Origin: Branchiostoma floridae
Lineage: Eukaryota > Chordata > Leptocardii > Amphioxiformes > Branchiostomatidae
DNA length: 64,000 nt
Assembly: GCF_000003815.2 (NCBI RefSeq)
Contig: NC_049982.1
Location: 29,174,177-29,238,176, forward strand
Reading direction: 5' to 3'
Shown in pieces: positions 1 through 64,000 of this stretch. Each line of letters opens with the position of its first letter. The stretch's first letter is position 1. The notes under the pieces are model-generated. The model was not told the origin of the DNA, ran no database searches, and was given only the letters and a program-made list of their open reading frames with translations. Both the position numbers and the translations under genes were made by a program.

Positions 1-815
1 TATTCTAACGTTAAATAGACATCGGGTGTTATATGGTGTTGCTAAAACCACAAACTATCAATGAACTTTGCTTGATAATTTCACTATGATAGTAAGTGAA
101 CAGGGACGTTTTAAAAGTGATTAGTCACTGACGATTCTTGGAACACCCCTCGTCCCGATATAGTGGTTACACCCACAGTAAAAATGTCCAACATGACGGG
201 GCAAACATTTTGTCTTTTTGTCAGTAAAGTTATATTCTGATGATATAATTCAAGTTCAGATCTATGCAAGGTGCTGACTGGAGTTTTTACGTAGGGCCGA
301 CTTGACCAGGGTGTAGGTCCGAGTCGACCAGAAATTGCTAGGGCCGAGTTAGTAAAGGGCCGAAGTGTCCGACTGGGCTGGATTGCGAGGGGCTTTATCG
401 GCTCGTTCCCTCTAAAAATCGCGGCCACTACCATTAAATCCCCCGACCCAACCTCTGCATGGAGAATAGTTTTGCAACTCTATGCACAATACCTTCAAGA
501 AACGTTTTAGACCTATCAACGCATACACATGGTTCACGTCACGGTCAAGAAAAAAATTTAGACCTCTATAGAGTCGCTCTGATAAAGTCCTGTGCCTATG
601 CACTTATATACATGATATAACGTTACATGGTCGCGTCAACTTCAAGAAATATTCTAATGGTCTTTGAACCGGTCGACAACGTTAAAGCCATGCGCCAAGA
701 TCTTGCAAGCTCCATAGAGCTGGCTCCATGCACGATGAATGCAAATACATGGTTCATTGTCACACCTTCAAGAAATATCATCACGATGGAGGAGATAAAG
801 TCAACGCTTTAACGG
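1..815. repeat. Degenerate direct repeats, no gene recognised
   Basis: Loose copies of one segment recur around 480-600, 625-700 and 740-810, sharing words such as 'catggttca', 'ttcaagaaa' and 'ataaagtc'. The copies are too diverged to set a clean period. No open frame resembles a known protein. I infer an old tandem or dispersed repeat. Confidence 0.3.
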
Positions 816-829
816 CGTGTGTATGCCTC

Positions 830-833
830 TGTT

Positions 834-897
<64 letters not shown>

Positions 898-1039
898 CGC
901 GCGCGCCTGTGTGTGTGTATGTGTGTGTGTGTGTGTTCGTGTGTCCGTCTTCCCCCTCCCCCCCCCCTCTCTCTCTCTCTCTGTGTTCGGGTGTGTGTGT
1001 GTTCGTGTGTTTGTCAGCCTGTTTGTCTCTCCCTCCCCC

Positions 1040-1076
<37 letters not shown>

Positions 1077-1140
1077 CGTGTGTCTGTCTGTCTTCACCCC
1101 TCCGTCTCTCTCTCCCTCACACACACACATACGTGTCAGT
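830..1140. repeat. Compound microsatellite (GT)n/(GC)n/(CT)n/(CA)n
   Basis: Long GT tracts at about 836-890, 908-935 and 1043-1075 are mixed with GC, C-rich and CT runs and end in CA repeats near 1118-1130. Open frames here encode only cysteine/valine-type low-complexity strings and are artefacts of the repeat. Confidence 0.95.
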
Positions 1141-2048
1141 ATGTGGGTATGGAGGTCACTAAACTCCTTTGTGTCTGACAGGCATAAAAAAATCTACATG
1201 TATTGTTATCTATGCATCTATGGATGTACATGTGGAAAGCTACTATGCTCTACTATTACAATGTCGAACTGGTCTCGCCCTATCATAGATTAGCAATAAC
1301 TCAGTAGATTTTATTTACACATGCCCAAATGATTGTTGTAAAGTTTACAGTTGGGCTTTTTAGGCATGAATAGGATAAATCCGACAAAACAAAGCAAAAC
1401 AAACACCGAAAAAACATCAAAGCTGATTCTTCTTACGCAATTAAGTCAAGGCATAATTTTCCAAACAAAACAGTCAACATCGACGATACGTATGTAATTG
1501 TCGTACCACTCCTGTAACACCATCAAATAGGATGATACTCCCATCCTGTCTATGTTTATATTTTAATACCAATAGTGAGGAGAAGTGCACGAAAGTGTTT
1601 TACAAGCACATGAAAATTAAAGGTAAATTTATCCATATAGACCTTTTAATGCCGCAGATGAAGTAGGTTCTTATACAGTGGGTCATGCGACGGTTGGCCT
1701 ACAAAGCCACAGACTTTGTCAACCGCCACAATGCCATGCAGAACGCTACCATAATCTGTGAAGATGGAAGGATGCCTACTTTGTGCACGGTATATTATTG
1801 GGGAAGCGTGACAGGATTCTAGCCCAGGACATCTGGGCTGTGGGCCAAAAGGCTTGCAGTTACTCCACACGACCTCACCTATCCATGCTAAACTACAATA
1901 CATGCACAGTACTTGGACAGCTACATATGCATAATTTTCTATGTGCATATGCTATTATGATGCACCATGCATATGGAGATTAGAAATATTACCGGGACTT
2001 TGAAACGAAAACACAAAGACTTTTTTAAACTGCACTAAAGCAAATGCA

Positions 2049-2513
2049 CTAAAGTGTTTCGTTGACTGCTGTAAACTCTTTCATGACGTACGACAAAGCA
2101 TTGGTCTCCAGATGGTGGTCCATCAGCATGTTCGCCACGTTTATTCTCTCCAGACAGTTTGTGATCCATAGGGTGTCCGAGAGGAACGTTGTGCAGGCAT
2201 CCTTGACTGGTTCAAACTGGAAGAAGCTGGCCCCTTTCAACAGCTCTACAGCGTTGTCCTATGTAATGGTTACCCTTGACGTGTAGGCGTAGTCAACAAG
2301 AAGCTGCAAAGCACTGGAACTGGCCTTGTGAATGGTAACCTTATATTCCTTGCTCTCACGATGCCCATTGCAGAACATTGCGCGAAAATATCCACTACAA
2401 GCAGCAAGTACATTTCTGTGACATGGGATCTCTTTCCCGGAGACACAAATTAAAGGACGACATCTACCAGCTGTTTCTCCGATCGCTGTTCCTGCAAACC
2501 CTGCAAGAGGGCA
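2049..2513 (-). pseudogene. Truncated KLHL24-like BTB pseudogene
   Basis: Reading the minus strand, this matches the BTB domain and the start of the BACK domain of the four KLHL24-like genes downstream (SGKEIPCHRNVLAAC, FRAMFCNGHRESKE, LVDYAYTS). Three defects are visible. A roughly 5-base insertion near 2448-2453 shifts the frame just before the CVSGKE segment. A nonsense codon (TAG where the paralogues have GAG) lies at 2259-2261. Homology stops after MKEF near 2060, so the rest of BACK and all Kelch repeats are missing. The start and N-terminal segment are also unrecognisable. It sits at the 3' side of the tandem array and is a dead copy of the same family. Confidence 0.85.
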
Positions 2514-2567
2514 CTTGCGTGTGACGGCTTTGGTGAAGATGTCGCCATCGTAGCCTAATTCTGCCAT

Positions 2568-4483
2568 TCAAAATAATTTCTTTCTTAGAAAGAATGCCTG
2601 AATAAGTGCGAAAGAATGCCTGAATTCAAATCTGTTTACATAACAGATAATCAGGTGGAAGACACCACCCCTTTATGTAGGATAAAAACTGTCACACAGG
2701 ATAACACAGGAAAAGACTTGTTTACTATGAACGGCATTGGCTGACTTGTGTATCTGAAGTAGCAAGTGCACTGTGGTATCTGCCTATTTATTTTTCTAAA
2801 TCCTAGTTATGAATGTTTATCTCACAAAAGGAATAAAAGTAGTTTAGATCATACTTTCCATTGTTATGAGTTGAGCGTGATCTCTGCAAGCTTCATTGTT
2901 AACTTATTTTCCTATGTATATTAAATGATGGATGGACCACATCTTCGGACGGGGCTGGGTTTTTTTGGGGGGGAGGGGGGGGGGGGGGCGTTGGTCCGCG
3001 ATTTTTAACGTTGGCCATGTTCTCTCGTGCCGGGAAAGGCAGTTTGCCGAGGAAGGGACTTTGCTGTGAAAGGGAGTTTGCCGTGATAGCGAGTTTCTAC
3101 CCTTTCCACATTCTCTCGAATACTGTAGTACTTACACAACATTCAGGTGATAAATGCAACGAACACTTTGTAATCTTGACGCCATGACGTGTGAAAGTTA
3201 AGGATATACAGTGTCAACACTGAAAAGGTAGCTTTCCAGATCCCCGACATTCTGGGTGAGGCCCAGTGTTTTAAAGCCTTGTGGAAAAGTTATTAAGTAA
3301 TTTTTGGCAGTCAACTGACTTTCTACGTTCTGTCGAGGAGTTATAGTATAAAATTCAAGTAATAAGAGTAGCGCACACTTTGTAATCTTGACCAAGGCGA
3401 GAGAAACACACACACACATCAGGTACGTTTTCTTCAACAGAACTTTGATGGTCAATTGCACCTGCAACATAACTACATCAAAGTGTAAGAATTAGAAACG
3501 TACCACTTTGCGCCAAACGTGCCATCATAAATGGGATGATACACCAATCCTCCCATCACATTCCAATCTCTATATGTTCCTTTAATACTAATAATCAACA
3601 CTGGAACATGCCTGTAATACAAAGTCGTCTATCCATGGTTAAGTACAATGTTACAATGTTCTTGCACAAAATTACTGGGTCTTTGAAACAGTCTATCTGG
3701 ACCTGAACTTAAGAAATCACTCCTAATTATAAATTCAACACTGACCACTGCAGGATAGATTATCACATTAAGTACAGTACACTGTACTCACGCTACTAAC
3801 TGTTAACAACAGATAAGCCATTTTTTCTTTAAACTAAGTGGACTAACAGCCAAAAATAGCCGATCTGGCAACTTCAATACATACTCATGGAATGTAGTAT
3901 CAATATCGATAGTAATGTAATATGTAACAATGTTCTGTCCTAGACATGATAGGCACAATGAACAAATGTTACTAAAATATAGATTTAAGTGTTTCCTAGT
4001 GATTATATAATTTGTACAGGATATATTTGTAATATTTGTAGAATTAAGCATCAATCATGATAACTAATGTATGATATTGAAATATCTTACCTTAGACATA
4101 ATAGGCATAATGAACAAATGTTAGTAAAAGAGAATTCATGGTGAAAATACATTGAATATGTTGCTGCACTAAATATTTGAACGTGTTATCAAAAAGGATC
4201 ATATACCGGTACTTTATGCTTTCATTTCAGCCGAGTGATGAACTCTTACAAACTACATGAATCCCTTTATGATTTTATCATACATTTTCTTCAAGATCCT
4301 GACGTTCTACATAAACAGAATCATCTACTACTACGATCTTAGTAACTTTAACATGATGCAAGTTGCCAACGTCTATTGACACAATGTTGGTCCCATCTAA
4401 TAGGCAACAGTCTATTTCATATTACAGCAGGGGTTGCTAGGGATGTCTTGGAAGTGCAGGGTACTGTGCTGTACCTCAAGTCC
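2568..4483. other. Intergenic spacer of KLHL array
   Basis: A G-rich run lies near 2966-2988. A short block near 3420-3500 (around 'aacagaact' and 'aaagtgtaag') also occurs near 8650-8710, in part near 19930-19960, and near 23390-23410/23840. It is therefore part of the unit duplicated with each KLHL gene. The 3' flank at 4375-4483 matches 24700-24800 (for example 'tattgacacaatgttggtc'). No other gene is seen. Confidence 0.5.
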
Positions 4484-6186
4484 TCAACCCTTCAGTATGG
4501 TGACACAGCCATGTCCCAACAGACCCTTGGGCATGGTTCCCACCTGCTTAAGTGATTCGTCTTGACGATCAAGCCACAAAACGTCATTTGTTCCATTGTT
4601 GTTTTTCAAGCCCCCATATATGTAAATTTCACCACCAAAAACAGTCATACCACAGCTAGGTAGAGCACCGGTGTTGGCTACAACAGTCCACAAGTCCTCT
4701 CGCGGCCTGTAACACAGCACTTCTGAAGGAATCCCAGCAACATAGATACTACCATTGAGAACTGAAGCAGTAATATTGCTCGCCTTGTTCGGCATGTCGC
4801 TTGCTGAATGCCACTGACAATCTCCTGGGCTGAAGCGGTACACCGTAGATGTTGCAAGGTCGTCAGCACCACGTCCACCTATCACGTATATGCTGCCATC
4901 AAAGGAGGCAACTGCATGCAGGTACCTTGGCTGTGGGAGTGGAACACCTTCAGCCCACTTGTTCAGGCTTCGATCATAGACTTCTACACCGGCTGTAACT
5001 TGTCTGCGTCTGATTCTGCCACCAATAGCATAGGCTTTGCCTTGCACCACTGCCAGCTTGTGAAAGTCCCTTCCTGTGTTCATAGGAGCAAGTCTAGACC
5101 AGGAGTCAAGTCCTGCATGATACAGCCAAACATCCCACCAACACCCACCAACAGACACCACAATGTCACTTGTGCCCAAAACAGCCATTGCAAAACCACG
5201 GTGGATATGCCTCTCACTTCTGGTCATAGAACCCAGCTGGTGCTTGATGGTGATGAGGAGTGTGTCATCATGGTGGAGTTGTTAGAACCAAAGGTTTCTT
5301 CTCCATTTACCAGTTCTTCTATTCCCGCAATGACCACCACTGCCTCCCTCAGACCACTGGCACGGCGGGGACGGGTGCGGGGTGACTGGACCTCCCCTGG
5401 GAATACATGATACTTCTGAGTTTCTAACACAATATCCGGGCAGCACTTGCACAAGGTCTTGTCAGGCTGTACCTTTTCTATGAAGTACATCTTGTCCATG
5501 AAAGGAAACCGGACTAGTTCCATCAGTTCTCTCATCTCTTTCTTCCTCTTCCTAGTGTCATGGTTGATCCACTTCATCACTGACATGTATACAGTCTCTT
5601 CAGGAGCACTGACATTGTCTGATGAGATGAGCTTGATAAGCTGATCCTTTGTCAAATCGAGGAACTCTGGTGTCTTGCAGGCTGCTGCAAACTCTTTCAT
5701 GGCATACGACAATGCATCTGTTTCCAGGTTGGAGTTCAGCATGCCACCTAAGATTACCACCTTCATACAGTTTTTGATACTTAGATTGTCTGATAAGAAC
5801 TTTATGCATGCATCCCTGACTGGTGGAACCTGGAAGAAGCTTAAGCTGGCCCCTTCCATCAGTTCTGTGGCATTGTCCTCTGTAATGGTCACCTTTGACA
5901 TGTAGGCGTAGTCAACAAGAAGCTGCAAGGCACTGGAGCTGGCCTCGTGAATGGTTACCTTATCCTCCTTGCTCTCACGATGACCATTGCAGAACATTGC
6001 GCGAAAATATCCACTACAAGCAGCGAGTACATTTTTGTGGCACGGGATCTCTTTCCCAGAGACACACAGGACGACATCTACCAACAGGTTGTCTGATCGC
6101 AATTCCTGCAAACCCTGCAAGAGGGCGCTTGATTGACTATTATCAAAGAAGTCTAGTGACGCCGGTGACCTCTGTGCTGTTGCCAT
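4484..6186 (-). CDS. KLHL24-like BTB-BACK-Kelch protein, copy 1 (one frameshift)
   Basis: Members of this family bring substrates to Cullin-3 ubiquitin ligases: BTB/BACK bind Cullin-3 and the Kelch propeller binds substrate. The start at 6186 (MATAQRS) is set by paralogue agreement and by a 3' splice site (ttttgcag, exon from 6198) just upstream. BTB covers roughly residues 20-130 and BACK 135-245, followed by a linker with SPRTRPRRASGLREAVVVI that closely resembles the KLHL24/KLHL35 linker. Kelch motifs include YAIGGRI, YVIGGRG and YIYGG. The frame breaks near 5230: the paralogues have GTT CCT ATG ACC but this copy has GTT CTATGACC, one base short, giving a stop at 5224-5226. The Kelch half then continues in another frame to 4484. 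It is either a recent pseudogene or a sequence error. The rest is well preserved, so error or recent loss fits best. The C-terminal half is closest to copy 4. Confidence 0.85.
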
Positions 6187-6197
6187 CGTAGCCTAAT

Positions 6198-7098
6198 TCT
6201 GCAAAAGAACACAAGCTTCAATTAGATTCTATGTCGCTTGCCAAAGAGCACATGAGCACGCTCGCCCCTGAAAATTTTGAAATCTTGTCCATCTGAAATG
6301 CTATTTCCCTCGTTTGGAGGGGAGGTTTTAGCTTGGTTCCACAACACCCCCCCAACCCCAACTTTATTTTTCTGCAGCATGTGTTACTGCTAATGTAAGG
6401 TAATGGCAGGCTTGACATCTTTACGTAGCTTAGACGCTCACACAAAGACACAACTAAATACCTTTGCTGTAGAATTCCGGGAATTCTTGGCATTCAGACG
6501 TATAAAATACACTGTAAGGCTAGCCCCTAAGGCGCCGCCAAAAATAATTTGCACTTCAACGCAAACATAGTGCAAAAATATGCAGACTGTCATAATAACA
6601 ACTCATAACCATATCATTAAGAAAATTCTAACTAACAATTTGAATTACCGGATGTTTTCTCCAGTTATCTATGGCTGAAATATGTACTTTTCTACTCATC
6701 TCCTCAAAAATATTTAATATAAATAAACGGTTCAGTTATCATGGGGGTGTGGGAGGGGGGCAGTAGCTGACAGTTCTAAAGAAGGGAAAATGTTTTAAGT
6801 TTCGGCCCGTCTCAATAGTTGTCAAGGGAAAAGACAACATATCGAAAGACTGCGGTGAATAATTTTCCCCACTCATCCTTTGCGAAGTCTCTCTTTGTCT
6901 CTGACTATAACTGGTAGAACCAGGTGGTCTTCCCGGACAAAAATTATTTGTGACAGAAATCCGGTGCCGAGTTGTCCTGATACCAAATCCGGTACCATAT
7001 GCAGTGACCAATCGTTCTTCTCAGTGCCAAGATACACTCTGTCTATGATGATACAATGGTCCTACTTTACTAACACATGTAGCAAGACAGTTCCTTAC
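6198..7098 (-). other. 5'UTR intron of KLHL copy 1
   Basis: The interval runs from the donor at 7098 (minus strand CAG|GTAAGG) to the acceptor at 6199 (GCAG). It contains a degenerate block at about 6228-6365 that is repeated near 11405-11556 in the matching intron of copy 2. Part of that block resembles the interior of the hAT-like MITE at 56617-56979 (shared 'gaaaattttgaaat'). No coding content is seen. Confidence 0.5.
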
Positions 7099-7220
7099 CT
7101 GAAACTGCTCCCGTTTTCAGAATAAAGCTCGCTGGGGACCTGTTGACGATCAGCGCGGTCAGAAAGTGCAGATGACACTAAAAAAGCGCGGAAAACTTCC
7201 GGGACGGTCAAAGGTCATTT
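7099..7220 (-). promoter_or_regulatory. Promoter and noncoding exon 1 of KLHL copy 1
   Basis: On the minus strand an untranslated exon is inferred to end at 7099 at a consensus donor (CAG|GTAAGG). On the plus strand, 7170-7217 carries 'agcgcggaaaacttccggga' followed by a DR1-like nuclear-receptor site at 7205-7217 (CGGTCA-A-AGGTCA). The same order of GC-rich/E2F-like core, TTCC core and DR1 is found upstream of copies 2, 3 and 4, so this is likely the core promoter. The exact transcription start is not visible. Confidence 0.55.
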
Positions 7221-7711
7221 TTGGAATTCTACATATGGAATGGGGGTGCTTTTTTTAAACTTTGGGTATTTTATACAAAGATTAACACTAGTAATTTCTG
7301 CTATATAACACTTCTGTTATTGTATACTATATTATATTATGATAGTGTCGAAAAACATAGTATGACTTTAATTCATGATTTAAGTTATGTTTCTTTCCCC
7401 CCATGTCTTGCAATAAAATATTCCAAAGGATGAATAAGGTGTCAGGACTATACCAAGTTCAGCAGTATAAAGGGGTGCTCGAAATCACACCAGGGCTCTG
7501 AATAAATCATATGAAGAGAGAGCACAACCCATTCTAACTAGGTGAATATGTCTCATTAGACAAAAACTCTTGATATTTTAAAACCTTACAATGATGAAAA
7601 TGAAAGGGAAAAATGTAAAATGTGGAAAGGAAATTTAACAGGCTTTATCAAATTAATCTTATGAATAACGGTGCACCCATAGATTTTCTGTATGTCATTT
7701 TTTCCCAGTAA

Positions 7712-8582
7712 GGCCATGTTGATTTGATTATATGGATGACATCCTCACTCGCACCAATTTTTGGCCGTTTCAGAAAAAAAAAAAGTTTTCTAACACACAA
7801 TAAATTGTGCAAAGCAGCTGTAAAATTAGCACAAATATGCCGTAGATTGAAAAAAAAAGTAACAGAAAACAGATAACTAATGCCATAGAATGCCAAAATA
7901 AATCTGAAGTCAAAGAATAAGATGTGAAAGGACAGAAAGAAAAAAAATCTATTGTTGGTAGGGGGAGATACCAGTACAGAAAATTAAGGTCCAGAGGATC
8001 ATTTCCAGGTCCGGACCTGAACAAGGATCTTATTGTCTGTGGAAACTTGAGAACTGACAATACTCAAAACAATGGTAATTGGTCAATTTTGCTACAAAGG
8101 AATCTATTTGGTGGGTTATTGGAGTCCCACTGGCATTTTAAAATCCCATCTCCATGTAATAAAGGCTAACTGTCTCTGTACCTTTGACTGTAGAAACTTG
8201 GTACAATTGACTATAAACTCTACTTGACGTCGCTCTTGTTGTCTCCTTGGCCCTCGGTAAGACCCCAAATGCCTGCCGACATAGTGGGTCCATTTTGTAA
8301 TTGGCGAAACCTGTTCCTCTGATTTTTTTTTCAGGTCTGTTTTTTTCGGCTTGGTCCAAGTGGAAGAAAAATGTTTTGCACCCGTATGATGTACTGGTCC
8401 CTACACCTAACAGTTGGTATACCATACTATGTATGTTGAGTCCTATGTTCAACCTTCCTGGCCACTTTGATTTCATACTGAAGGCAACTTTTTTTTTTGC
8501 CAACCTTTTTTTTTATTCGCTCGCTCGCATCAGTTTTGGAGTTCCTAGAGGATGTCATCCATATAATCAAGTCAACATGGCC
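7712..8582 (+). mobile_element. PIF/Harbinger-type MITE, family H copy A
   Basis: An 871-bp element has terminal inverted repeats beginning GGCCATGTTGATTTGATTAT and ending in the reverse complement, about 34 bp with few mismatches. A perfect 3-bp duplication TAA flanks it (7709-7711 and 8583-8585). The 3-bp T(A/T)A target is typical of PIF/Harbinger. The interior has no transposase frame, so it is non-autonomous. It has the same orientation as copy C at 31011. Confidence 0.9.
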
Positions 8583-8585
8583 TAA

Positions 8586-9421
8586 AGACAAAACTTGTAT
8601 CTAAATTTATCAATTGATTAATTGCACAACGAATTAAAACCACACAGCAGGTAAGTTTTCTTTAAAAAAGTTAATCACTAGCCAGAAAATAACCACAACA
8701 AAGTGTAAGAAAAGTACCACTTTCATATATTTGTTTCTGTGATACTTAAACTGTACAGTATTCAAGACTAGTTTTCTTAGTTTAATACATGCAACTGTTA
8801 GAAAAAACATGCAGCTGTTAGAAAAAAATCTTAACCACGCTTACATTGTACATATGCTTGTATAACTAAATTCTTTAGTCTTTGAAACAAAAACAAAGCC
8901 TGTAGACCTGTTTTTAATCTGAACTAAAATAATTACTACTGAATCTGAGATTCAAACTTAACTCAGACTGAAGCAAAGCATAGTACAGTAATTGCCACAT
9001 GTCTATCTTAGTACTAGTATCATTGGGTGCATGTTCTCTGGGAAAAACTGCCTACTAGTTATCCAAAAATAAACAGAGTTCACATGAAAATCTATATACT
9101 CAGGTGAAATTTAGACTTATCAATATTGACAGGTAACAATAAGAAAAAGCTCAATGTGATTTCAATACTTTCTACTTATTAAAGCATTTCTGTATGCTAC
9201 TAATGATATACATGTTGATTCATATTCTTTTAACTTTGTCAGTCTATCTTATCCACAGTCATCCATATATATTTTTCCTTCACAACTTAATCATAAAATT
9301 CTGCATCAGACAACTCTGAGTCATGACAGGCAACAATTCCAGTCCAATCTGTCGCTTTTCCTCTTGATGAGAAGAGTTGAACATGTGACCTCTTACTAGG
9401 TGCAGTGTACTCTGTTGTGCC
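8586..9421. other. Spacer and 3' flank of KLHL copy 2
   Basis: A/T-rich intergenic DNA. The block at 8640-8720 is the paralogous spacer segment seen near 3420 and 23390. Here it lacks the MITE that interrupts the copy at 23435, so it serves as an empty-site reference. No gene is seen. Confidence 0.5.
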
Positions 9422-11131
9422 TCATCCCTTCAGTATGGTCACACATACGTGGTCAAACAGCCCCTTGGGCATGGTTCCCACCTGCTTAAGTGACTTGTCT
9501 TCCTGACTGAGCTGCAAAACCTTTGCTGTCCCATTGCCAGCTGTATACGTACCGTCATAACCTCCATAGATGTAAATCTCTCCACCAAAGAGAGTCATGC
9601 CACATCTTTCGAGTCCAGTCTCGGTGTTAACTATCTCAGTCCACAAGTCCTCCTCAGGCTTGTAACACAGCACATTTGATAAGCTAAGCCCAGCGACATA
9701 GATGCTACCATTGAGAACTGAAGCAGTAATATCACGAGCCCTCTCAGGCATGTTGCTTGCTGAATACCACTGAGAGTCTCCCGGGATAAAGTGGTACACT
9801 GTAGATGTGGGGCTGTCCTTGTCATCACGTCCACCCATCGTATATATGCTACCCTCCAACACTGCAACTGCATGTGTGAACCTTGGCTGTGGGAGCGAAA
9901 CACCTTTGGTCCACTTGTTCAGGCTTTGGTCATATACTTCTACATCTGCGCATGGCGTTTGGCTGATTCTTCCACCTATTGCATATACTTTTCCTCGCAC
10001 CACAGCCAGCTTGCAATAGGCCCGGTTTGTAAGCATTGGAGCAAGTTTAGACCAAGAGTCAAGCTTTGCCTGATACAGCCAAACGTCCTGACACCGCAAT
10101 CCGCCAGCCACAATAATGTCACTTATGCCCAAAACAGCCGCAGCAAATCCATGGTCATCCGTGTTCTTCATTGTGGACATAGGAATCCAGCTTTCACTTG
10201 ATGGTGTCGATGAGTGTGTCACCATAATGTCATTGCTGCAAACTGAAGCCATTCCATACTCTAATTTCTCGTACCCTGCAATGACCACCACTGCCTCCCT
10301 CAGACCACTGGCATGGCGGGGACGGGTGCGAGGTGACTGGACCTCCCCTGGGAAGGCCTGATACTTCTGAGCTTCTGACACGATATCTGGACAGCACTTG
10401 TACAGAGTCTTATCAGTCTGTACTTTCTCTATGAAGTAAATCTTGTCCATCCAGGGGAACCTAACCAGCTCCATCAGCTCTCTCATGTCCTTCTTCCTCT
10501 TCCTGGTGTCATGGTTGATCCATTTCAGGACTGCCGTATACACAGTTTCTTCGGGGGCATTAAGGTCATCTGATGAGATGAGCTTGATGACCTGGTCCTT
10601 TGTCAAGTCAAGGAACTCGGGTGTTTTGCTGGCTTCTGCAAACTCTTTCATGGCAAATGACAACGCATCTGCCTCAAGATTGGTGTTCAGCATGCCACCT
10701 AAGAGTACCATCTTCATACAGTTTTTGATACTTAGATTGTCAGATAGGAACTTTGTACATGCATCCCTGACTGGTGGAACCTGGAAGAAGTTGGCCCCTT
10801 CCATCAGTTCTGTAGCATTGTCCTCTGTGATGGTTACCTTTGACGTGTAGGCGTAGTCAACAAGAAGCTGCAAGGCACTGGGGCTGGCCTCATGAATGGT
10901 GACCTTATGCTCCTTGCTCTCACGATGTCCATTGCAGAACATTGCGCGAAAATATCCACTGCAAGCAGCGAGTACATTTCTGTGGCACGGGATCTCTTCA
11001 CCGGATACACAAAGGATGACATCTACAAGCAGGTTGTCTGATCGGAGTTCCTGCAAACCCTGCAAGAGGGCTGTTGAGTGAGTATCATGGCAGAAGTCCA
11101 ATGACGTCTGTGACCTCTGTGCTGTTGCCAT
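9422..11131 (-). CDS. KLHL24-like BTB-BACK-Kelch protein, copy 2 (intact)
   Basis: A 569-residue open frame from MATAQRSQ. This ATG was chosen over an upstream in-frame start because a 3' splice site (attgcag, exon from 11143) lies between them and all paralogues begin here. BTB is at about 20-130 (SGEEIPCHRNVLAAC, FRAMFCNGHRESKE), BACK at about 135-245 (LTKDQVIKLISSDDLNAPEE, MKEFAEASKTPEFL), and the linker SPRTRPRHASGLREAVVVI leads into six Kelch blades (VVVIAGY, IIVAGGL, YAIGGRI, YTMGGRD, YVAGLSL, YIYGGYD). Length and layout match KLHL24-type proteins. The role as a Cullin-3 adaptor is known for the family; the substrate is unknown. The Kelch C-terminus (TAKVLQLSQEDKSLKQ) groups with copy 3. 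No defect is seen, so it is likely functional. Confidence 0.92.
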   Translation of the reverse strand: MATAQRSQTSLDFCHDTHSTALLQGLQELRSDNLLVDVILCVSGEEIPCHRNVLAACSGYFRAMFCNGHRESKEHKVTIHEASPSALQLLVDYAYTSKVTITEDNATELMEGANFFQVPPVRDACTKFLSDNLSIKNCMKMVLLGGMLNTNLEADALSFAMKEFAEASKTPEFLDLTKDQVIKLISSDDLNAPEETVYTAVLKWINHDTRKRKKDMRELMELVRFPWMDKIYFIEKVQTDKTLYKCCPDIVSEAQKYQAFPGEVQSPRTRPRHASGLREAVVVIAGYEKLEYGMASVCSNDIMVTHSSTPSSESWIPMSTMKNTDDHGFAAAVLGISDIIVAGGLRCQDVWLYQAKLDSWSKLAPMLTNRAYCKLAVVRGKVYAIGGRISQTPCADVEVYDQSLNKWTKGVSLPQPRFTHAVAVLEGSIYTMGGRDDKDSPTSTVYHFIPGDSQWYSASNMPERARDITASVLNGSIYVAGLSLSNVLCYKPEEDLWTEIVNTETGLERCGMTLFGGEIYIYGGYDGTYTAGNGTAKVLQLSQEDKSLKQVGTMPKGLFDHVCVTILKG

Positions 11132-11239
11132 GGTAGTCTGATTCTGCAATAGAACACAAGCTATAAATAAGTTGTATTTCTTGACACAAGAACACCATAA
11201 ATCGATAACAAGATGTACCAAGAAAATTATTGATGGCAG

Positions 11240-11310
11240 ATTTTCACCCCATCATATAGGTCAGAAGAGGTTGTGGCTGCCACCATGGTAGCCGGATTCT
11301 GCAATATAAC
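11240..11310 (-). pseudogene. Relic 5' end of a KLHL coding exon
   Basis: On the minus strand 'atattgcag' is followed by 'aatccggctaccATGG', the same acceptor, 12-base leader and start context as the four full KLHL copies. The frame then loses similarity (MVAATTSS) and stops within 20 codons. It lies immediately upstream of copy 2, so it is probably the stub of a deleted fifth copy or a partial duplication. Confidence 0.55.
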
Positions 11311-11556
11311 AGCTCTTGATAATGTGCACTAGCATTTCTACACAAATAGATAAACACAAGAACATTTCAAGGAAGAGGCAATGGCGAGATGTTCACCACC
11401 AAGCTGTCACTATGTCGATTGCCAAAGGGCGCATGAGCACACTCGCCCCTGAAAATTTTGAAATCTTGCCCCTCTGAAATGCTATTTCTCTCATTTGGAG
11501 GGGAGGCAAGAGGTTTTAGCTTGGTCTCTGCCATCCCCCACCCCACCCCAACTTTC

Positions 11557-11656
11557 NNNNNNNNNNNNNNNNNNNNNNNNNNNNNNNNNNNNNNNNNNNN
11601 NNNNNNNNNNNNNNNNNNNNNNNNNNNNNNNNNNNNNNNNNNNNNNNNNNNNNNNN
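11557..11656. other. Assembly gap (100 N)
   Basis: A run of exactly 100 N, the usual placeholder for unknown length. It probably hides the untranslated first exon of KLHL copy 2. Confidence 0.99.
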
Positions 11657-11659
11657 AAT

Positions 11660-11800
11660 AAAAGGCAAATTCAAATAAAATTCAACAATAGGTGGGGGAG
11701 ACTTCCCCAAAAGGTCAAAAAGTTTATTGAAACCGAAAGAAAAAAGAAACATGGAGGGTGGCAGAAAGGGTCCCGTCCACGAGTGGGCGGCCATGTTGGA
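11660..11800 (-). promoter_or_regulatory. Candidate promoter of KLHL copy 2
   Basis: 'acttccccaaaaggtcaaaa' (11701-11720) matches the promoter core of copy 3 ('acttcccaaaaggtcaaagg'). The DR1 is degenerate here: AGGTCA at 11712-11717, then AAAGTT. The E2F-like part upstream is weaker than in copies 1 and 4. The assignment rests on paralogue similarity and position. Confidence 0.45.
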
Positions 11801-14800
11801 TGATAACGGGAGAAATAGAACACAGAAACGGCGCTATTAAAGTTGCTTGCGGGGGATTCAAGTGTGCTGTTTAGTCTCAGTACTGGGAATCATTAAGTGG
11901 TGTAGCCAAGGTGAGATATCAGGACAAAGTTGCCTAAATACGTCTTGATCCATATTTTTAAAAAAACGGGCATTCAACGATCTATAACGCTGGTTTCGAT
12001 GGCTGGATACCCGACCATCCCTTGCCCCTACCCTGACTACATAATCATGAACTTCTCCCATAGAGGCGGCGCACTGAGGACTAGCTTCCGATTCCCCACC
12101 GCACGCGCGCACGAACTTCATACCTGCCCCATTATCCACAGCACGAAAACGAATATTTAAGCCTACTTTCCGAAATACTTAAATGTAGCCTAAAGGTGTG
12201 AAAATATTTCCGCAGAGTTTACGGTATCGTAAAGACCACGGAAACCATGGTTTTACATTTCCGTAACCTTTCCGTAATCGTTAAGGCAAATTAAATACAT
12301 GTGATATCTTTACATAACCTTTAAGCATCCTTATATGTGCCGTATAGATGAAACGGGTATTGCTTATGTACAAAAAACATCTACAGGCTTTGAACCGACA
12401 ATATGTTCACATACAATCAGTTAAACTTCGCCTTTTTTTATTTTCGTAGTTCTCGATTAAAAGTGGAAATTACATATAGGAGATAATATCTTTTCATTGC
12501 CTTTCCGTTACATTTCATCTCATTTTTCATACTCCTATTAGTATAGGTCTATGCATCTTATGTATAGGTGCAAAAAAGATCAGAATGGTAGCGTTTATCT
12601 TTATTTTTAGAAGAGGCATTGCTTTTGCCAAATTAAGAGTATTTTCCGCTCAATATACCACATGCGTCTTTCACTAAAGCAGCGGCTTTAAACCATGAAT
12701 AGCTCCTGCTGTGTTAGCGTGTTTAGTTAAACTAAGAAAAGAAAATCTCATGGCCTCCCGTGTGAAACCTAACAGATACAACCTTTCCGACGTCATTCCG
12801 TTACATTTGAGCTGACTTTACATACATGGGGGGAGGTTTAAGCAAACCTCCCCCCTTTTATGTATAGGTGGAAAAAAGATGTCGGAAAGATAGCGTTTAT
12901 CATTATTCTAAGAAGAGGCATTGCTTTTTCCAAATTACGAACATTTTCTGCTCAATATACCACATGCGCCTTTCACTAAAATAGTGGCTTCAAATGAGCG
13001 CTCCTGCTGTGTTATTTTAGCGTGTTTAGTTTAACTAAGAAAAGAAAATCTCCTCCCGTGTGAAACCTACATATAACAGAATTCCGACGTCATTCCGTTA
13101 CATTTGAGCTGACTTTACAGACAAGGGGGGAGGTTTAAGCAAACCAAAGGTGGAAAAAAGACGTCGGAAAGATAGCGTTTATCATAATTCTAAGAAGAGG
13201 CATTGCTTTTCCCAAATTTCGAGTATTTTCTGCTCAATCAAAATATTCTCATAGGTGAAATCATGAATACTAGTATAACAGATAGTATCTTTCCAATGCT
13301 TTCCGTTATCATTGAGCTCACTTTACATAAAAAGGGTCTGTGTACGGGTGCAAGGGTAGCATTTATTTTTTCCAGTAGTATCGTATGTTACCGATATCGT
13401 TCCGTTACCTTTGAGCTTACTTTACAGACAACTCTCTGAACTTACTTTACAGAAGTGGAGATTGATAGTTACAGAAAAGACAGTGTCGGAGAGGTAGCGT
13501 TGAAAGCAAGGAGGTTAAATATTAAACCTCCTTGTTGAAAGGAAGCAACAGTCGCTGGGAGCACTGCGTACATGCCCCCGAGGATTTGTGGTCATTAAAT
13601 TACGGCGTGTTCCCGTTCAGGGTAAGAGGACTAGTACTGGGCGGCCTGTCCAGTATGTCGCTCGCTGTGCCGTGAAGCCAGTTGGCATCCCGACGACATA
13701 GCGTCCTCACTACTCGGTAACGTATGCAGGGGAATGCAGCGATGGTCGGGTTTGCTTTTCTCAGTTCATATAATTTTGTCGTGTCAATAAAAATTGTATT
13801 GTATAATTGCAAAAAAAAACTTTCCTATCACCATGTTCTCCCAGAAAGGCTGGTATTTTCTAGTGTGATAACAGTTGTTGTGTTTAGCTAAACCTAGGCT
13901 TAACAGCTTACAAAGGGGATGGTGTTTTTTTCAAATTCAAATTTATTCGCCGTCAACTATGAATAACGAACAACGCGGCATTGAATTTTTAATTAGCAGC
14001 TCCCAGAAGAGGTTCACGTGTGTCATGTGATGGGACGTTATCCAATGACAGACAAGAGTGGGTTTTTTAAACCTAACGAATATGCAGAATTTGTTGAAGA
14101 AACCAGTTTGCAGGGCGTCTGTTTCGGGACAAGTCACGAAGGAACCTTGGACCCGTTTCAACACACGGATTATCGGTGTGGTTTTGCCGCATATGGATTC
14201 CGACGGAACTACAAGACGGAACGAATACTAGGACACTCACGGCTTTCTGGAAATGGAGTATGTTGGAGAGCCTTCAACGGGGCACAATTGAATTCAATAT
14301 TGTGTCGTCTTGTCCAGCATCGGCTGGCGGAGACTACATGGAGAGCACGGCCATCACGAAACAGTGCCCATCCTCGGGAATCTCAGCGAATTTTTCTACT
14401 GTGATGACAAGATGGAACTAAATTGTGCTTGAAATGACGTCTTTTCAGTCGTATCGCCCGACACTGGACTCCAAATTGTGGACTTGAATGTAGCGGAGAT
14501 TCGTGTATGCATATTGTACACCGATTGTTCCCTTGGTCGACCAAACCAAGTCCACAATAAGAATTAAAATATAGTTTAGACGAAGGAGCCTCAGCTACCT
14601 AGTAGCTATGATTCGAACCAAATGAGACACGCATACCCAATGCACATGGTGCGGAAAGTTAAGCCACACAAAACACATAAAGCCAACCTAAAGATACGGA
14701 AAGGTTTAAACTTACGCCGCCTTTACTAAAAAGAAACTATAGTCCAAGAAAAGATCACGGAAAGCGTTCGGATAGGTACGTTTCTGCACTTCTTTAAGGT

Positions 14801-15344
14801 GGGTTTACACCTGCGTATATTTTCATGCCGCATGAGTTCCGTTTTGACATTTTTCGACATTTTGACTAACTTCTTCAATACGCGGCCGCACGCACACGTC
14901 GCACCTCTATCGCATCTGAATCGTCTTAGAAAGTTTCAAGTACGCAGGCAAACGAAAATATACGCCCAGTTCGTCTGATAGTTTTGGACATGCACAAAAC
15001 TATCATTCGTACGCAGTTTGGTGCCCAAAACGTTATGGATGCGCAATACAGTGGTCCCACGTCGGTCGATTGCGCTATGAAGACGCTACATGTTTGCGCT
15101 TTACACGCAGTAATACGCGGAAATCGAGGTAATGCGAGTACATAGCGTTCTTACAGCGCAGACACAACGCACCATGAGCGACCGTATAACGAATGCACAC
15201 ATAGATCACGATTTAGTAACGTGCGTTCTGCGATCGCTTTGCGCATACTACGCGTACTGATAGCGTGATCGACGCACACTCCAGATTTGGAATAAATACG
15301 AAGGTGCATCTGACTCCAGACAAAAAAAATCATCTCAAGATGTA

Positions 15345-15800
15345 TATAACTTTATTGCACAACAATTGTACGAGGTACAAAGTATGGCATCTACATAACT
15401 ACAGTGCTACTGTAGTTATGTAGATGCCATACTTTGTACCTCTTAACTTTAGTTAAGGCTTATCTAACTAATACAGGAGTTGTATTATGGGATAAGTTTC
15501 TTACAATCATTGGGGGCTTTTACAATCATTTGGGGAATTTCTAATGTCTAAACCTTCTTTGATATATTTTCCTATATCTGCCATGCAGGGATTGTCACAT
15601 GTCATTATGTATTTGAATTTGCACTTCAGGTCCATTTGGATAAATCCTTGTGTACAAAATGACAGCCTGTATAGAGAATTGCGTATATCGGAATATTTGG
15701 GACATACAACCATAAAGTGATATTCGTCTTCTATTAGCTCTGGACAGAGTGGACAAACCCTCTGGTCGATAGGGATTTTTTGGAATCTTCCGGTTTATGA
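15345..15800 (-). mobile_element. 3' fragment of a non-LTR retrotransposon (LINE)
   Basis: On the minus strand, 15790-15507 encodes IPIDQRVCPLC, then ELIEDEYHFMVVCPKY. This CxxC...HxxxxC pattern is found at the C-terminus of jockey/CR1-like reverse transcriptases, and a stop follows. Downstream lie a 3'UTR and AATAAA (reverse complement near 15351-15356). A stop three codons upstream of the match and the loss of the polymerase domain show a 5'-truncated copy. It is nested in the TTA-flanked element. Confidence 0.65.
15372..15442. repeat. Perfect 34-bp palindrome with 3-nt loop
   Basis: Positions 15372-15405 are the exact reverse complement of 15409-15442, with the loop GCT at 15406-15408. 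The hairpin sits in the 3'UTR of the LINE fragment. A transcript would fold into a 34-bp perfect stem. Confidence 0.97.
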
Positions 15801-17579
15801 TGTCAGATCCAGGCCAGGACTGACGAATTTGTACCGGGGCATGGAGAGATGGTCACAACTTGCAGGACACCATGAATGCACGACACTGTCCCAACAGAGC
15901 CTCCAGGGACGGGAAGATGTAGAGGAACCTGCTCAAGCACTGGGTCAATTTGTGTGACACACGTGCCATTTTGTGTAACAGATATTTGACTTAATTTGTT
16001 GATAATGGCACTTTTTTTGTGTGTGCAGAACCACATGATATAAAGGTGCAATATAGAGCCATATTACAACTTTGAAAGAGGGCGTAAGGTTTCATAATTG
16101 TTTAATTTACGTGTTTGATAAAGATCTTGAATACGTTTTGCGGTGTGTATGAGTGTGATTTTTATAGTAGTTGAAATAGGGGAAATCATTAAGGACAAAG
16201 TGAAAACAAACACAATCTTAACAGTGCACATAATCTCTTAAGGTAAATGATGGCCCACATTTCTGTAAAAGCACAGTGTCACTGCTTTACTGCTTCGCAA
16301 ATGAATAAAAAAAACCTCTTCACTGTTTACTTGTCAATGTTCTACTTGCACTGCCTGTAAACAAAGGCATACGTAGTACAAAGGGTTCCTCTAACAAAAA
16401 TACTCAATTGGCAATGCTCGCAAACAAAACTATATGTAACACAAACTGTTCCTCTGACACACCTGAAATGCGTTTGGAATGCAGTTAGCACCAAGTGCGT
16501 CAGGCATTCGGTCGGTAGACGTTGTGTGCGTCCGGAAAACGCCCAACATACGTACCCCATACGAATCTATTCGCAGTACGGAAAATTTTGTTGCGCATTT
16601 CAGTTGCAATCATACGCATCTCATGCGAAATGAAAACGCTGAAGTCGTAATTCAAACGCCAGATGGGCTCGACGTACAATTTAATTTATTCCAAAAAAAA
16701 TCCAAATGTTGGGCGTTCGGCCGCGTATTGACAAAATTTCATGCGGAACTCACGCGCACTTGAAAATATACGCAGGTGTAAACCCACCTTTACGTACCTT
16801 TCAGGCTGTGTGAACGACACATAAACGTGGGGGAAATCAGGACGGAAATCAAGTGTAAAGGTGGTCAAAAGATCACGGCAAAGTCTTATGAAGCGCACGC
16901 TTTCCGCCCGAAATATTGTTATTAACGACGCCTTTCAGCGTCTAATAGTTGCGGAAAGGTCTGCGGAAAGGCACGTGAGGAGTGCCGAAACGTACATATA
17001 AGTGCCAACGTAAAGGTAACATTAAAGGGAATCTTTACGTTCACGGAAAGAAGTCGTTAAGTTGCGGAAAGAGTGCAGAAACGTCGCGTTTACGTTGAGT
17101 TTAAGCTTGCTTAAATACCAGATTTCGTGCTGTGATCCAAGATCATCCAACCGTCCCCACTATCCGCTTGGGGCAAGATTTGGCGCTTCCCCGACCCAAA
17201 CTCCGTGAGGCAAGCGGATAGTGGAGGCCAGCGGGATAGTTATTACGTTCGTGTGCGCTTCTTTTATTCCTGTATTTTGGTGTGTATTTGAGAACACTAT
17301 TGGAACATCCTCAACTACGAGGAAAGAACCATTATGATAGAAAGCCCTACTCACAAAATTACACAAAAAAAACATGATTTGATCAAGTAGCATTAAAGGT
17401 AATCAGGGCTGCTAGCGTTTATATAATACTGCTGTATAGTGTGCACTTTATACGGAAACATCAAACTCAGAATGCTTGGCACATGATTTGACAGCATGGA
17501 GGTGACAGGAGCTTGTAGAAGTTTCCCTTGCCACAGCACAAGCACAGAGCTCACTGGAAGACAAGCCCGGAAGACAAGC

Positions 17580-18880
17580 CTGGAAGACAAGCCCGACTTT
17601 GGTACGGGGTCGCTTTGTGGTTACCGAAAGGTTCGCTTAGCGGTTACCCAGGCGAACCATCATTGGCTTTCAAGCCCTGTAGAAAAGTAAGGAAGTAATC
17701 TTGAGTACTCAAATCACTTTTTGTCTTCTCGTTACTGGTTGTACTATCGAATTCAAGTCACGGAAGTAACGCACACTCTCTTCAAGACTCTAGAAGTTCG
17801 ATCGTATGGGTTCGTTTAGCGGTTACCCAGGCGAACCATCATTGGCTTTCAAGCCCTGTAGAAAAGTAAGGAAGTAATTTTGAGTACTTAAATCACTTTT
17901 CGTCTTCTCGTTACTGGTTGTACTATCGAATTCAAGTGACGGAAGTAACGCACACTCTCTTCAAGACTAAGTTCGATGGTACGGGGTCGCTTTGCGGTTA
18001 CCGAAAGGTTCGCTTAGCGGTTACCCAGGCGAACCATCATTGGCTTTCAAGCCCTGTAGAAAAGTAAGGAAGTAATTTTGAGTACTCAAATCACTTTTTG
18101 TCTTCTCGTTACTGGTTGTACTATCGAATTCAAGTCACGGAAGTAACGCACACTCTCTTCAAGACTCTAGAAGTTCGATCGTATGGGTTCGTTTAGCGGT
18201 TACCCAGGCGAACCATCATTGGCTTTCAAGCCCTGTAGAAAAGTAAGGAAGTAATTTTGAGTACTCAAATCACTTTTTGTCTTCTCGTTACTGGTTGTAC
18301 TATCAAATTCAAGTGACGGAAGTAACGCACACTCTCTTCAAACTCTAGAAGTTCGATCGTATGGGGTCGCTTTGCAATTACCGAAAGTTTCGCTTAGCGG
18401 TTACCCAGGCAAACCATCATTGGCTTTCAAGCCCTGTAGAACAGTAAGGAAGTAATTTTGAGTACCCAAATCACTTTTTGTTTTCTCGTTACTGGTTGTA
18501 CTATCGAATTCAAGTGACGGAAGTAACGCACACTCTCTTCAAGACTCTAGAAGTTCGATCGTATGGGGTCGCTTTGCGGCGAACCATCATTGGCTTTCAA
18601 GCCCTGTAGAAAAGTAAGGAAGTAATATTGAGTACTCAAATCACTTTTTGTCTTCTCGTTATGTTGTACTATCGAATTTAAGTGATAGAAGTAACGCACA
18701 TTTTGTTCAAGATTCAAGTTCACCTCGCGGTTACCGAAAAGTTCGCTTAGCGGCTACCCAGGCGAAACTTCATTAGATTTCAAGCCCTGTAGAAAGGTAA
18801 GGAAGTAATTTTTAGTTCTCAAATCACTTTTCGTCTTCTCATTATGGGTTGTACTATCGAATTCAAGTGATATATATCGG
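17580..18880 (+). repeat. Satellite family A, about 7 units
   Basis: Units of roughly 180-205 bp contain 'gttcgcttagcggttaccca', 'caagccctgtagaaaagtaa', 'cttctcgttactggttgta' and 'ggaagtaacgcacactctc'. Unit starts lie near 17630, 17809, 18009, 18187, 18391, 18573 and 18741. The last units are more diverged. The same family occurs in reverse orientation at 61.5-62.7 kb. Confidence 0.93.
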
Positions 18881-19870
18881 CAACAAAGCACAATCGTAGA
18901 AAGCGGTATGCGGATTACAATTTCCTACCAAGGGACCTTTTCAAAGATACCAAGTTGACATTGCCGAAAGATCGTTTAAGGTTCCGGAAACTCCGGTGTA
19001 TACACGTGCGTATGTAGGCGCGTTAGTGCTCGTTAGCGGTTAATATATAGTTAAGGTGAACCTATATCCGAGAATATCTCGGCAACAAAGCACGATCTTT
19101 AAAAAAAGCGGTTTGCGGATTACAATTCCCTACTAAGGGCCCTTTCTAAAGATACCAAGTTGAACTGCTTGATGATCCTTTAAGGTTCCGGAAACTTTGG
19201 TGTATATACGCGTGTACGCGCGTAAGCGTTCTTTAGCGGTTAGTTAAGGTGAACCGATCTTTGAAAGTGGTTTGCGGATTACAATTCCCTACTAAGGGCC
19301 CTTTCTAAAGATACCAAGTTGAACTTGCTTGAAGATCCTTTAAGGTTCCGGAAACTTCGGTGTACATACGCGTGTACGTATTTTAGCGGTTAGTTAAGGT
19401 GAACCGATCTTTGAAAGTGGTTTGCGGAGTACAATTCCCTACCAAGGAGCCTTTCTAAAGATACCAAGTTGAATTTGCCGGAAGATCATTTAAGGTTCCG
19501 GAAACTCCGGTGTATACACGTGCGTATGTAGGCGCGTTAGTGCTCGTTAGCGGTTAGTTATGGTGAACCTATATCCGAGAATATTTCGGCAACAAAGCTC
19601 GATCTTTTTAAGCGCTTTGCGGATTACAATTCCCTACCAAGGGACCTTTTTAAAGATACAAAGGTGAACTTGCCGGAAGATTGTTTAAGGTTCCGGATAC
19701 TCCGGTGTATATACGCGCGTATGTACGCACGTAAGTGTTCGTTAGCGGTTAGTTCAGGTGAACCTATATCCGAGAATATCTCGGCAACAAAGCACGATCT
19801 TTCAAAGCTGTTTACGGATTACAATTTCCTACAAAGGGACTTTTCAATGATACCAAGTTAAACTTAATGA
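18880..19870 (+). repeat. Satellite family B, about 5-6 units
   Basis: Units of roughly 150-200 bp contain 'gagaatatctcggcaacaaa', 'gcggattacaattccctac', 'agataccaagttgaac' and 'taaggttccggaaact'. They begin directly where family A ends. A related family lies in reverse orientation at 62.7-64.0 kb. Confidence 0.9.
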
Positions 19871-20686
19871 TAGATCGCTTAACTATTGATAGTGTTTTGC
19901 GAAAGTATGGGGTCATCAAAAACACCACAGCAGATAATTTTTCTTTAACAGAACTTGATAAATGAATAGTAGTGCTAGTAAGATAACTCCTTTTTTACAT
20001 CAATACATTCTTTTGATAAGTCGATAAAGGTTATACATCCAAGTAATAAATGCATAATGTATATAGATTGTAAGTAGGAGAAATGGGGATGTCCTCAGGC
20101 TTCATAAAGTCATTTTCCCTTTAATGTCACTTTTTTTCAAGTTAAGCTTGAACATACAGCCTCAATTATGCCCAATTTGAAAAAGGGCCTCCTCTGCGTA
20201 ATTTACAGTCTTTTTTCGCACTTTTGCCCAGTAAAAAAAATAAAAACCTGCGGACTACCGGGCTATTCTAGGGCAGAGCATAGCCCCTGGAATCTTTTAA
20301 CTTCGCAGTTAAAAACAATCAGGGACCTGGATACAAATAGACACTGTGATCTAATCGTAGAAAAGTGCTTAGAGGTACTCTCCAAGCAGAGGTTAGGCTC
20401 CGTATCTTGTAACAGGTTTTGACAATACAAGATACAATACAAAATAGAAAGCCCGAAAAAACGACTAAAAACGTTTTAAAAAACCAGCCGGAGCCTAATC
20501 ACTCTTTGGAGAGTAGCTTAGAGGTACCACCATGACACCTGGCAGTCTACTAAAACAAATTTGTGGCGTCAGAGCCTGGCCGAGGTTACACTGCATTTAT
20601 ACAATGTTGGTCACATCTGCTTGTTACATTTTTACTCCCCAGCACAAGTTGTGATCTCTTGGAAATACAGGGTAGTCTGCTGTATC
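19870..20686. other. Spacer and 3' flank of KLHL copy 3
   Basis: A piece of the KLHL spacer unit lies near 19925-19965 ('tttctttaacagaact'). Two 'agcttagaggtac/agtgcttagaggtac' words face each other at about 20365-20385 and 20512-20527 ('tctccaagcagaggttaggctc' against 'gagcctaatcactctttggaga'), suggesting a small degraded inverted-repeat element. No gene is seen. Confidence 0.4.
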
Positions 20687-22393
20687 TCACCCCTTCAGTA
20701 TAGTGACACAAACGTGGTATACCAGACCCTTGGGCATGGTTCCCACCTGCTTAAGTGATTTGTTTTCTTGATTAAGCTGCAAAACCTTTGCTGTTCCATA
20801 GCCTGAGTTGTCACAGCCTCCATAGATGTAAATCTCCCCACCAAAGACAGTCATGCCACATGCGTTTCCAATGTCAGTGTGGGTTACTACAACAGTCCAC
20901 AAGTCCTCCTGAGGCCTGTAACACAGCACTTTTGAGCGAACTCCAGCAACATAGATGCTACCATTGACAGTTGAAGCGGTGATAACTGAACCCACCTCAG
21001 GCATGTCGCTTGCTGAATACCACTGAGAGTCTCCCGGGATAAAGTGATGCACTGTAGATGTGTTGCAGTCCTTATCATCACGTCCACCCATCACATATAT
21101 GCTACCATCGAACACCGCAACTGCATGCAAGAACCTTGGCTCTGGAAGTGGAACCACTCCCGTCCACTTGTTCAAGCTTCGGTCATAGACTTCTACATCT
21201 GCTGTTACACAAACAGGTGATTGGCTAATTTTTCCACCAATTGCGTACACTTTTCCTTGCACCACTGCCAGTTTGCAATGGTCCCGGTTTGTGAGCATCG
21301 GAGCAAGTTTGGACCAGATGTCAGGTCTTGCCTGATACAACCAAACTTCCTTCCATTGAAGCCCACCAGTGGACACGATGATGTCACTCATGCCCAAAAC
21401 AGCCACAGCAAATCCATGGTCTTCAGTTCTCCTCATTGTGGTCATAGGAACCCAACTTTCACTTGATGGTGTGGAGGAGTAAGTCATGGTGATGGCACTG
21501 CTGAAACCAGAAGGGAATCCTACAAATTTCTCCTTCCCTCCAATCACCACTACTGCCTCCCTCAGACCACTGGCTATGCGGGGACGGGTGCGGGGTGACT
21601 GGACCTCCCCTGGGAAGGCCTGATACTTGCGAGCTTCTGACACGATATCTGGGCAGCACTTGCACAAGACTTGGTCAGTCTGTACTTTCTCTATGAAGTA
21701 TATCTTGTCCATGAAGGGAAATCGGACCAGCTCCATCAGCTCTCTCATCTCCTTCTTCCTCTTCCTGGTGTCATGGCTGATCCACTTCATCACTGACATG
21801 TACACAATCTCCTCTGGAGCACTGAGATTGTCTGATGAGATGAGTGTGACAAGCTGATCCTTTGTCAAGTCAAGGAACTCTGGCGTTTTGCTGGCTTCTG
21901 CAAACTCCTTCATGGCAAATGACAACGCATCTGTCTCGAGATTGGGGTTCAGCATCCCGCCTAAGGTAACCACCTTCAGACAGTTTCTGATACTTAGATT
22001 GTCTGATAGAAACTTTGTACATGCATCCCTGACCGGGGGAACCTGGAAGAAACTGGCACTTTCCAACAAGTCTACAGCGTTGTCTTCTGTGATGGTTACC
22101 TTTGACGTGTAGGCGTAGTCCACAAGAAGCTGCAAGGCACTGGCGCTGGCCTCGTGAATGGTTACCTTATGCTCCTTGCTCTCACGATGCTCATTGCAGA
22201 ACATAGCACGAAAATACCTACTGCAAGCAGCAAGTACATTTCTGTGGCACGGGATCTCTTTCCCAGAGACAGACAGGACAACATCTACCAGCAGGTTCTC
22301 TGATCGCAGTTCCTGCAAACCCTGCAAGAGGGCGATAGAGTGTGTATCTTGGCAGAAGTCAAGCGATGGCTGTGACCTCTGTGCCGCTGCCAT
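20687..22393 (-). CDS. KLHL24-like BTB-BACK-Kelch protein, copy 3 (intact)
   Basis: A 568-residue frame from MAAAQRSQ. The start is fixed by the conserved acceptor (attgcag, exon from 22405) and leader. BTB is at about 20-130 (SGKEIPCHRNVLAAC, FRAMFCNEHRESKE), BACK at about 135-245 (LTKDQLVTLISSDNLSAPEE, MELVRFPFMDKIYFIEK), then SPRTRPRIASGLREAVVVI and Kelch repeats (VVVIGGK, IIVSTGG, YAIGGKI, YVMGGRD, YVAGVRS, YIYGGCD). The order and the CGMTVFGGEIYIYGG segment agree with KLHL24. It is expected to serve as a cytosolic Cullin-3 substrate adaptor. It is intact and under visible constraint. Its closest relative here is copy 2 (shared TAKVLQL and DSQWYSAS), not the adjacent copy 4. Confidence 0.92.
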   Translation of the reverse strand: MAAAQRSQPSLDFCQDTHSIALLQGLQELRSENLLVDVVLSVSGKEIPCHRNVLAACSRYFRAMFCNEHRESKEHKVTIHEASASALQLLVDYAYTSKVTITEDNAVDLLESASFFQVPPVRDACTKFLSDNLSIRNCLKVVTLGGMLNPNLETDALSFAMKEFAEASKTPEFLDLTKDQLVTLISSDNLSAPEEIVYMSVMKWISHDTRKRKKEMRELMELVRFPFMDKIYFIEKVQTDQVLCKCCPDIVSEARKYQAFPGEVQSPRTRPRIASGLREAVVVIGGKEKFVGFPSGFSSAITMTYSSTPSSESWVPMTTMRRTEDHGFAVAVLGMSDIIVSTGGLQWKEVWLYQARPDIWSKLAPMLTNRDHCKLAVVQGKVYAIGGKISQSPVCVTADVEVYDRSLNKWTGVVPLPEPRFLHAVAVFDGSIYVMGGRDDKDCNTSTVHHFIPGDSQWYSASDMPEVGSVITASTVNGSIYVAGVRSKVLCYRPQEDLWTVVVTHTDIGNACGMTVFGGEIYIYGGCDNSGYGTAKVLQLNQENKSLKQVGTMPKGLVYHVCVTILKG

Positions 22394-22404
22394 TGTAGCC
22401 TTGT

Positions 22405-23087
22405 TCTGCAATACAAAAGCTCTTGATTAGTTCTTTACTAGACACAAGAGCCCCTCACAGTCTCAATCCAAGCGCATTGCAAGGTAATCAGAGATGGCAA
22501 ACTTTGCCCCCTCACATAGCTCAGAATAGTATAGGGAAAGCCATCTTAATCACAAAATTTGTAGTAAAGAAACCCCCTTTGGCATCATTGCCTTCATTGC
22601 TCTCTTTTGGATTCAGGATCACCCATGAAGGCCCTCATGATTAAACCAGTTCATCATGACAATAGCTACACTAAATATAACACAAATCCTGAAATGTTGA
22701 TGTAGATTAGACATCCAGGTAATAAGATACGCCAAAAAAATAGTTACTCAAGCAACTGGATATGATTTTGGAAACGGTCATATCCAGTTGCTTGTAACTA
22801 CGTTTTGGCAAAACCTGAAACGATCTACATAACAATAACACGCTGGGCAATACAAACTATTACCATGATTCGGAAACAGATTGGTGCAAAAATATGCATA
22901 GAATATGCATAGCATATTGGTATAACTGTTCAACATATCATCCCTAAAAACCTGATATCTTGAAATGATATAGAACAATCTGCCCAGTATCTAAATCATT
23001 TTGCTCATTAAGACAATATTTGCTGAAATTTGATACAGCAGTTCTATGATCACTAGTATAGTAGTAGCAACGGCAGTTTTCTCTTAC
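22405..23087 (-). other. 5'UTR intron of KLHL copy 3
   Basis: The intron lies between the candidate donor (GTCGT|GTAAGAG, exon end 23088) and the acceptor before the ATG. A 14-base inverted repeat 'actggatatgac..' / 'gtcatatccagt' is present near 22756-22795. No coding content is seen. Confidence 0.45.
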
Positions 23088-23260
23088 ACGACACTGTTAC
23101 GGCTCTTGCTAATGTTTTACGGGAAATAAGATGTGGGGACCCACAGACGATCGTACCTCCGCGCAGCCGAATCTCCTCTGCTCAGCTCAGTCTGACTGCC
23201 AAACAACCAACAACAGTGCGGGAAACTTCCCAAAAGGTCAAAGGTTTTTGGAACGATCTA
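23088..23260 (-). promoter_or_regulatory. Promoter and noncoding exon 1 of KLHL copy 3
   Basis: An exon is inferred to end at 23088 at the donor GTAAGAG. The plus strand shows 'gtgcgggaaacttcccaaaa' and then a DR1-like site AGGTCA-A-AGGTTT at 23235-23247. The block aligns with the promoters of copies 1 and 4, and more weakly with copy 2. Confidence 0.55.
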
Positions 23261-23434
23261 ATCACGAATTGGGGGTGTAATATCATGCGCTATATTATTC
23301 TTTCCCTATTGTACGACAATAGAGAAATCATTTTCTTTATAATACTTTATAATATCATATTCTCTGAGACTGTATATAGCACAGAACAAGTAACTTTTCT
23401 TCAACAGAACTTTATTAATTAATAGTACCAGTAA

Positions 23435-23827
23435 GGCAATGTTGATTTGATTATATGGATGACATCCTCTGGGAATCCGAAAACTGATGCGAGCGTGCGA
23501 ATAAAAAAAAAGTTTGACAAAAACAAAAGATACTTTCATTATGAAATCTAAGTAGTCAGGAAGGTTGAATAAGTTACTGAACACACAGAATATAGTATAC
23601 CAAACAATAGACTCTTCATTTTTGTTCTGTCACATCTTCTTTGACCTTGGAACGATCTTTGAAATTAGTATACGTTTTCCGATATTTATTTTTGCAATCC
23701 ATGGCATATATTTGCTAATATTTACCCTGCTATGTACGATTTAGAGTTAACTTTTTTTTTAGTTTCAGAAATGGCTGAAAATAGATGTGCACACGGATGT
23801 CATCCATATAATCAAATCAACATGGCC
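23435..23827 (-). mobile_element. PIF/Harbinger-type MITE, family H copy B (internal deletion)
   Basis: A 393-bp element with family H termini (GGCAATGTTGATTTGATTAT...CAACATGGCC) and a perfect TAA duplication (23432-23434, 23828-23830). Its orientation is opposite to copy A. It interrupts the KLHL spacer unit; the uninterrupted version is near 8675-8700. Confidence 0.88.
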
Positions 23828-23830
23828 TAA

Positions 23831-24799
23831 TATAAATACAACAAGGTGTAAGAAATACATAATTATTACAATGAGGAGGAGGGGGGGTGATAATTCCATC
23901 TTCCCATCAAACTTTCGTCTCTACTTTTCTTTCATTAGCTAAGACAGACGTTCTAAGCTTTATACATGCAAGTGTTGGAAAGACACTTATCTATGCTAAA
24001 CTACAGTATACATGTGCTTGCACCACTTTCTTCAACTAAAACAAATGCCCCTGATTATACATTCATCTAAAACTTAAATCAAACTATAACAGATTAACAT
24101 AGTTAGTGCAGTACTTCTCACAAGTCTATCTTAACGTCATAACAAAGGATATATCATTTTCACTTTGGAAAAACAGCCTAAGTGTAAAATACATGGGCAG
24201 GAGATGACCTGGCAAAAATACACGTGGAGTGTAGTATATCAATATTGAAAGGTAATAATAGGTACTAACAATGTTCTTTCTTTGACATGATAGACAGAAA
24301 AAACAGACATCAGTAAGAGAGATTTCAATACTTGATTATTGCATTTTTACTGGCTGCATTTGTTCTGCATATGGACTAGAACAGACAATCCAAACAAAAT
24401 ATGTTAGTGCACTAAAAGGATAAGAAAGTTCTATCCTTTCTACAGCAAAGCTTGAATAGCAGAGGGCAAAACTTTCATCTTCAACTTCAAGAGGTCAAAT
24501 TTCATGGAGTAACCTTTATCTACAAGAATTATGGTGAATATGCTTTTGCCTACTAGTAACTAAACATTTGAACAACTTAGAAGATAGAAGTTAGAACCAT
24601 ATAGTTCTGTGCTCATTCCAGCACATTATCATTATACATTTTTCTCAGCGTCCTTACTTGCTGACTTTGATTATGACATTATGATGCAAACCTGTCCATT
24701 TATTGACACAATGTTGGTCACATCTGATTGTCAACCTTTTACTTCACATTACAAGAGTTACCATTGATGTCTTAGAAGTGCAGGGTACTCTGTTGTACC
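23831..24799. other. Spacer and 3' flank of KLHL copy 4
   Basis: A/T-rich DNA. The last 100 bases match the 3' flank of copy 1 ('tattgacacaatgttggtc', 'gtgcagggtactctgttgta'), which indicates a conserved 3'UTR. No separate gene is seen. Confidence 0.45.
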
Positions 24800-27134
24800 T
24801 TAACCCTTCAGTATAGTGACACAACCATGCCCCAACAGACCCTTGGGCATGGTTCCCACCTGCTTAAGAGACTTGTCTTGGCGATTAAGCCATAAAACTT
24901 CTGTGGTTCCATTCTTGTTTTTACAGCCCCCATAGATGTAAATCTCCCCACCAAACACAGTCATACCACATCTCCATCCAGTACCAGTGTTGGCTACAAC
25001 AGTCCACAAGTTCTCCTGAGGCCTGTAACACAGCACTTTTGAGTGAAGCCCAGCAACATAGATGCTACCATTGAGAACTGAAGCAGCAATATTACTGGCC
25101 TTTTCAGGCATGTTGCTTATTAAAAACCACTGGCAGAGTTCTGGGTTGAAATGGTACACAGTAGATGTTGCGAGGCCGTCTGCATCACATCCACCTATAA
25201 CGCATATGCGGCCATCTAATACCGCAACTGCATGCAGGTACCTTGGCTGTGGGAGTGGAACACCTTCAGTCCACTTGTTCAGGCTTCGGTCATAGACTTC
25301 CACACTGGTTGTTACATGACGTGGTGAGCTGCTGATTCTGCCACCAATAGCATAGGCTTTACCTTGCACCACTACCAGCTTGTGATAGTCCCTTGCCGTG
25401 TTCATAGGAGCAAGTCTAGACCAGTTGTCAAGTCCTGCCTGAACAACCACACATCNNNNNNNNNNNNNNNNNNNNNNNNNNNNNNNNNNNNNNNNNNNNN
25501 NNNNNNNNNNNNNNNNNNNNNNNNNNNNNNNNNNNNNNNNNNNNNNNNNNNNNNNNNNNNNNNNNNNNNNNNNNNNNNNNNNNNNNNNNNNNNNNNNNNN
25601 NNNNNNNNNNNNNNNNNNNNNNNNNNNNNNNNNNNNNNNNNNNNNNNNNNNNNNNNNNNNNNNNNNNNNNNNNNNNNNNNNNNNNNNNNNNNNNNNNNNN
25701 NNNNNNNNNNNNNNNNNNNNNNNNNNNNNNNNNNNNNNNNNNNNNNNNNNNNNNNNNNNNNNNNNNNNNNNNNNNNNNNNNNNNNNNNNNNNNNNNNNNN
25801 NNNNNNNNNNNNNNNNNNNNNNNNNNNNNNNNNNNNNNNNNNNNNNNNNNNNNNNNNNNNNNNNNNNNNNNNNNNNNNNNNNNNNNNNNNNNNNNNNNNN
25901 NNNNNNNNNNNNNNNNNNNNNNNNNNNNNNNNNNNNNNNNNNNNNNNNNNNNNNNNNNNNNNNNNNNNNNNNNNNNNNNNNNNNNNNNNNNNNNNNNNNN
26001 NNNNNNNNNNNNNNNNNNNNNNNNNNNNNNNNNNNNNNNNNNNNNNNNNNNNNNNNNNNNNNNNNNNNNNNNNNNNNNNNNNNNNNNNNNNNNNNNNNNN
26101 NNNNNNNNNNNNNNNNNNNNATGATGTCACTTGTGCCCAAAACTGCACCAGCCAATCCAAAAGTCATTTGTTCTCTTTATCCTACTCATGGAAACCCAAC
26201 TGGCGCTTGATGGTGCAGATGAGTGTGTCATCACGATGGAGTTGCTTTCCACCGAAGGTTTTTCTCCCATTGCAAATCTCTCCGTCCCTCCAATGACCAC
26301 AACTGCCTCCCTCAGACCACTGGCACGGCGGGGTCGGGTGCGGGGTGACTGGACCTCTCCTGGGAAGGCCTGATACTTGCGAGCTTCTGACACGATATCC
26401 GGACAGCACTTGCGTATGACCTTGTCCATCTCCACCTTCTCCATGAAGTACATCCTGTCCATGAAGGGGAACCTGACCAGCTCCATCAGCTCTCTCATCT
26501 CCTTCTTCCTCTTCCTGGTGTCATGGTTGATCCATTTCAGGACTGCCATGTACACAGTTTCTTCTGGAGCATTCAGGTCATCTGATGAGATGAGTTTGAG
26601 TAGTTGCTCCTTTGTCATGTCAAGGAACTCTGGTATTTTGCTGACGGATGCAAACTCTTTCATGGCATACGTCAATGCCTTTGTCTCCAGGTTGGGGTTC
26701 AGCCTGCCACCAAAATTTACCATCTTCAGACAGTTCTTAACGCTAAGACTGTCTGATAGGAACTTTGTGCATGCATCACTGACCGGTGGAACCTGGAAGA
26801 AGCTGGCCCCTTCCATCAACTCTACAGCGTTGTCCTCTGTGATGGTTACCTTTGACGTATAGGCGTAGTCAACAAGAAGTTGCACAAGGCCGACACTTGC
26901 TTCTTGAATGGTTACCTTATGCTCCTTGCTCTCAAGGTGACCATTGCAGAACATTGCACGAAAATACCCACTGCAAGCAGCAAGTACATTTCTGTGGCAT
27001 GGAATCTCTTGTCCGGAGACACAAAGGGTGACATCTACCAGCAGGTTCTCTGATCGCAGTTCCTGCAAACCCTGTAAGAGGGCAGTTGAGTGTATGCCAT
27101 GGTAGAAGTCAAGTGACCTCTGTGCTGTTGCCAT
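24800..27134 (-). CDS. KLHL24-like BTB-BACK-Kelch protein, copy 4 (interrupted by gap)
   Basis: The start at 27134 (MATAQRSLDF) follows the conserved acceptor (exon from 27146). BTB and BACK are complete (SGQEIPCHRNVLAAC, FRAMFCNGHLESKE, LTYAMKEFASVSKIPEFL). The linker SPRTRPRRASGLREAVVVI leads into the first Kelch blade. Near 26158-26163 one extra base shifts the frame (paralogues GAC CAT GGA TTT; here GACTTTTGGATTGG). N fills 25456-26120. Beyond the gap, near 25441-25445, one base is missing (paralogues TAT CAG; here TTCAG). The Kelch half then reads cleanly to 24800 (YAIGGRI, CVIGGCD, YVAGLHS, YIYGGCK). Both defects are within about 45 bases of a gap edge, so sequence error is likely. Its C-terminus is closest to copy 1. 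Confidence 0.82.
25456..26120. other. Assembly gap (665 N) inside KLHL copy 4
   Basis: The flanks encode GTSDI and DVWL, which are separated by only about 10 residues in the paralogues. About 30-35 missing bases are therefore expected, not 665, unless an insertion is present. Confidence 0.99.
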
Positions 27135-27599
27135 TGTAGCCTGATTCTGCAATAAAAAATACACTCAATTAGTTTCTCAATTAATTTCTCTACTCGAGAA
27201 TACCTGAATTAGAGTTTCATGACGCCATACCTGTCCAAACAAAGTACAACAGTCATCTTAAACAAGGAAGGCTAAACTGGCATTTTCTGATCATTCATGC
27301 AAACCAAGACCTGACATTTGCATAATTCATATAAAGAATTATAGTCACGTCAATTACCACCATAAGATTACTAGTATAGTATTTTCTGATCAAATTTGAT
27401 CTTCAATTTGTATAATTCCATCTATAAATGTTCTTCTTTTTCTCAATTACATAAGTTCTATAATGAAACAGGTTTACAAAATTTCTATATAATTGATTTA
27501 AGTCTGAAACAAAACTGGCTGCTACAGTTCCAATCAAGGGAGGTCACAAATATCTTTTCTTGCCGGTGCATAGCACCGGCTTTGAGACAGGAGAAGCGG

Positions 27600-27662
27600 T
27601 TCTTTCAACCATTCGTTTGGTTTGCATGGATGCATGGATGGATGCATGGATGCATGCATGGA
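27600..27662. repeat. ATGG/ATGC microsatellite
   Basis: Repeated 'atggatgc' and 'atgcatgg' words at 27626-27662. Confidence 0.85.
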
Positions 27663-27720
27663 TCGGTCAATTTAACCACCCTTCTAATAGCCCTTCTATA
27701 CGCGTAATTGCGTAATTGAG

Positions 27721-27810
27721 TCAGCGTGGCCGAATGGCCTAATGCTCTGGGTGCAGATAGCGATTTGCTTTTGCAGCCATGGATCGTGGATTCGAACCCC
27801 ACCTGTAACA
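27721..27810 (+). tRNA. tRNA-like sequence (tRNA pseudogene or SINE head)
   Basis: An A-box match TGGCCGAATGG (27727-27737) and a B-box match GGATTCGAACC (27788-27798) are correctly spaced for a long-variable-arm tRNA. A stem can form between 'gggtgca' and 'tgcagcc'. The acceptor arm pairs poorly (gtcagcg against the 3' 'cctgtaac'), so an intact tRNA gene is unlikely. Confidence 0.4.
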
Positions 27811-29762
27811 ATTTCAGTAATTCGATGCTTAAAAACTATTATTTCATGTCATTTTGTTTAACATCCAGGCTTTTTCCAAAAATAGCACTGGTCAGCTTTT
27901 TTCAGAAGCTTTCTTGTTTTAAATGACCCTGCCATTCCATAGCAACATTCTAGGGCACTGAAACATACACCAGTGCTTCTCTTTGGCTGACAACACTCAT
28001 CTGCCAGCTACATTTAGTAATAGAAATCAACACCATAGCTGGTGTTGTGGTCAACCAACGTATACACAAAAACAGGAAGTCCTTCTGCAGTACCAAGGTC
28101 AACCACCAGACGGCCAAAAAACACTTCAAAATTGTTGGGTTCGCAACACTTTGCAACAAAGCAAATATCAGAGGTCCTTTAATCCACTGGACATGCAAAC
28201 ATTACCACAAAAATGACCCTGCAGTTACACAGCAATCACACCACTTCAACCTCATTTCAACACCTATCTTCCACCTAAAATTGAACAGCACATCCAGGAC
28301 AAAAGATGTCTTTAAATGCTGCTGTAGGACCAAATGCAATCAGCAGGAGTCCAAAAATCGACCTACACTGTCATAATAACCCAGGGATGGACAAATTTTC
28401 TAAAATTCACTTGTCCTATTGGGTAAGTATATAAAAATCTACTTACCCAAACCAACTTTTCCCAAAATTTAAATGACATTTTTTTAAATGTATTGTCACT
28501 TCTATCGATGGAATTCTCATTATTGGCTCTATTTTTCTTTGATGATCAAGTGCTTGATGCCATGACTGAAAAGTACTGTAGCAAATAATATCAAAATCTC
28601 ACTCAGTGGAGAAAAAAAACTAACTTTTTGGTTCTTGACTAAATCTCTTGAGATACATGCTGTATATCATACATCATCCTGACCCAAAGTACTGTTACAG
28701 TAGCACCTCCATAGAGTCCAAACCTACACCTCTTACTCTCTGCCCCGACCTACCATACAAAATCTTGACCAGAGCAAGTCCAGAACTCGGGATATCAAAA
28801 CCGGCATTCTGCTGCTGTACCACAACAAGCCGCTAGTAGGCCAAACATGTAATCATTTCAAAGTCTGAAGACCTACCCACAGACCTACCCACATACAGAA
28901 TATCAACAACTGAGGCTACATCCATCCAGGTGTTCGAGTTATGCTGTACTATGTCATCCACAAACACACACACACACACCTACACAAACACTATAAAAAA
29001 ATTAAAGTCTAGTCTATTAGTATTACCACTAAAGAATTATAGCATTACCTAATCAATTATACACATTTGGTCTCATTTGCATACATGAAACTTCCTCTAT
29101 CAATTTCTCAGAGTCCATTCCGAACAGTCATGTCACAGAACGCAGCATTGAGCAGGTTTATAAACTTTCCTCATAAATCACACAAATTATGTTCTGATTT
29201 GCAGAGTTACCATCTAAATGTACAAAGCTTAAACTATGTACATACCAAAAGTTGTCAACCCATTCTGGAGTTATTCTCTTTCAACTCTTGCAGTTTCAAA
29301 ACAGCTGCTAGAGAGCCCAAAGTACACCACTTACTCTTTGCTGGAAGAGCTATATATATATATAAAGAATCATGACCATAGCATCATGCCCAGACCTTGA
29401 ATATACTGTAAATGCAGAAATGTTCGTGGTGGATTAATGTTCGCGATTTTCACGGTGGCAACTTCACATGAAATGTTGCAGGTCTTGCCATATAAGGCAA
29501 TGGTTGAACAACAAACATGGAAGGTCTTCATGCTGTGCGACACAGTGTTGAACCAAGTGTTGAACCAAGTACAATGTACCATTCATGCATGCATCGAAGC
29601 ATGCACTGAAGGTAAAACCCAACACATGGCGTTTCGTCGCCAGAGGGCGACGAAACACAAAAACATAACCTTCTTGATGAAGGCAATGATTCAAATACTA
29701 CTAGTTTTGTATATTGCTTATATAACCGTGGTAAAGAATATGGTTCTTAGGACCATGCTCTT
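27811..29762. other. Inside the presumed first intron of KLHL copy 4, no gene seen
   Basis: A short repeated phrase 'aatgaccctgc.' opens two segments at 27921 and 28213. A CA tract lies at 28963-28980 and a TA tract at 29350-29363. A mariner-type MITE end ('atactgtaaatgcagaaatg') lies at 29402-29465, also seen at 42777. 'cagggatggacaaatt' at 28382 looks like one end of a hAT element whose partner is not visible. Confidence 0.4.
29631..29656. repeat. 11-bp perfect hairpin with AGAG loop
   Basis: GTTTCGTCGCC (29631-29641) pairs exactly with GGCGACGAAAC (29646-29656). No run of T follows, so it is not a clear terminator-like signal. Confidence 0.9.
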
Positions 29763-29765
29763 TTT

Positions 29766-30816
29766 ACCTCCATGAAATGTCATGGAGGTTATATTTTACC
29801 CCGCGTTTGTGTGTCTGTGTGTTTGTGTGTGTGTAAACAAGATAACTCAAGAACGGCTGGGTGGATTGGTTTCATACTTGTTGTGGTGGTAGTGTGTGAC
29901 GAAAGCTGGAAATGATTAGATTTTGGGCCCCCTAGCAACTCCCCTTGGTGCTGCAGCGCAACTTCTGGTTTTGCTATCTCGGTGTTCTGAACATGCTATG
30001 GTCACGATTTTTAAGTGTTAGATAGCTCTTGTGCTCAGGAAGAAATGACATAAGTTTGGGCCCCCTAGCGTCTAGTTTGGGGATAGCAGGGACATTTTTG
30101 TCAAAAACTTCTGACGAGGATAACTCAAGAAGGGAACAACGGATTTTCATGATTTTTGGTATGTAGGTACCTTAGACAATGTTGTACAAGATAAGATACT
30201 AATTATGCAAATCAGGAATACATTTGCATAATTAATGAGAATATTCTATCATAGCAGTTTTTTCAATGTATCTCTTGTCACTGACGTGATATGGTCGTGA
30301 CATTAAAGTGGTAGATAGCTTTTAGCGACATAAAAATGTGGGGCAAGTTTCAGTCCCCTGACATTTAATTGTGGAACTGCAGGGGCGTTTTTGTCAAGAC
30401 ACTCCAAAGCGGATAACTGCAGAAAGGAACGACGGATTGCCTGCATTTTAGGCATGCAGGTAGCTTAGGCAAAGATGTTCACAATGATATGCATGCTATG
30501 CGAATGAGGACTTAACTTGCATAATTAATGAGGAAATATAGTAGTATAGTTCCATTGTTTTCAATAACTGGACCTCAATACATGTAACACATGTTAATTA
30601 TGATAGGTGGAATATAAGCAGATACCAAATATGGTAAAGAGGAACTTATTTGCATAATTTATGTAAAAATTCAAAACCGCTTTATGATCAATAATGGGAA
30701 TTTTATAATTGTGACATGTGTACGTTAGTCAATGATGAACAACACCATGCATGAATTATGTTGATGTGTTGGTCAATTGCCTGAAATTTACGAAAGCTCT
30801 AAATTTTTATGGAGGT
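29766..30816 (+). mobile_element. Interspersed repeat family R, copy 1
   Basis: The left end forms a 10-bp hairpin (ACCTCCATGA/TCATGGAGGT), followed by 'tatattttaccccgcgt', GT-rich words and 'aagataactcaagaacggct'. The right end has ATGGAGGT (30809-30816), complementary to the left ACCTCCAT, then 'gaactctagttttgtat'. The same words ('ttttgggccccctagca', 'aggataactgcaga') occur at 48.5-49.8 and 50.4-51.1 kb. No coding frame is present, so it is non-autonomous. Confidence 0.65.
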
Positions 30817-31010
30817 ATGAGGTCGCCGAACTCTAGTTTTGTATCATAAGTTAATCATCCGGTCCATTTCTTCCTGTTCTATTAATGTTCTTGGTATAAT
30901 AAAAAGAATCCAATCATAATAAAAAAAATCCAATCAAGTCAAAATGATGTGAAATACTTTCTCCCATGTCTATGATAAAAAAATAAAAATAATGATTTTT
31001 TTTCTCATTA

Positions 31011-31884
31011 GGCCATGTTGATTTGATTATATGGATGACATCCACGCTCGCACCAATTTTCGGCCAATTCCAAAAAAAAAAAGTTTTTGACCACACAGTA
31101 AATTGTGCAAAGCAGCTGTAAAATGAGCACATATATGCCGTAGATTGGAAAAAAAGTATCAGAAAACAGATAACTAATGCCATAGAATGCCAAAATAAAT
31201 CTAAAGTCAAAGAATAAGATGTGAAAAAAAATCTATTGTTGGTAGGGGTAGGTACCAGTACAGAAAATTTAGGTACAGGTTCCGTTCAGGTCCAGAGGAT
31301 CATTTCCAGATCTGGACCTGAACCTGATTGTCTGTGGAAACTTGAGAATTTGCTATACTCAAAACAATGATAATTGGTCAATTTTGCTACAATTTAACAA
31401 AGGAATCTGTTTGGTGGATTATCTGACTCCCACTGGCATTTTAAAATCCCATCTCCATGTAATCAAGTCTCTGTACCTTTGACTGTAGAAACTTGGTGCA
31501 AATGACTATAAACTCTACTCGACTTCGCTCTTGTCATCTAGATCTTCTTAGCCCGGTTAGACCCCAAACGCTTGCTAACATAGTGTGTCCATTTTCTAAT
31601 TGGCGAAACCGGTTCCACTGATTTTTTTCAGGTCTTTTTTTTTCGGATCGGTCCAAGAAGAAAAAAACGTTTTGCACCTGTACGATGTACTGGTCCCTAC
31701 ACCTAACTGTTGGTATGCCATACTAGTATGTGTGTTAAGTCCTACGTTCAAACTTCCTGACCACTTAGATTTCATACTGAAGTCAACTTTTTTGGGGGGC
31801 CAAACTTTTTTTTTTTATTCGCTCGCTGGCATTAGTTCTGGAGTTCCCAGAGGATGTCATCCATATAATCAAATCAACATGGCC
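31011..31884 (+). mobile_element. PIF/Harbinger-type MITE, family H copy C
   Basis: An 874-bp element with GGCCATGTTGATTTGATTAT termini and a TTA duplication (31008-31010, 31885-31887). Same orientation and similar interior to copy A. No protein frame. Confidence 0.9.
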
Positions 31885-31977
31885 TTATTAAAGTAACAAA
31901 TCTGTGCACAGTTGGTTATCTTCTCAGGCTCATTTTGGGGGGAGGCGGTGACAATATTATGGATTAGTTCTCAATAA

Positions 31978-32822
31978 GGCCATGTTGATTTGATTATATG
32001 GATGACATCCTCTGGGAACTCCAAAATTGATGCGAGCGAGCGAATAAAAAAAAAAGTTTGGCAAAAAAAAAAAGTTGCCTCCAGTGTGAAATCAAAGTGG
32101 CCAGAAAGGTTGAACATAGGACTAAACACACATAGTATGGTATACCAACAGTTAGGTGTAGGGACCAGTACATTATACGGGAGCAAGACAATTTTTTCTT
32201 CTTGGGCCTATCCGAAAAAAACAGACCTGAAAAAAAATCAGAGGAACAGGTTTCGCCAATTACAAAATGGACACACTATGTCGGCAGGCATTTGGGGTCA
32301 TACCGGGGGCCAAGAAGACAGCAAGAGGAAGTCAAGTAGAGTTTATAGTCAATTGTACCAAGTTTCTACAGTCAAAGGTACAAAGACAGTTAGCCCGTAT
32401 TACTTGGCGATGGGATTTGTAAATGCTAGTGGGAGTCCAATAGTCCACCAAACAGATTCCTTTGTAGCAAAACTGACCAATTACCATTGTTTTGAGTATT
32501 GCCAGTTCTCAAGTTTCCTCTGGACCAGAACAGGACCTGAATTTCTGTACTGGTACCTCCCCCTACCAACAGAAGATTTTTTTATTTCTGTCCTTTCACA
32601 TCTTATTCTTTGAGTTTAGATTTATTTTGGCATTCTATGGCATTAGACTATGATTAATTATCTGTTTTCTGATACTATTTTTTTAAATCTACGGAATATT
32701 TGTGCTCATTTTACAGCTGCTTTGTACAATTTACTGTGTGGTGGAAAACTTTTTTTTTTTTGGAAACGGCCGAAAATTGGTGCGAGCGCGGATGTCATCC
32801 ATATAATCAAATCAACATGGCC
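31978..32822 (-). mobile_element. PIF/Harbinger-type MITE, family H copy D
   Basis: An 845-bp element with the same termini and a TAA duplication (31975-31977, 32823-32825). It is inverted relative to copy C, 90 bp away, so transcripts through both could form a long imperfect foldback. Confidence 0.9.
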
Positions 32823-32829
32823 TAATTTA

Positions 32830-33038
32830 GCCTGGATGACAGACTGCATGGCTTTCACAGGACACCTCCTCCGCCCCAGGGCGACCGAAAATTTTGCCAC
32901 AGGCCCCCGAATAATGTAATCTCACTCTGAACTCATGTGGCAGTCATGGGTGTCTGGCAAAATTTCAATGGGGGCATGTTGACCCTGGAGCCGAGGGGCT
33001 GCTTTATGAGCCCCCTGAAAACAGTCTGGCATTCAGGC
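32830..33038. mobile_element. Small TA-flanked MITE
   Basis: A 209-bp element with 17-bp ends GCCTGGATGACAGACTG and the reverse complement of GCCTGAATGCCAGACTG (two mismatches), flanked by TA at 32828-32829 and 33039-33040. A mariner-type origin fits. Confidence 0.65.
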
Positions 33039-33422
33039 TAGTTTTTGAAACATGCCTCGAACACACACAAGTTTTAACTTGGTTTTAATAAACACCAACC
33101 TCTCATAAGTTTTATGAGAGCAAAATCTCAACAGTAAAACAAGTTACACAGCTTGAAAAGTGGTCGAGGCAAAATGCAAATTCGAAAGACTAGGTGCATT
33201 TTTCCCGCGCAAATAGAAACTCATCTTCGCTAGGCGCTCTGACTGTAACGTTAACAAGAACCAGATGGTCTTTCCGCCGCACACAAGTTTTTGACAGAAA
33301 CCCGGTACCCACACAAATTTTCAGTGATCTCTCTTTCCTCTCAGTTTCCAGATAGTCTCTGAGAATAATTTTTGATACAGCAGTTCTACATAAAATCACT
33401 AGCAAGAGCAGTTGATTCTTAC

Positions 33423-33580
33423 CGTTCACTGAAGCTGTTTTACACGGCCGTCTTTCTCACAAAGCGTGACTGGCGACCCGCAGTTTTCTAACCAGTCTTC
33501 TCCGCCGGAATGCGCAAGCGACACCAAAAAAGCGCGGGAAAGTTCCCGGAAGGTGAAAGGTTATTGGAATGATAAATATT
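33423..33580 (-). promoter_or_regulatory. Promoter and noncoding exon 1 of KLHL copy 4
   Basis: The minus strand has AACG|GTAAGAATC (exon end 33423). The plus strand shows 'agcgcgggaaagttcccgga' (contains the E2F-like GCGCGGGAAA and the STAT/ETS-like TTCCCGGAA) and a DR1-like site AGGTGA-A-AGGTTA at 33551-33563. It aligns with the copy 1 promoter. The implied first intron (33422 to 27147) is 6.3 kb and holds MITE copies C and D. Confidence 0.55.
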
Positions 33581-33914
33581 ACGAAATGGGGGCGTACCAT
33601 TTTGCACTAATTTATTTTCTTCCATCATATAAGAAAACAATGATTTATCAATTACTTCATAATACATGCATATTGTAACAATGTTGTAATTCTAGCTGAA
33701 AATCAATGGTATGAAGATAGCATTTTCTTACTCGAAAGATATTGTGACCTCCTTGTTTTCTGCAATGGAATATGCCAAAGTCGAATATACCAAATAACAA
33801 GTGTTAGGGGTTGAGTAAAATGTGAGTCAACTGTTAAACGTTACCAACACCATGGAGTTCAAACAAGGGGGTGTGGCTACTAAGGCTGATGGGAAGGATT
33901 AGGCGTGCCTCACC

Positions 33915-36796
33915 AAAATGGCGCCCGCCAGAACTTGGAGCAATGACGTGCTGAAGAACCCCGGGGACTGTGCGTTTATTCAGCCGTGTGCCGACACATG
34001 GAAGGTGCGTATGTACAGGGGATAAAACAGTGTTTCATTCGGTATGCTATATGTACTGTGTTAAGGTCTCATTGATGAGTTTCTTCTTTCCATAGACTTC
34101 TATGTTATAATTCGTGGTTTAAATGGGCGCGTTCATAATGAAGCTGCGTGAAATTTCAGCAGATTTTTCATTCTATGGCGAGCACATTTACCCTATATCG
34201 TGGGAAAAAATTGCCAATGTAAACTATACGTAGAAACTTTTTTTATAGCAATTACAAACTACGATTAGTCAATCCCCACAAAAGGCACTTTTTCGCTGCT
34301 ATTGTACAACCGCACCACTCAGAACCCACGACTGTGTACCTCCGACCTAGCGCGCGGCTGCAAAACTTTACCTGCTAATTTCTTCAGTTACAAATAAGCT
34401 TTCACCAATCTAACTTTTGAGATCAGTTCCGCTGGCTAAAAGGGAATTTCTCACCGCTAAAAACTTGCGTCCGTGCAGCCGTTCATTTTTGGCTCGGATC
34501 TCTTTTAGGGTGTCCACTCGCGGAGTAATACATCAATGAGACCTTAAGTGCCGATCGCTCTTCTTTCACGTGTTGTATCTTTAGGTTATAGCTATATACT
34601 ACATTTTTTACCATTTCGAAAGTCCTAAATGGTTACGGTAATATATAGCTGTCTTTGAATATAATCCTTTGTCAGAACTCAATAGACTCTACTTACACAG
34701 AAAATTTGAAGTCAATCGGCCAAGGCGATCTTGAGAAAATGATTTTTGAAGTTGACATCATGTGTAGTTGCCCCCCTCCCCACTATTCAGAAGTGTGATA
34801 ACTTTGCATGTCACAGGGATGTGATCATCTAATGTAAACCTTACAAAGGTAGTTTGTATCATTAGTAGATATATTTGTGCAGCATATGACGGAATATGAA
34901 GCAAATTTATGCTTTTGATGAAGAAATAAAAACACTGGAAGTTGACCTTCAATTGACCTTCTGTATGACTGACACCCAGCCACATTCAAAAATTCCCCGG
35001 AAATAAAAAAAACTTGTTTGATTGCAAAAAAATAGCAAGAATCAATAGTACGTATATGTCTCCAACATATATTGGAATATCAAGTCCATCCATACTTTTG
35101 ATGAAGAAAAATACTCATCCAAAGTTGACCTATATTTGACCTCTTCTGTCACTCTTACCCAGCCACATTCCAAAAATCCCCGGAAATACAAAAACTTGTC
35201 TGATTGCGAAAAAAATAGCAATAATCAATAGTACGTATATGCCTCCAACATATATTGGAATATCAAGTCCATCCATACTTCTGATGAAGAAAAATACTCA
35301 TCCAAAGTTGACCTTCAATTGACCTCTTCTGTCATTCACACCCAGTCACTTTCAGAAAATAGACGGAAATACAAAAACTTCTCTGATTTCGAAAAAAATA
35401 GCAAGAATCAATAGTACGTATATGTCTCCAACATATGTTGGAATATCAAGTCAATCCATGGTTTTGATGAAAAAATATAGCCTTTGGAACTTGATGTAAA
35501 TTTCAGCTGTTACATTACTGACACCTAGGTCCATTCCAAAATTCCCCGGAAATATAAGATCATGTCTGATTTTCTGGAAACTAGTAAGAATCAATAGTAC
35601 ATATATTTCTCCAACATATATGGGAATATCAAGTCAATCCATGGTTTCGATGAAAAAATATAGCCTTTGGAACTTGAGGTGAATTTCAGCTGTTACATTA
35701 CTGACACCTAGGTCCATTCCAAAATTGCCCGGAAATATAAGATCATGTCTGATTTTCTAGAAACTAGTAAGAATCAATAGTACATATATTTCTCCAACAT
35801 ATATGGGAATATCAAGTGAATCCATGCGTTTGATGAAAATATATAGCCTTTGGACTTGAGTGAATTTCAGCTGTTACATTTGTTTACAGTGAGCCTTTTC
35901 AGAAATGCCCTGTACTCAGAAAAACATCTTTGATTTTTTTCAAAAACTAGTAATAGTCAACAGTACTTGTAATTTTGTATGTCTGAAACTTATGAGAGAA
36001 TATTAATTGCATCCTTGCTTCNNNNNNNNNNNNNNNNNNNNNNNNNNNNNNNNNNNNNNNNNNNNNNNNNNNNNNNNNNNNNNNNNNNNNNNNNNNNNNN
36101 NNNNNNNNNNNNNNNNNNNNNNNNNNNNNNNNNNNNNNNNNNNNNNNNNNNNNNNNNNNNNNNNNNNNNNNNNNNNNNNNNNNNNNNNNNNNNNNNNNNN
36201 NNNNNNNNNNNNNNNNNNNNNNNNNNNNNNNNNNNNNNNNNNNNNNNNNNTTGGTCAACCAACATACATATGGAAGTCATCCTGAAAGGAAACAATATGA
36301 CATTGTATACTAGTAGGTCATTAGTACTCGTATCTTCACTATAGTATGCAGAAAGACACTTACTCAGATAAATATCAACTCATTTTTTTTTAATGAAGAA
36401 ATTTAGACTCTGATTCTTACTCACTGGGATAGTACATGAAACTTGAGCGTATTTGTTATGTGCTGCATATTCACTTGAGTGCATAATAGCTTTACTTACA
36501 GATTGATTTTTTTGCTATAACAGTATAAGGCCAAAGGAGTAAAATATTGTTAAGCACTTAAGTAATTAATAACTTGCAGATTTCTGATTTTATAACAGCT
36601 GTCTGCATACCCTGCCCCCCTCCCCCTCACACATAGATTACATGTATCTGGCTATTCAAGTGACCCACACCGTATCAAAGTACTCTATTAGTAGAATTGA
36701 AGAGTATGATAGTTCAATGAATTCCTTGTTAACTTTCCACTGTGAAATGTTTTCTGTTTTTTTCAGATGGTGTCCGCTCAGCAGTGGAAATAAAAT
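33915..36796 (+). CDS. Candidate short spliced frame inside the transposon
   Basis: An ATG at 33919 opens MAPARTWSNDVLKNPGD, then 12 more residues, up to a good donor (AAG|GTGCGT at 34005). A 3' splice site (tttttttcag) at 36767 precedes ATGGTGTCCGCTCAGCAGTG and then GAAATAA, a phase-compatible ending with AATAAA overlapping the stop. Joined directly they would give about 37 residues. Other exons may lie in the N gap. I recognise no family. This may be a remnant of the element's own gene. Confidence 0.2.
34061..34547. mobile_element. TTAA-flanked MITE nested in the 4.9-kb element
   Basis: TTAA is followed by GGTCTCATTGATG at 34061-34077 and mirrored exactly by CATCAATGAGACC then TTAA at 34531-34547. 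TTAA targets are used by piggyBac and Kolobok elements. The interior has no frame of note. Confidence 0.75.
34830..36021 (+). repeat. Satellite of about 182 bp inside the transposon
   Basis: Roughly six units, marked by 'ccggaaata' near 34999, 35180, 35364, 35547 and 35730 and by 'caagaatcaatagtac' and 'ccaacatatattggaatatc'. The spacing is 181-186 bp. The array runs into the N gap, so the copy number is a minimum. Confidence 0.9.
36022..36250. other. Assembly gap (229 N)
   Basis: The gap adjoins the 182-bp satellite, so array collapse is a likely cause. Confidence 0.99.
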
Positions 36797-38795
36797 GAAC
36801 ACTGAAGACTTTTAGTTCTGACATATGATGATGTACCTTGAACTACCTTCCTAACAAAGGAGTTGAATGCAACCATAGGCATATTTATAGTTAATTGTAT
36901 TTTGAGAATATCATGGTATTTTATACAGAGTTTTGGATTTTCAGTGCAGTGATTTGTAAAGTTGTTTCATGTACAGTGAAGAAGAAGAAGAGTATACAGT
37001 GTATATGTCCTTATTACAAATTGTAAATGGGTAATGTTTGCAGTGGTTTTATGTTCATGTGTTTTTTTGCAGTGATAAACTAACTGAAGGCTTGAAGTGA
37101 TAGCAAATATTTGGCCTTTAATAGTAAAACCCTGCATGGAAGTTTCAACCGCGAACTTAAAACCACTGCCAACACTCCATTTTCTCCCTTTCACAGTAGT
37201 ACATGTTTTAAAATAATCCCTTATCAAGCTTTGTAATTGATGATTTCAGAACTTTTTAATTATGTTTAGCTTCCTTTTTAGAGTTGACTATGATAAATAA
37301 CTGACTGCCTATATGCTTGAGGGAGAAGAAGGATTTATAATAATAGTACTAATGATAAGTATCAAAAGTTCTTGGAAATTATTGCCTGAGGGCTAATTAC
37401 AAGTGAGAAAAATGACGAACAAACAATGGTAAACAGTACAGTAAGTGACCACTCTAGTCTTAAGTCTAACTCTAAGATGTTACTTATTCATAACCAATGC
37501 TATTCATTTATTCTTATATATAGTACAATGAAGCACTACTTTGCCAGTGTTTTGAAAGTTGTCAAATTGAAAGTCATTGATATTTTGTGTTTGTTGGTTT
37601 TAACAATGATATACTGAAACAGTAATGGTATCTTTGGCAATAGGAATTCTATTCATGAGCATTTCCTGTTATAGAATGCTGTTTCATTGAGTAAAACAAT
37701 GCTGGATTATGTATGAAATATAGACCAACTTTACACGGTGTAGTGTAACATGGATAGAATGTATGAAATGAGCCTTCCCTACAGTATGTAGATGTATTTT
37801 CCACATCAACAGCTGTTGGTACTTTGCTATGATAGTGCTTGTGTGAACTTGTCACAGCTACATGTATGCCCAATAAGAAATAACCAGCTTTTGGCAATTT
37901 TTCCATGTGTTTTTCTTATTGCAGATTAAAAAGTGAACCAAAAGTCTGTATCTGATTTGCATCCTGTTTTGCACTGATTATGGTCATGCAACAGTAATAG
38001 AAATGCTTTGAAGATGCATGTTAATGTTGATACAGCCAAATTTTCCCAGCTAAAACAAACCTTAGCCAAATCCTACAGGCTAACCCTAACCTAGCAATAA
38101 AGGAATCCAATATTATATAAGGAACATTTGGCCTGTATTTCTGTTTGACTTTTATTTTTGTACATGAATTAATGTTCAACAATTGCAGCTGTGTCTTTTG
38201 TAGTAAAGTATAACAAATCCAAGTTGTTGATTACTTGATAATTTCTTGGAAATAACAATTTGACTTGGTGAGAAATATACATCAGCATCTTGCTGTCTGG
38301 TGTAGCATACTGTGTTGTCTTTCAATTCAAATAAAGTTAAATTTAAAGAGATATACTTTCACCAAAAAAGGTAACAAATGCAAAGTTTTCTTCCGATAAA
38401 TTCTGAAAAAAATTACTTTTCTTCTTCTCTGCTTTGAATTGTCCTTTGTATGGCAAAGCCCCTTGAAGATCTATGTCATCTGTGACACATAAATTAATGG
38501 TATTTCATTTTGTTGAAGGTTCATATTTCAAAGTTTTCCATAGCATAAAAGCTTCCAAACCTATTGGTATCGTTTAAAGTTTGTCTGACTTCGACTATAT
38601 GGCGATCCTGCACCCCGAAGATCAGTAGATCTAGTTGGATATCATGTTTATCGCTAGCCAAGGACTCCCCGGTTTGAATATACCGCGCGTACCACTTCCG
38701 GGTACCCATCATCCTTAGCGAAAATCATGAGTCGAGCCTCGTTTCCGTGAGCCGGTCTGTCGCCACACCCCCTTGTTTGAACTCCATGCCAACAC

Positions 38796-40138
38796 TGCAC
38801 AAAACCCTAAGGTAGGGTCCATTCCAAATCACCTCAAGGGTTTTTGGAGAATATTTGTATCAAAAGAATTATAATTTGATTAGACTAAAACAAGATTTTA
38901 TCTCCTTCAATACTAATCCAGGCCACAGTAGTTATAGGTATTTCGAAGAATTGAATATGTAAATTTAAATCTATTTGAATTCCTTTGAATAGAAAACATT
39001 TTGAAAGTGACACTGCAAAAATCTATTTGTAACGTTAATCATTTTCAAACATCTGTATGATTCTAGCCGCCAAATGTTATTTTTTGGAAAATGCCAAAAA
39101 TGTTATACTTATATATCCTTAGTTAATACTTATATTTTAGATGCAACTATATTTTGCATGTTAAGGAACATTGAACAAGTGAAGCAGACACACTTTGAGA
39201 TGACACTTAATTTAAATAATACACAATCATGTATTCTTTAAAACAAAATACAATTACAGTACATCTACACCATTCACCAACTTAGTTATAGTACAATATA
39301 CTTTCCAGTGATCCCAACATTACCTGAGTAAAAGAGAACTTCCTGACAAACAGAAAATGAACATTCTTTTGACAAGATAGCAATGAAAAGCATAAAGTGT
39401 CTTTCTTGTCGCTTTACCTTCAGATGGACATCCCACATTATACATATAATCTCTAGCGACATAAGAGATTTCCTTTACACAACTAGTTTTTCTCACCTCT
39501 TTTCACAGAGCTCTGACATCAAAACATCAGCAGGTGAGAAAAACTGATTGTGCAAATGAAATCTCGTAATATGTCCTATGATCTATCAATCTGATGAAAT
39601 TATTTTCGGATATCTCTAAAATCCTTCAGGAATTTGTGTACAACAGAAAGAAAGAATAAGCAAACAACTTTACACTGTACACATTTTTTTTTCAATTCAC
39701 AACAATACTATGAAATGCTTATCTTTAATGTTATGGTACAATACAGCTACATGTACATTTATTCAAGATACAGGAATTCTGAATGTGAAAAAGTCTTGGT
39801 CCTTTTATCACATAATGACTATAAACTTTTCACATTTTCCCAAAGTAACATCAATGGCATCATACCATAAAAACAAACAGAACTGATCGAATCTGGAGAA
39901 GTAAAAGCATGCTTTAAACTGATATAAATTATATGATTGTACACAACAATAACATAAAACACAACATATAATGAAGCTATTCATGCTACACATTATAAAT
40001 TATAATGTATTTATAGGTCCTGTGCAATGAGTCACACAATAAGAAATGAATTGAAGTTGTGTTTATGTTACAAGCAAATCATCACTGTACATCATTATGA
40101 ATCTATTTTCAACAGTAGATGATGAGAACTTTTAATAA
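38796..40138. other. Spacer and probable 3' end region downstream of TAPT1
   Basis: A/T-rich DNA. A 14-bp inverted repeat AGTTTTTCTCACCT (39485-39498) / AGGTGAGAAAAACT (39532-39545) could form a hairpin. TTTATT at about 39757 would read AATAAA on the minus strand and might serve TAPT1. No gene is seen. Confidence 0.4.
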
Positions 40139-40554
40139 GGCCACACTGACTCAGTTATATGGATGACATCTGTGCCTGCATCAATTTTCATTCCTTTCCA
40201 TGTGTAGCTTATCTTGCAAATCTGTAAATCATTAAAAGCAGCTGCAAAACAAGCAAGCCTATGCCATGGATTGCTAAAAAAACATCATAAAACAGATACT
40301 AATATTGTACTATGCCAAAGTCAATTCCGAAATAAAAAATGTGAAAAAAAATGCATTGTTTTGTAAACTAAGTCTTGTGCGTTCAGTCATTTGTTCTATC
40401 CAATCTAACCACTAAAATTTTATAATGAAGGGAACTTTCCTTTTGCCAACTTATTCTTGCTTGGCACACTTATATAAACTAAACTAAACTAAACACTTGC
40501 ATCAGATTTGGGGTGACCAGAAGGGTGATCCATATTATCAAAGTCAGTGTGGCC
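40139..40554. mobile_element. Diverged family H MITE (copy E) in TAPT1 3'UTR region
   Basis: A 416-bp element with termini GGCCACACTGACT...AGTCAGTGTGGCC, an internal 'atatggatgacatc', and TAA/TAG flanks. The ends have changed in concert relative to copies A-D (CACTGACT against CATGTTGA). It starts 43 bases beyond the TAPT1 stop codon, so it probably lies in the transcript. Confidence 0.8.
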
Positions 40555-40596
40555 TAGGTGGCATTTGAATAATAACTCAAGTTCCTTTAATTATCT

Positions 40597-43500
40597 CTAA
40601 ATAATCTCCTTTCCACACAGAGTGAATCTGTCCACCTCCCTGATATCAGTTTTACTTCCCCTGTATTTCAGTTCAGTGTCTTTATCTGGCAGTTTTGTCT
40701 CTGTTTTATCATCTTTTTTCTCTTCCTGTTTCTGTGAGTCATCTTTAATACGGTCTTCACCTGTCGCCCCCTCTTGCGTTTTCTCTGAACCTCCCTTTTC
40801 CGGTGAGCGAGTTTTCCCGTGGTGCGGTTCTTTTTCCTCCTCTTTACTTTTCCTGATGTGCTGATCAGTATTTCCCTCATGCTCTTTTGCTTTAACACAA
40901 GTCTGCGCTTTTTCGTTTTCTTTTGAAGCAGTTTCCTTCGTGTAATCGTTTTTCTTTTCAGTAGGTTGCTTCTCTGGGCTTGTGTGTACCACAGGGTCTG
41001 CTCCTATGACCTCTACGGAGCTGTCGTTGCTCTGCGTGGAGGTTGGGTGGATGGAGAATGACCCTGTCCTGGTGATCTCAACGTTGGGTGGAGGGGATGT
41101 TGGGATGGGGTTGTTGAGGCTTGTTTGGCTGCCCGCCCGGCTGGCGTTCCTACTCCCCGGCCGGCTAGCCAGCTTGTTCTTGAACATCTCTGACTCTTTC
41201 ACATACTTGCAGGCATTCCCCAAGAGGACAATGCTGTTCAGCACTTTCACTGTTACAAGGCTAAGATTTAGGAAAAAAGGAAAACATGTAGCATAAGTCC
41301 ACAACTACTGACCATAGCCAATATTATTTAACCTTGTGTAGTGTAGGTATTGACTGAATAGCAAACTTTTTTCCTATAACTCCTATTTCCTTGATCAATT
41401 AACAAAATATTGTAGAAAACTGTAACAATTTACATATTTGTGCTATGAGTATTATCAGTATCAGTATCTACCGGTACATGTATATAGCTGGTCATTTTAC
41501 ACAACTTGTGATAACTAACCCTCACCCATTAAACTGCAAGCATTTTTTAAAGCTATCTAATGAGAATGCTCCTAAAGTACTTGGTGGCAATAGTAGTTAC
41601 AGTACTTGGTGCTTCCACTCAATAATATTACTTAAAACTTTATATGGAATAAGCAGATCTACATTTCATTGGTAGAAAAGTGCAGTAAGAAGAGGTATTG
41701 ACTCACGCTAAATATGTGAGGGCCAAGAGGAAGATGCCTGTCGTGCCCTGTACTTTCACCGACTTCCTAGTAATCATGTAAACCTGTGGAAACATTTTCA
41801 AAATCCACAATCACCAACATGGCCACATAACAAAATTACACATACAACACAACTCAACAAGGTTTTAAATGTATATGGGTCTTACTGCTTACAAGACAAG
41901 GAAAGACTTAGAAATGCTCTTCGTGTTAATGTGTACTCACCAGACATGTGAGGGGTAATGGGATGAAGCCCATCCTTCTGGAAACCAAATCTGAATGGTC
42001 TGAGAAAGCCTAGAAATCAAAGACACGGAACAAGTTATAACAAATACTGTACAGCAGTTAGACCAGATAAACCTAAAGCATGTTGTACAGGCATGGAAGC
42101 TCATCTGTGTTAGAGGTAATCATATACAGGTAGTATAATTATGCTAAACTTTCTTCCAACACTAATGAAACGGCCCAAGTATTCTATGATAGATTGATTT
42201 GATGATCTTATTTAGTAGCACATGATTCAAATTTTCAATGATCACAGTCGCCAATCACTTTTCGTGTACAACTTAGTGTTTGAAGAAAGTTTATCATTGT
42301 GACATGTTTTCTTGTCTTTCTACAAGGTTGTGCAAGGAAAAATTTGTTGATACTTACATTCTTCTGTCGACTGCTGATCATGTCATAAGCTAGGCTGGCA
42401 CGGTACTCATCATAGACCTACAGAGTGAGAGGGAGATAAAAAGATGGAGTGAAAAAGTGAAATAAAAGGGGGAATAGAGGGAAAATGTCAATTTAAGTAT
42501 AATACCTTTACAACTTTTCCCAACCTCAAACTGTCAATCAGTTTAGATACAAGGTGTTAGAAACAAACAAGACGAGAAATAGACTAGACTATTAATGAAC
42601 ATAGAGTACAGAATAGAATGATGTGTATATCATAATGTTAATCTATGCAGAAACTACTAGTACCAGTATACTGGTAATCAGTATCAATATTGAACAGCAG
42701 CTGTGAGTGTGAACGTTTTCTTGTAGTTCCAACTTCTTTTGCTACGGGGCATGAGCAGACCGACCAGACCTTTTGATACTGTAAATGCAGAAATTCTCGT
42801 AATGATTTTCGGTTTTCGCGTTGCCAATTCACCGCAAACCTAAAACCACCGCGAACATTTTTCCATGGCAGTAAGAGACCACAGTGCATGGTGCTACCGA
42901 GAACTTAAAACCACCGCAAAAGTCCTTTTTCCCGCTATCGCAAAATTAAATTCCTACAAACTTGAATGCCTTTACAGTATACTCAGAGGACCAGACTCAC
43001 GTCTGCAGGGATCTTGTAGTTCTAACTTCTTCTGCTAGGGGGCATGAGTATGCCAACAAGACCTTTGATATACATGTACTGAGATTGAGAGGTTTAGACT
43101 TACGTCTGCAGGGATCTCGTTGAACTTGGTAATGAAGGCATGTTTGACCCAGTCCACCAGGTACTCGGCAGCGATGATCATGGACACGTCTGGGATCAGC
43201 TGGTACAGGTGGTCTGGTGATAGGAGTGTAGAGGTTAGTGGTACAATGCACCTGGTTTAAGAATGTACTGTAACATGGTCACTATACAGGTATGGTTGGA
43301 ATTAGGGGTGGGTACTAGTACAGAAAATTCAGGTACAGAGACAGTCTCTATATCTGCCACATAGGGCACATATGTAAGGTTTACAATACTTAAAAAAAAG
43401 ATTTGGTCAGTTAAAAAAAGTATATAATACCAACCTGGGCTCCAGTTAAACTCTGTCATATTTCTCATCACCACAATGTACAGGAGAACATGGTAGTGGA

Positions 43501-46500
43501 ACCTTTCCCGGATATCTGAAACAACAAAAATATTCATCTGTCAAACCAATTATACATGTATAATTTTAAAGTAGCATTGACTTTTCAAATATTGCCCTTG
43601 AAACATTGCAGTATCTGTGATGAAAAAATATACTGTGATCCATTTTGGTGGGGTAATTATGGGAGGATATGATTTTGTACCCCTTTCCAATGAAGAAAAA
43701 ATAGTTTCCTATTTTGCCACAAGATGCATAGAGTACAAGGCTGACAATGCATAAGGTATAAAGCATAGGTATATAGTCATCCCAGCATAATCAGGGTTGG
43801 TAAAGATGCAGGGATTCTCTCTTTTTTATGACTTCTGCAGATCTGAAGTGAACCAACACAGACAATGTACCATTTGATAAACTGGACAAAGATGTACATC
43901 CTTGGATTGACTATTCATTCTGTGTTAACAGAGTGTAAAATACAGCAATTTTGTAAGGAAATTTGCAAAGATTTGCTGACTCTTGCAAACACTCGATCAA
44001 AAAAAGGTTAAGGTCGTCAGGTATTTGCCAGGGCTTGTTGGCAGTTGCTACCGGAAACACAACATATTTTTCCTAGACGTAAGAAACATAGAATATGGAA
44101 GAAAACTGATGCAATACCAGGGGTCGAAATTCATTTTTGGGATTAGGTGCACTAGTGCAACCAGATTTAAAAATTGGGTGCACCAAAAAAATTTTGGGTG
44201 CACCACTTAACTTTAAGTAATAACCTAATAACAAAACTTACTTACGAGCTATCAATCTTAAACAAGTACCATGACAGACATTTTTATTATCTTGCTAACA
44301 CTTCGATGTCAAGAATATGATGTATACTAGTATGCTTTGATATCTTTACATACATAAACCTAAGAAAATATTTGGGTGCACCCTGTGCACCCACAGAAAA
44401 TAATTGGGTGCACAGATCCAATTTTGGGTGCACCTGGGTGCACATGCACCCAGTATTTCGAGCCCTGAATACAAACAATTTTCTCATATGCCTCCTCATG
44501 AAATGAGTGCAGAGTGATACAAGGTAGCAGGCTATCTTGTAAAAGCCAATAATTTTTTACTTCACCCCTGCCAGAGGTCATCATACTGTAGCCAACTCAC
44601 AGAAGTTGCGGAAATAAGATGTACATGCGCAAAATTCAACCAGACCGAACATTGTAACCAGGGCTGTCTCCAGCTTGAATTATTCTTCCGTCCCACTAAT
44701 TGTTTGGGGGCCCATGTTGTTGATCTTCCTGGTTATATATGTCATTGTAAGCCCATGAAAGTACATTTTCAACAGTTTCTTATCATTTTTGGGACGTTTA
44801 TATATTACGTAATATAATATTTTTCGTCCCAGGAGGGAAGGATGGGTCCTGTAGACAGCTCTGATTGTAACCCAACTCTAACCTCAAGACTGGTGTATTC
44901 CCCTACCACTCTGTTTTTCTGACTCGCTGACATGCACAGAATAATTTCCATGGCTCCTTCAACTACTGTGACACCACTTTGTGCCAAAACTACTATAAAT
45001 TGACCATATATAGGGATTGCAGATAAACGCCGTGTTCTGATACTATGCATGTGGGGTTTAAACCAATAGATTGGAAAGAAAAAGCAGACAAAAGGGAAAA
45101 GAGGGTGGGAGGGGGGGTGACTCACCATTGCAAGACATTTCAAACAAGGCCTTTTTCCCAAAAGTCTTGAAGACATTTGACTGGACTTCAGCAAACTGTG
45201 AACAGTGTGTGTGAGAGAAGACAAAGAGATGACAGGGACAGATGCCATGTCTTAACTGTAACCTTAAGAGATACCAAAGACTTGCTGTCTGTTGCCATGG
45301 CCATTGCTTTGCAATTACAGGTAAACACCATGTGACGTGTCTGCTCAATTTTGTTACCATAACTCTGACTGTAAATCTTTGCAGTGGTTTCATTTTGTGT
45401 CTTAACTTGCAGAGGCCTAAATGCAAATGCACGAATATCCATTTAATGTTTCACGAACAGTACTACAGAATTTGCTTCAATTGTTCGAACCGCAAACTAA
45501 AATCCCTGCAAAAATAAATTGATCTACAGNNNNNNNNNNNNNNNNNNNNNNNNNNNNNNNNNNNNNNNNNNNNNNNNNNNNNNNNNNNNNNNNNNNNNNN
45601 NNNNNNNNNNNNNNNNNNNNNNNNNNNNNNNNNNNNNNNNNNNNNNNNNNNNNNNNNNNNNNNNNNNNNNNNNNNNNNNNNNNNNNNNNNNNNNNNNNNN
45701 NNNNNNNNNNNNNNNNNNNNNNNNNNNNNNNNNNNNNNNNNNNNNNNNNNNNNNNNNNNNNNNNNNNNNNNNNNNNNNNNNNNNNNNNNNNNNNNNNNNN
45801 NNNNNNNNNNNNNNNNNNNNNNNNNNNNNNNNNNNNNNNNNNNNNNNNNNNNNNNNNNNNNNNNNNNNNNNNNNNNNNNNNNNNNNNNNNNNNNNNNNNN
45901 NNNNNNNNNNNNNNNNNNNNNNNNNNNNNNNNNNNNNNNNNNNNNNNNNNNNNNNNNNNNNNNNNNNNNNNNNNNNNNNNNNNNNNNNNNNNNNNNNNNN
46001 NNNNNNNNNNNNNNNNNNNNNNNNNNNNNNNNNNNNNNNNNNNNNNNNNNNNNNNNNNNNNNNNNNNNNNNNNNNNNNNNNNNNNNNNNNNNNNNNNNNN
46101 NNNNNNNNNNNNNNNNNNNNNNNNNNNNNNNNNNNNNNNNNNNNNNNNNNNNNNNNNNNNNNNNNNNNNNNNNNNNNNNNNNNNNNNNNNNNACTTCTTT
46201 ACTGTAAGGTAGCATACCAGAATTGTGGGTATTTTATTTTACCTCTGTATCATTGATTAGTCCAATTTGTATTTGAATTGTAATTTCTAAAACTTCTTGC
46301 ATTGTGGTATCATAAAAAATTGGGTTGCTACATTGCCTTGATTTTGTTGGTTATTGCTAATGATTTATCAACTGGCACCAGTGTTTCAACCAAAGGCCAT
46401 GTTTTTTTTGGCTACACCTCAGGAATGGAGCCAGAAGTATCCAGAACAGCATCAGATGCAAAAAGCAGTGGACACCAGACACAAGAAGAAGAAGAAGACA

Positions 46501-49500
46501 GCAAGTCTGAGGTAAGGAGACAGACAAGGACCTCTTGAGACACGGACAGCGCACACTCACCAGCGCAAGACATCTGAAATAAGTTGTTCTTTGCAAACTT
46601 CTTGAAGACACTGCCCTTCAACTCCACAAACTGGAAAATGGAACAGAAGATTTTGACAAAGTTAGTGACATCCTCTACGAGTTTATGTATAACTGCCTCA
46701 AACTTTCTTGCACATACACGTAGCTTGCAATCACTGTTGAATTTATTACCAAACTGCACGGAGAATAAAGGACAACAAAGAAAAAAGAGAAGGACTAAAA
46801 TAAGTGAAATTAAAAGGAGAACTTCAAGGCGGACTCATAGAGCTAGACAGGAGAAGACAGAAAGAAAAGATCGTGAGAAATGAAATTTATGTATTTGTCA
46901 TTCATCAAAACTGAAGAAAAGAACTTCTGTTATTTCTCTGATAAAAAGGTCTGATTAAATCGTGCTTATAGCAGCCTGCCAACATCCAGCCAAGGAGGGG
47001 CCAGTTACAGCCCCTGACAGCAGAGTTTGAGTCACACAGTCTAATAGAAAGCAAAAACTAAATAAAATGCCACAATCAATATTTTCATCATCGCAGTAAA
47101 TATTTCTCTTTAACTTGTCACTGTATGCCACCATTTGTACTTTATAACAACAGACATTTATTCTCTTACTAGGTAATTTACAATAAAGGTCTAATTGATA
47201 AGATACTGATTATGATATAAGCAAGACGGTACAAATGTATGTCTGTGGCTAGTTTTGAAGTGTACATATACTAGCTTTACTCTCCTCATCTCTTACCGGT
47301 ATATAACAAGTTCTTATACAATCATTGAATGTACCTGTCTGACCTTCAAAGAACAATGAACAATGTTGATATGATTATCAAAAAAAAGATGCTGAACCAA
47401 TTGTACGCTGTACTCACGTTGTTGGACATCATGACGGTGAGAAGTGACTTGTTGTGGGAGTTGAAGGCCACGTTCAGACAGGTGGCCTGGAACAGCACTA
47501 ATGTGGAGTGGAGAACTGGAGGGGTGTTAAGGTCATTCACACTCTGGTGTTCTCGCTGGGCCTGTTAGGATTCCCTATGCTGTGATTTGAATCCCCTATG
47601 CTGTGATATGAATCTCCTATGCTGTGATTTTTATTCCCTTGCAGTGATTTTGATCTCCTATGCTGTGATTTTGATCTCCTATGCTGTGATTTGGATCTCC
47701 CATGCTGTGATTTTGATCCCCTATGCTGTGATTTGAATCCCCTGTCCTGTGATTTGGATTCCTTTGCTGTGACTTGGATTCCTATGCTATGATATGGTTG
47801 TAGTTGCTAGAAGCACATGGGGCAGCAAGTTTTCTTGCTGATTCATGTACTGTAGCAGGGTATACTAGTAGTTTTACAGGGACCCCATTTCAAGTCCATT
47901 CCAAAAGACAGGTGCAGCCCCAACCAAGATGGCCTGCCCAGGATTAGAAGCACTGTCCCAATTACTATTTCATTTGGATCCAGAATATCAACTGTAAGAC
48001 TGCTACTAGTTGACATACAGGGACATCTGAGTCCATAGATAACAATCATCATAATAAGAGTCAAATTGTACAGTGTCTAAAGGATACAGACATAGATGAT
48101 GGCCATGAAGAAGTGGGGGATGACACCTAAATGGTCCCTCCTCCGACCACGAGGCTCGGTGGCCGTCCAGAACAGTGCGTCCAGGATGTCCTGACCAACA
48201 GCTGAGAACAGACGGTCAGCCACCTGGAACGTAAACAAACATTTATTTATTGTGCACAACACAGCGGGCATCAAAATATTGAAACAGGAATATAAACAAT
48301 GTGGGAGAAAATATATGATCTTGCAATGATAGATTGATTCTTTGAAAGCCTGAAAAACATTGACATGTCCACACGGAACAGGATGTTGGTAACAGAGCTT
48401 TGGGTGTTTTATCTTTCTAGGCCAAGCCAAATTAATGTAGTGTCTTGGAATTACACTCCTAGAAGGAGCCAGAATGTAGAAAATCTCTTGTCATTATTAG
48501 CTTCGCCAAGAAGATTATGTTTTTGCCTGACTTGGGTCTGTATGTAGGTCAACAGGATATAACTCGAGAAATTGTGGATGGAACTTTTTTATTTTTTGCA
48601 GGTGTGTAGTGGTTGTTGAAAGGCATATCTAGTTCGAAAATGGGTTACCTGGCGTTTTCCTACGGTACAGTAGCGAGCTTGGTATTTTTTTGGTGTTTTT
48701 TCGGGAAGCATAAGTCAAAATGTAGCTGGGCGATTTCCACGATATTTGGCAGGTGTTTAGCGGTTGTGGAAAGGATTGTCATGTGCAAGAATGGTTTAGC
48801 TACCTTTTACCTATGGTGCTGTAGCTGGCTTTGTATGTTAGTGCGTTTGTCTGTATGCAAGATAACTCGAGATGTTCTTGATGCATGATAATGATATTTG
48901 GTTGATAGGTAGGGGACACAGAAANNNNNNNNNNNNNNNNNNNNNNNNNNNNNNNNNNNNNNNNNNNNNNNNNNNNNNNNNNNNNNNNNNNNNNNNNNNN
49001 NNNNNNNNNNNNNNNNNNNNNNNNTGGCGACTTGTTTTGGTACTGCCAGTGAGCATCCAAGTTTGCGCCTCAATTTCCAGAAGTGCCAGGTTCATGATTT
49101 TTTAATGGTGGATAGCTGTTGGTACTAGGAGTCAATGGTCTAATTTTGGGCCCCCTAGCAGCTTGTTTGGAACTGCAGTGGGTCTTATAGTTTGTAGCTT
49201 TTAAGAAGGATAACTGCAGAGGAGATTGATGGATATTTTTTTGTTTTTGGTAGCTAGGTACTTTGGTTGATTATCAACATCTATTTGATACAATTACTTA
49301 GGGAAAGTTATGCAATTAACAGAAATAAACAGTGTTTTCTATATACAGATGCATCTCATTTTGACCTATATTTAAGGACACAGCTGTTTGCCAGATGTTT
49401 TGCCTGAGAAGCCTTGTTACCTGGACGCCCTAACACTGTGAAAATCCTCTTGACAAGCATGAAATTCTGATTGACCAGGGATGCTACCACTGAGGTCATC

Positions 49501-52500
49501 TTTGGTCACAGTCCAATGCCCCCTATCATCAATACTATTCGGCCAGGCTGGAGTCTGGTAGAGACTACATGATTTTAACAAAGCACTATGAAAGTTGCGC
49601 TAGAAAGTATCACAACAGTGTACATAATTCCATTGTCACCAGTTGGCCAAGAAGGTTATCTTTGGTAGCATTTGTGGGTTTTTGAGGAACACAAGTTCAT
49701 GCAGTCATTTGCTATTGGGGTAGGTGCAATTTAGTAATACATGAAAAAGACCTTAAAGTATTAATAATAATAATTAAAGGCATGATTATTTGGCGAAGGG
49801 ATGTGTTCGATGAACTCTAGTTTTGTATTGATTTCAGCTGAGAAAGGATCCCAACAAACATGACTTTTCCAGAACTTTTTTTTTCAATATTGTATTCTTA
49901 TTACACAAATATCTTATTTTATTGAAATTGCAACAAGGAAATAATGCAAAGTGCATCCAAGGTAGCAATGCTGATGTTGGGTCCCATGGAACATGCATAC
50001 ATTATACAGTTGAACATTTACATATAATAAAGCAGTTGTTCATTACACTGAGAACTTTAATACATTTACGGTATCTAGTAAAAACAACTAATTAAGGCAC
50101 AAACCTCCAGCATGTTGAAGATGATGTAGAGTTTGATAATGGACTGTCCCCTGACTATAGACATTTTACGTGTCTAGTAGAAACCATAAAGACACAAACC
50201 TCGAGCATGTTGAAGATGATGTAGAGTTTGATAATGGACTGTCCCCTGACTACATGGTACAGCATGGAGGTGTCCACATAAAACAGGATGTTGGTGCACA
50301 CGATGATGATCCCTGCCTTGATCAGATCACAGATCTGGGCTGGCTCCAGTCTGGATCTGTGGCAAAAAAAAGAGTACTGGATCAAAAAACTTATTTCATA
50401 TTTCATAACTAACATAGTCTTCTACTGGCTTGTTTTCTTATTGCCTGCATGAAATATTCCTGGAGGTTATATTTTCACCAGCATTTGTGACTGTCTGTGA
50501 ACAAGATATTCCAAGAACTGCTGGATGCAGGGTTCTCCCCAGAGAGTGGAATAAGGGAGGCCCTCCACTATACTCTCAGCCAGCTCTACTATACTATTTT
50601 TCAAATTTAGTGTGGTTCTTCCCTATTTTTTTTGTTAGTTTTGCTAGAATTAATGACAATTCACAGATTTTTGTGCCAAGTGGCATCACTTTTCCAGTCA
50701 GCATTGTCTGCAAAAACTTGTGAATGAGCAATGATCAAAACAATAGTCGTTTTGCCACTTCACAACAAAGGAATAACAACAGTATATTATACTTGTAGTA
50801 TTTGACACCCTCTGTCATTGCAAAATGAACCCATTTTCATGAAAGCGCAGCGCGCTGGTGCGGGTTATATTTGCCAACCCCTCCACTATACTAAAAAATT
50901 CTGGGGAGAACCCTGTGGATGGATTAGTTTCATACTTGGTGTGTTGGTGGGGTGTGACAAATTCTGGCAATGAGTAGATTTTGGGCCACCAAGCAGCTTC
51001 CCGTGATACTGCAACGGAACTTCCAGTTTTTATATCTCGCGTTCTGAACAAGCTATGGACACGATTTTGGGGCGTTAGATGTATTGGGCTCAGGACCTAA
51101 AGGTCTGGGTTTAAAATCCTGCTGTGGCACCGATCTTTTGCCCTAGGGAAAGGTACTTTACATGACTTTTCCCACTTCACTCAGATGAAAATGAGTGCCT
51201 GGCTTCGGTTAAGGACGTCCCTTAGATGGGACGTTAAATGGAGGTCCCACGAGCCACACCTCACGCACGTTAAAGAACCCACCAGACCTTTCAAATAGAC
51301 TAGGTCAGGTCACAGGTGCCCTTGTATCTTCATTCCAACATCCCTAAACAAGAAAGACCCGGTAGTTACCTTTTCCCCTGCAGACATGGCATGGTGATGA
51401 GCCTGATGAGGGCGATGATGACTCTCAGGGGCAGGAAGGTGAAGATGAATAGGAAAGCATCCAGGCACAGGAAGAACCCATAGAACATCAGCTGTGTAAA
51501 ACAAAGACATTATATCAGGCAGGCTTTTACTAGTTTCAGCCAGGCATGCGTCAACGCGTCTTCTGGACGAACTTTTCTTAGAATAACAAGAAATTTAATG
51601 CCCCTGGACGCCCTTACAGTACAGAGAAAATCATCTGACAAGCATGAAATTCTGATTGACCAGGGATGCTACCAGGTCATCTGTGGTCACAGTCTTCTAC
51701 TGTGACCTCTGGAACAGTATTTTGGCCTCTTGGGATACCTAAGAATGCACTTTTTAAACTTAAAATCATCAAAAACTCTGCACCATGGAAGGTGGATGCC
51801 CCCAGACCCCCCTACAATAGTCACTTACCGCGACTCACCAATAAGTTTGAACTCCCTATTATAAAATCCTAGCTAAAAGCCTGATATCAGGCCACAGCAA
51901 TTAAATCTTATGGATGACATCAGCTCACTAATTTTTGCCTGGAAAGTAGTGCAAAAGAATTCTGTGTACTAATGTGGCGGTATATACGTAACAATGTACA
52001 GTGCACAATATACTCCTTCTTAACTCCAAAACCATCTTCTGGACTTTGTCTCAAGTCTTCCTTGCTTTATATCTAAGCATTAAAAAGTGTATCTGGTGCC
52101 TCCACTACATTTCAAGTGAGTGGCACAATTGATAAGATGTTTGGCCCAAACCCAGGTTCAGGTCCCAGGTTAAAACTGCCGATGTGCTCCAATGCCCCAA
52201 GGATAGGCACTTGACACCCCTTTCCTCACTTCACTCAGGTGTAAATGAGTACATTGTACCTAGATTTGGTTAGGGCCATCCCTCGGATAGGACATTACAT
52301 GGGGGTCCCATGTTTGAAAGTGCTACACCTCAAGCACTTTTAAGAACATGACATATACTTTATCGAAAATAGTAAAGGTGCTTCCCGGTGTGAGTGGATC
52401 AAACTTAATTACAGTCTGGTCTCCGGGTTGACATCTTGCAAAGGTGTTAGCCACCTGTTATGTTAATCCTTCCACGAATGTGTTAAAACTAAATCAATAA

Positions 52501-53887
52501 ATTCTTACCTTCTCAAACACCTGAGGAATCTTCATGAAGGTGTAAACTCTCTCCCTTCTCTCTGCAAACTTCTCTTCTTCATTCTCTAACAGATAACCTC
52601 TGGTCAACTCTGCCCACAGATACGTCCACAGGGGCATGTCTGAGGTGGGTCAGCAAAGAAAAGAATACTCAAATTGAGTATGACATGCATTCTGAGTGCA
52701 TCATTTCCCTCAGCAGTTTGTGTCTATGTGTCTATGTGGAATCTTTTATGGCTATGAAATAAAGTCCCCATATCATTAACGATCAGGCCTTTGGTCGGTA
52801 GCAGATATTGGGTAATTGCTGTTTTAAATTTGATAACTATTGTTGTATCTGTTACATTTTAGTGACAAATTTTAGTGCCTATGATAGAAAGCAAAACACC
52901 TCCAGATTTAGTGTTTCTTTGTTATATTGGATTTTGTGGGCATGAAATGTGCATATTTTAACACTGAATCCAATGATAATGTCTGATGGAGGTATGACTT
53001 TGTAACACCAGACAGATTTGAACCACTCATACCAGACTGTAACTCATACCAGTACGGCAGTATACCATATATTGGGGTGTAGATAGAGCATATCAGCAGC
53101 TATTAGGTCAAAATCGAATCACAGACCTTGTGACACATAATGGATATAACAGGAATGCTACCAATCAAACCATGACAAGTATAGTACATTGAAGAGAAGA
53201 GTAGAGTAGACTTATTCAGTTGAACTACTGCTATCCTAAAAGTACACGATTTAAAAGCAACTGCAAAACGTATAAGCTTTTTAAGTGTCAGTAGAAGTCA
53301 GTAGAATATCTATCATGTCTCAAAATTATACTGACACTAGTATGGAGTAATTTGAGCACATTTCTTCCGCGTCTACATGACATTTGCGTCACGTCAGGCG
53401 CAAAAATATACGTTACAACAACAAGGGCACTTCTAGGTCACTGTCATCATGGAGTCACATATCACATGTGATGATCCGGATCCCGGATTAATGTAATACG
53501 TGTCCACATACTAGAAATATTTCGTAAAATTTAAAATGTACTAAACTTGCAGATGGTTGGAATTAAATCAAATCCATCTACTTTATGTGTAGGGTTATGA
53601 TAAGTGAATACAAGTGGGTCAACTGTATCATATATCAAACAAATTTGTGACGAGACATGACAAAACTAAATATGGGGAGGGGGCAACCTGTGGACACATT
53701 TTTTATCGAAAACTTATGACTCACTGGCAATCTCTTTGACCAGTCTCTCCTCTTCGGACTCGACGTGATGTTGTTCTCCGCTAGCTCCTACATTCTCGGG
53801 CTCGGGAGCGGCGTTGTTGGTGTGAAACTCGTGCTTTGTTTCGTGCTTGTTTCCTTCGCTTCTAGTTCTAGTTCTTCTGGGCGCCAT
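40597..53887 (-). CDS. TAPT1: TAPT1 (transmembrane anterior posterior transformation 1), 13 coding exons
   Basis: A conserved multipass membrane protein linked in vertebrates to the ER/Golgi, ciliary base and skeletal patterning. Exons traced on the minus strand by GT/AG borders and frame: 53887-53725, 52639-52509, 51491-51370, 50356-50200, 48223-48088, 47515-47418, exon 7 as 46630-46561 or 45195-45126, 43515-43435, 43213-43104, 42417-42358, 42009-41941, 41783-41707, 41260-40597. They sum to 1938 nt, 645 residues plus stop. Hallmarks include ELTRGYLLENEEEKFAERRE, RGQSIIKLYIIFNMLEVADR, TEPRGRRRDHLGVIPHFFMA, LNVAFNSHNKSLLT, KHAFITKFNEIPADVYDEYR, RMGFIPLPL and the C-terminal DREVDRFTLCGKEI-like end. 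Hydrophobic segments lie in exons 3, 4, 5/6, 8 and 12/13. The start is MAPRRTRTRSEG. The tail between LLGNACKYVKE and the conserved end is Ser/Pro- then Lys/Glu-rich, longer than in human TAPT1 (567 residues as I recall). Exon 7 is duplicated. Confidence 0.93.
42776..42981. mobile_element. TA-flanked MITE with CTGTAAA ends (TAPT1 intron)
   Basis: The left end is CTGTAAATGCAGAAA and the right end TTGAATGCCTTTACAG, with TA outside both. The interior repeats 'ccgcgaac' and 'taaaaccaccgc'. Related ends or interiors appear at 29402-29465, 37085-37205, 45360-45525 and 55140-55340. A mariner-type origin is inferred. Confidence 0.55.
44118..44467. mobile_element. hAT-like MITE with 'gggtgcac' motif repeats (TAPT1 intron)
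   Basis: Ends are CAGGGGTCGAAAT and the reverse complement of CAGGGCTCGAAAT, with AATAC direct repeats outside (44113-44117, 44468-44472). The interior near both ends repeats 'gggtgcacc' seven or so times, as subterminal binding motifs of hAT elements often do. The duplication is only 5 bp, shorter than the usual 8. Confidence 0.7.
44659..44863. mobile_element. hAT-type MITE, 205 bp (TAPT1 intron)
   Basis: Ends are CAGGGCTGTCTCC and the reverse complement of CAGAGCTGTCTAC, with a perfect 8-bp duplication ATTGTAAC (44651-44658, 44864-44871), the hAT signature. Confidence 0.85.
45126..45195 (-). CDS. TAPT1: TAPT1 exon 7b (alternative)
   Basis: Borders are ttcacag|TTTGCTGAAGTCC and TGCAATG|GTGAGTC. 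It encodes FAEVQSNVFKTFGKKALFEM then SCN, plus one base. It is the same length (70 nt) and phase as exon 7a but differs at about half of its residues. Both splice sites are strong and the frame is open, so it looks usable rather than decayed. Confidence 0.85.
45530..46192. other. Assembly gap (663 N) between exons 7a and 7b
   Basis: The gap lies exactly between the two exon 7 versions. It could hide a further copy or the regulatory sequence that chooses between them. Confidence 0.99.
46561..46630 (-). CDS. TAPT1: TAPT1 exon 7a (canonical-like)
   Basis: Borders are ttttccag|TTTGTGGAG and GCGCTG|GTGAGTG. It encodes FVELKGSVFKKFAKNNLFQM then SCA, very close to the vertebrate segment (FVEIKGSVFKKF). 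70 nt, ending one base into a codon completed by exon 8 (D of DIRERF). Confidence 0.93.
47569..47795 (+). repeat. Minisatellite of about 21 bp in a TAPT1 intron
   Basis: About ten variants of 'ctatgctgtgatttgaatcc' in a row, with substitutions at the 'gaat/ggat/tgat' positions. It begins about 54 bases before exon 6 on the transcribed strand's upstream side. Confidence 0.92.
48501..49830 (+). mobile_element. Interspersed repeat family R, copy 2 (contains 100 N)
   Basis: The left end CTTCGCCAA (48501-48509) pairs with the right TTGGCGAAG (49790-49798), followed by 'gaactctagttttgtatt' as in copy 1. The interior shares 'gataactcgagaa', 'ttttgggccccctagcagct' and 'aggataactgcagagg'. The N run at 48925-49024 is inside. 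Confidence 0.65.
50105..50157 (-). pseudogene. Partial tandem duplicate of TAPT1 exon 4 with donor
   Basis: This repeats the last ~50 bases of exon 4 (QSIIKLYIIFNMLE) and its donor 95 bp downstream, including intron flank ('acattt.acg..tctagta'). On the minus strand the copy is preceded by 'gtctatag', which could act as an acceptor. Reading through from exon 4 hits a stop (after KCL) before the copy. Confidence 0.85.
50440..51085 (+). mobile_element. Interspersed repeat family R, copy 3 (interrupted)
   Basis: It matches copy 1 from 'tggaggttatattttcacc' to 'ctcgcgttctgaacaagcta', but is split by the 388-bp element at 50528 and cut off where a SINE begins near 51080. Confidence 0.65.
50528..50915. 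mobile_element. 388-bp MITE with CAGGGTTCTCCCCAGA ends
   Basis: The 16-bp terminal inverted repeats are perfect. TGGATG is directly repeated on both sides (50522-50527, 50916-50921). Removing the element and one TGGATG restores the sequence of family R copy 1 (ctggatggattagtttca against ctgggtggattggtttca), which proves insertion. Confidence 0.92.
51080..51320 (+). mobile_element. SINE-like repeat, copy 1
   Basis: A B-box-like 'gggtttaaaatcc' is followed by 'cacttcactcagatgaaaat' and a tail with GGGACGTTAAA, GGTCCC and 'cacgttaaagaaccc'. It is shared in part with 52110-52345 and 56335-56480. The tail resembles conserved SINE tails of marine animals. Family naming needs a database. Confidence 0.6.
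51885..51990. mobile_element. Solo family H MITE end
   Basis: 'aggccacagcaattaaat' and 'ttatggatgacatcagctca' align with the left end of family H. No matching right end is seen. Confidence 0.4.
52110..52345 (+). mobile_element. SINE-like repeat, copy 2
   Basis: It shows 'caggttcaggtccc' (B-box-like), 'cacttcactcaggtgtaaat', 'ggataggacattacatgg' and 'caagcacttttaagaac', parallel to copy 1. It lies in a TAPT1 intron. Confidence 0.6.
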
Positions 53888-54373
53888 CTTGGAACGGTTT
53901 GTCACCAACCAACCGCAAATAAAACAGTAAAAAAAATCAGTTCAACTAGCTCATAATTTTCCGCGAAACTAGAACTGAGAAGAAATATTATCAAACTATT
54001 TTATTTTTCTGTAAAATAAAACATATTGGTGGAAATCCTGCGAAAAAGATTGATTTTATTAGATTTCTGTTTTGCAGCGGTGGCGTGTCAGTAACTTATC
54101 AACTAGATTGACCTTTGAACTCTTGGATCAATTTCGTCAACACGTCAGCGTGCAGCATATGCAGGTGGTTTGAAAGTGATAAAATTTGCACCTTGTTTAT
54201 TTTTCTCCTGCCGCTGTTCGATCTCTTAGAAACAACACGTCTGTAAAAAACTCGAGTGTTTATCTCATAAAAGATGTCCCTGATTTGATTTTATTCAGTA
54301 GCGTGTGTTGGTTAGAAGTGATAACGTTACGTGTTTAGAGTGAGTGTGAGGTGTTTATGTTCTTGTTTTTCAG
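53888..54373. promoter_or_regulatory. Shared intergenic region, TAPT1 (minus) and AANAT-like 1 (plus)
   Basis: Only about 490 bp separate the TAPT1 start codon from a candidate plus-strand noncoding exon at 54374-54539. The region has no repeat elements, unlike its surroundings. A bidirectional promoter is inferred. No TATA box is obvious. Confidence 0.4.
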
Positions 54374-54539
54374 CCCCAGGCAGACAACTGCTAAGCCTAG
54401 CCAAGCGGAACATTCCAGCCTCAACGGAAGAACGAAGACTTTCCCGCTCTAATTACAGACTACAGCTATTGTTGTTTGTCCTCAACGGCTCAAAACGTAA
54501 CTTCAGAAGAAGACGCTTGGGACCATCCAACTCTAACTG
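54374..54539 (+). other. Candidate 5'UTR exon of AANAT-like 1
   Basis: Borders are ttgtttttcag|CCCCAGGC and TCTAACTG|GTGAGCAC, both strong. It has no long ATG-started frame. It could splice to the acceptor at 57411 (ctacacag|GGTTGTGC) just before the AANAT-like start. It could instead belong to an unseen transcript. Confidence 0.4.
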
Positions 54540-56334
54540 GTGAGCACATTTTAATGAACTCTCTGATGTGAAGCTCTCTCATATTTTTTAGTTGTTTTCA
54601 GCCTAAATCAAGGTAACCTCTACAAGCCCTTCTTCTGAACATCTGAGGCCCCAAATAAGATCATACTCATGCTGTGAGTATTGGTACAAGAAGGTTCTAG
54701 ATCTCCTTGATTGGTGTTAAAGAAATGGAGTGGTACTCTCTAGTTTAGAGCTGTATGCAGGTCACAAGCTCTCTGAGAGGAGGCCCAATATTAGCCCCTG
54801 ACTGTGAAAGATTGTATCACAGGCTAGTATCATGCGTACGAAAGTAGTAGCGCATGGTCTCTGCGGTTCAGGTAAGTGCATGCTGGTATAAAATTCAGGT
54901 CAGTTTGGAAGTGCTCAGGCAGTGCTTGAATCCCTCTGTTGCACATGCAACCCGACTGACCAAGGAGCTCCTCGGACTGACGAATGCCTACTACTCGCAT
55001 GCAGAGAACTTACAATGAATAACAATTGAGATTGTGAAATCACCAAGCTATCAGTTTGACGCTGTTTAATTATTCAAAAGGTGTGCCAAGGTGTTTGGAC
55101 TTTCACCTGTAGATAGATTTTTTTTCTTTAATTAGGAGACTAGGCACAGTAAAAGAAGGGAATGTTCACAAAGAATAGAATTTTACGATAGCGAGAAAAT
55201 TGAGTTTTTTGTGTGGTTTTATGTTCACGGTTGAAACACTAGGGCGTAAACAGGCAAAAGATAGAACAAAAGTTTTGTAGTCGTCTTGATGAGTACACAA
55301 TAAAGAGGTCACTGCAAAAACTTCAATACAAGTGTAGTATAGACCAATTGTACAGATGACAGCAAATCGTCTGACGTAGATAAACAGACGCCCGGGGGGG
55401 GGGGTGACATCATGGGGGGGAGAGCTGTCCCAAACCTGTCATTGTTTGGTGTTGTGGGTAAACATTATTGCTGTCAACAGTCAAGCCTTCGTGAGGAGTA
55501 GAAAGAAAAGGTGAAGTGTCCTATAAATTCTGACCATAAAACTGGGTACAACTATGGCAGGTGTTTAACACATGTCAAGCCTTTTTGTTTGTTCAGTTCC
55601 CCCAAAGCAAATTATGTTTGTTGTAATCTAAATAAGCTCTCCTTTTTGTTAACCGTCAGTAACAAGGGGTCGCGAGCAATTTTGGGATTATTATTTAGTT
55701 TAAGCCCCATTTGCGTCAGGGCTAGTCAGCTAGTTTAGGCGTAGGAAAAAATGTTGTGTTTCCTGTTTACCAACTTTAACCCTAAAAAACCTACCAACCC
55801 TAGCCTTTTTTGGGTGGGCAGTGAAGTCCCGTAGTTTCCAGTTGGAATTTTTATTCAGCCTGCTTCCTACTCAAGTAGTAAAAACTGCTAGTGCTTGTTC
55901 TATCTAATACATGACAAATGTATCCACAGACTGGTATATGCACAAATTAAAGACTAGCATTGAAAGTGTCCTCATGCATTTCAATTTTACTTTGTTATTA
56001 AACTGTATACGGTATCACTATAGAGTTTTGACCAAAGTCTAAAAGAAACTGAAAGAAAAAGATAATCCCTACTTACTAAGACCCTAATTTATTTCAGGAC
56101 TGAAACAGGAGTCACAACATTTTTTTTCTAGGCCAAAGAATTACATAGTATTACATGCTTACCCTTTGGCAAAACACACTCACTGTTTGCTTGATTGGTG
56201 ACAGCTCTAATTACAGACAGTGCCCATGATGGATTACAATGGTTACTTGTAAAAGTGACAAATTTGTCTGTTAATGATGACAGATATATGAATTGTTACC
56301 AGGTAAGATGACAGTATTGACAATTTAACCCTCG

Positions 56335-56480
56335 TTGGGGTCATGTGGCATAAGTGCAACATGTTTGGCCCAGAGGTCCTGGGTTCAAATCCTGTAATGC
56401 TCACTAATTTGTGCCATGGGGAAAGCCACCTTTATGGCTTTCCTCACTCCAACCAGGTGTGAAATTGGTTACCTGGCTTA
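56335..56480 (+). mobile_element. SINE-like repeat, copy 3 (tail lost)
   Basis: A B-box match GGTTCAAATCC (56382-56392), then 'gccatggggaaagccac' and 'cctcactccaaccaggtgtgaaat', parallel to copies 1 and 2. The GGGACGTTAAA tail is missing. Confidence 0.6.
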
Positions 56481-56616
56481 AGTTGGCTGCTGGGGGGTAA
56501 AAGGCATTAGAAAGAGAGAGTTGGGATTCACCTTCCAGTACATAGACATTGGATATTAAACAGCCCACTGCCCCTATATGGCCTCAAAAAGGCTATGGGA
56601 CCACTAATACCTTCAC

Positions 56617-56979
56617 CAGGGTTGTAGCCAGCCTGAAATCGTTTTCAGTCCCCTTGATTTTGAATGGGAATCCTATTGAGCACCAAAGGCATGGCATGAC
56701 GTTGCGTGTCATTTCTAGGGGGTCTGGGTCCCAGAAAATTTTGAAATCAAGACCCTCTGAAACACTATTTCCTGCACTTTGAGGTGCAAATTTTGCTTGT
56801 AGACTAAGCTGTTCAATATCATCTGTTTTGGTGAAGAAGAACACATGGGTTTCAGTTTTTTAAATCTTTACATATCAATTTTTGTCTGTCTCAGGGGACA
56901 GAATGGGGGAAACTTTTTTCAGTCCCCAGCTGCAAAATTCCTTCAAAGGACTGAAGGACGGGTGCTGGCTACAACCCTG
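56617..56979. mobile_element. hAT-type MITE, 363 bp
   Basis: Ends are CAGGGTTGTAGCCAGC and its exact reverse complement, with a perfect 8-bp duplication ACCTTCAC (56609-56616, 56980-56987). Confidence 0.93.
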
Positions 56980-57482
56980 ACCTTCACTCATTAAATATCG
57001 CAAAGCATACATGTGGAAGTGAACACTTCAGTTGTTTTTTCCTTTTACATGGGACAAAATTGTCAGTCATCAAAACAACAAACATGCATGTTTGAAACTG
57101 AAAAATGGCCTCTTTGAAAACAGACAACTTTTTTCATTGAATTTTGTTTCACATACTCAAAGACATAGACATGTTAGAGATCTGAAAAAGTTGTCAAAAT
57201 TACAATGATTGCTTTAAGTGTCATTAGCATAAAGTATAATGTACATTAATTTTTCAGGTCTCAACTATTAGTGTTTGGGTTTTTGTCACATTTTTCTACT
57301 TTGTGGTATAAGGTTCCTATCCTTTCTTCTGACTACAGCATACAATTTATTTTGATTTGAAAAGATACTTTAAAAATCTAATTTTGGATAAACAATAATT
57401 CACTACACAGGGTTGTGCAATCAGGTCGCTGACTACTGCCCCTCTTGCCTGGAGTTCGAGACAAGTCAATCAAATCGTCAAC

Positions 57483-58226
57483 ATGGCGGAAGAAGTGTTT
57501 CCAATCCACGAAGCTGACAGCATGCTCTCACAATCTTCAGACGAGCTTTTCAAGCAGTACCCGCGCTCTGAAGAGGTCATCCGAGTGATTTGCAACGAAG
57601 ATGAACTTAAAGCAGCGTGGACGCTACGCGACAAGTGTTTTCCCGCGGACGAGTACGTATCGCTGGAGAGGTACCAAGAGCTCTACCGTGCGGCCCCGCA
57701 TCTCTTTTTCGGTTACTTCGACGGGGATAAAGTGCGAGGGTTTCTTCGCGGGGCGAGCCAGAAGGCCGACCACTTCGCTCCAGATTCCATAGGTACAGGA
57801 AATGTACATGACCCGGATGGTGAAACAATGGTCCTACATTTACTGTGTGTGGAGGAACAGTATAGAAGAAGGGGAATCGGCCAAGGGCTCATGAAAGCCT
57901 TCATCGATTATGTGAAAGCGAAGGAAACCAAGGTGAAGAGAATCATCCTCATCTGCCATGCAGAGCTCATCCCAGTCTACACCAGGGTGGGCTTCACCTT
58001 GGTCGGGAGGGCGGAGGTCAAGTTCGGGAAGCGGTCGTGGTACGAGTGTTGCCTGGACCTCACCACGTATGACTCGGCGGTGGCTGACGACGCTTTCCAG
58101 TCCAAATACGTCTCCATGACAACTGACAATGTTCCCGTGACAACGGGCAACGCCAACGGATCCACCATTTCCGTGGAGAGTGAAGAAGAGTTCGAGGAAC
58201 TCAAGGCTCTAGACTACAGTGATTGA
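57483..58226 (+). CDS. AANAT-like GNAT acetyltransferase 1
   Basis: A 247-residue frame from MAEEVFPIHE, the first ATG after a 3' splice site at 57410. The GNAT fold is clear: VLHLLCVEEQYRRRGIGQGL holds the acetyl-CoA loop (R/QxxGxG, about 128-133), then HAELIPVYTRVGFTLVG with Tyr166 at the place of the catalytic tyrosine of arylalkylamine N-acetyltransferase. His119 is the only histidine where vertebrate AANAT has two. The FGKRSWYEC ending is like the non-vertebrate AANAT type. Residues 1-30 and the acidic tail after 200 (EEEFEELKAL) are extra; no PKA/14-3-3 regulatory sites of the vertebrate enzyme are evident. It probably acetylates arylalkylamines or polyamines; the true substrate is not known. 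AANAT gene expansion has been reported in amphioxus. The coding region is G/C-rich and unbroken. Confidence 0.9.
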   Translation: MAEEVFPIHEADSMLSQSSDELFKQYPRSEEVIRVICNEDELKAAWTLRDKCFPADEYVSLERYQELYRAAPHLFFGYFDGDKVRGFLRGASQKADHFAPDSIGTGNVHDPDGETMVLHLLCVEEQYRRRGIGQGLMKAFIDYVKAKETKVKRIILICHAELIPVYTRVGFTLVGRAEVKFGKRSWYECCLDLTTYDSAVADDAFQSKYVSMTTDNVPVTTGNANGSTISVESEEEFEELKALDYSD

Positions 58227-58427
58227 CCTGTAACCTTTGACCTCAAGGTCACCCCATGTAGTTCTATTGATTGCAGCAAAGAAGCTACAGCTGAAATCAT
58301 TTTGGCATATAATTTTGCAAAATGCAGTCTTTGATATTTCATCAAAAATAAGTATAAGGCAAATGTATATAAAGTGGAAGCTTGCTATTTTCTGTTCAAT
58401 ACTTATCCGGAATGTTGTAATATTGTA

Positions 58428-58502
58428 GCCTGGTATCCAGTCCAAAAATACATGTAGAAAGGACAGAAGAGACTCGGCAGCTATAGTGCGGATATCAGGC
58501 TA
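58428..58502. mobile_element. Very short MITE in AANAT-like 1 3' region
   Basis: 'tagcctggtatccag' and the inverse of 'tagcctgatatccgc' bound about 75 bp. The end sequence resembles the MITE at 32830. Confidence 0.45.
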
Positions 58503-59345
58503 CAGTGGATGTAGGTTTGGACATTGTATTGTTCTCAGGCATGCAAAATCATTTGTTCGGGACAGTTAGCAATTCCAACAGACCTTCAATCTGTGCCTTC
58601 ATTCCAAAGTACTAAATGGTATTGGAAGGTCGACTTCTGCCAGTATACTATATATGCAATGTTAATAGTTACCTTTAAGAATATGTACTAGTATGTAATG
58701 CCCTGAAAAACATAAAACAAAGGAATTGATTGATAGTTGTTCATTAGTTGATAATGCTAAATCACTATTTGAAGATATTATATGTACATGTTAATATTTT
58801 CCAATTTGTCATAAGTAATGTTTTTGTCATGGGTAATTAAGGTGAGGGGTCATATCATATATATATTATATCATCTGCACCATCAGGCCAAGTCAATAGT
58901 CAATACTACTCTTACATTTATTATACATATTAGTACATGTATAGTGAAATATATACAGAATATTGTTAGTGATTCACATATATCGTAAAAGCACATGTCG
59001 TATGATATTTTCTATGAAGAGATAGGCAATTGGCATCCAGTAGCACCGATATAGCAATAAAATTATATTCAGGCAAAAGGCAATAAAATTATATTCAGGT
59101 ATATGTATTGTAATCAGACCAATTGATTGATGCAGTAATCAATTTACTATGTATACCCATGGATATTGTATGATACAAAAATCAGAAGAAAGCAGACATT
59201 CCATACTTGAAGACGTTGATTAAAGCTAACAGCTGGATAATTACTACATACTTTTTTAATAATAATTAATAATTAATAAGTTTGAAGCTTTCACAGTCTT
59301 ATCGGAAACATAGATAATAGTAGCGCTGAAGAGAAGTTCCCAATA
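58503..59345. other. Spacer, no gene seen
   Basis: A/T-rich intergenic DNA with TA-rich stretches near 58855-58870 and 59255-59280, and a duplicated 'gcaataaaattatattcagg' at 59053-59098. Confidence 0.5.
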
Positions 59346-59738
59346 CACCTTTCTCACGCGGCGGCCATGATAGATCTAAAACGAGTTCAATGTGGCAAAC
59401 AAAAGGCTGTCCATCATAATTAGCAGTTCGACCAATGGTAGCCTGCCAATTAGGAAATCGACCAATAAGTGAATGGCTGCAAATTCGTTAAAAATTTGCA
59501 TTATTATGTTTTTATTTTGCATCTCTTAAGGGACTATGGGGTCAGTCTACACTACTCTAAATTGCTACATCTTTCGGTGCATAACACTTCTTGTAATATT
59601 TATTATTCTATCTTATATCATGAAAATTTGTGGGGTTTGGGGGAAAATTAAATGGGACCTGATTTTAGAAATAAGTTTTGTCTGTTTGCCTCATTGACCT
59701 CTTCTTCGATCTATCATGGCTGCCGCGTGAGAAAGGTG
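59346..59738. mobile_element. TA-flanked MITE, 393 bp
   Basis: Ends are CACCTTTCTCACGCGGCGGC and the inverse of CACCTTTCTCACGCGGCAGC, continuing to about 30 bp with a single mismatch. TA lies outside both ends (59344-59345, 59739-59740). Tc1/mariner-type. Confidence 0.8.
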
Positions 59739-60198
59739 TATGCTGTAGAGTTTTCTGTGCTTCTCTTATTCTACTTAATGGTACTTTACTTTGCTTTTAT
59801 TTGTCTATTCACACAAGTTATATAGCCTTACAAATGTTAATGTAAAACACAGTGCAGTGTGGATTGATTTCTCATATGCAAATGTATGTATACTTTTTTT
59901 CTGCAAAGTAACATGATCACAATTATTTGTTAATATAACAAAATGACATTGTAAATGTGTAATTATTCTTTATGGTAACAATGACAACTTACTGGTAATG
60001 CAATATACTCAACTATGTAGCAAGACTTCTTGTGCAAACATTTATTCAAACCTTATGATGGGTATTAAAGTAAGTATGACAGTTATGGTTGTGTGAGGCA
60101 TTGTATTTTTCCCTTGGCTGTTTTTCAGAGTACCAGACTGAAGCCTTCAGAATTGAAATTACTTCAGATCGTAACAGTCAACTTCAAACCGCCGAGAC

Positions 60199-60690
60199 AT
60201 GGCGGAAGGGAACGTACGGCCGCTCCAGTGTGGCGAGGAAGTTGAGCAAGCTTCTATACTGGAGTACGCTGGGTATCCAGCAGACGAGGCCGCGTCGTTA
60301 GACACCCTACAGGCGAGACACACCGCAGAGAGCCGGCTCTTCATTGGCTACTTCGAAAACGAAAAGCTGTTAGGTTTCGTCTGTGCCACGAGCACTGATG
60401 CAGATCGCTTAACCGAAGAGTCCATGCACACCCACATACCTCATGGTGAAACAATCTGCATACATTCTGTATGTGTTGACCAAGGTGTACAGCGTCAAGG
60501 AATAGCGACTAAACTACTGAAGGAGTTTGTTCACAAAGTGAAAGGTAGTTTTCCCGAGGCTAAGAGAATATGTCTGCTATGTCACGAGTATCTGATCCCT
60601 TTGTACACCAAGGCAGGGTTCGTTCTAGTCGGGCTGTCAGAAGTTGTGCACGGTAAAGAACCGTGGTATGATTGTGTTATGGAGTTATGA
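60199..60690 (+). CDS. AANAT-like GNAT acetyltransferase 2
   Basis: A 163-residue frame from MAEGNVRPLQ, after a 3' splice site (ctgtttttcag, exon from 60129); the upstream exon was not identified. CIHSVCVDQGVQRQGIATKL gives the acetyl-CoA motif (QRQGIA, 98-103) with His89, and HEYLIPLYTKAGFVLVG carries Tyr136 in the catalytic position. HGKEPWYDC near the end is typical of non-vertebrate AANAT. It lacks the N-terminal extension and acidic tail of gene 1 and is close to a minimal AANAT domain. AATAAA follows at 60715-60720, 25 bases beyond the stop, a good polyadenylation signal. The tandem head-to-tail pair implies local duplication, but the two differ at most positions, so the duplication is old. 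Confidence 0.9.
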   Translation: MAEGNVRPLQCGEEVEQASILEYAGYPADEAASLDTLQARHTAESRLFIGYFENEKLLGFVCATSTDADRLTEESMHTHIPHGETICIHSVCVDQGVQRQGIATKLLKEFVHKVKGSFPEAKRICLLCHEYLIPLYTKAGFVLVGLSEVVHGKEPWYDCVMEL

Positions 60691-60714
60691 TCTATATTGC
60701 ACAATGTACCGTTA

Positions 60715-60720
60715 AATAAA
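60715..60720 (+). terminator. Polyadenylation signal of AANAT-like 2
   Basis: AATAAA, followed by a T/G-rich stretch (gttgtgtttggt) at 60721-60732 as expected downstream of a cleavage site. Confidence 0.6.
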
Positions 60721-60732
60721 GTTGTGTTTGGT

Positions 60733-61539
60733 AAAAGCATGTTAAAGTCACAATAGGGACAACTATTAGCAATAAATCATGATCACATATCCACGCAGTG
60801 TATATCAATCATTAGCATCGATTCCTATTGGTACAGCCAGAATGTCATAAGCCTGGTGTAGAAAACCAACGAGTGAGCAAAGGGAATGAGGTGGTTATAT
60901 CAAAGGACCACGCGTTTTTTCTCTAGGTGTATATGGTATAAGTTTATGGTAAAAAGCTCGCTCAGTCGGTGCGTGATGCAGTGACCACTTCACTTACTCT
61001 GTGGTTCATTTGGTGCCTATGTGTCATTGGTCAGGCGTTATATCAACGTTAACACTATGGAAAAATTGGGTCTTACTTTACCTTATAATTACTTAAAAGT
61101 GGGTCCTTAATCAAAATAAATCATATAGACTGTGGTATGAGCCCAAAGCAGATGTGACGGAAAACCATTCAGCCCTTCCGACAACAGTGGGTCCGTAAAA
61201 ATTTTCTACCACATTCCCAAACAATGGCCATTGAAAGACTGTTTTGTAGAAAAAAATTACTACCCTTTTACCTTGCCTATCTTAACCTATCCTTGAATCC
61301 GGTTCCGCTGGCATGATGCCTTAAAAAGGATCATTCCACAGCGGAATGGAGTTTCGAAAAAGTCCAAGGAACGTACAGCTACATGGCAGGTCACAGACAC
61401 AAAGACTACGGCCTTATAGTTCACAATTGCAGAGTCCACGACGAATGATAAAAGAACCCCCGTGGCTTTGGCAGTTGTTGGCAGTCCATGTATAGGCACA
61501 AAGTCCATAAAGTGTTATAGTTCACACCTGCAGAGTAGG
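60733..61539. other. Spacer, no gene seen
   Basis: Unique-looking intergenic DNA. A short phrase ('ttatagttcaca..tgcagag') occurs twice at 61412-61434 and 61516-61536, leading into the satellite array. Confidence 0.45.
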
Positions 61540-62690
61540 CAGAAAGCCATTTGAGTACTAAAAATTACTTTTCTACAAGGCTCGCTAACGAATGAAGGTT
61601 CCCCTTGGCGAAGCAGCTAACCGAACCCTTTGGTAACCGCAAACTGACCCCATACGATGGACTTCCAGAATCTTAAACATAATGTGCGTTACTTTTGGCA
61701 CTTGAAGTTCATAGAAAAACACGTAACGAGTAGACAGAAAGCAATTTGAGTCCTAAAAATTACTTCCTTACTTTTCTACAAGGCTCGAAAGCGAATGAAG
61801 TTTCCCCTTGGCGAAACCGTTAAGCGAACCCTTCGGTAACCGTTAAGTGACCCCATACGATGGAACTTCCAGAATCTCAAACAAAATGTGCGTTGCTTTT
61901 GTCACTTGAAGTTCATCGTAAAACCCGTAACGAGTAGGAAGAAAGCAATTTGAGCACTCAAAATTACTTCCTGACTTTTCTACAAGGCTCACTGTAGCAA
62001 ATGAATAAAGTTTCCCCTCGGCGAAACCGCTAAGCGAACCCTTCGGTAAACGTAAAGTGACCATATACAATGGAACTTCCAGAATCTTAAACAAAATGTG
62101 CGTTACTTTTGTCACTTGCATTTCTGAGTAAAACCCGTAACGAGTAGGCAGCAGCAATTTGAGTACTCAAAATTACTTCTTGACTTTTCCACAATACTCG
62201 GAAGCGAAAAAAGTTTCCCCTTGGCGAAACTGCTGAGCGAACCCTTCGGTAACCCTAAAATGACCCCATACGATGGAACTTCCAGAATCTTGAACAAAAT
62301 GTGCGTTGCTTTTGTCATTTGCATCTCGTAGTAAAACCCGTAACAAGTAGGCAGAAGCAATTTAAGTACTCAAAATTACTTCCTGACTTTTCTACAAGGC
62401 TCGAAAGCGAATAAAGTTTCCCAATAGCGAAACCGCTAAGCGATCCTTTCGGCAACCGCAAAGTGACCCCATACGATGGAACTTCCAGAATCTTAAACAA
62501 ATTGTGCGTTACTTTTGTCACTTTAAATTCAAAGTAAAACCCGTAACGAGTAGGCAGAAAGCAGTTTGAGTGCTAAAAATTGCTTCCTGACTTTTCTACA
62601 AGGCTCGAAAATGAATGAAGTTTCCCCTTGGCAATACCGCTAAGCGAACCCTTCAGTATATAACAGCAAAGTGACTCTAACTATGCTTAG
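61540..62690 (-). repeat. Satellite family A, reverse orientation, about 6 units
   Basis: Units of about 180 bp contain 'ttctacaaggctcg', 'gcgaaaccgctaagcgaacc', 'gaccccatacgatggaactt' and 'aaaacccgtaacgagtaggc'. Their reverse complement aligns with family A at 17.6-18.9 kb (for example cgtatggggtc, gcgaacc, gtagaaaagtaa, aagtaacgcaca). Minus-strand open frames here are repeat artefacts. Confidence 0.92.
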
Positions 62691-64000
62691 GCGTAACAGC
62701 TAGCTCCTTTTTTGAAGCACCGCCTGTCACGGCAACGGCTAGGGGGATGACTTAATGACGCGATTGTAGCTTAGGCTTCAAGTTCCGGCCTGACAAGCTT
62801 GGTATGGTTGGAAAGGTTGCTTAGCAAGGAATCGAAAGATGCAAACCGCAAAATGTTGTGATACTTCCTTCTCGAGATATTCTTGAGCATATGGGCTCTG
62901 TTTAGGCGCAACCTCTAGCTCCTTTTTTTGGAAGCACCGCCTGTCACGGCAACGGGTAGGGGGATGACTTAATGACGCGATTGTAGCTTAGGCTTCAAGT
63001 TCCGGCCTGACAAGCTTGGTATGGTTGGAAAGGTTGCTTAGCAAGGAATCGAAAGATGCAAACCGCAAAATTCTCCGATACTTCCTTCTCGAGATATTCT
63101 TGAGCATATGGGCTCTGTTTAGGCGCAACCGCTAGCTCCTTTTTTTGGAAGCACCGCCTGTCACGGCAACGGCTAGGGGGATGACTTAATGACTTAATGA
63201 CTTAATTGTAGCTTAGGCTTCAAGTTCCGGCCTGACAAGCTTGGTATGGTTGGAAAGGTTGCTTAGCAAGGAATCGAAAGATGCAAACCGCAAAATGTTG
63301 TGATACTTCCTTCTCGAGATTTTCTTGAGCATATCGGCTCTGTTTAGGCGCAACCGCTATCTCCTTTTTTTGGAAGCACCGCCTGTCACGGCAACGGCTA
63401 GGGGGATGACTTAATGACTTAATGACTTAATTGTAGCTTAGGCTTCAAGTTCCGGCCTGACAAGCTTGGTATGGTTGGAAAGGTTGCTTAGCAAGGAATC
63501 GAAAGATGCAAACCGCAAAATGTTGTGATACTTCCTTCTCCGAGATTTTCTTGAGCATATCGGCTCTGTTTAGGCGCAACCGCTATCTCCCTTTTTGGAA
63601 GCACCGCCTGTCACGGCAACGGCTAGGGGGATGTCTTAATGACTTAATTGTAGCTTAGGCTTCAAGTTCCGGCCTGACAAGCTTGGTATGGTTGGAAAGG
63701 TTGCTTAGCAAGGAATCGAAAGATGCAAACTGCAAAATTCTCCAATACTTCCATCTCGAGATATTCTTGAGCATACGGACTATGTTTAGGCGCAACCGCT
63801 TTCTCCTTTTTCTGGAAGCACCGCCTGTCACGGCAACGGCTAGGGGGATGACTTAATGACGAGATTGTAGCTTAGGCTTCAAGTTCCGGCCTGACAAGCC
63901 TGGTATGGTTGGAAAGGTTGCTTAGCAAGGAATCGAAAGATACAAACCGCAAAATTCTCCAATACTTTCTTTTCGAGATATTTTTGAGCATACGGTTTAG
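62690..64000 (-). repeat. Satellite family B-like array, about 6 units, runs off the window
   Basis: Units of 217-226 bp contain 'aggcgcaaccgctagctcct', 'gaagcaccgcctgtcacggc', 'ggcctgacaagcttggtatg' and 'cgagatattcttgagcatat'. The reverse complement resembles family B at 18.9-19.9 kb ('gaatatctcg', 'gcggtttgc', 'ataccaag.ttg'). The units are very uniform, so the array is young. Some units have an extra 'acttaatg' repeat. Confidence 0.93.

What the first reader, a model, noticed from the sequence alone, without database searches (positions are those of the whole stretch)
45126..46630. TAPT1 has two interchangeable versions of exon 7 whose joint use would cause an immediate stop
Exon 7a (46561-46630) and exon 7b (45126-45195) are both exactly 70 nt, start in phase 0 and end one base into a codon, with strong acceptors and donors. 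Their proteins align without gaps but differ at about half of 23 positions; 7a resembles vertebrate TAPT1. As 70 is not a multiple of 3, including both gives G + TT TGC TGA, a stop two codons later, and skipping both also shifts the frame. This is the layout of a mutually exclusive exon pair. It changes a segment just before a hydrophobic stretch, so it may tune a loop of the membrane protein. I know of no report of this in TAPT1.
Basis: partly seen in the sequence, partly recalled or inferred. Interest (0 to 1): 0.82.

Follow-up and report, generated by a model that had tools for sequence, protein, structure and literature searches.

The report
Duplicated swappable exon in TAPT1 gene
A membrane-protein gene of an amphioxus-like animal carries two old, well-kept versions of one exon, of which a working message can hold only one, so the animal probably makes two forms of the protein; it is a known kind of gene switch, in a gene where I found no report of it.

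Summary
On the minus strand lies a clean TAPT1-type gene (Pfam DUF747). Exons 7a (46630-46561) and 7b (45195-45126) are both 70 nt, phase 0 in, one base out, bordered by AG and GTGAGT. Either gives an intact 645-aa protein; both, the reverse order, or neither gives an early stop. 7b is the only good match to 7a in the window, the only same-length spliceable look-alike found beside any of 11 internal exons, and its peptide matches only 7b and 7a in the 513-Mb genome. 47/70 bases and 12/23 residues agree, flanking introns show no similarity, and 7b keeps more of the DUF747 pattern than simulated neutral change leaves. So 7b looks like an old duplicate under coding selection. Best reading: a mutually exclusive exon pair, with frame disruption and message decay as backstop. 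No RNA data or second species could be reached, so use of 7b is inferred. Corrections: the 7b acceptor is only middling; steric and U2/U12 mechanisms do not apply; a 17-of-19-bp helix in the intron between the exons is suggestive only. New member of a known kind.

The parts
40597..53887 (-). TAPT1-type gene, coding part: 13 exon positions, 645 codons with either exon 7
   Evidence: exons joined and translated; DUF747 PF05346 387.6 bits with 7a, 369.6 with 7b
47418..47515 (-). exon 6, shared, ends on a codon border
46561..46630 (-). exon 7a, 70 nt, FVELKGSVFKKFAKNNLFQMSCA + 1 base; the more family-like version
45126..45195 (-). exon 7b, 70 nt, FAEVQSNVFKTFGKKALFEMSCN + 1 base; the diverged version
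43435..43515 (-). exon 8, shared, completes the split codon (D) after either exon 7
46496..46514 (-). intron arm 1, 46 nt after the 7a donor, complementary to arm 2 (17 of 19); role uncertain
45272..45290 (-). intron arm 2, 76 nt before the 7b acceptor; role uncertain
45530..46192 (.). 663-N assembly gap in the intron between 7a and 7b; could hide a further copy

Best explanation
An old tandem duplication of exon 7 left this TAPT1 gene with two coding versions of the same 23-residue segment, used one at a time. Shown from sequence: both fit the shared exons 6 and 8 exactly, and a message with both or with neither has an early stop. Inferred: such messages are removed by nonsense-mediated decay, so that only single-exon messages make protein; 7a, with the stronger acceptor and the family-like sequence, is the default form; 7b, with the weaker acceptor and pyrimidine-rich (PTB-like) motifs in the intron before it, is the regulated form, perhaps helped by a helix that folds the intron between the two exons. 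The swap would keep the fold and change side chains of a membrane-near segment (11 of 23; two lysines lost, K5 and K11 of the exon, one gained at position 15), and so alter a contact of this ER membrane protein.
For: Two intact 645-aa isoforms; 7a+7b, 7b+7a and the skip all stop, with 6 junctions after the 7a+7b stop and 5 after the skip stop. 7b is unique as a match to 7a in window and genome. Neutral change of 23 bases yields an open copy with at least 12 identities and score 65 in only 17 to 185 of 20,000 runs over six settings. DUF747 score of a 120-aa piece: 7a 181.4, 7b 163.5, five neutrally evolved open copies 145.3-155.7, five shuffles 114.1-124.9. pS 0.64, pN 0.27. Strong donors on both. 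The intron of 1365 nt rules out crowding.
Against: No transcript evidence, no second species and no population data. 23 codons hold only 12.5 silent sites, so the selection estimate is rough. The 7b acceptor is weaker than that of 7a. The intron helix is 1 of 13 introns tested and intron 10, which has no exon pair, holds a stronger one; no docking/selector pairing was found. RBFOX-like motifs are not enriched.
Confidence: 0.68

Rival explanations
1. Both exons are used, but the choice is not regulated: the splicing machinery picks either at random, sometimes both or neither, and decay of the out-of-frame messages alone makes the pair look exclusive.
For: Frame logic alone would suffice; no convincing control element was found.
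Against: An unregulated second version would have little reason to keep 11 replaced yet family-like residues; inference only.
Confidence: 0.13
2. 7b is chiefly a poison exon: adding it after 7a makes an early stop and lowers output of the gene; its protein sequence is not the point.
For: 7a+7b stops after three codons of read-on and would be decay-prone.
Against: A poison exon need not keep the exact length, the phase into exon 8 and the family pattern of 23 residues, which 7b does.
Confidence: 0.08
3. 7b is a dead relic of an exon duplication, no longer spliced.
For: Weaker acceptor; lower family score than 7a; 43-55% of neutral runs stay open by chance, so openness alone proves little.
Against: Open, exact length, both splice sites kept, 12 of 23 residues and mostly mild replacements kept despite pS 0.64; such a result is rare in neutral runs.
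Confidence: 0.08
4. Assembly artefact: 7a and 7b come from two haplotypes or two genes joined across the 663-N gap.
For: The gap does lie between them.
Against: 7a is contiguous with exon 6 and 7b with exon 8. One DUF747 gene is found: 9 of 10 matches at E up to 10 lie in it, the tenth (C18, 22.4 bits) is under the cut-off of 25 and by eye unrelated. The 7a region and the two sides of the inner intron match only themselves as DNA; the 7b peptide matches only 7b and 7a; a DNA search with 7b itself did not complete. Alleles would not differ at a third of exon bases with unlike introns.
Confidence: 0.02

Closest known systems
FGFR exons IIIb/IIIc, including the single amphioxus Fgfr gene (PMC5703972, passages)
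   Same: Two versions of one segment from a tandem exon duplication; [quoted passage not shown]
   Different: Extracellular receptor domain and Esrp control; an extra amphioxus exon IIIx can be joined with IIIc; here no RNA data and another gene
Human mutually exclusive exon clusters with lengths not divisible by three (PMC5740500, passages)
   Same: Joint inclusion shifts the frame; the paper counts 377 of 629 clusters of this type, with exon-joining reads in 83 of the 377
   Different: Those were checked against RNA reads; TAPT1 did not turn up with this paper in my search for TAPT1 with 'mutually exclusive' (main texts only)
Predicted mutually exclusive exons of the WebScipio/Kassiopeia kind (PMC3923563, passages)
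   Same: Meets the sequence rules: similar length, same frame, splice sites, similarity above 15% of self-score
   Different: The passages and abstract start name flies, thale cress and a worm; 'Branchiostoma' does not occur in that paper
Insect Dscam docking-site/selector clusters (PMC6071210, introduction and results)
   Same: Tandem exon duplicates; long-range intron pairing conceivable
   Different: Two exons only; no pairing of outer with inner introns beyond shuffles; the one helix lies inside the inner intron

Membership tests
Tandem-duplicate mutually exclusive exon pair | Same or similar length | tested here: met
   70 and 70 nt
Tandem-duplicate mutually exclusive exon pair | Same reading frame and phases with the flanking exons | tested here: met
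   645 codons open with either
Tandem-duplicate mutually exclusive exon pair | Compatible splice sites | tested here: met
   AG and GTGAGT on both; 7b acceptor middling
Tandem-duplicate mutually exclusive exon pair | Sequence similarity (15% of self-score by the published default) | tested here: met
   55%; threshold
Tandem-duplicate mutually exclusive exon pair | Exactly one of the two in mature messages | not testable with these tools
   no RNA data; sequence shows only that both or neither stops
Exclusion by frame shift and nonsense-mediated decay | Length not a multiple of three; early stop upstream of further junctions | tested here: met
   70 nt; stop with 6 (both) or 5 (neither) junctions downstream; decay itself not tested
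Exclusion by steric hindrance | Very short intron between the exons (donor to branch point under 50 nt) | tested here: not met
   1365 nt including 663 N
Exclusion by U2/U12 incompatibility | Mixed U2 and U12 sites at the pair | tested here: not met
   donors of exons 6, 7a and 7b match the U12 consensus at 2, 3 and 2 of 9 positions
Docking-site/selector control | Competing pairings of one outer-intron site with inner-intron sites | tested here: inconclusive
   5 of 6 intron-part pairs no better than shuffles, the sixth (inside the inner intron) 1 of 60; 663 N unread
TAPT1 / DUF747 (PF05346) | Match above the Pfam cut-off of 25 bits | tested here: met
   387.6 and 369.6 bits

The most novel reading that the evidence does not exclude
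TAPT1, usually treated as a one-form ER membrane protein, has in this lineage an ancient two-state switch: a regulated splice choice, set in part by a helix in the intron between the two exons, exchanges the segment next to a transmembrane helix and so changes which partner or client the protein holds.
Probability: 0.15. Interest if true: 0.62.

Novelty: new member of a known kind. Interest (0 to 1): 0.42.

Why it matters
If 7b is used, the pair is a natural exchange experiment: evolution kept the family pattern of TAPT1 while changing 11 of 23 residues of one segment, which marks a part worth testing in a protein whose action is poorly understood and whose loss causes a progeroid bone disease in people (PMC9906387, start of abstract and passages). 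It also adds a case, in an animal close to vertebrates, for asking how exon exclusion is enforced.

Tried and rejected
Chance resemblance: rejected. A second TAPT1 gene or haplotype copy: none found. The C18 hit of the DUF747 search (L009, 22.4 bits, cut-off 25) was read and by eye dropped as unrelated; neighbouring loci L010-L012 were fetched but not read. A mobile element with the two intron arms as its ends: the stretches that hold the arms match only themselves in the genome, so dropped, with the tool's warning that very common words are skipped. Docking/selector pairs: of six intron-part pairs only the inner-intron pair stood out (1 of 60 shuffles; 1 of 300 on the intron ends), 1 of 13 introns tested, and intron 10 did better (0 of 300) (hairpin). 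A first duplex test used a program that strings helices together: 0 of 100 shuffles on the short stretches but 4 of 100 on the longer ones, and no excess in the four other pairs; not relied on. TGCATG: 2 in the intron after 7b against 0.98 expected; YCAY not enriched. PTB-like motifs: 8 against 1.6 in the inner intron, 4 of them in one TCT repeat, 4 against 1.8 before 7a, 2 against 3.7 after 7b. No solved relative: best E 0.58, judged unrelated. One scan of viral contigs with a TAPT1 piece found no relative. A search for the FGFR2 intron stem found no paper.

Full report
What is there. On the minus strand 13 exon positions from 53887 to 40597 join into one open frame of 645 codons. The genome search with DUF747 gave 10 matches at E up to 10: nine in this gene, among them 7b itself (profile 124-148, 16.7 bits), and one on C18 under the cut-off that by eye is unrelated.

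The pair. 7a (46630-46561) and 7b (45195-45126) are each 70 nt, start in phase 0 and leave one base. With either the protein has 645 residues. 7a then 7b ends in MSCAVC*; 7b then 7a stops later; neither stops in exon 8. The 7a+7b stop lies 62 nt before the next junction with 6 junctions downstream; the skip stop 33 nt with 5 downstream. That such messages decay in this animal follows from general knowledge of NMD, not from a call.

More than chance. Against 7a, 7b scores 65 (self 118); the next best of 123,668 windows scores 28, and the maximum of 100,000 shuffles of the 7b peptide is 49. Rules like those published for predicting such exons (same length, AG..GT, open) applied to the introns beside 11 internal exons (7b itself not used as query) gave 71 AG..GT windows, 12 of them open; only 7b passes 15% of self-score, at 55%. 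The script allowed equal length only, so copies of other length would be missed, and the gap is unread. A genome-wide search with the 7b peptide gave two matches at E up to 10: 7b and 7a.

Old and selected. The exons differ at 23 bases, 6, 7 and 10 at codon positions 1, 2 and 3; pS is 0.64 and pN 0.27, on only 12.5 silent sites. Flanking introns are 28-34% identical over 50-200 nt and 32-40% over 25 nt, that is, near chance. Neutral change of 23 bases leaves the frame open in 43-55% of runs, but open with at least 12 identities and a score of at least 65 in 17 to 185 of 20,000 over six settings. In a 120-aa piece DUF747 gives 181.4 (7a), 163.5 (7b) and 101.8 (exon removed); three hand-typed scrambles gave 109.9-118.6. 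Five machine shuffles gave 114.1-124.9 and five neutrally evolved open copies 145.3-155.7, so 7b lies above both sets, but these are small. Ten of the 11 differences placed singly in 7a (the last, at position 23, left out) change the score by +0.1 to -3.9 bits, most for K11T and K5Q. So 7b reads as a legitimate family segment and 7a as the more ancestral-looking one.

Splice sites. By a small matrix of the gene's own 11 other sites, donors score 9.15 (7a) and 9.31 (7b), top 0.3% of GTs; acceptors 7.38 (7a, top 2%) and 1.04 (7b, top 20%); 3 of 11 other acceptors score below 7b. One of the donors in the matrix is the U12-like one of intron 5. Default 7a and regulated 7b is inference from this.

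How exclusion may work. Steric hindrance fails (1365-nt intron); U2/U12 incompatibility fails. Frame and decay fit; a human survey counts 377 of 629 clusters with such lengths and exon-joining reads in only 83 of the 377 (PMC5740500, passages). RNA pairing: 46514-46496 and 45290-45272 pair at 17 of 19 positions, 46 nt after the 7a donor and 76 nt before the 7b acceptor; 1 of 300 shuffles of the intron ends reaches the score. With 13 introns tested this is weak, intron 10 does better with no exon pair, and a survey found outer introns tending to pair with inner ones but not inner introns with each other (PMC6071210, results). The likeness to a stem in the FGFR2 intron between IIIb and IIIc is recalled; a search for it found no paper. 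PTB-like motifs number 8 against 1.6 expected in the inner intron, half of them in one simple repeat.

Protein. Exon 7 codes residues 270-292, after a hydrophobic segment ending at 254; the hydrophobic segments called are the same for both forms, and the first 18 residues of the exon have charge +3 (7a) and +2 (7b). For human TAPT1 a figure legend gives five predicted transmembrane helices, and the text enrichment in ER/Golgi fractions (PMC9906387, passages). What the swap does is unknown; a changed contact is my guess.

Known or new. 'TAPT1' with 'mutually exclusive' is in 9 papers: I saw passages of one, which names mutually exclusive exons as an event class, and title and abstract start of eight. 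With 'Branchiostoma' 1 paper, on gene order; with 'homologous exons' 0; with 'exon duplication' 0. 'Amphioxus' with 'mutually exclusive exons' gives 8 and 'Branchiostoma' with 'exon duplication' and 'alternative splicing' 11, of which I saw passages of two and the rest as listings. Supplements could not be searched, so a table may already list the exon. Verdict: a new member of a known kind, well supported by sequence, untested in RNA.

Noticed in passing
47516-48087 (minus strand, intron 5 of the TAPT1-type gene): Looks like a U12-type (minor spliceosome) intron just upstream of exon 6: donor GTATCCTTT matches the recalled consensus at 9 of 9 and GACCTTAAC the branch-site consensus at 7 of 9, ending 10 nt before exon 6; no other of the 13 introns has more than 5 of 9 at the donor.
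   Followed up: partly
50091-50157 and 50186-50252: The tail of exon 4 with its donor is tandemly duplicated (67 nt, 96%, spacing 95). Read on from exon 4 to the second donor, the frame meets TAG first, so it is not a usable longer exon.
   Followed up: partly
42141-42165 and 42273-42297: A 25-nt, 92% complementary inverted repeat inside intron 10 of the gene, stronger than the helix between 7a and 7b; possibly a small mobile element remnant.
   Followed up: no
4484-27164 (minus strand): A tandem array of long intronless BTB-BACK-Kelch (kelch-like) frames: two checked with Pfam (9425-11251 and 20690-22426), others alike by eye, one interrupted by the 665-N gap.
   Followed up: partly
57399-58226 and 60175-60690 (plus strand): Two neighbouring single-frame GNAT acetyltransferases, alike by eye, probably a tandem pair.
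   Followed up: partly
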